From positions 1 through 22,149 of IMG/VR virus record IMGVR_UViG_3300045993_000141: DNA of 22,149 nt; one strand, 5' to 3'. Source of the stretch: a virus. The notes under the pieces were generated by a model. That model saw nothing but the letters and a program-made list of their open reading frames with translations. It was not told the origin of the DNA and searched no databases. The position numbers and the translations under genes are program-made. Below, in pieces: positions 1 through 22,149 of the stretch; position 1 is the first letter of the stretch, and the number at the start of each line of letters is the position of its first letter.

Positions 1-10
1 TCCCTAGCTT

Positions 11-202
11 TTGGGGGGGGGGGGGGGGGCCGTCGGTGCACTGATCGGGCCGACTGCTGAGCAGGCAGTGGATGTGCTGCAGATGTTGGGCGGGCGCAAA
101 CAAGTGGGCAGCACAGTCGTTGACGCACTGCCAGCGAACACTCTGATCAAAGGTTGGACCGGCGCTGGCGACCCGAAAGAGGACCCGATGTTTACGGGCT
201 AA
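11..202 (+). CDS. 3' end of a plus-strand gene, probably a virion protein (5' part missing)
   Basis: This is the only convincing plus-strand coding stretch. After the poly-G run the frame reads about 57 ordinary residues (AVGALIGPTAEQAVD onward) and stops at TAA 200-202. The apparent TTG start at 11 lies inside the suspect edge sequence and is probably not real, so this is a C-terminal fragment. The pattern of a Gly/Ala-rich GPT segment, an amphipathic stretch, then a Pro/Asn-containing tail resembles the C-termini of large internal virion or tail proteins of podovirus-like phages. That resemblance is weak and from memory. The gene runs towards the minus-strand genes, which suits the end of a late structural operon meeting the early operon at attP. 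Confidence 0.5.
   Translation: MGGGGGAVGALIGPTAEQAVDVLQMLGGRKQVGSTVVDALPANTLIKGWTGAGDPKEDPMFTG
13..29. repeat. 17-base poly-G run at the window start
   Basis: A run of 17 G residues follows twelve unrelated bases at the left edge. The downstream reading frame passes through the run as glycines, but meets an in-frame TAG at 5-7 just upstream. The run therefore either breaks the gene or joins foreign bases to it. A homopolymer this long at a sequence edge is typical of assembly or sequencing error. A genuine slippery tract is possible but less likely. Confidence 0.9.
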
Positions 203-462
203 ATGATTACATACACTTCTGTGAAACTCCTACTAGGAATAACTACTACCCTATTACACTATATACCCTAACTATAATTTAAAAAGTGTAATCAGTAATA
301 TATGTAATAAGTAGAGTTAGAGGTTCTGGATCGGCACTTTTGATTACGCAAATTACACCCAATTTTGTAAGTATTCAGTAAGAATGTCGACCTCGCCGAT
401 GAAGCCGTGTTTTCACTGGAAACACGTATATCTCGGGGCTATTCGCAGTGACGGTTTAGTGG
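203..462. other. AT-rich convergent intergenic region with repeats
   Basis: This 260-base gap lies between the converging ends of the plus-strand gene and the gene at 463-696. Its first 130 bases are strongly AT-rich. It holds an 8-bp inverted repeat (ATTACACT 253-260, AGTGTAAT 285-292), two near-identical direct repeats 16 bases apart (GTAATCAGTA 288-297, GTAATAAGTA 304-313) and a hairpin at 406-426. No open frame with a plausible start is present. It could hold terminators, protein-binding sites or an origin. Nothing in the sequence decides between these. Confidence 0.5.
406..426. terminator. Hairpin at the convergent junction
   Basis: CGTGTTT (406-412) pairs perfectly with AAACACG (420-426) around a 7-base loop. 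It lies between two converging transcription units, where a bidirectional terminator is expected. Neither side has a good U tract, so it may act only as a transcript-end or processing hairpin. A second 6-bp stem (447-452 with 462-467) overlaps the stop codon of the next gene. Confidence 0.3.
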
Positions 463-696
463 TCACTCTTCGTCATCGTCTGGTACAAAATAAGTCATGT
501 CGATGACTTCACGAGCTGGTGGTTCGCCGATGGGCCAACGCTCTTCTGCTCTGAGTTCCATCGCCGATGAATACTCATCCTCACCAATTTGAACGGGGTA
601 GAAACCCCACTTCATTCCAGCCGGTGGTTTGTGTTGACGTGCGAAGGCTTGCGCCTCATTGTGGTCGTCGAACACATAGCTCGGCTTGAGTGTCAT
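463..696 (-). CDS. Small acidic hypothetical phage protein (77 aa)
   Basis: A 77-residue protein with no recognised domain. The N-terminal part (SYVFDDHNEAQAFARQHK) looks like a small alpha/beta fold, and the tail ends in DDDEE. The ATG at 694-696 is preceded by a GGGAGG ribosome-binding site at good spacing. That site lies inside the 3' arm of a 7-bp hairpin (701-722), so initiation may depend on RNA structure. The gene is the last of three on the far side of attP from the integrase, so in an integrated prophage it would sit at the opposite end from int, a common place for accessory cargo. It is likely a real gene of unknown function. Confidence 0.7.
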   Translation of the reverse strand: MTLKPSYVFDDHNEAQAFARQHKPPAGMKWGFYPVQIGEDEYSSAMELRAEERWPIGEPPAREVIDMTYFVPDDDEE

Positions 697-700
697 AGTG

Positions 701-722
701 GGCCTCCCGATTAAAGGAGGCC
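701..722 (-). promoter_or_regulatory. Hairpin enclosing the ribosome-binding site of the 463-696 gene
   Basis: GGCCTCC (701-707) and GGAGGCC (716-722) are perfect complements around an 8-base loop. On the minus-strand transcript the 3' arm is GGAGGCC, preceded by the loop G, so the GGGAGG Shine-Dalgarno lies within the stem four bases before the ATG. The element fills the 30-base gap after the 727-879 gene. There is no following U run, so masking the ribosome-binding site is a better reading than termination. Confidence 0.55.
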
Positions 723-726
723 GATC

Positions 727-879
727 TTACTCCGGATTAAATCTCCTGTGGTGATCGATCTTCGGTGGCTGGCGATTTTTAATACGCTTGAGCAAGTAGT
801 ACAGCAATACTGTGGTCGACAACGTCCTGTACACCGCCACCACAACTCTCGACGTTGTGAATAACGGGTTGAAGTTCAT
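727..879 (-). CDS. Small single-pass membrane protein (50 aa)
   Basis: A 50-codon gene, MNFNPLFTTS at the N-terminus and ending ...HHRRFNPE. Residues about 11-30 (RVVVAVYRTLSTTVLLYYLL) form one hydrophobic segment. A strongly basic stretch (KRIKNRQPPK) follows, so the C-terminus should face the cytoplasm. The start is fixed by the ATGA overlap (876-879) with the stop of the 876-1067 gene, implying coupled translation. The stop is TAA at 727-729. Small basic one-helix proteins in phages include holin-like, superinfection-exclusion and membrane-modifying peptides. No specific family is recognised. Confidence 0.65.
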   Translation of the reverse strand: MNFNPLFTTSRVVVAVYRTLSTTVLLYYLLKRIKNRQPPKIDHHRRFNPE

Positions 880-1067
880 ACAGCATGTTCGTTCAGCCAT
901 TCAATGAGTGGCCCCTTTGCTGTGGGTATGTCAACCGTTTGAGTCTCTGGCTTGTGGCCACCACGCTTGAGCTCTGCCCGTGTCTTGCTGGCCTCAGTCT
1001 GGCTGGCTTGAAACGAACTGACGGGCTGAGCCTCTTTGTTGAGGTGGGTTGTTTTATAGATGCGCAT
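876..1067 (-). CDS. Small hypothetical phage protein (63 aa)
   Basis: A 63-residue protein beginning MRIYKTTHLN and ending PLIEWLNEHAV. The central part (SQTEASKTRAELKRGGHK) followed by VDIPTAKGPLIEWLN resembles a family of short phage proteins seen in replication and early regions, whose function I cannot name. A longer upstream frame starting at 1217 exists but would read through the tRNA-derived attP core. The ATG at 1067, preceded by AGAAAGAAAACC, is therefore the better start. It is the first gene beyond attP and is translationally coupled to the downstream membrane protein. Its promoter should lie between 1068 and the att core. A weak -10-like TAGATT is visible there but is not convincing. 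Confidence 0.7.
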   Translation of the reverse strand: MRIYKTTHLNKEAQPVSSFQASQTEASKTRAELKRGGHKPETQTVDIPTAKGPLIEWLNEHAV

Positions 1068-1182
1068 GGTTTTCTTTCTGGGGTCGGATCTAAAATCTAT
1101 GCCAAACCTGACCCGCATTGAAGGGTAGGCATAGTCGTGAGGGAATTGGCGTGTATACTGGCGCAGCGGGTTATGTCCGTGG

Positions 1183-1229
1183 CCTTGACATGGTGGGGGT
1201 CGTTGGTTCGAGTCCAATCGCGCCTACCA
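1183..1229 (+). other. att core: 3' half of a tRNA-Val(GAC) gene
   Basis: Bases 1185-1191 match the anticodon loop TTGACAT with anticodon GAC, and 1192-1196 (GGTGG) is the 3' side of the anticodon stem. Then come variable bases GGGTC, a T-stem (GTTGG 1202-1206 with CCAAT 1214-1218) around TTCGAGT, the acceptor 3' strand CGCGCCT (1219-1225), discriminator A and CCA (1227-1229). This follows the known tRNA-Val(GAC) pattern closely. The 5' half does not fold as a tRNA, so this is the identity segment by which the phage integrates and restores the host gene. The core points towards the integrase, as expected for a phage attP. Confidence 0.85.
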
Positions 1230-1234
1230 GAATA

Positions 1235-1267
1235 CCCTTGCAGTTCAATGAGTTGCAGGGGTTTTTT
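1235..1267 (+). terminator. Rho-independent terminator just after the tRNA 3' end
   Basis: CCCTTGCA (1235-1242) pairs with TGCAGGGG (1254-1261), eight pairs including one G-U, followed by six T (1262-1267). It begins six bases after the CCA of the tRNA fragment, in the tRNA's orientation. After integration it would end transcription of the reconstituted host tRNA before the phage integrase gene, replacing the displaced host terminator. Confidence 0.85.
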
Positions 1268-1354
1268 GTTTACTCGGTCATCTATGGTCTCCTTTGAATG
1301 CACGTTAGAAAGCCTACGATCAGGGCTGTTTAGCATACTATGTCGGCATAGTTT

Positions 1355-2341
1355 CTAAGGTCTAACAGGCCCAATGTTATTCACAAACTTTGCCGTATGA
1401 CTCGGCGCGTGGTGTGTGTAGTTGTCTAGCATGCGCGGGTCTTCCCATCCACCCAGACGTTGAATGATTTCACGAGGTGTCCCAGCTTGGAAGTGCCACG
1501 TAGCGAAGGTGTGACGGAAGCCGTGCCAAGTGAAACCGGCATACCCCACATGATCCTTGTCTTTTTCCATTCGGCCAATGCCAGCTCTAATGCACGCCGA
1601 TTGGAAAGCCGTCTTGATTTCCTTGACCGGCTTGCCCCGGAACGTAAAGACGAACTCATCGTGCTGCCCTTGTACAGTTTTGAGTACATTGAGTGCCTCT
1701 ATTGATAGTGGTACGCCGATAGCTTTCTTCGCCTTCATCTGCCCGGCCTCAACCCAGACGATCTTGCGCTCGAGGTCTACGCGGCTCCAGGTCAAGCCAA
1801 GTACGTTGGCCTGGCGCATGCCCGTGTACAGGGCGAATGTCGCCATGGGCAGCATGTGGGGCCTCAGTTCCTTGCGCAGCCTGTCCCACTGCTCGTGGGT
1901 GAGCCATTCACGCGTGTTTACAGCCTTACTTTTCCTGCGCATGAGCTGGATACTTACTCCAGCCATTTTGAGGATGGCTGAAATGCGCGTACGGTAGCGG
2001 GTGTAGGTTCCGCTGGTGCTGCAGAACTTGGCCAGCGCCTCATCCACAGCTTGAGGTGTGATGTCTACCAGCAGCCGGTCGTGGAAGTAACTGCCAAACT
2101 TGGCCAGACTCTGCAGATCAGACTCTGAGCGTGTTTCAGCCTTGGCCCACTTCAGCACAGCGTTGCCCCAGGTCTTACCCTTCAGAACCTCTGGCTGCTT
2201 CCAGAGCTCCGCCTTGAGCTCATCTTCGAAGCGCTGCGCTGCTGTTGGATCAGTGTGACCAGTTGATCGACGTATGGGCTTGCCACGGAACGAGAACCGC
2301 GTGCTCCAGATGCTGGAGCCGGTTTGTTTATAGAGGGACAT
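1355..2341 (-). CDS. int: Tyrosine-family site-specific integrase
   Basis: A 328-aa phage integrase that cuts and rejoins attP and the bacterial tRNA gene through a 3'-phosphotyrosine intermediate. The N-terminal part (about 1-50) is the short arm-binding type (MSLYKQTGSS, RGKPIRRSTGHTD). A core-binding SAM-like domain lies around 55-130 and the catalytic domain around 145-315. The catalytic residues are visible: R176 (TGMRQANVLGL), a lysine in the QMKAKK hairpin (about 204), H273 and R276 (WHGFRHTFA), W299 in the H/W position (LGGWED) and the nucleophile Y308 (DNYTH). Length is normal and the gene looks intact. The ATG at 2341 has GGGAGC upstream. The first 160 bases overlap the excisionase-like gene in another frame. 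The gene ends two bases from the attP repeats. Confidence 0.95.
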   Translation of the reverse strand: MSLYKQTGSSIWSTRFSFRGKPIRRSTGHTDPTAAQRFEDELKAELWKQPEVLKGKTWGNAVLKWAKAETRSESDLQSLAKFGSYFHDRLLVDITPQAVDEALAKFCSTSGTYTRYRTRISAILKMAGVSIQLMRRKSKAVNTREWLTHEQWDRLRKELRPHMLPMATFALYTGMRQANVLGLTWSRVDLERKIVWVEAGQMKAKKAIGVPLSIEALNVLKTVQGQHDEFVFTFRGKPVKEIKTAFQSACIRAGIGRMEKDKDHVGYAGFTWHGFRHTFATWHFQAGTPREIIQRLGGWEDPRMLDNYTHHAPSHTAKFVNNIGPVRP

Positions 2342-2508
2342 GCGTACTGCTCCCGAAGGAAAGCAACCAGATCAGATTCAATGAAGGTCCACGAGCGGCC
2401 TAACTTGGCAGCCGGAATGGCACCACCGGCAGCCTTAGCGGCCAGGGTGTTCTTGTGGACGCGCAACATCAGTGCCGCCTCCACCAGAGTAAGGATGCGC
2501 TCAGTCAT
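2182..2508 (-). CDS. Excisionase-like helix-turn-helix protein
   Basis: A 108-aa protein. Residues about 5-52 form a MerR/AlpA-like helix-turn-helix of the excisionase class (LTLVEAALMLRVHKNTLAAK, then AAKLGRSWTFIESDLVAFL), followed by a low-complexity Ser/Arg/Ala-rich tail. Such proteins direct the integrase towards excision or regulate it. It starts by ATGA overlap with the 2505-2858 gene. Its last 160 bases lie out of phase over the start of the integrase gene, and the tail composition suggests this part is shaped by the integrase frame. I recall a similar HTH-then-integrase overlap in prophages of Burkholderia and Pseudomonas, but could not check it. The DNA-binding class is secure; the excisionase role is inferred from position. 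Confidence 0.8.
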   Translation of the reverse strand: MTERILTLVEAALMLRVHKNTLAAKAAGGAIPAAKLGRSWTFIESDLVAFLREQYACPSINKPAPASGARGSRSVASPYVDQLVTLIQQQRSASKMSSRRSSGSSQRF

Positions 2509-2858
2509 ACAAACGAGAGCGGGCCGACTACAGCGGACTCACGAGTCCTAAATTTCAGTAGGGTTTTATGGGTTGGGTTCATGTGAGCAAAGAGCCGAGC
2601 CATACTAGATGTCCACGCCTCATTGATTTTGAACTCCCCTCCAGCATCAGCGAGCATCGTGTAATGCCGCATGTATTCAATGATGGTATGAGCTGAGTAA
2701 AGTAAGCGCCCTTTACCTGCTACTACCAACGCCTCACGTTCGAACTCGCGTTGCAGGGCTACGTTGTCCCACAACCAATCATCAAACCCCTCACGAAATT
2801 GTTCCGGGAACCGATAGATGATTGGGTAGGCTTTACGAATAAACTGCAGGTCTGTCAT
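2505..2858 (-). CDS. Conserved-looking hypothetical phage protein (117 aa)
   Basis: A 117-aa soluble, helical protein with no assigned domain. The middle section (FEREALVVAGKGRLLYSAHTI) and the C-terminal FKINEAWTSSMARLFAH resemble a family of uncharacterised phage proteins found near replication or recombination genes. No catalytic motif is evident. It is linked by ATGA overlaps to the ligase upstream (2855-2858) and the excisionase-like gene downstream (2505-2508). All three are therefore probably made from one message, which is unusual because it ties ligase expression to int/xis expression. Confidence 0.7.
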   Translation of the reverse strand: MTDLQFIRKAYPIIYRFPEQFREGFDDWLWDNVALQREFEREALVVAGKGRLLYSAHTIIEYMRHYTMLADAGGEFKINEAWTSSMARLFAHMNPTHKTLLKFRTRESAVVGPLSFV

Positions 2859-3742
2859 AGATCCCCCTTGTCTCTGAAGCCAAGGAACACCGGGTGGCGC
2901 GGGGCAATCTTCACCCCTACTGGAAAGAACTTGTACTTGGCGAGCTTGCCGAGGTATTCGTCTTGTCGTTGCCAGAAGGTCCCTCGTTGCAGAGCTGTAA
3001 GTCCAGTTCCAACTGAGAACTCGATTCCGGTGTGGATGTCTCTGACAAGAAACGCCCCTAGTGTTCCCTTGCCACTGAGGCCAGCCTTCGCTGTACTGCG
3101 TTTCGTGCGGCCAAGTTCGTTAGTCTCTGCACAGTTTCCATTAAACATCTCCTCTTCAAAACCGATGATTTCTGCTTCGGAATCCTCAAAGCGTTTCACC
3201 TTGAGTAAGTACCCCTCGTTGACGGTGCTACGGCCGTGTTTGTAAGGCGCGTCTGGAGCCCGCAGGATGATGCCCTCGTAGCCTTTTGCTACCTTCTCAG
3301 CCTCGTACTCCAGCATGTCATCTTCACAGACGATGTGGGCTTGTTCGAGGACACAGATGGGTATCTGGTTAGACCCGTCGTAAGCCGGGTCGTTCAGTGC
3401 GTGCAAGCGAGAGTCGTAGGGGAGGGCAATATTATGTTTGTCGAAGACGTAATACCGTATGTCCTCCAGCCCCTTGTCGTGGGCCATGACTTGAGAGACT
3501 GTCTTGTTGTACACATCGGAAGCGGTTGGCGTACCAGAGATCAGTTCGCCATCAAGACCATTGAACTGCATGTCCGACAAGAAGGCATAAACCGCCTTAT
3601 TCGGAATCGGTTTCAACGTCCTGCTCAGCGCCTTGCCGTCCACGATCGAGCAGCGGATGCCGTCGAGCTTGGGGCTGGCGTACACGGGGTACTTGATCTT
3701 GCTGAAGTCAGCTGCGACAGCGAGTGTTGGCTTGAACGACAT
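2855..3742 (-). CDS. ATP-dependent DNA ligase (T7-like size)
   Basis: A 295-aa ligase that seals nicks using ATP. The adenylation motif is SPKLDGIR with K25 as the nucleophile (KLDG 25-28). Motif III is LDGE (63-66), motif IV EGIILR (156-161) and motif V LLKVK (179-183). An OB-fold-like C-terminal part (about 190-290) follows, with GKGTLGAFLVRD. The length fits minimal phage ligases that lack extra domains. The ATG follows AAGGAG at good spacing and directly abuts the TGA of the 3743-3970 gene. It most likely joins Okazaki fragments and recombination nicks together with the phage polymerase. Confidence 0.93.
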   Translation of the reverse strand: MSFKPTLAVAADFSKIKYPVYASPKLDGIRCSIVDGKALSRTLKPIPNKAVYAFLSDMQFNGLDGELISGTPTASDVYNKTVSQVMAHDKGLEDIRYYVFDKHNIALPYDSRLHALNDPAYDGSNQIPICVLEQAHIVCEDDMLEYEAEKVAKGYEGIILRAPDAPYKHGRSTVNEGYLLKVKRFEDSEAEIIGFEEEMFNGNCAETNELGRTKRSTAKAGLSGKGTLGAFLVRDIHTGIEFSVGTGLTALQRGTFWQRQDEYLGKLAKYKFFPVGVKIAPRHPVFLGFRDKGDL

Positions 3743-3970
3743 TCAAACTCCTTGATGGCTGGCCTGAACCAGCCGTAATGCTTTGATACTCAGCGCATCG
3801 CCCATACGGGCCCGCGCCACAAGTTGTAGCCCAGCTAATTCGGCGCTGGGCATGCCCACTACCTGTACTCGCCATTTATTCGTTACAAGATCATAGACAT
3901 GGCTAAGGCTCCAGCCTTGGGCTGCCGCTGCGTCTGCCTCTGGTTTTGTCAACAAATCGTAATTAGACAT
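3743..3970 (-). CDS. Small hypothetical phage protein (75 aa)
   Basis: A 75-residue protein, MSNYDLLTKPEADAAAAQGW at the start, then a beta-like segment (DLVTNKWRVQVVG) and a helical Ala/Leu-rich end. No family is recognised. Its TGA directly abuts the ligase ATG, and the ligase ribosome-binding site lies inside its last codons, so the two are translated together. The start lacks a clear Shine-Dalgarno sequence. It follows the hairpin at 3990-4010, which may separate it from the upstream genes. Confidence 0.65.
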   Translation of the reverse strand: MSNYDLLTKPEADAAAAQGWSLSHVYDLVTNKWRVQVVGMPSAELAGLQLVARARMGDALSIKALRLVQASHQGV

Positions 3971-3989
3971 GAGATTACAGGTGGGGCAA

Positions 3990-4010
3990 AAGGGGCAGTA
4001 AATGCCCCTT
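3990..4010. terminator. Strong hairpin between operon segments, possible terminator
   Basis: AAGGGGCA (3990-3997) pairs perfectly with TGCCCCTT (4003-4010) around a 5-base loop. It begins a few bases after the stop of the 4016-4183 gene. On the minus-strand transcript the stem ends CCCCTT followed by two more U, so the U tract is short. On the plus strand the following bases are richer in T. It may give partial termination or protect the 3' end of the upstream message. Confidence 0.5.
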
Positions 4011-4015
4011 GGTTT

Positions 4016-4183
4016 TTATTTTCCGGGCTTCTGCCTGATCTGGATCACCAGGTTCGGGAACTCCATCGTGATGAGGTTCCCTTCTTCAGTGATCAGCACA
4101 GCAGGACGGTCAGCCAGGATTTTTGGTGCATACTCAACGGCATCGAGGTACTTCGGTCCCTTGCGACCTTTCCATTCATACAT
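4016..4183 (-). CDS. Small basic hypothetical protein (55 aa)
   Basis: A 55-codon gene. The protein starts MYEWKGRKGPKYLDAVEYA, continues with LADRPAVLITEEGNLITMEF and ends RQKPGK, which suggests a small beta-barrel-like fold with basic ends. The ATG directly abuts the TGA of the 4184-4399 gene (TGAATG), and a TAA at 4016-4018 precedes the hairpin at 3990-4010. The tight junction and a normal amino acid composition support it as real. The function is unknown. Confidence 0.65.
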   Translation of the reverse strand: MYEWKGRKGPKYLDAVEYAPKILADRPAVLITEEGNLITMEFPNLVIQIRQKPGK

Positions 4184-4399
4184 TCAACGAGAACGTGAAT
4201 TTGTTTCTTTGGGCGCTGGCAGTCTGACCACCACTCCTTTTCGCCAGAGGCCACCAAGGTAATCAGACACACGGTTCACCGTGGCTGCATGTTCCCGTAT
4301 AGATGGCATGTCGAAAAGTTCTTGGCAGTCGAGTGGCCTGTCGGCCGCCCGTAAAGCAGTTTCTAGGGCTGGGAATAGCCCCGTTTCGGTGTTACGCAT
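4184..4399 (-). CDS. Small winged-helix-like protein (71 aa)
   Basis: A 71-aa protein starting at the ATG (MRNTETGLF) with GGAG seven bases upstream. An in-frame TTG at 4414 lies too close to that GGAG and is less likely. The order LETALRAADRPLDCQELFDM, then VNRVSDYLGGLWRKGVVVRL resembles a short winged helix, in which a helix-turn-helix is followed by a beta wing. It may bind DNA and act as a regulator. It shares a direct stop/start junction with the 4016-4183 gene. Confidence 0.6.
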   Translation of the reverse strand: MRNTETGLFPALETALRAADRPLDCQELFDMPSIREHAATVNRVSDYLGGLWRKGVVVRLPAPKETNSRSR

Positions 4400-4432
4400 G
4401 ATAGTGCTCCGCAATTCAAAGAGTAGTTCATT

Positions 4433-4828
4433 TTATTTAGAACATAAAGAGATGATGATATTAGCCAACTCATTACGCCTCCTGATGAGTTTTCGAAACT
4501 CGCCCGAAGTGTATGAGCAATCCCACGAGTCGTCAGCTAGATAAACACCACCTTCTTTGCACCCAATGATTACAGCCACACGTCTTCCTTCAGCATACCG
4601 ATTGCGAAGCCAGTTTTTCTGAAGTTCAGACAGCTCGATCTTTACTTGTGTTTCAGATCGCGCAGGGACGGTGATGTATTTGTATTCGACCCAGAGGTCA
4701 GCAGCGTTGCCGCTGTACCATACGTCGGCGATACCGCCGTTGTACTGGTTGTGATTTTTCATGTGGTAGAGATCCACCGGAAGGTACCGGTGGACTCCAG
4801 CAATGAACGTATTTTCAGGAATCGCCAT
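4433..4828 (-). CDS. Small PD-(D/E)XK nuclease, VRR-NUC-like
   Basis: A 131-aa protein with the minimal PD-(D/E)XK nuclease core. E6 lies in the first helix, D35 in GGIADVWYSG, and E48 with K50 in LWVEYKYI, followed by LSELQKNWLRNRYAEGRRVAVIIG. This order matches the VRR-NUC and Holliday-junction-resolvase-like nucleases common in phages, which cut branched or flap DNA with Mg2+. The family fit is by motif and layout. The DNA structure cut is inferred. Its start overlaps the last 14 bases of the DUF6378 gene. It probably works with the ligase and polymerase in recombination. Confidence 0.75.
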   Translation of the reverse strand: MAIPENTFIAGVHRYLPVDLYHMKNHNQYNGGIADVWYSGNAADLWVEYKYITVPARSETQVKIELSELQKNWLRNRYAEGRRVAVIIGCKEGGVYLADDSWDCSYTSGEFRKLIRRRNELANIIISLCSK

Positions 4829-5228
4829 CGATTACAGTGACGACACCAGCATCAACCAGCGTCTGTAGCGCAGCAGCAATCTTGGGATCGACGGCTGACA
4901 TTTTCTTGCCGACCAGATCCTTCATGGCTTTGTCGAACGCTGTCTGACATGTTGATTTATCCTGAGCTTGCTCAGTAATCAGCCGCTTCTCCACCAGCCG
5001 CGTATAACCGATGATGTCGGTCCAGCTGTCGATATAGTCAGCATCACCGTTGAGGATACGGCCGATCTTATGCGCCACCATCTCGAGACATTCACGCTGA
5101 TCATTGTCGAGGGTCTCCCAGTTGTTGCCCATGCTCATGGCTTCTTTGATGCCCTGAGTAATGTCGGCATGGTCAGTAAATTCACCGTAGCGGGAGCCAC
5201 GTTCTGCGAGGGTTTGGTCAATCGTCAT
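4815..5228 (-). CDS. DUF6378-type phage protein
   Basis: A 137-aa protein with the recognisable pattern TLAERGSRYGEFTDHADI, then QRECLEMVAHKIGRILNGD and DSWTDIIGYTRLVEKRL. This is the signature of a common phage family (DUF6378) of small all-helical proteins with a conserved dense His/Asp/Glu set, like MazG-related nucleotide-handling folds. Its activity is not established. The in-frame frame extends to 5276, but the ATG at 5228 has GGAAGGG at good spacing and gives the family's usual N-terminus. The C-terminal 40 residues (after about 95) are an extra tail. Confidence 0.75.
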   Translation of the reverse strand: MTIDQTLAERGSRYGEFTDHADITQGIKEAMSMGNNWETLDNDQRECLEMVAHKIGRILNGDADYIDSWTDIIGYTRLVEKRLITEQAQDKSTCQTAFDKAMKDLVGKKMSAVDPKIAAALQTLVDAGVVTVIDGDS

Positions 5229-5349
5229 TGGGTACCCTTCCAAGGTTGTGCATTTCATCGTAGACGTTCTGGGCATACATCACTGGATCAGGAACACCTG
5301 ATGCCGTAGCTGCAATGACCAGAGCGAGGAAAAATTCATCGCTGCTCAT
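5218..5349 (-). CDS. Small hypothetical protein (43 aa)
   Basis: A 43-codon gene, MSSDEFFLALVIAATASGVP at the start and a hydrophilic end VYDEMHNLGRVPNDD. The hydrophobic stretch (FFLALVIAATA) is short for a membrane helix and may instead pack in a small helical protein. Its ATG forms an ATGA overlap with the stop of the 5346-5486 gene. Its end overlaps the start of the DUF6378 gene by 11 bases and carries that gene's ribosome-binding site. This nested arrangement supports real translation. The function is unknown. Confidence 0.55.
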   Translation of the reverse strand: MSSDEFFLALVIAATASGVPDPVMYAQNVYDEMHNLGRVPNDD

Positions 5350-5486
5350 ACTTGAGCCTTTCTGTATAGTTTCTTGAATTGCCGTTTGCCCACAGCTTTC
5401 ACCAGAGCTCGACGCTTGCGTCGGTTGTCGTCAGCTTGATGAAGTTTGAACGGCTTCATGACCGGAGGGATCACAGGTGTGTTCAT
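5346..5486 (-). CDS. Small, very basic protein (46 aa)
   Basis: A 46-codon gene starting MNTPVIPPVMKPFKLHQADD, followed by a strongly basic helix-prone part (NRRKRRALVKAVGKRQFKKL, then YRKAQV). The charge suggests nucleic-acid binding. The start is set by ATGA overlap with the exonuclease stop (5483-5486), and the end by another ATGA overlap (5346-5349). It may act as a small nucleic-acid-binding partner of the exonuclease, which is inferred only from coupling and charge. Confidence 0.6.
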   Translation of the reverse strand: MNTPVIPPVMKPFKLHQADDNRRKRRALVKAVGKRQFKKLYRKAQV

Positions 5487-6037
5487 GCTTTCACCATTGA
5501 GTGGGCTTTACCGGAGAAGAGGGCCTTGTGGATAGCCTGCAGGTTCACGACCTGACTATGCGCATCTGACAGGGCATTGTGCTTGACACCAGTAGCTGGA
5601 ATACGAACTTGCTTAGCTCCCGGCAGATTCTTGTAGGTCCTGAAACATCGGCTATTCCAGAATTTCCACGGTACATCCAGCCCTACCTGTGTGAAGACAT
5701 GGGCCAACATTGGCAGATCGAAGTCGGCACCGTTTGACCACACGTGGTATTCACCGGTACCGACCCACTCTACCAATTCCTCAAGAGCCGGGCGAAGCAT
5801 CTGCTTGCCCTCATGGAACACACCCTGTGCCTCGGGACCCTGCTTCATCCACCAAATCAGGGTGTCTTCACTGATCCGTCGTTTCAGTTCCAGATTCGAG
5901 TCGATTGAGATACTGGCGTAAAAGCCGGTGTCGTCAATCTCACTTGAATCCAGATCAAAACGAACTGCGCCGATGCTCATAATGCAGGCGTCAGCAGTAG
6001 TTGCCAGAGTCTCTAAGTCAAACATGATGTGCTTCAA
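5483..6037 (-). CDS. DEDDh 3'-5' exonuclease, Rv2179c-like
   Basis: A 184-aa exonuclease of the RNase H-like fold. Exo I is FDLETLATTADACIMSIGAV with D7 and E9, Exo II is SNGADFDLPML with D105 or D107, and Exo III is VKHNALSDAHSQ with H153 and D158. This DEDDh set and the size match the phage 3'-5' exoribonuclease/exonuclease family that includes Rv2179c. The start is TTG at 6037, with AAGGAG six bases upstream. The first ATG (codon 5) would leave too long a gap and remove part of strand one. It may process RNA or trim DNA ends during replication. The substrate is not evident from sequence. Confidence 0.88.
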   Translation of the reverse strand: MKHIMFDLETLATTADACIMSIGAVRFDLDSSEIDDTGFYASISIDSNLELKRRISEDTLIWWMKQGPEAQGVFHEGKQMLRPALEELVEWVGTGEYHVWSNGADFDLPMLAHVFTQVGLDVPWKFWNSRCFRTYKNLPGAKQVRIPATGVKHNALSDAHSQVVNLQAIHKALFSGKAHSMVKA

Positions 6038-6058
6038 TTTCTTCTCCTTGTTGTGAAG

Positions 6059-6085
6059 CTACCCGCCACCGGGTAGGTAGCGGGT
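6059..6085 (-). promoter_or_regulatory. Two mutually exclusive hairpins
   Basis: CTACCCG (6059-6065) can pair with CGGGTAG (6070-6076). Alternatively, ACCCGCCAC (6061-6069) can pair with GTAGCGGGT (6077-6085) in nine pairs, one being a wobble on the minus-strand RNA. The two stems share bases and cannot form together. They lie between the Ala/Lys-rich protein gene and the exonuclease's ribosome-binding site. Possible roles are attenuation, processing or mRNA stability. No U tract is present for simple termination. Confidence 0.4.
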
Positions 6086-6095
6086 GGGTTGATGA

Positions 6096-6488
6096 TTAAG
6101 CGGCGACGGCTTCTTGAACAGGAGCCTTGACCTTCGGAGCAGCAGCCACGGGGGTGGCTTCGAGTGCAGCCATCATCCCAGTGAGCTTCTCTGTACCCTT
6201 GGCAGCAGCGGCCCTGGATTTGTCAGCCTTTGCCACGGCAGCGGCATACGCTTTCTGAGCAACCGTAATTGCCGCGTCAGACGCTTTACGCTTTGCCGCA
6301 GCGGCTTTTTCCGCCTCTTTGACTTCAGCATCAGCGCTTTTCTTGGCAGCAGCCAGAGCTTTCTCGGCTTCCTTCTGCGTAGCAGCAACGGCCTTGATGT
6401 CGTCGTTGTGTTTCTTGAGGGCGAGCTTCAAGTTAGCTGCTTGCAGCTTCTTTTCAGCGGGGGTAATCGTCTTAGGTGCTTTTGCCAT
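6096..6488 (-). CDS. Ala/Lys-rich histone H1-like coiled-coil protein
   Basis: A 130-aa protein dominated by Ala, Lys, Glu and Asp (for example KKLQAANLKLALKKHNDD and AEKALAAAKKSADAEVKEAE), ending in a Pro/Ala/Val-rich tail. It should form a long charged helix or coiled coil and resembles bacterial histone H1-like or AlgP-like sequences in composition only. It could bind DNA or RNA in the replication complex, or act as a scaffold. The ATG at 6488 has AGGAGA upstream. The longer frame to 6530 would overlap the previous gene more deeply and lacks a site. The gene overlaps the end of the 6472-6699 gene by 17 bases. Confidence 0.75.
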   Translation of the reverse strand: MAKAPKTITPAEKKLQAANLKLALKKHNDDIKAVAATQKEAEKALAAAKKSADAEVKEAEKAAAAKRKASDAAITVAQKAYAAAVAKADKSRAAAAKGTEKLTGMMAALEATPVAAAPKVKAPVQEAVAA

Positions 6489-6699
6489 GGTGTTTCTCCT
6501 GTAGGCGTTCAAGTAAAGATTGACTCTCAAGCCGGACTGCTTGGGATATCAGCTTGTCAGTAACCGACTGACGACGTCGAGAGGCGGACTCAAGATTGAG
6601 ACACGCCATCACTTCCTCGATGGTCAGTTCGTCAGTGATGCGGTTGAGGCGTCGTATCGAAACCAACGCCTCGGCTACAAATAATTTACGGACTGCCAT
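6472..6699 (-). CDS. Small basic helical hypothetical protein (75 aa)
   Basis: A 75-aa helical protein (MAVRKLFVAEALVSIRRL, then LTIEEVMACLNLESASRRR and a charged end). It has no recognised family. The ATG at 6699 lacks a clear Shine-Dalgarno sequence and is immediately preceded by two TTAGATAT motif copies and a hairpin. It may therefore be the first gene of a new transcript with a very short leader. Its 3' end carries the ribosome-binding site of the next gene. Confidence 0.6.
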   Translation of the reverse strand: MAVRKLFVAEALVSIRRLNRITDELTIEEVMACLNLESASRRRQSVTDKLISQAVRLESQSLLERLQEKHHGKST

Positions 6700-6700
6700 A

Positions 6701-6721
6701 TTAGATATAAGTTAGATATTC
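6701..6721. repeat. Two tandem copies of the TTAGATAT motif
   Basis: TTAGATAT occurs at 6701-6708 and again at 6712-6719, eleven bases apart. The pair lies directly upstream of the ATG of the 6472-6699 gene on the minus strand, where it reads ATATCTAA. The same motif occurs near 8375 and 13545, always in one of the few true gaps in this operon. It could be a phage promoter element or operator. The eleven-base spacing would place two sites on the same face of the helix. Confidence 0.5.
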
Positions 6722-6725
6722 GAAC

Positions 6726-6743
6726 ATCCCCCGAATGGGGGAT
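6726..6743 (-). terminator. GC-rich hairpin after the 6763-7518 gene
   Basis: ATCCCCC (6726-6732) and GGGGGAT (6737-6743) form a perfect 7-bp stem with a 4-base loop. It lies 20 bases after the stop of the cysteine-rich protein gene. There is no U run on the minus transcript, so it may be a 3'-end stabiliser or a partial terminator ahead of the TTAGATAT repeats. Confidence 0.45.
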
Positions 6744-6762
6744 TTAAGAATTTGTTAAGAAA

Positions 6763-7518
6763 TCAACGACGGGCAGCAACCTTGCCGCCACGAGCTGGGG
6801 GAACCTTCACGAAACCCGACACGTCAGGCTCCTGATTCAACATAGCGCGGGCTTCTTCCTGACGGGCAAAGTGATCAGCCACGTTGGGGTTAGGCACTGG
6901 CTCTGTGAAGGTCAGCTTGGCATAGGTCTTGTTAGCATCGAAACCGACAGTGGTGATCACGCCAATCGGTGGCATCTGGAACACACGCGAGACCTGACCG
7001 ACAAAGCCATCGAAGTCCTTGCAGGCAGTCGGGCTGGTAGCCAGGGTCCACAGTGGTGTGGACTCATCAGCATCAGGCGGCAGCACGGCCATATAGCGGC
7101 TGTTCTTGCAAGCCTTGCCAGTACCGGCAGAGCCGAACTGATTCATCGGGCATCCAGAGCAATCGGTCGACTGCACAACTGGTGAGTTCTTTGATGGAAC
7201 CAGCTTGAGGGGGTTTGTGCCGATAGCGAAGCAGGCCGGGGGTGTGATGTTCTTAGGATCGAACGCATCTTCGAAGAATGTGTGTTTCGAGACGAAGTCT
7301 ACGATCACCAGCTGCAACGGACCAGGAGTCTTAGTGCCGTCGGGCAACAGAAACTGTTTGTCCTGAGTAACCCGGATGGTGTTACCAGAGCCTGGAGCTG
7401 TACGGTTGCCCATATCAGCAGCCTGTGCCTGCAGCGCTTCCTTGATGGAGACGATGTTGGCGGATGCAGCCTTCTTAACGGCGACTGCGGTACCGGGGGT
7501 TTTTGGTTTGGTGACCAT
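6763..7518 (-). CDS. Four-cysteine phage protein, candidate ssDNA-binding protein
   Basis: A 251-aa protein. After a basic disordered N-terminus (to about 45) comes a beta-rich domain holding C96 and the cluster C120-x2-C123-x13-C137 (STDCSGCPMNQFG, then GKACKNSR). These four cysteines could bind zinc or an iron-sulfur cluster. A second beta segment (PLWTLATSPTACKDFDGFVG and MPPIGVITTVGF) and a basic tail (RGGKVAARR) follow. The frame extends to 7587, but the ATG at 7518 is favoured because the extension overlaps the previous gene. It resembles uncharacterised phage proteins beside replication genes. An OB-fold ssDNA-binding role is inferred from context, not shown. Confidence 0.7.
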   Translation of the reverse strand: MVTKPKTPGTAVAVKKAASANIVSIKEALQAQAADMGNRTAPGSGNTIRVTQDKQFLLPDGTKTPGPLQLVIVDFVSKHTFFEDAFDPKNITPPACFAIGTNPLKLVPSKNSPVVQSTDCSGCPMNQFGSAGTGKACKNSRYMAVLPPDADESTPLWTLATSPTACKDFDGFVGQVSRVFQMPPIGVITTVGFDANKTYAKLTFTEPVPNPNVADHFARQEEARAMLNQEPDVSGFVKVPPARGGKVAARR

Positions 7519-7540
7519 AGTGTCTTTCTTAGACGTTAGA

Positions 7541-7984
7541 TTACAAGGAACGAACAGAGACGGTGCGTTTTGTGAATGGTTGCACACCCGGAACCACTTT
7601 TTTCAGGGCCCAGAGTTCACGTAACGCTGGGTCCGAAACACGTTTCTGGATCAGATGCCAGAACTTATTTTTAGCAATGTAGGGCCAGAGAGCTTCCCAG
7701 TCCTCGACATTGCCAACAGTAGATTCAGTGATTGACACTGAGGCTTTCCTGCCCTCAGCTTTACGAGTACCTTGAGAGTCAAGGAGGTATATCACAGTCC
7801 TCTCGAGACCGACGATGCCTTTCTCCTCATCACCCTTGATTTCAGCTTCGATGCGCTTGGACTCAGCATCAGCTTTGCGCTTATCTTCACGCAGCTGCCA
7901 CAGCTTGTCACAGGCTTCGCCGAGAGTCATGGTGGGCGCAGGCTTCGCTGTGCGAGCGCGAGGATTTTCAAGAATTTCAGACAT
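7541..7984 (-). CDS. Coiled-coil phage replication-region protein (147 aa)
   Basis: A 147-aa protein with an N-terminal helical coiled coil (DKLWQLREDKRKADAESKRI, residues about 25-50) and a C-terminal domain containing NKFWHLIQKRVSDPALREL and ending PGVQPFTKRTVSVRSL. The C-terminal pattern is one I associate with small phage proteins of unknown function in replication modules. The start has GGAGT four to five bases upstream, inside the last codons of the HNH gene. It lies between polymerase/HNH and the cysteine-rich protein. Confidence 0.7.
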   Translation of the reverse strand: MSEILENPRARTAKPAPTMTLGEACDKLWQLREDKRKADAESKRIEAEIKGDEEKGIVGLERTVIYLLDSQGTRKAEGRKASVSITESTVGNVEDWEALWPYIAKNKFWHLIQKRVSDPALRELWALKKVVPGVQPFTKRTVSVRSL

Positions 7985-7986
7985 GG

Positions 7987-8340
7987 TTACTCCATAGACA
8001 CGTATGTACCGTTTCGGATACGTGCTGATTTGCGGTTACGGTTGTTCTCCTGAACAGTTACGTTCCGGAGATTGCACCAACGGTTATCGTGAGGGATACC
8101 GTTGATGTGATCGACGATGTCCGGCTGTTCGCCGGACATCATTACCCACGCTGCTCGACCTGCACGAGCATGAGCTGTTCCATACGGAACATTCACGTAT
8201 TCGCCCGGGTAGCGTGGGGAGTAGACATAGCCTGCAGGCACACGTTTGTTTGCCTTACGTCTTGTAAATAACCCTGTTTCAGGGTCATAGTTAAGAACGC
8301 GTTTCAGGATCTTTGGATCGAGGTATTTTCTGGGGCGCAT
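7987..8340 (-). CDS. HNH homing endonuclease, short form without an AP2 domain
   Basis: A 117-aa HNH endonuclease. The N-terminal module KRVLNYDPETGLFTRRK precedes an HNH core with H58, then IVDHINGIPHDNRWCNLRNV (D77, H78, N80, N86, N90) and NRNRK. It is a relative of the gene at 12983-13462 (shared NYDPETG/YNPETG N-terminus) but ends where that protein's C-terminal AP2 DNA-binding domain would begin, so it may be truncated. It sits between the polymerase gene and its downstream gene, as homing endonucleases often do. No good Shine-Dalgarno precedes the ATG at 8340. Confidence 0.85.
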   Translation of the reverse strand: MRPRKYLDPKILKRVLNYDPETGLFTRRKANKRVPAGYVYSPRYPGEYVNVPYGTAHARAGRAAWVMMSGEQPDIVDHINGIPHDNRWCNLRNVTVQENNRNRKSARIRNGTYVSME

Positions 8341-8343
8341 AAA

Positions 8344-8357
8344 TGTATTCTAATACA
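8344..8357. promoter_or_regulatory. Palindrome upstream of the HNH start
   Basis: TGTATT (8344-8349) and AATACA (8352-8357) are perfect inverted repeats with only two bases between them. The 2-base centre is too tight for an RNA hairpin and suits a dimeric protein-binding site. It starts three bases upstream of the HNH ATG. The same gap holds a GGAGG just after the polymerase stop with no start codon close behind it, possibly left over from the gene order before HNH insertion. Confidence 0.4.
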
Positions 8358-8372
8358 GAACACTTACGTCGT

Positions 8373-8383
8373 AGTTAGATATA
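8373..8383. repeat. TTAGATAT motif between polymerase and HNH genes
   Basis: AGTTAGATATA contains the same TTAGATAT core as the pair at 6701-6721 and the copy at 13544-13553. It lies 17 bases past the polymerase stop codon and about 33 bases before the HNH start. Its presence upstream of both HNH genes suggests a promoter for them or a boundary of the inserted DNA. Confidence 0.45.
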
Positions 8384-8399
8384 CGGTATAAACCTCCAA

Positions 8400-10559
8400 T
8401 TATTTCGAATAGTTGATGTCGACTTTCCCGTCAGAGTTCAACGGGATCGACCCACACCAGTCAGGCGGGGTCTTCATCCAGTTAGTCATGAACTGAAAGC
8501 ACTTTTGAGCTTCTATTATTTTTATAACACAACAGAATTCATCATGTGTAGTCATGACCACCCGGTACTTGCGGCTGACTTGCAGCATCTGCCACATGAC
8601 GATGATCCGGGCCAGGGCCTGAACGATGTTTTCATTCAGCAGGCCGGAATAAATCTTCTTGCGCATATCGCCGCTCTGGTACGTCCACTCATCCCAGCCC
8701 TTGTCTCCTGTCTGCTTCTTCAGATCAGGATATTTCAGGGCCATGCCGTTGGGCAGCCAGATGGTGTTCGCTTCCCAGCTGATCGGGCCGTGAGCGCCTG
8801 TGCGCCCAGCAGCCATGTCTTCGATGATGCGCTCACATTTCTTCCAGCCCATGACTATCTTTGAGTTCTTGAGCCGGTAGGTGTTCACGATCATCTTGCA
8901 CTTCTCGTCGGAGAAATGCACAGGGGGTCCACCGAGGGCGCCTTTTGCCAGCGTGAGCTGGAACTTCGGGGCACCCATCTGGTAGCCTAAACCTAAAACG
9001 CATACCTTTCCAACGAAGCGTTCCAGTTCATCATTGGTAGTTATTTCTCTACCATACACAGCGTCGGCGAAGCGGCAGTACGCATCACGATGGTCTCCAG
9101 TAGCCACGCCCATGGTCTTCTTGTTCCATGAGTCAGCAGCTCTGAAAGCCTCGAGCAGATCATCCTGACCCCAGAGCCAGGCGTTCACACGAGCCTCGAT
9201 TTGACCGGAGTCAACGACGGCAATCATGTGGCCTTTGGGTGCCAGAATCGACAGCCGCAGTTCACCACCGCGCTGCAGATTCTGCATGTTCATCTTGTTC
9301 TGACCACCAAGACGTCCGGTGTGTGCTCGGTAATATGCATACCCGACGGGGAGCGGCATGCCGTTTTTACCTGCTTCAAGAAAGCGTTTTGCACGCGTGA
9401 TATTCGTTGTTGATTTGACAGCAATTCGAACATCAATAAGGCTCTGAAGTCTGGCCTGCTTAGCCGCCATCTTCTGTACGTCGTTCGTGTCATTCAGGTT
9501 GAACCCCCAGTCAGTGACTTTATTGGGTATCTCTAGAAACTCAATATCGTCTTTGGCAAACGCGTAGCTGTACTTCTTGTTCAGCCCCTCCGGGCTCTCA
9601 CGGTCATCCTTGTTCAGCTTCATCCACGCAGGGCTGATCTTTGTAGGCGGCTTGATGCCCTCAACCCTCAGTAGTCCGGCAAACTTCTCGCTGCTGCCGA
9701 TCACACGTTTGATGATCAGCATGTCGCGCTCCTCACCTTCGAGGTCGCGCTCAGCCTGTGTCTTCAGCAGCTCCTTGTAGACCACTGGGTCATACTTGTC
9801 CCCACCGACGTCATAGTCAGCTGGATCTACAGCAGCGTATAGCTTGGCTTTACGCTCGGCGAGCTCGCGCTCCAGTTCTTTCTCGACCCGAGGTATGTCG
9901 ACCCTCAGCACCGGGTCTGTGAACATTCGGGTGATGAGGTTGATGAGGTCCATCTCGTCGGCCGGCATCTTCGGCAGCATCGCCTTGAAGACGCGCAGCA
10001 TCTCGTCAACGTCGTTGGCGCAGTAGATGGCCGCTTCGTTGTATAGCTCTTTGTTCCAGACGAGCACGCCCTTTGTCTTCTCCAGCGTACCCTCTAGTTT
10101 CCCGCCGCCACCATAGTAGCGAGATACCTCATCGAGGCCGCCACCAATATCATTGCTGTGAAGGCCCCTGGCCATCGAAAGGGAATCGTACATATACGAA
10201 GGACGAACATCGTAGTGATGAGACAGAATAAAGCCATCAAACTGAGTGTGGTGGCAAAGACAGCTGTGAGTACGCCAATTAATCTTAGCAAGCTCAGATC
10301 TAATTTTTGCACCAGGTATAACTCGAGTTTTTCCATTTCCTACCTTAATGCCCATCATCTGGGCTTTGAATCTTGGATCTCTGATGTACTCACTGGTAGA
10401 CAACTTTTTCAGCGTGTAGTCCGTGTCGTAATACGTCTCGAAGTCGATCGCCACCAGCCTGTCCCAGTCAGGTGTGTGCTGCGGAATATCTGGCTTACAG
10501 AACTGCGACTCACCGATGCTCTGCTCGAGTTTGTCGATCAGGTTTTTCCACTTACTCAT
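8400..10559 (-). CDS. Family A DNA polymerase with 3'-5' exonuclease domain
   Basis: A 719-aa replicative phage polymerase. The N-terminal DnaQ-like proofreading domain has Exo I VAIDFETY (D39, E41), Exo II HTQFDGF (D109) and Exo III YCANDVDEM (Y180, D184). The polymerase domain has motif A VVDSGQIEARV (D451, E456), the O-helix with R515, K519 and Y527 (ERFVGKVCVLGLGYQMG) and motif C TTHDEF (H673, D674, E675). Motif A reads DSGQIE where most relatives have DYSQIE. No 5'-3' exonuclease domain is present, so primer removal must come from another protein. The ATG overlaps the helicase stop as ATGA. Length is normal for phage enzymes of this type. Confidence 0.96.
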   Translation of the reverse strand: MSKWKNLIDKLEQSIGESQFCKPDIPQHTPDWDRLVAIDFETYYDTDYTLKKLSTSEYIRDPRFKAQMMGIKVGNGKTRVIPGAKIRSELAKINWRTHSCLCHHTQFDGFILSHHYDVRPSYMYDSLSMARGLHSNDIGGGLDEVSRYYGGGGKLEGTLEKTKGVLVWNKELYNEAAIYCANDVDEMLRVFKAMLPKMPADEMDLINLITRMFTDPVLRVDIPRVEKELERELAERKAKLYAAVDPADYDVGGDKYDPVVYKELLKTQAERDLEGEERDMLIIKRVIGSSEKFAGLLRVEGIKPPTKISPAWMKLNKDDRESPEGLNKKYSYAFAKDDIEFLEIPNKVTDWGFNLNDTNDVQKMAAKQARLQSLIDVRIAVKSTTNITRAKRFLEAGKNGMPLPVGYAYYRAHTGRLGGQNKMNMQNLQRGGELRLSILAPKGHMIAVVDSGQIEARVNAWLWGQDDLLEAFRAADSWNKKTMGVATGDHRDAYCRFADAVYGREITTNDELERFVGKVCVLGLGYQMGAPKFQLTLAKGALGGPPVHFSDEKCKMIVNTYRLKNSKIVMGWKKCERIIEDMAAGRTGAHGPISWEANTIWLPNGMALKYPDLKKQTGDKGWDEWTYQSGDMRKKIYSGLLNENIVQALARIIVMWQMLQVSRKYRVVMTTHDEFCCVIKIIEAQKCFQFMTNWMKTPPDWCGSIPLNSDGKVDINYSK

Positions 10560-11959
10560 GCAGGCTCCAATTCTTTCTTCTTACGCTTCGGTGCTGGCGC
10601 AGGAGTCAGTGTCTCGAACAACGAAAGCAGGTTCGTCATCCGGCCATCTTTCTTAGTCATCATGGCGTAGACCTTCTCGTCAATCGTGCCCTTGGCAACC
10701 ACGATGATCGTCTCAGTCTTTTGAGTCTGACCAAGCCGGTGCATGCGCTTGCTGCCCTGCTTGAAGTGTTCGAGATCGTATGTGGGGGATGCCCAGATCG
10801 TCGCCGTCCCCTTGGTCAGCGTGTACCCATGGGCCACAGTCTTCGGGTGTCCGAAGATCACCCGGTACTGCCCCATCTGAAAGCGCTTAACGATCTCATC
10901 ACGCTCCCGGTCTGAAGTGTTGCCGTCAAGGACTGCAAACGTCAGACCACGCTTTTCAGCTTCAGCTACGAGGGCGTCGCGCTGGTGCTTCCACTGGAAG
11001 ATCACCAGACTATGTGAGCGCTGCTCAACGAGATCGAGGCACATCTCATACCGGCCAGTATCGATGACCTTGTAAGCTCCAGTACCGTCATAGACAGCAC
11101 CTGAAGCAATCTGCTGCAGCTTCGTGGCTACGGCAGCCGCATTGACTGCCAGCACGCTCGGCGCAGAGCCCTTGAGCATCAGCATCTGAGTCGTCTCCAT
11201 CTCGAGGTATGCCCGCACCTGCTTGGGTGTCAGGTCGTACTCGATTGAGTAGCGGTGGTTCTCGGGGATGTCAACGCAGTCCTCGAATTTATGTCTGATG
11301 ACGATATCAGATAACAGCCCGAAGACAGCTTCCTCAGAGCCTTCTTTATCGACCCAGCGTATCGCCTGAGCACTGCGCCCCACCTGATTCGGTGTACACA
11401 CAGCGTCCCTGAATTTATAGAAGCTGAACCCAAGGCGCTTACCATCGTCAAGGATGTATGCCTGGTGCCAGATGTCGGTAATTGAGTTGCTGTTCGGCGT
11501 GCCTGTCATGCAGCAGCGATATGTGAAATGTTTCGATATCTTGGAAATCGCTTTCGATCGTTGGCTAGTATGGTGTTTGTAGGCGGTCGACTCGTCAATG
11601 ACCAGCTCGGTAAATCGCTTAAAGAAAGCAGGTTTCTGTTCTGCAAGCCATTTGGCTGCGTCCACATTCGTGACATAAACGTCCACGTCCCGTCCGAAGG
11701 CATCAGCCCGGTTGGCTGCATCGGCCACTGATACTCTGAGGTTGGGCGCGAATTTCGCAATGTCGTTGACCCATACGGACCGTAACAAGGATCGTGGTGC
11801 AAGCACGAGCATTGCTCCACCTCCTGCAGCACGTCGTGCAGCGAATGATCGAATTCGTACGTAAGTCTTCCCTGTGCCAGGGTCTGAGCAATCAAATACG
11901 ATGTTGGTAGTCTCATTGTGCTTAATGGATATGAGTTGATGCTTGAAAGGTTTATTCAT
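10556..11959 (-). CDS. SNF2-family (superfamily 2) helicase/ATPase
   Basis: A 467-aa DNA-dependent ATPase. Walker A is DPGTGKT (26-32), motif Ia LVLAPRSLL, motif II VIDEST (DEST in place of DEAH, 120-125) and motif III MTGTPN (151-156). The second RecA lobe holds SLVIFQWKHQ, VLDGNTSDRERDEIV and motif VI QGSKRMHRLGQTQKTE (401-416), which is the SNF2 signature. A basic tail (RKKKE) ends the protein. Phage SNF2 proteins move along duplex DNA and are proposed to open origins or remodel protein-DNA complexes. It is the only helicase in the window and is coupled by ATGA to the polymerase, so it likely serves replication. Confidence 0.93.
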   Translation of the reverse strand: MNKPFKHQLISIKHNETTNIVFDCSDPGTGKTYVRIRSFAARRAAGGGAMLVLAPRSLLRSVWVNDIAKFAPNLRVSVADAANRADAFGRDVDVYVTNVDAAKWLAEQKPAFFKRFTELVIDESTAYKHHTSQRSKAISKISKHFTYRCCMTGTPNSNSITDIWHQAYILDDGKRLGFSFYKFRDAVCTPNQVGRSAQAIRWVDKEGSEEAVFGLLSDIVIRHKFEDCVDIPENHRYSIEYDLTPKQVRAYLEMETTQMLMLKGSAPSVLAVNAAAVATKLQQIASGAVYDGTGAYKVIDTGRYEMCLDLVEQRSHSLVIFQWKHQRDALVAEAEKRGLTFAVLDGNTSDRERDEIVKRFQMGQYRVIFGHPKTVAHGYTLTKGTATIWASPTYDLEHFKQGSKRMHRLGQTQKTETIIVVAKGTIDEKVYAMMTKKDGRMTNLLSLFETLTPAPAPKRKKKELEPA

Positions 11960-12143
11960 GACCTACGACTCTCAAAATAATTAGTTTCTGCAGAAGGGCT
12001 TGTGGAGATGAAGGACACTTGAGTTGATGTGCGAGTCGAGTTAAGTAATTCGAGTCATGAGAAGTCCAGTTTTCTTCATCCTTGCTGTCGATCCACTGGA
12101 CCTCTCTAATAAACGACCGAACCATAGAATCAAAATGATCCAT
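11952..12143 (-). CDS. Small hypothetical protein (63 aa)
   Basis: A 63-aa helical protein (MDHFDSMVRSFIREVQWIDS, then NYLTRLAHQLKCPSSPQALL). No family is recognised. Its stop overlaps the helicase start by eight bases, so it probably helps bring ribosomes to the helicase. A weak AGAGA precedes the ATG. It is the first gene after the structured gap at 12144-12260. Confidence 0.55.
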   Translation of the reverse strand: MDHFDSMVRSFIREVQWIDSKDEENWTSHDSNYLTRLAHQLKCPSSPQALLQKLIILRVVGHE

Positions 12144-12161
12144 ACATTTCTCTGAATAGGG

Positions 12162-12256
12162 TGGTGATCAGTTGGCTCGCATAAAGCAGCGTGCAACAGC
12201 ATGAATCACATCGGAAATTTCAACGGAGCTAAACCCGTTGTTCCAACTGATCACCA
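12162..12256. other. Structured non-coding element closed by a 14-bp perfect inverted repeat
   Basis: Bases 12162-12175 (TGGTGATCAGTTGG) and 12243-12256 (CCAACTGATCACCA) are exact reverse complements. The 67 bases between them hold further stems: CAACGG (12221-12226) with CCGTTG (12235-12240), and CGTGC (12190-12194) with GCATG (12199-12203, one wobble). The result would be a multi-branched RNA of about 95 nucleotides. It fills almost all of a 117-base gap in an operon where most genes overlap. A GCT/AGC pairing and a terminal CCA on the plus strand give a faint tRNA look, but T-loop and anticodon-arm geometry do not fit. The orientation of any RNA is unknown because the arms are symmetric. 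Confidence 0.6.
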
Positions 12257-12260
12257 AGAC

Positions 12261-12986
12261 TTATGCTTTGCGGACACCTACGTCGCAATGGCCGGAGTGC
12301 TCAGGGCCGTAGAGGCACCACTGACAAGAGAACTTGTTTGGGTTCGCTGGCCAGATTGAGCACGATGTAATGTCGATGCCCTTCTTGTGGTAATTTGCTT
12401 TGAACCTCAGCGACTGATCACGCGTGAATGTCTGCGAGGTTGTGTCGCCGGTGTCGAGGTACCAGAGCTGAGCATCTACTGATTCAAGCTCTGGGTATCG
12501 CAGGAAAGTAACGAGGGCATACAGCTGCAGCTGCTGAGCATGTTTGACTTCGTTGCCCCACTTCTTCCCCGTCTTAAAATCTATAACGGTCGCTTGATCT
12601 TTGCTAACACGCACGAGCACGTCCAGTTTGAGGCGCAGCCATGCTGACTTCCATGGCGCGATCTCCCAGCCTTGGTCCATACCCCACTCCCCTTCAAGCT
12701 CAACATCTCCGTATCCGTACAGGACCCTAAGGAGATCAATACGGAGTCCGAAGTGCTTTTCAGCTTCAGGGGCCAAATCATCGTGATCTGATCGTATATA
12801 GAACTCACAATTATTATGAACCCTAGTACCACGATCGTTTGCGTGCTCAGTTTGGCCAGGTCGAAGCACACGTTCTGGTTCAGTGATCTTTTCCAGATGC
12901 TTGAGCCAGAAATATTTCTTACACTTTTCAAAATCCTGTAGCTTACTAAAGCTCCATGAAACTGATTTTCTAAGTTCATTACTCAT
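12261..12986 (-). CDS. RecB/Cas4-type PD-(D/E)XK nuclease with a likely Fe-S cluster
   Basis: A 241-aa nuclease. The RecB-family core is visible as GTRVH (H57), LKLDVLV (D122), VIDFKTGKKW (D136, K138) and QQLQLYA (Q152, Y156). C22 in the first helix (FEKCKKYFWLKHL) and C221, C224 and C234 at the end (CQWCLYGPEHSGHC) give the one-plus-three cysteine pattern that holds a 4Fe-4S cluster in Cas4 and AddB nucleases. It likely resects DNA ends or trims recombination intermediates for the phage. It starts by ATGA overlap with the HNH gene at 12983. The nuclease family is secure; the metal cluster is inferred from cysteine spacing. Confidence 0.88.
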   Translation of the reverse strand: MSNELRKSVSWSFSKLQDFEKCKKYFWLKHLEKITEPERVLRPGQTEHANDRGTRVHNNCEFYIRSDHDDLAPEAEKHFGLRIDLLRVLYGYGDVELEGEWGMDQGWEIAPWKSAWLRLKLDVLVRVSKDQATVIDFKTGKKWGNEVKHAQQLQLYALVTFLRYPELESVDAQLWYLDTGDTTSQTFTRDQSLRFKANYHKKGIDITSCSIWPANPNKFSCQWCLYGPEHSGHCDVGVRKA

Positions 12987-13462
12987 CTCGCATAAATTCC
13001 ATGAAATTGATGTTTAGCCGTCAAATAAGCAGCATGTGCTTCTTCTACAGTAGGGAAGGTACCTAGTAAGTGAACGGTCTTGTCCACTGTTATCTTTGCG
13101 CGATATTTAGGTCCATGCGGGAAAGTGCCGCTAAATGAAAATCTAATTTTTTGGTTCTGCAAGTTTTGGGAATGCGTCACGTCTCGTAAATTTGCATACT
13201 TGTTGTTTGTTTTGTCGCCATCTTTATGGTCTATATATTTTTGCGGCCAACTACCTGTCTGATATAGCCAAGCTAAACGATGCAATAAATAAAGTTTTCT
13301 ATCTATTTGTATAGATTGGTACCCACTCTGTCCTGTCGCGCCAGCTTTCTGGCCTGCTCGTATCCGGTTACTCGTACTTACCTTCCAAGTAAACACACCA
13401 GTCTCAGGGTTGTAATCTAAGAGTTCTCTAAGCCTGCTCTGAGTTAGAATTGGTTTGCTCAT
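12983..13462 (-). CDS. HNH homing endonuclease with C-terminal AP2 DNA-binding domain
   Basis: A 159-aa protein. An N-terminal module (LRELLDYNPETGVFTWKV) is followed by the HNH core: H61 in LLHRLAW, IDHKDGDKTNNKYANLRDV (D78, H79, N86, N91) and SQNLQNQK. Residues about 118-154 match an AP2-type DNA-binding domain (YRAKITVDKTVHLLGTFPTV, then EEAHAAYLTAK). Such genes spread by cutting alleles that lack them. It lies between the MoxR/VWA block and the RecB/Cas4-type nuclease, and its TGA forms an ATGA overlap with that nuclease's ATG. Codon and base use is more AT-rich than in neighbouring genes, consistent with recent arrival. Confidence 0.92.
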   Translation of the reverse strand: MSKPILTQSRLRELLDYNPETGVFTWKVSTSNRIRAGQKAGATGQSGYQSIQIDRKLYLLHRLAWLYQTGSWPQKYIDHKDGDKTNNKYANLRDVTHSQNLQNQKIRFSFSGTFPHGPKYRAKITVDKTVHLLGTFPTVEEAHAAYLTAKHQFHGIYAR

Positions 13463-13500
13463 GACGCTTGTCCTTCATTGACAAAGTTGTTTGAAGTGGC

Positions 13501-13526
13501 CCTCGGGAGACGGTAATCTTCCGAGG
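13501..13526. other. 10-bp hairpin between the 13552-14193 gene and the HNH gene
   Basis: CCTCGGGAGA (13501-13510) pairs with TCTTCCGAGG (13517-13526) around a 6-base loop, with one G-U or mismatch depending on strand. It follows the stop of the upstream gene by about 25 bases and has no U tract. It may stabilise or process the upstream message, or be partly a terminator. Confidence 0.5.
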
Positions 13527-13543
13527 TCTGCGCCTCATTCTAA

Positions 13544-13553
13544 CTTAGATATT
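13544..13553. repeat. TTAGATAT motif upstream of the HNH-AP2 gene
   Basis: CTTAGATATT overlaps the TAA stop region of the 13552-14193 gene and lies in the gap upstream of the HNH-AP2 gene. It matches the core of the motif at 6701-6721 and 8373-8383. TTAGAAT on the minus strand follows within a few bases here and also appears in the 8341-8399 gap, so the two HNH upstream regions share more than the core. Confidence 0.45.
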
Positions 13554-14193
13554 AGATGATAGCGCCATTTTCATCGAACGTATCATCTTCAAGGCGCTTA
13601 TCTACGTATTCATCTGAGCACAGGTAGTCGTATTCGGCTTCCAGTGTTTTGTACAGCCAGTCAGCAAGGTCGCGCACGAGCTGGGTGAGTTCTTTTTCAG
13701 TGTCTTCGGCATCTTCGGCATCTTCGACGCACTCGTCATCACAATGTAGCTCAACGTCCATCATTCCTGAATGGCAGTAGCTGTGGCCGATCGAAATGTC
13801 CGCAGTGCAATGATCAAGCCCTCTAAGACGGCGGGTCAGATGTAGTAGGGTCAAGCTATCGTTAATGCGGATGAGTTCTGCATCACTGCAATACTCTTTG
13901 AGTTCAATCACAGACTCTGGTCTATACGAGTAGCGTGCTTCGAAACTAGCGCCATCGCCTTGAGAGCAGAACCCTGAAAAATAAATCTTCGGTTCGTGGA
14001 CCACTTTACCAGATACTGTTTTCCGCACCCTCTCTGCTATGTCGATGCCCATGATTGCAGCGATACGCTGGAAGTCTTCATAGGTATAGTCCCACCAGTC
14101 GTAGCCAGGATAGTCGTCGGATTTGTAGTACTCACGGGCATGCTGCTTGGCGCGTTTCGTCAGCTCAGAGAACTTGTAGATGACTTCGGCCAT
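13552..14193 (-). CDS. Conserved phage/plasmid protein with FSGFCSQGDGASFE signature (213 aa)
   Basis: A 213-aa soluble protein with an N-terminal helical part (FSELTKRAKQHAREYYKS), an aromatic acidic stretch (YDWWDYTYEDF), and the signature IYFSGFCSQGDGASFEARYS. It ends with an acidic segment made of short EDA repeats (VEDAEDAEDTEKE) and a helical DLADWLYKTLEAEYDYL. The signature is widespread in phages and plasmids. I recall entries naming relatives as an antitoxin, but no toxin partner lies next to it here. The ATG at 14193 follows the VWA stop by one base. An in-frame start at 14220 would overlap that gene and is less likely. Confidence 0.75.
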   Translation of the reverse strand: MAEVIYKFSELTKRAKQHAREYYKSDDYPGYDWWDYTYEDFQRIAAIMGIDIAERVRKTVSGKVVHEPKIYFSGFCSQGDGASFEARYSYRPESVIELKEYCSDAELIRINDSLTLLHLTRRLRGLDHCTADISIGHSYCHSGMMDVELHCDDECVEDAEDAEDTEKELTQLVRDLADWLYKTLEAEYDYLCSDEYVDKRLEDDTFDENGAII

Positions 14194-14194
14194 T

Positions 14195-15319
14195 TCATAT
14201 CTCGATCGGTATCGTCTCACCGAACGATGCTTGTTCCTTTGTTGTGCACACCCACATCACCGGATAATCTGGCGGCGGGAAGTTGTGCTGACCATAAAGG
14301 TCTGTCAAGTACACCAGACACACAGGGCGCAGATCGTTCTTGACTACATAATCGAATACCGGCTGGAACGCCGTGCCGCCACCGCCGTGCATGGCGAACT
14401 TTAGATCGTCATTGGGCTCGAACACGTCGACGTGATTAATGCGTGAGTCACAGTACACCACGTGGGTCTTCGTTGGCCTGGCACCACCGACGATGTCTCT
14501 GATTTCTGCACCGAAGGCATTGAGCGTAGGCTGGTCGATCGAACCTGAGGTGTCTATGCCAATCACGATCTCGCCCATGTTCTCGCTGAACAGACCGGGC
14601 AGGAAGATACCTTGTGACTGAAAGCGGCGGTTCAGGTGTATCCAGCTGTAGTCATCCCGGCTGCGTTCAGTAATGAACCGGCGCAGCATGGCCCTCCAGT
14701 CGAGCTTCGTAGCAGTCAGCTGGTCGACAAAGCGCTCCATAGCACCAGGCAGCTTGCCCATGGCCTTCGCTGCTGTAGCTGCCTGGATCGTGGCGATCTT
14801 CCACTCAGTCGCATCGATCTCAGTTGTCTCAGGATCGCCGTCCATGACCTCATCGAGCGGCTCACCATCACCTACACCACCCATCTTGCCTTTGCCTTTA
14901 CCCCCGCCAGGTGGCGGCTCGGGCAGCAGGCTGTAGATGTGGTCTGTGCTCATGCCCTTATAGGCAGGGTTGTACAGCCAGCCCTCAATCTCCTCAAACC
15001 CGCTCTCTAGCAGCGTGTTGTTGATGACATAGTCACCAGCCTGGTTGAACTTCCGTGGATCGCGGTCACCGCGTCGTCCGATGTGGTCATAGACGCAGTG
15101 GAACACTTCATGAGCCACGAGGGTCATCACCTGAGGCGGGCTGAGCTTCTTGACGAAAGCCGGGTTGTAGTAGATGTTCTTGCCATCTACTGCAGCGGTG
15201 GGAATGTCGGGTGTCTCTACCATCTGCAGGCGCAGGGCGAGTACACCGATGAACGGCTGATCGAGTACCAGCAGTGTGCGAGCACGAGTAATCTGCTGGG
15301 CAACTTCTTCATCTATCAT
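14195..15319 (-). CDS. Zinc-metallopeptidase plus VWA domain protein (DUF2201-like)
   Basis: A 374-aa two-domain protein. The N-terminal domain carries the zinc-peptidase motif HEVFH with H70, E71 and H74, plus H79 nearby (MTLVAHEVFHCVYDH). A Gly/Lys/Pro-rich linker covers about 133-155. The C-terminal VWA-like domain has a MIDAS: DTSGS (256-260), T316 in GGGGTAFQP and D340 in VYLTD. This order is that of the DUF2201 / VWA-like metallopeptidase family. The ATG has AAGGAGAC upstream and an ATGA overlap with the 15316-16035 gene. With the MoxR ATPase three genes upstream, it probably forms a chaperone or remodelling pair. The target is unknown. Confidence 0.9.
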   Translation of the reverse strand: MIDEEVAQQITRARTLLVLDQPFIGVLALRLQMVETPDIPTAAVDGKNIYYNPAFVKKLSPPQVMTLVAHEVFHCVYDHIGRRGDRDPRKFNQAGDYVINNTLLESGFEEIEGWLYNPAYKGMSTDHIYSLLPEPPPGGGKGKGKMGGVGDGEPLDEVMDGDPETTEIDATEWKIATIQAATAAKAMGKLPGAMERFVDQLTATKLDWRAMLRRFITERSRDDYSWIHLNRRFQSQGIFLPGLFSENMGEIVIGIDTSGSIDQPTLNAFGAEIRDIVGGARPTKTHVVYCDSRINHVDVFEPNDDLKFAMHGGGGTAFQPVFDYVVKNDLRPVCLVYLTDLYGQHNFPPPDYPVMWVCTTKEQASFGETIPIEI

Positions 15320-16035
15320 TTCTGTCTCCTTGGTAGACGTATATATGGGACGGGTTCGCAGGTTGTGGCTCCTGCTACGGTGTAAGCCATGGCGTATTCA
15401 GACTGGATAGGGGAGAGGGTCAGCTCTGGGTAGAGCTCGTAATTAAGAGGGTCTTTCATCAGCCGGTTTATATCTCCCCACCGGCTGTATGCGTGAGTAC
15501 GATTCTCCAACCGGTCGTTGACCTGCTGCCACAGCTTGAACTGCTTCAGTGTCTTGCGCACGGCAGCTGCTTTCTTCAAGTCGAGCTTTTGCTCTGTGTC
15601 GACCGCAGGGGATGTCAGTAGGTCATACGTCCCAGTACCTACATACTGCAGGTACAGTGGCTTACTGCCTTGACGAATGTACCGGTACCCCTCTTGACTC
15701 AGGTATTTCCAGTACATCTTTTCACCGACATGTTCGACTTCACAGTTTTGTGGGTTGCAGTAGCATGAAAAGGTCCTCGAAGCCTGAGTGTTGTATGTCT
15801 GTAACTCCACGCTGCCATCCATAAAATAGGTGACGAGCGGTGTGGTGTACAAAACCATCTGATATGCAGCACCATCGTTGATCTTTTTGATCATCTTGTG
15901 CTTGGCACGGTACTCAGCCAGTGGTCGACGATTGGTATGTTCGTTCTTCCACTCCCGTGCTTCCTTCCAGACTTTTTCGGCAGCTGCGAAGCTGTGCACT
16001 GACTTCATATTTGCGAAGCTCATTGCCCAGCTCAT
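15316..16035 (-). CDS. Hypothetical protein of the MoxR-VWA block (239 aa)
   Basis: A 239-aa protein with no family I can assign. It begins with a charged helix (AAAEKVWKEAREWKNEHTNR), then a beta-rich part with LVTYFMDGSVELQTY and a cysteine pair-like SCYCNPQNCEVEH. It contains many Tyr and Trp residues and ends basic (LPRRQK). The cysteines C90, C92 and C97 could be metal ligands, though no fourth is obvious. ATGA overlaps on both sides (16032-16035 and 15316-15319) lock it between the DUF3150-like protein and the VWA protein, so it is likely a dedicated component of that system. Confidence 0.7.
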   Translation of the reverse strand: MSWAMSFANMKSVHSFAAAEKVWKEAREWKNEHTNRRPLAEYRAKHKMIKKINDGAAYQMVLYTTPLVTYFMDGSVELQTYNTQASRTFSCYCNPQNCEVEHVGEKMYWKYLSQEGYRYIRQGSKPLYLQYVGTGTYDLLTSPAVDTEQKLDLKKAAAVRKTLKQFKLWQQVNDRLENRTHAYSRWGDINRLMKDPLNYELYPELTLSPIQSEYAMAYTVAGATTCEPVPYIRLPRRQK

Positions 16036-16868
16036 GACGGCAACCTTTGCAAGATACGAGCAGCATGTGCTGCTGTCTTCTCGCGTACCGACGGACTAGA
16101 CTTAAGAAGACTCGGCGGCATCAGTAGTGTGTCGCGCATGTCTTTACACACGTTTGTGATGATCGGATCGTTGGTGATATTCAGACCATCGAGTACCTGG
16201 CAGAGCTCAATAGCGTTGGTGATCAACGTATCATGGAACTTTGCTTCGGGATCAGATAATCTTTCTTCGATCTTCGACACCACGTCACGGATGCGTGCGT
16301 AGGTAGCCTTCACAGCTCCCTGCTGGCGCTCGCGCACTGACTCCATGACAGCCTGCTGCAGCTCCTCTTGAGCCTCAGCACCGATGTCGACTCGGAAGTC
16401 TGCGCCATCAGGGATCGGCTCGAACTCCAGGCGCATACCGAACTTCGCTTTAATATCAGCGGGGTCTGGGTAGTCACCGGGGTTGTACATCGTGCCCAGC
16501 CGGTTACGAGCTGCCTGAACTTCAATTGGATACTGCTGGACCATTGCATCGACAGCCTTGTCGAAGCCTGTTTTGATAGTACGGAATTCTGTAGTGAAGT
16601 CCAAAAACAGGGTGCTAGGCAGGATGCGTTTGCCATCATCTGACCATGACAGAGTCATGTGATAGTGAGTTTTGCGGGCCTTGCTGACCATCTCTGTGAT
16701 GGGTTTGAGCAGCTTGTCGTCTACCAGCTGCTTTGTGAAGCGGCCAGCCTTGTGTGCGCCGTGGGTAGCCTCGACCTCGTTGGTGACTTTCTTGTCTAGC
16801 TTGCTGCCGTTCCATTGAGAGATGGAGAGCTGAGCGAGCATGGCTTTCTGTTGCAGGGGTGCGTTCAT
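16032..16868 (-). CDS. Coiled-coil phage protein, DUF3150-like (278 aa)
   Basis: A 278-aa mostly helical protein. It opens with LAQLSISQWNGSKLDKKV, continues with THYHMTLSWSDDGKRILP and has a long helical stretch (AEAQEELQQAVMESVRERQQ). The layout resembles the DUF3150 family, which phages and other mobile elements often encode next to MoxR and VWA genes. That assignment is from memory and only moderate. The ATG has AGGAGG five bases upstream, one of the best sites in the window, so it may be translated more strongly than its neighbours. It may be a substrate or adaptor of the MoxR-VWA pair. Confidence 0.7.
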   Translation of the reverse strand: MNAPLQQKAMLAQLSISQWNGSKLDKKVTNEVEATHGAHKAGRFTKQLVDDKLLKPITEMVSKARKTHYHMTLSWSDDGKRILPSTLFLDFTTEFRTIKTGFDKAVDAMVQQYPIEVQAARNRLGTMYNPGDYPDPADIKAKFGMRLEFEPIPDGADFRVDIGAEAQEELQQAVMESVRERQQGAVKATYARIRDVVSKIEERLSDPEAKFHDTLITNAIELCQVLDGLNITNDPIITNVCKDMRDTLLMPPSLLKSSPSVREKTAAHAARILQRLPS

Positions 16869-17045
16869 TTATCCTCCTAGTGTTTTAATGTATTTCTCGA
16901 CTGCTCTGATTGATTCCGCAGTAGCTTTACGTCTCGAGAAAACTTCAGCAAAGTTTGCAGAAGCGCCGAGTAGCCGGGCAATGACAACCAGATATTTCAT
17001 CCTCTGCGCACGAGCATTTCGGCGTTTCATGCCTACACTGCTCAT
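16869..17045 (-). CDS. Small basic protein of the MoxR-VWA block (58 aa)
   Basis: A 58-aa very basic protein (MSSVGMKRRNARAQRMKYLV, then SRRKATAESIRAVEKYIKTL) with a hydrophobic helix in the middle. The start at 17045 is chosen because it forms an ATGA overlap with the MoxR stop. An upstream in-frame ATG at 17072 would overlap MoxR by 31 bases. The protein may bind nucleic acid or the AAA+ ring. No family is recognised. Confidence 0.65.
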   Translation of the reverse strand: MSSVGMKRRNARAQRMKYLVVIARLLGASANFAEVFSRRKATAESIRAVEKYIKTLGG

Positions 17046-18028
17046 ACCAGGACCGACTGATTCGTGATACACCAGTCCATAAATGACTTCGTACCCTTCA
17101 GCTTCGAGTCACGACGCACTGATGCACGGATGAAGATAGTCTGGAACTCCACCGGCATGCGGGTAATGTATTTCATGATTCGGGCGATGTTTGACACACT
17201 GGCCTTATCGTCCAGCGCTGTACACATTGCGTACTGAGCAGCAGGGGAAGAGGGAACCTTCGTGCCCTCCGGATCGACCAGCACTGAATCGACAGTGGGG
17301 AGGTCTTTGATCTGGCGAACAAAAGCAGCGAATTCTCCGGCGGTGTCGTTGCCCACCGTACCCTTAATGAGTTCGAATTCTTCATCGGCAGTGTGCGCAT
17401 CTTTATAAATATCGTTGACGAAAGCCCAGCTGCGTGGTGTCGGGAAGCTGCGAGGATTCGTAGCTGAGTCGAAGTGGTGCAGCAGGGCAGGGCGGAACTG
17501 AATAAAGGCACGCAGGTCTGTGTGAATTTTGTTCACCATAGCCCAGACATTCCAGTCTTCGACACTGACGTCGAAGTCTAGGTGAACGAACCTGTTAGCC
17601 AGAGCTGCGGGCATGGTATGGACGACTGAGCGGTCACCAGCACGATTGCCTGCCGCCAGCATCGACCACCCTTCAGGCAGCACGTACTCACCGAGCTTGC
17701 GGTTCAGGATCAGCTGGTACGCAGCAGCCTGGACAGACTGTGGGGCGGAGTTCATCTCGTCGAAGAACAGGATGCCCTTGCCCTTGGTGGGTAGGAAGTC
17801 TGGGGCCAGCCACTTCATCTGTTTTTTGGCTGCGTCGATCGTCGGGAAGCCTTTCAGGTCTACTGGGTCAAGTAGAGACAGGCGGACATCACGCAGCTCA
17901 AACTTCATTGAGTCGGCGATCTGCTTGATGACATCAGACTTACCGACACCTGGAGGACCCCAGATAAACACAGGGCGCTGCTTGGTGATAAGTTTCGGGA
18001 GTGATTTGAGAATGCTGGATGGTTTCAT
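17042..18028 (-). CDS. MoxR-type AAA+ ATPase
   Basis: A 328-aa ATPase of the MoxR/RavA clade. Walker A is GPPGVGKS (24-31), Walker B ILFFDEM (86-92), sensor 1 N128 in MLAAGN, and a candidate arginine finger is R146 in ALANRFVHL. The helical lid and a C-terminal part (about 200-328) follow. MoxR proteins form rings that use ATP to remodel partners, usually with a VWA protein encoded nearby, as seen here with the gene at 14195-15319. The ATG has AAGGAA upstream. It is the first gene of the five-gene block running to 14195. Confidence 0.92.
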   Translation of the reverse strand: MKPSSILKSLPKLITKQRPVFIWGPPGVGKSDVIKQIADSMKFELRDVRLSLLDPVDLKGFPTIDAAKKQMKWLAPDFLPTKGKGILFFDEMNSAPQSVQAAAYQLILNRKLGEYVLPEGWSMLAAGNRAGDRSVVHTMPAALANRFVHLDFDVSVEDWNVWAMVNKIHTDLRAFIQFRPALLHHFDSATNPRSFPTPRSWAFVNDIYKDAHTADEEFELIKGTVGNDTAGEFAAFVRQIKDLPTVDSVLVDPEGTKVPSSPAAQYAMCTALDDKASVSNIARIMKYITRMPVEFQTIFIRASVRRDSKLKGTKSFMDWCITNQSVLV

Positions 18029-18036
18029 GGTGTTCC

Positions 18037-18528
18037 TTAGAAGTTGATAGGAATGTGGGTTTGTTCTCCAGACTTCAGTCTGGAGACCAGTTGCTCGACC
18101 TCTGGGTGAGATCGAAGATGCAGTTCTTTGTTAGAGCATAGGCTTAGGGACAGTTCTTGTGCTTGTCGGCTCCAACCACTTGGTTTCCTCAATTCCAAGT
18201 CTGATGGCCATTTTTGATGGTGGAACCGATGATCTGTGATCCCTCGCATGCGGCCGTCACCAGCTGCGACGATGAGCGCTTTGAAGTCATCAGGCTCAGT
18301 CAGGTTGCACCAGGACGTTCCATAAGTGCGAGCGTGCACAATGCCGAGGTTGTAACTGCTACGGATCTTCACTGCGATCTGGGCAGGTATGCCATTACCT
18401 TTGATAAGCCCACTCTCAAGGAAGCGGATCAGAGCTGGTATCTGGCGATTACCGAGTTTGTTGATATCGACAGTGGCAGTTATGCCACTCGTTACTTTTA
18501 CAAACGAGTCTGGAATGTTCAAAGACAT
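18037..18528 (-). CDS. Hypothetical phage protein (163 aa)
   Basis: A 163-aa soluble protein. The segment FVKVTSGITATVDINKLGNR suggests a small beta domain, and a repeated pattern of short helices follows, including SRLKSGEQTHIPINF at the end. No motif or family is recognised. It has AAGG before the ATG and ends eight bases before the MoxR start region, so it is probably in the same transcript. It may belong to the MoxR-VWA block or be an unrelated early protein. Confidence 0.6.
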   Translation of the reverse strand: MSLNIPDSFVKVTSGITATVDINKLGNRQIPALIRFLESGLIKGNGIPAQIAVKIRSSYNLGIVHARTYGTSWCNLTEPDDFKALIVAAGDGRMRGITDHRFHHQKWPSDLELRKPSGWSRQAQELSLSLCSNKELHLRSHPEVEQLVSRLKSGEQTHIPINF

Positions 18529-18537
18529 GATGAACCT

Positions 18538-18729
18538 TTAGAAAGTTGGCAATGGATGCCAGTGGGTAAATCCGTCGTTCCTTAGGTGGACGCGCATGTA
18601 TGCCACGCCTTGGCCTTTATCGATCAGCATCATCTTGATTCCTAGCGGCGTATCTTTGTCGATAGGCAACCACTTGAGATCAGGAGCTACCATTGCTTTG
18701 TTATTGGCGGTGGGTCGGTATTCGATCAT
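18538..18729 (-). CDS. Small DUF551-like phage protein (63 aa)
   Basis: A 63-aa protein with DLKWLPIDKDTPLGIKMMLI early and FTHWHPLPTF at the end. The W-x-P ... THW-x-PLP frame is the hallmark of short DUF551-like proteins in phage early regions, whose function is unknown. The family call is tentative because the middle is shorter than usual. It starts by ATGA overlap with the small membrane peptide gene upstream. Confidence 0.65.
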   Translation of the reverse strand: MIEYRPTANNKAMVAPDLKWLPIDKDTPLGIKMMLIDKGQGVAYMRVHLRNDGFTHWHPLPTF

Positions 18730-18815
18730 TTGTCACCCTTCCACCGTGCATAAATCACAATCGACGCGGCAAAGACCACGATGACAAGGCCGATGTAAGT
18801 GTCTACGTCAGTCAT
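18726..18815 (-). CDS. Very small single-pass membrane peptide (29 aa)
   Basis: A 29-codon gene: MTDVDTYI, then a hydrophobic helix GLVIVVFAASIVIYA (about 9-23), then basic RWKGDK. Acidic before and basic after the helix predicts an outside N-terminus and a cytoplasmic C-terminus. The ATG lies inside the end of the 18808-19140 gene (8-base overlap) and the TGA overlaps the next ATG as ATGA. The tight packing and clean membrane pattern support a real gene that standard length cut-offs would miss. Phage peptides of this type can inhibit host membrane proteins or block superinfection. The function here is unknown. Confidence 0.7.
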   Translation of the reverse strand: MTDVDTYIGLVIVVFAASIVIYARWKGDK

Positions 18816-19140
18816 GTTTGACCCCCAGCGCATCGCGTAGTTGAGTGATTGCGTCACGCTGTTCTGGTGTCAAGTTCTCTAAGCAAATATCTAACAGCGC
18901 ATCCAGCCCCGCTTGTGCAGCGGCTCGGAGTACGGCAACTTCATTGTTCAGTGCGTTGCGTAAAAGTAGCAGTGCGTCACGCTCATCCAACAGCGCCAGC
19001 ACAACATCAGGTGAGCAAGCGGAGATGTAGGCTCTGGTAAGTTTGTCGCATGACGTTGAACCTTGATTCGGTGATATGTCTGCGAAGTCAATCTCAACTG
19101 TTTTGCACTCTGTTGCCAGTGTTCTCAGGTCTTGGTTCAT
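18808..19140 (-). CDS. Ea22-like phage early protein (110 aa)
   Basis: A 110-aa helical protein. AYISACSPDVVLALLDERDA followed by a leucine/alanine-rich coiled coil resembles the Ea22-like (Ead) family of phage early-region proteins, in which a short conserved N-terminal motif precedes a coiled coil. The function of that family is not established. It is coupled by ATGA to the PGDYG protein upstream (19137-19140). Confidence 0.65.
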   Translation of the reverse strand: MNQDLRTLATECKTVEIDFADISPNQGSTSCDKLTRAYISACSPDVVLALLDERDALLLLRNALNNEVAVLRAAAQAGLDALLDICLENLTPEQRDAITQLRDALGVKHD

Positions 19141-19412
19141 TCTGCGGCCTCGTAAGTCAATTCAAAGATGTCTTTGGCGCATGGATAGCACTCACCCTTA
19201 ACTCCTTTGATGATCCAGTCACCCCTATTCGCGCTCATTTTTCCCTCAAGGGTGAAAATCTTTAGGCCATTCATGCGTACAAGGTCTTCGTATTCTTCCC
19301 ACTTGTAGTGCGCGGCTGATGGGTTTAACCCGGTCAATCGAATCACTTCGAGCAGGTTCTCACCTGTCCATTGAATAGCCTCAATGACTACTGGTTTCTT
19401 TCTGAATTTCAT
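19137..19412 (-). CDS. PGDYG-domain phage protein (91 aa)
   Basis: A 91-aa protein starting MKFRKKPVVIEAIQWTGENL and containing LKIFTLEGKMSANRGDWIIK, then GVKGECYPCAKDIFELTYE. This is the recognisable PGDYG family layout common in phages of many hosts, here with NRGDW at the signature position instead of PGDYG. The fold is predicted to be small and beta-rich. The role is unknown. ATGA overlaps lie on both sides. Confidence 0.85.
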   Translation of the reverse strand: MKFRKKPVVIEAIQWTGENLLEVIRLTGLNPSAAHYKWEEYEDLVRMNGLKIFTLEGKMSANRGDWIIKGVKGECYPCAKDIFELTYEAAE

Positions 19413-19729
19413 ACCGTTCCTTTCTGCGATTTGATGGCTGCGTCGATTGCTTCTCTAGGTGTGGCATGTTCACTGGTTTGCACCCATCTTGTTCCATCAG
19501 GATGAAAGTAAGTAACCCAAAATCCATCGCAGCAAGTTTCATCACTGACAACATTTGCTTGATAGAAAATCAGAAACTCCAACCGTTCAGCATCTTTCGT
19601 CAGTGCAGCCACTTGCTCTTCAAGCTCGTCGATTCGCATCTTTTTAGCGCAATAGGCTTTCCATAATTCCACAGTAGAAACGTTGGTTAAATTCATTCGT
19701 GGATCGTCTATCTCTTGGGCTGGTGTCAT
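19409..19729 (-). CDS. Coiled-coil phage early protein (106 aa)
   Basis: A 106-aa protein with a coiled coil (MRIDELEEQVAALTKDAERL, about 32-51) followed by a small alpha/beta end DGFWVTYFHPDGTRWVQTSE and HATPREAIDAAI. The C-terminal module, a beta hairpin with a helix made from a PREAIDAAI motif, recurs in phage early proteins. It is coupled by ATGA on both sides. The function is unknown. Confidence 0.65.
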   Translation of the reverse strand: MTPAQEIDDPRMNLTNVSTVELWKAYCAKKMRIDELEEQVAALTKDAERLEFLIFYQANVVSDETCCDGFWVTYFHPDGTRWVQTSEHATPREAIDAAIKSQKGTV

Positions 19730-19899
19730 GGTTGTTGCTCCGGTGGTGGTGGAAGTGGCACTTGCATCAATTCTTCTTTTAGGCTTGCAACTTGCGCTTC
19801 AAGCTCGTCGATACGATCAGCAGCTTCAATCTGAATGTCACCCCAGACTGACATGCCTTGGCTTGCGATGTCACGGAGTTGTGTTTGAAGTGTTGTCAT
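19726..19899 (-). CDS. Small coiled-coil protein with a proline-rich tail (57 aa)
   Basis: A 57-codon gene: MTTLQTQLRDIASQG, then a short coiled coil IEAADRIDELEAQVASLKEE (about 28-47), then VPLPPPPEQQP. The coiled-coil sequence closely resembles that of the downstream neighbour at 19409-19729 (DELEEQVAALT), so the two may be related by duplication or may pair. ATGA overlaps define both the start (19896-19899) and the end (19726-19729). Confidence 0.65.
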   Translation of the reverse strand: MTTLQTQLRDIASQGMSVWGDIQIEAADRIDELEAQVASLKEELMQVPLPPPPEQQP

Positions 19900-20084
19900 T
19901 CTTGTTGTTCCTTAATCCGTTTTGCGGCACGACGATCACGCTTCTCTTGGGCAAGGCGTTGTTTCTCCATTGCATCATCCAATGATTGAACCGGCTTAAC
20001 TTCACGCAAATAGTGAGGGTGTATTTCCATAGCTCCAGCAGCACCAATTAGTGCGGCTATTAGCATTCCTGTTCTTGGGTTCAT
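19896..20084 (-). CDS. Small membrane-associated protein (62 aa)
   Basis: A 62-aa protein starting MNPRTG, with a moderately hydrophobic helix MLIAALIGAAGAMEI (about 7-21), then a charged helix rich in Lys, Arg and Glu to the end. It may insert in the membrane with a cytoplasmic basic tail, or the helix may be only weakly hydrophobic. The start at 20084 is chosen because it forms the usual ATGA overlap. A longer in-frame start at 20126 would overlap the previous gene. Confidence 0.6.
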   Translation of the reverse strand: MNPRTGMLIAALIGAAGAMEIHPHYLREVKPVQSLDDAMEKQRLAQEKRDRRAAKRIKEQQE

Positions 20085-20380
20085 GGTTGCTCCAGTGGAA
20101 GTATCTTGACGCCACGCACTACCCATGTGTGGCCCATATCGTTGTACTCCTGAGCATCTTTGATGTGGTCATGACAGGCTTCAGGCCACGATGCTGAGTA
20201 TTCAATTTCACCCTCCAGATTGACCACGGCATAGGTGTCAGGCTCACTCGGCCTCTGCTCCAGCATCGAGCGTAGTGTCAGCTTGGCATAGAAGATACGA
20301 TCACTACGATTAAGATCGATTCCGATTGTTTCAAGCGCTTTCAGCACTTCACGCAGTTTTGATTCATCGACCGTGATCAT
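20081..20380 (-). CDS. Hypothetical phage early protein (99 aa)
   Basis: A 99-aa protein with an N-terminal helix (ESKLREVLKALETIGIDLNR) and a C-terminal small alpha/beta module (TYAVVNLEGEIEYSASWPEA, then CHDHIKDAQ and TWVVRGVKILPL). The C-terminal pattern is shared with other short phage early proteins. No activity can be assigned. It is linked by ATGA at both ends. Confidence 0.65.
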   Translation of the reverse strand: MITVDESKLREVLKALETIGIDLNRSDRIFYAKLTLRSMLEQRPSEPDTYAVVNLEGEIEYSASWPEACHDHIKDAQEYNDMGHTWVVRGVKILPLEQP

Positions 20381-20802
20381 TTGGTGCTCCCCTTATCGCA
20401 AACACTTACAAGGTAACTAAACTCCCATTCGCTGGATTCTCCAAGTAGTCCAGCACGAGATGGGTGTGGGTCAAACACCACCTGCCCGTCCTTGCCGACA
20501 ACGGCATGAGTTACACCGTTACCTCTTGGAGATGGACCTGAGATTTCGTGGTACACACCATCTTCCGCACCGTAAAATGCAGCACCAACTCTTGCAGGTA
20601 CTGTCAAATAAGCCATCCCTTTGGAGCGACAAAAGGATTGCAGTCCTTCCCAAAACTTAGTGGCATCACCTTCTGCAACTTGTAGAAAATGTGGCACATC
20701 AGCTATTGGTAATTCCATAAGGCTTGCGATAACAGCCCGTTGGCAGTCACCATGCTGACCAACTTCTGGTTTATGTAGAAACTCTTGATCTACGGGTGTC
20801 AT
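20377..20802 (-). CDS. Papain/C39-like fold phage protein with a Cys-His-Asp set
   Basis: A 141-aa protein. C20 lies in HGDCQRAVIASLMELPI, H99 in NGVTHAVVG and D111 in VVFDPHPSRAGLL. The order Cys at the head of a helix, then His, then Asp, each in its usual setting, matches papain-like peptidases and amidases such as C39-like folds. I recall similar uncharacterised phage proteins with the GxC ... THAVVG ... DPHPS pattern. It may cut or deamidate a host protein early in infection, or the fold may be kept without catalysis. Length is on the short side. It is coupled by ATGA to genes on both sides. Confidence 0.7.
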   Translation of the reverse strand: MTPVDQEFLHKPEVGQHGDCQRAVIASLMELPIADVPHFLQVAEGDATKFWEGLQSFCRSKGMAYLTVPARVGAAFYGAEDGVYHEISGPSPRGNGVTHAVVGKDGQVVFDPHPSRAGLLGESSEWEFSYLVSVCDKGSTK

Positions 20803-21065
20803 TTGATTTGCTCCTGTATTGCGGCTATTACGTTCTTAGTCTCTGTCATAGTCAAGCGCATTTGTGTCAGTTTTTCCAAAGCCTCCAATGCCTGTTTCAG
20901 CACAGCCTGTGCAGCCGCAAGCTCGGTTTCAAGTTGAACAATAGCCATCTCTGCTTTGACAAGATCGTGACAAGCTACTGCGTAGTAAGGAAGACGCTGC
21001 ATGTCAGATAAGCGGTTTAGGATGTCTTTGTGTTTGAAGTTCATTTCTTTCCGTGCGAGTGTCAT
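20799..21065 (-). CDS. Coiled-coil hypothetical protein (88 aa)
   Basis: An 88-aa helical protein. After KHKDILNRLSDMQRLPYYAV comes a long heptad-rich coiled coil (MAIVQLETELAAAQAVLKQA, then LEALEKLTQMRLTM). It starts by ATGA overlap at 21062-21065, preceded by GGGAAA. A second in-frame ATG at codon 8 has GGAAAG too close to it. The function is unknown. Coiled-coil early proteins recur along this block. Confidence 0.65.
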   Translation of the reverse strand: MTLARKEMNFKHKDILNRLSDMQRLPYYAVACHDLVKAEMAIVQLETELAAAQAVLKQALEALEKLTQMRLTMTETKNVIAAIQEQIK

Positions 21066-21454
21066 GATTTCCCTTTCAATGCGGCCCTGATATCAGCGCG
21101 GATTTCGCCAAAGTTGAAGGCGTTGTGGTTCCGCCAGTGTTTGTAAAACACATCGACTATTGGCTCAATCTCCTCATCACTCAGCGACTTCAATTGCGGT
21201 GCTGCGTATAGTGGCTCGGCTAACATCCCACAGCAAGCAGAATGTGCATCGCGTTGACCGGGTGAATCAATTAGCGTCCATCGGTCAGATACATTGCACA
21301 TACCATCTTTGTCCTTGAATGGCGATACAACGTGATACCGCCAAGCCACTGGCTCATCAGATACCGGAGTAAATGCACGACGATCAACAGCCTCAACTAT
21401 GTCTGATACGCACCAGTCATCAGGCCCTTGCACCTGTATCGTGATTGTTTTCAT
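21062..21454 (-). CDS. Phage early protein with EPVAW ... EPLYAAPQ pattern (130 aa)
   Basis: A 130-aa protein. DEPVAWRYHVVSP, then WTLIDSPGQ and AEPLYAAPQLKSLSDEEI form a recognisable pattern found in many phage and prophage early proteins, in which a short beta module is followed by a variable helical end. The function of this module is unknown. The C-terminal part (IVDVFYKHWRNHNAFNFGEI) is helical. It ends with an ATGA overlap. AAAGGA precedes its start. Confidence 0.7.
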   Translation of the reverse strand: MKTITIQVQGPDDWCVSDIVEAVDRRAFTPVSDEPVAWRYHVVSPFKDKDGMCNVSDRWTLIDSPGQRDAHSACCGMLAEPLYAAPQLKSLSDEEIEPIVDVFYKHWRNHNAFNFGEIRADIRAALKGKS

Positions 21455-21466
21455 TTCAGCAATCCT

Positions 21467-21658
21467 TTACGCCAAGCGATTCAGTTGCTTCATAAGCACG
21501 ATGGCCTTAGCTGCAACGTTCGGGTTATCGGTTTTCAATTCAGTGACGCCGTGCCAGTAGATGTGAATTCCACCTTCAGCAATATTTATAGAAATTTCTG
21601 TTTCTGCTGTGGCTTCGATCAGGGTAGCCAAGGCGATTTGTATTGGTGCTTGTTTCAT
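21467..21658 (-). CDS. Small hypothetical protein (63 aa)
   Basis: A 63-aa protein: MKQAPIQIALATLIEATAET, a beta pair with ISINIAEGGIHIYWHG, and a C-terminal helix AAKAIVLMKQLNRLA. No family is recognised. It starts by ATGA overlap with the HTH gene and ends 12 bases before the next gene. Confidence 0.6.
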   Translation of the reverse strand: MKQAPIQIALATLIEATAETEISINIAEGGIHIYWHGVTELKTDNPNVAAKAIVLMKQLNRLA

Positions 21659-21882
21659 TTATAAGTCCCCATTTTCAGAATGATGCCCCTGATCGTCTCT
21701 GAGGCTACGCTGTATTCACGGCCAAGCTGACGATACGACTTACCCGCTGCACGTTCTTCGCGTATCTTCATACATATCTCATCGGTGAACTTCCTTGTGA
21801 ACCCGCGTGGCTTGGGTGGTGGCTGTGGGACGAAATTAGGTGTAGGCCAAGCTACGCCCGGAGCTAAGACGGTGCGGATCAT
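21655..21882 (-). CDS. Small helix-turn-helix protein (75 aa)
   Basis: A 75-aa protein. A Pro-rich N-terminus (PTPNFVPQPPPKPRG) is followed by a homeodomain-like helix-turn-helix: FTDEICMKIREERAAGKSYR, then QLGREYSVASETIRGIIL. This matches the short HTH unit of transposase or resolvase type and the DNA-binding repeats beside some homing endonucleases. It is probably a regulator or a fragment of a mobile-element protein. ATGA overlaps link it to both neighbours. Confidence 0.75.
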   Translation of the reverse strand: MIRTVLAPGVAWPTPNFVPQPPPKPRGFTRKFTDEICMKIREERAAGKSYRQLGREYSVASETIRGIILKMGTYK

Positions 21883-22149
21883 GATTCTTCGTCGCCGTAG
21901 CCGTTGCCGTCGCCGTTGCCGTTGCCGTCGCCGTCGCCGTCGCCGTAGCCGTTGCCGTAGCCGTAGCCGTAGCCGTCGCTGTAGCCGTTGCCGTCGCCGT
22001 TGCCGTTGCCGTCGCCGTCGCCGTCGCCGTCGCCGTAGCCGTAGCCGTTGCCGTAGCCGTAGCCGTTGCCGTCGCCGTCGCCGTAGCCGTTGCCGTCGCC
22101 GTAGCCGTAGCCGTAGCCGTTGCCGTCGCCGTAGCCGTTGCCGTAGCCG
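21879..22149 (-). CDS. C-terminal part of a Gly-X repeat protein (5' end outside the window)
   Basis: About 89 codons are open to the window edge. In the frame that ends with an ATGA overlap at 21879-21882, almost every other residue is Gly and the alternate residue is Asp, Asn or Tyr (for example GYGDGYGNGDG), followed by GYGDEES and stop. One Gly is replaced by Ser near 21978. Such Gly-X arrays are known in phage proteins and may form extended or collagen-like rods. The choice of frame rests on the stop/start junction and on the fact that His codons never appear at the variable site. An Ala-Thr frame is also open and would make most variation silent. Confidence 0.55.
   Translation of the reverse strand, partial: GYGNGYGDGNGYGYGYGDGNGYGDGDGNGYGYGNGYGYGDGDGDGDGNGNGDGNGYSDGYGYGYGNGYGDGDGDGNGNGDGNGYGDEES
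21894..22149. repeat. Hexanucleotide repeat array CCGTNG, about 42 units
   Basis: From about 21894 to the window end the sequence is a tandem array of CCGTNG, where N is C, T or A and never G. Within it a block of about 50 bases beginning at 21897 recurs at 21981, 14 units further on, so the array has grown by internal duplication as well as by unit changes. One unit reads CTGTAG (21979-21984). The array runs off the window and probably stopped the assembly, so its true length is unknown. Confidence 0.95.

Follow-up and report, generated by a model that had tools for sequence, protein, structure and literature searches.

In the 22,149-nt stretch of viral DNA that we analyzed (the window), a perfect 14-bp inverted repeat closes a hairpin of about 95 bases between the gene of a RecB-like nuclease and a replication block that encodes a 63-aa ORF (ORF63), a SNF2-type helicase and a family A DNA polymerase (Table 1). 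The arms of this hairpin are real and unlikely to have arisen by chance. We read the hairpin, tentatively and with slightly less than even confidence, as a cis-acting structured 5' leader of the minus-strand polycistronic mRNA of ORF63, helicase and polymerase. The same leader position is occupied in 16 relatives by a covarying RNA, here called RNA-A.

Table 1. Coordinates of the hairpin and its neighboring genes in the window, and of RNA-A in relatives.
Feature	Position	Strand	Match or score
5' arm of the 14-bp closing stem, TGGTGATCAGTTGG (minus-strand reading)	12243..12256	-	
3' arm of the 14-bp closing stem, CCAACTGATCACCA	12162..12175	-	
67-nt interior, structure not above chance	12176..12242	-	z -0.04
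Inner 7-bp hairpin CAACGGG-TTTAGC-TCCGTTG, only solid inner stem	12221..12240	-	
RecB-like nuclease, PD-(D/E)XK (RecB/Cas4-like), upstream	12261..12986	-	PF12705, 6.9e-16
63-aa ORF (ORF63), stop overlaps helicase start	11952..12143	-	
SNF2-type helicase, downstream	10556..11959	-	phrog_62
Family A DNA polymerase, further downstream	8400..10559	-	
RNA-A	L009:2460-2625, L010:1937-2110, L014:2826-2990, L021:2826-2985, 12 further loci		

No other repeat as long occurs in the window, and among 300 dinucleotide-shuffled versions of the whole window only 2 contained a 14-bp repeat with its arms at such a distance. The original prediction, which had called such a match unlikely by chance, is borne out on this point. 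When imperfect stems were permitted in the scan, the window was only marginal (p 0.04). The 121-nt fold is more stable than its shuffles on both strands (z -3.9 on the plus strand and z -3.4 on the minus strand). Because the interior alone folds about as well as its own shuffles (z -0.04 on the minus strand, z -1.04 on the plus strand), the stability of the hairpin is credited to the closing stem, and only that stem is unusual. The two or more further stems proposed originally come down to one ordinary 7-bp hairpin, solid on paper, the remaining pairing being weak.

The annotated genes around the hairpin lie on the minus strand, so that any transcript of it would be a minus-strand RNA. The repeat itself is symmetric, as the original prediction noted in calling the orientation undecidable, but the gene context does favor one strand. 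The hairpin starts 4 nt past the RecB stop, ends 18 nt ahead of the ATG of ORF63 and takes up most of the 117-nt non-coding stretch between these two genes. Of the gap between RecB and helicase, these 117 nt are non-coding, and the rest contains the plausible ORF63. Searches with ORF63 found no relatives in viral contigs and one non-significant match in phages.

Nor is the RecB-helicase gap the only sizeable one in the region, because a second structured element lies in an 89-nt gap (13463-13551) ahead of an HNH gene. This element, RNA-B, is the leader of the HNH gene (window 13438-13549, minus strand) and includes the HNH start codon within its structure. It spans 112 nt and encloses a branched interior between 13-nt closing arms, which on the minus strand contain one non-pair. 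RNA-B is conserved in L011, L083/L059, L029, L023 and L010, and apparently travels together with the HNH gene. Kinship between the hairpin and RNA-B was considered and rejected, since the two show no similarity on reading.

Two further features of the window were recorded. About 47 nt within positions 1183-1233 are identical to other phage records, resemble the 3' half of a tRNA (which we take to be probably tRNA-Val(GAC)) and end in GGTTCGAGTCCAATCGCGCCTACCA. Directly beside it (1355-2341) lie the genes of a tyrosine integrase (PF00589, 3.8e-29) and of an excisionase-like protein. In this setting the tRNA-like stretch is a likely attP, so the phage is probably temperate. At positions 21842-22149 there is a tandem repeat array with 12-18-nt steps that runs past the window end, and a similar array occurs at L004:6472-6697.

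We compared the hairpin with known classes of elements. None of the Rfam 15 covariance models reached its gathering threshold, and the best sub-threshold match scored 10.8 bits (E 1.8). ARAGORN called no tRNA or tmRNA at the hairpin; a tRNA-like interior, in which no T-loop could be read either, was therefore rejected. The GC-rich stem and T-run of an intrinsic terminator were not found at the site, whose flanks (AGACTTATGC and CCCTATTCAG) are free of T-runs. The flanks carry no target-site duplication of the kind expected of a MITE with terminal inverted repeats, and the window holds no second copy of either arm, the nearest matches differing at 3 or more positions. An exact-pattern scan for both arms in viral contigs and a BLASTN search of the hairpin region against phage records returned no match. 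Membership in RNA-A was defined as a profile match with the long-range GTGCGT/ACGCAC helix and the 3' H-type pseudoknot; nhmmer --max found no RNA-A match in the window, and the motif is absent on reading. With 14 bp, the closing stem does have the length of at least about one helical turn that marks RNase III sites between co-transcribed genes, co-transcription here being inferred from gene order.

Searches of viral contigs and genomes with the helicase, nuclease and polymerase yielded about 90 distinct RecB loci, each together with the junction that follows it. The junction is highly variable among these loci, and some hold unrelated small ORFs. RecB and helicase abut or overlap in many phages (gap of -4 nt in L012, 2 nt in L017/L089), and only 19 nt separate them in L076/L092/L186. 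The proteins of L012 and L017 are 73-75% identical to those of the window, yet both phages lack the gap. Because RecB and helicase abut in so many relatives, the gap and the hairpin are dispensable and neither is essential. The helicase matches at L078:3510-4373 and L079:3510-4373 are restricted to residues 29-312 and fall within a 748-residue open frame, which is possibly an intein or a fusion.

RNA-A, a strongly covarying, pseudoknotted motif of 140-170 nt, begins at most about 25 nt past the RecB stop in 16 distinct relatives (L004, L005, L009, L010, L013, L014, L018, L020, L021, L022, L030, L059, L073, L094, L097 and L139). Its pairing was assessed on a MAFFT sequence alignment for three mutually pseudoknotted helices, namely the long-range helix GTGCGT/ACGCAC plus both helices of the 3' H-type pseudoknot. 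Pairing is kept in 99.2% of 256 cells (88.2% in shuffles), two-sided changes are seen in 12 of the 16 pairs (3.8 in shuffles), and the covariation score is 0.389 compared with 0.171 in shuffles. Sliding the partner by 1-3 columns lowers pairing to 20-43%, a comparison that favors the unslid helices because they were chosen by eye on the same sequences. Loop-loop pairing seems to join a 5' hairpin to a later one, and the arms of another hairpin change freely. Assessed as a group rather than column by column, these loop-loop and free-arm helices show higher complementarity within than between sequences (permutation p 0.0017). Rfam 15 gave no match in any RNA-A locus tested, and literature searches for such an RNA found nothing relevant. 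RNA-A is apparently an undescribed RNA. Matches to its 3' motif in L051, L053, L054, L055, L056, L058, L063 and L065 fell in unrelated DNA and were discarded. In L004 (3843-3990), RNA-A is followed by a 12-bp hairpin and then by a sequence that resembles a tRNA and has a good T-arm (GCAGGTTCGAGCCCTGC), on which ARAGORN makes no call.

Long stems like that of the window recur in relatives. The closest relative found, L009 (helicase 84% identical), has at the same junction a 16-bp perfect stem, or 19 bp with one G-U pair (span 105-111 nt, z -5.6). L139 has there a pair of 21-nt arms that are 90% complementary, mismatch included (z -4.8). The longer RecB-helicase gap of L129 contains two stems of 22 bp and 16 bp, and L212 carries a 19-bp stem in an intergenic region of the replication module, upstream of RecB. 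Spans of these hairpins, including that of the window, range from 95 to 123 nt, and the distance to the next ATG, read from the sequence, is 18 nt in the window, 17 nt in L139 and 20 nt for the second hairpin of L129. By eye, the interiors in L009, L139, L129 and L212 have no common motif. L009 and L139 each carry both elements, RNA-A followed immediately by the long-stem hairpin. A 35-nt direct repeat of the RNA-A 3' end (L009:2590-2624 and 2733-2767, 94% identical), which terminates in a T-run, flanks the hairpin of L009.

Such stems are more frequent than expected. In about 0.8 Mb of relatives we counted 10 stems of at least 14 bp with spans of 60-160 nt, against about 2 per shuffle, and three stems of at least 19 bp, against none in ten shuffles. 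Three of nine long stems lie in the RecB-helicase gap, which makes up 5% of the bases (p 0.011), a count that includes the window; 2 of 8 remain when it is left out. In a scan of 54 gaps that allowed imperfect stems, L009 and L139 stood out (p about 0.005). Wobble-pair bias was dropped as evidence for a sense strand, as allowing wobble both ways gave 13 stems each. The original prediction had looked to relatives for arms that change together and a gap that persists, and the outcome is mixed: the gap is gone in L012 and L017, and the arms in L009 and L139 are wholly unlike those of the window yet still pair. No alignment of the arms is possible between loci, so that strictly speaking the changes do not count as compensatory. 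What the long stems share is geometry rather than the compensatory evolution of one element, and they may have arisen independently.

The leader reading proposes the following. The 14-bp stem closes a hairpin that separates the RecB-like gene from the genes of ORF63, helicase and polymerase and, with the ATG 18 nt past it, would leave the start region single-stranded just outside. Transcribed on the minus strand, the stem would set a site for RNase III-type processing, cap the downstream mRNA against decay, or both, and the downstream replication genes would be expressed apart from RecB. Double-strandedness is taken as the functional property because only the stem recurs, not its sequence or interior. 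The rarity of the perfect repeat, the recurrent long stems, their geometry, their excess and the presence of RNA-A at the junction all argue for a leader, a function that these comparisons suggest. The interior, no more structured than chance, the arms that resist alignment between loci, the marginal result with imperfect stems and the absence of the hairpin in relatives count against it, and 14 bp is a short stem for RNase III to cut efficiently. The original prediction of a non-chance structured element stands, and among the four candidate roles it listed (small RNA, RNase III site, origin, cruciform) the best fit is a hairpin that would serve processing or stability. The position 18 nt before an ATG and the RNA-A at the junction of relatives point to a minus-strand role at the RNA level. 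One may go further and suppose that the junction is a dedicated RNA locus with interchangeable leaders, either RNA-A or free-sequence hairpins of about 100 nt, and that the window hairpin replaced RNA-A in the same job of controlling the downstream replication genes; we regard this extension as rather unlikely.

The main rival to the leader is a functionless product of rearrangement, in which template switching or imperfect indels create repeats at an accessory-gene hot spot and the repeats persist since the gap is free of constraint. The unrelated arms, lengths and interiors of the different loci speak for it, as do the variability of the junction with its unrelated small ORFs, the missing gap in relatives, and the L009 hairpin lying between two copies of the RNA-A 3' end. 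Similar spans, intergenic placement and a distance of 17-20 nt to an ATG in three cases speak against it, and perfect stems would decay without selection or a recent origin; we consider it unlikely overall. A discrete phage small RNA of about 95 nt, cut at the base of the stem, replacing RNA-A and acting in trans or as a scaffold, is doubtful to a similar degree, if slightly more so. Excised phage RNAs have a closed-stem shape and size like those of the hairpin, which sits, 4 nt past the RecB stop, at the site of RNA-A in 16 relatives. An interior without selected structure, the lack of any sequence or profile similarity to RNA-A, and the want of a common motif in the interiors of relatives all weigh against a discrete RNA.

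Explanations at the DNA level fare less well. A cruciform, paired operator sites or part of a replication origin would suit a symmetric perfect repeat with the palindrome TGATCA in each arm, located within the replication block, but no close copies of the arms occur in the window, the GC skew has no clear turn exactly at the hairpin, and in relatives covariation preserves the pairing of an RNA at this junction. We consider a DNA element improbable. The position before a start codon, the orientation and RNA-A at the same spot are the reasons for which a transcribed leader is favored over it. The 14-bp inverted ends around 67 bp, with a presence that varies among relatives, might also be the termini of a small mobile element. 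This is very improbable, given that the flanks show no target-site duplication and the window no second copy, and given that the arms vary from member to member, unlike the ends of a mobile-element family, which are conserved.

Taken alone, the hairpin is a modest, plausible leader or processing element, and its context carries more weight, since in relatives this junction beside the replication helicase holds the strongly covarying RNA-A, for which Rfam 15 has no family. RNA-A, not detected in the window, is the less ordinary and more novel result. Should the junction prove to be a control point at the RNA level, it would offer a compact and testable system for the tuning of phage replication genes and for the swapping of structured leaders.

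Among known systems, T7-type RNase III hairpins lie between co-transcribed genes, have arms that differ between sites and stand near the next start codon. The window hairpin resembles them in being intergenic, in arms that vary by site and in the close next start, but T7-type hairpins are shorter and have an internal bulge, in contrast to its 14-bp stem and 67-nt interior. The 5'-UTR stabilizing stem-loop of the ompA type places a stem directly upstream of the ribosome-binding region; unlike it, the window hairpin lies inside a polycistronic operon, where a 5' end would need prior processing. With RNA-A it shares the junction, both elements immediately following the RecB stop and preceding the next gene, but RNA-A is longer and has several hairpins, long-range loop pairing, an H-type pseudoknot and conserved sequence. 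RNA-B is similar in its closing arms (13 nt against 14 bp), its span and its strand, and differs in that, across phages, its interior is conserved together with the HNH gene and in that its structure contains the start codon. The hairpin belongs to a known sort, the intergenic mRNA hairpins of phages.
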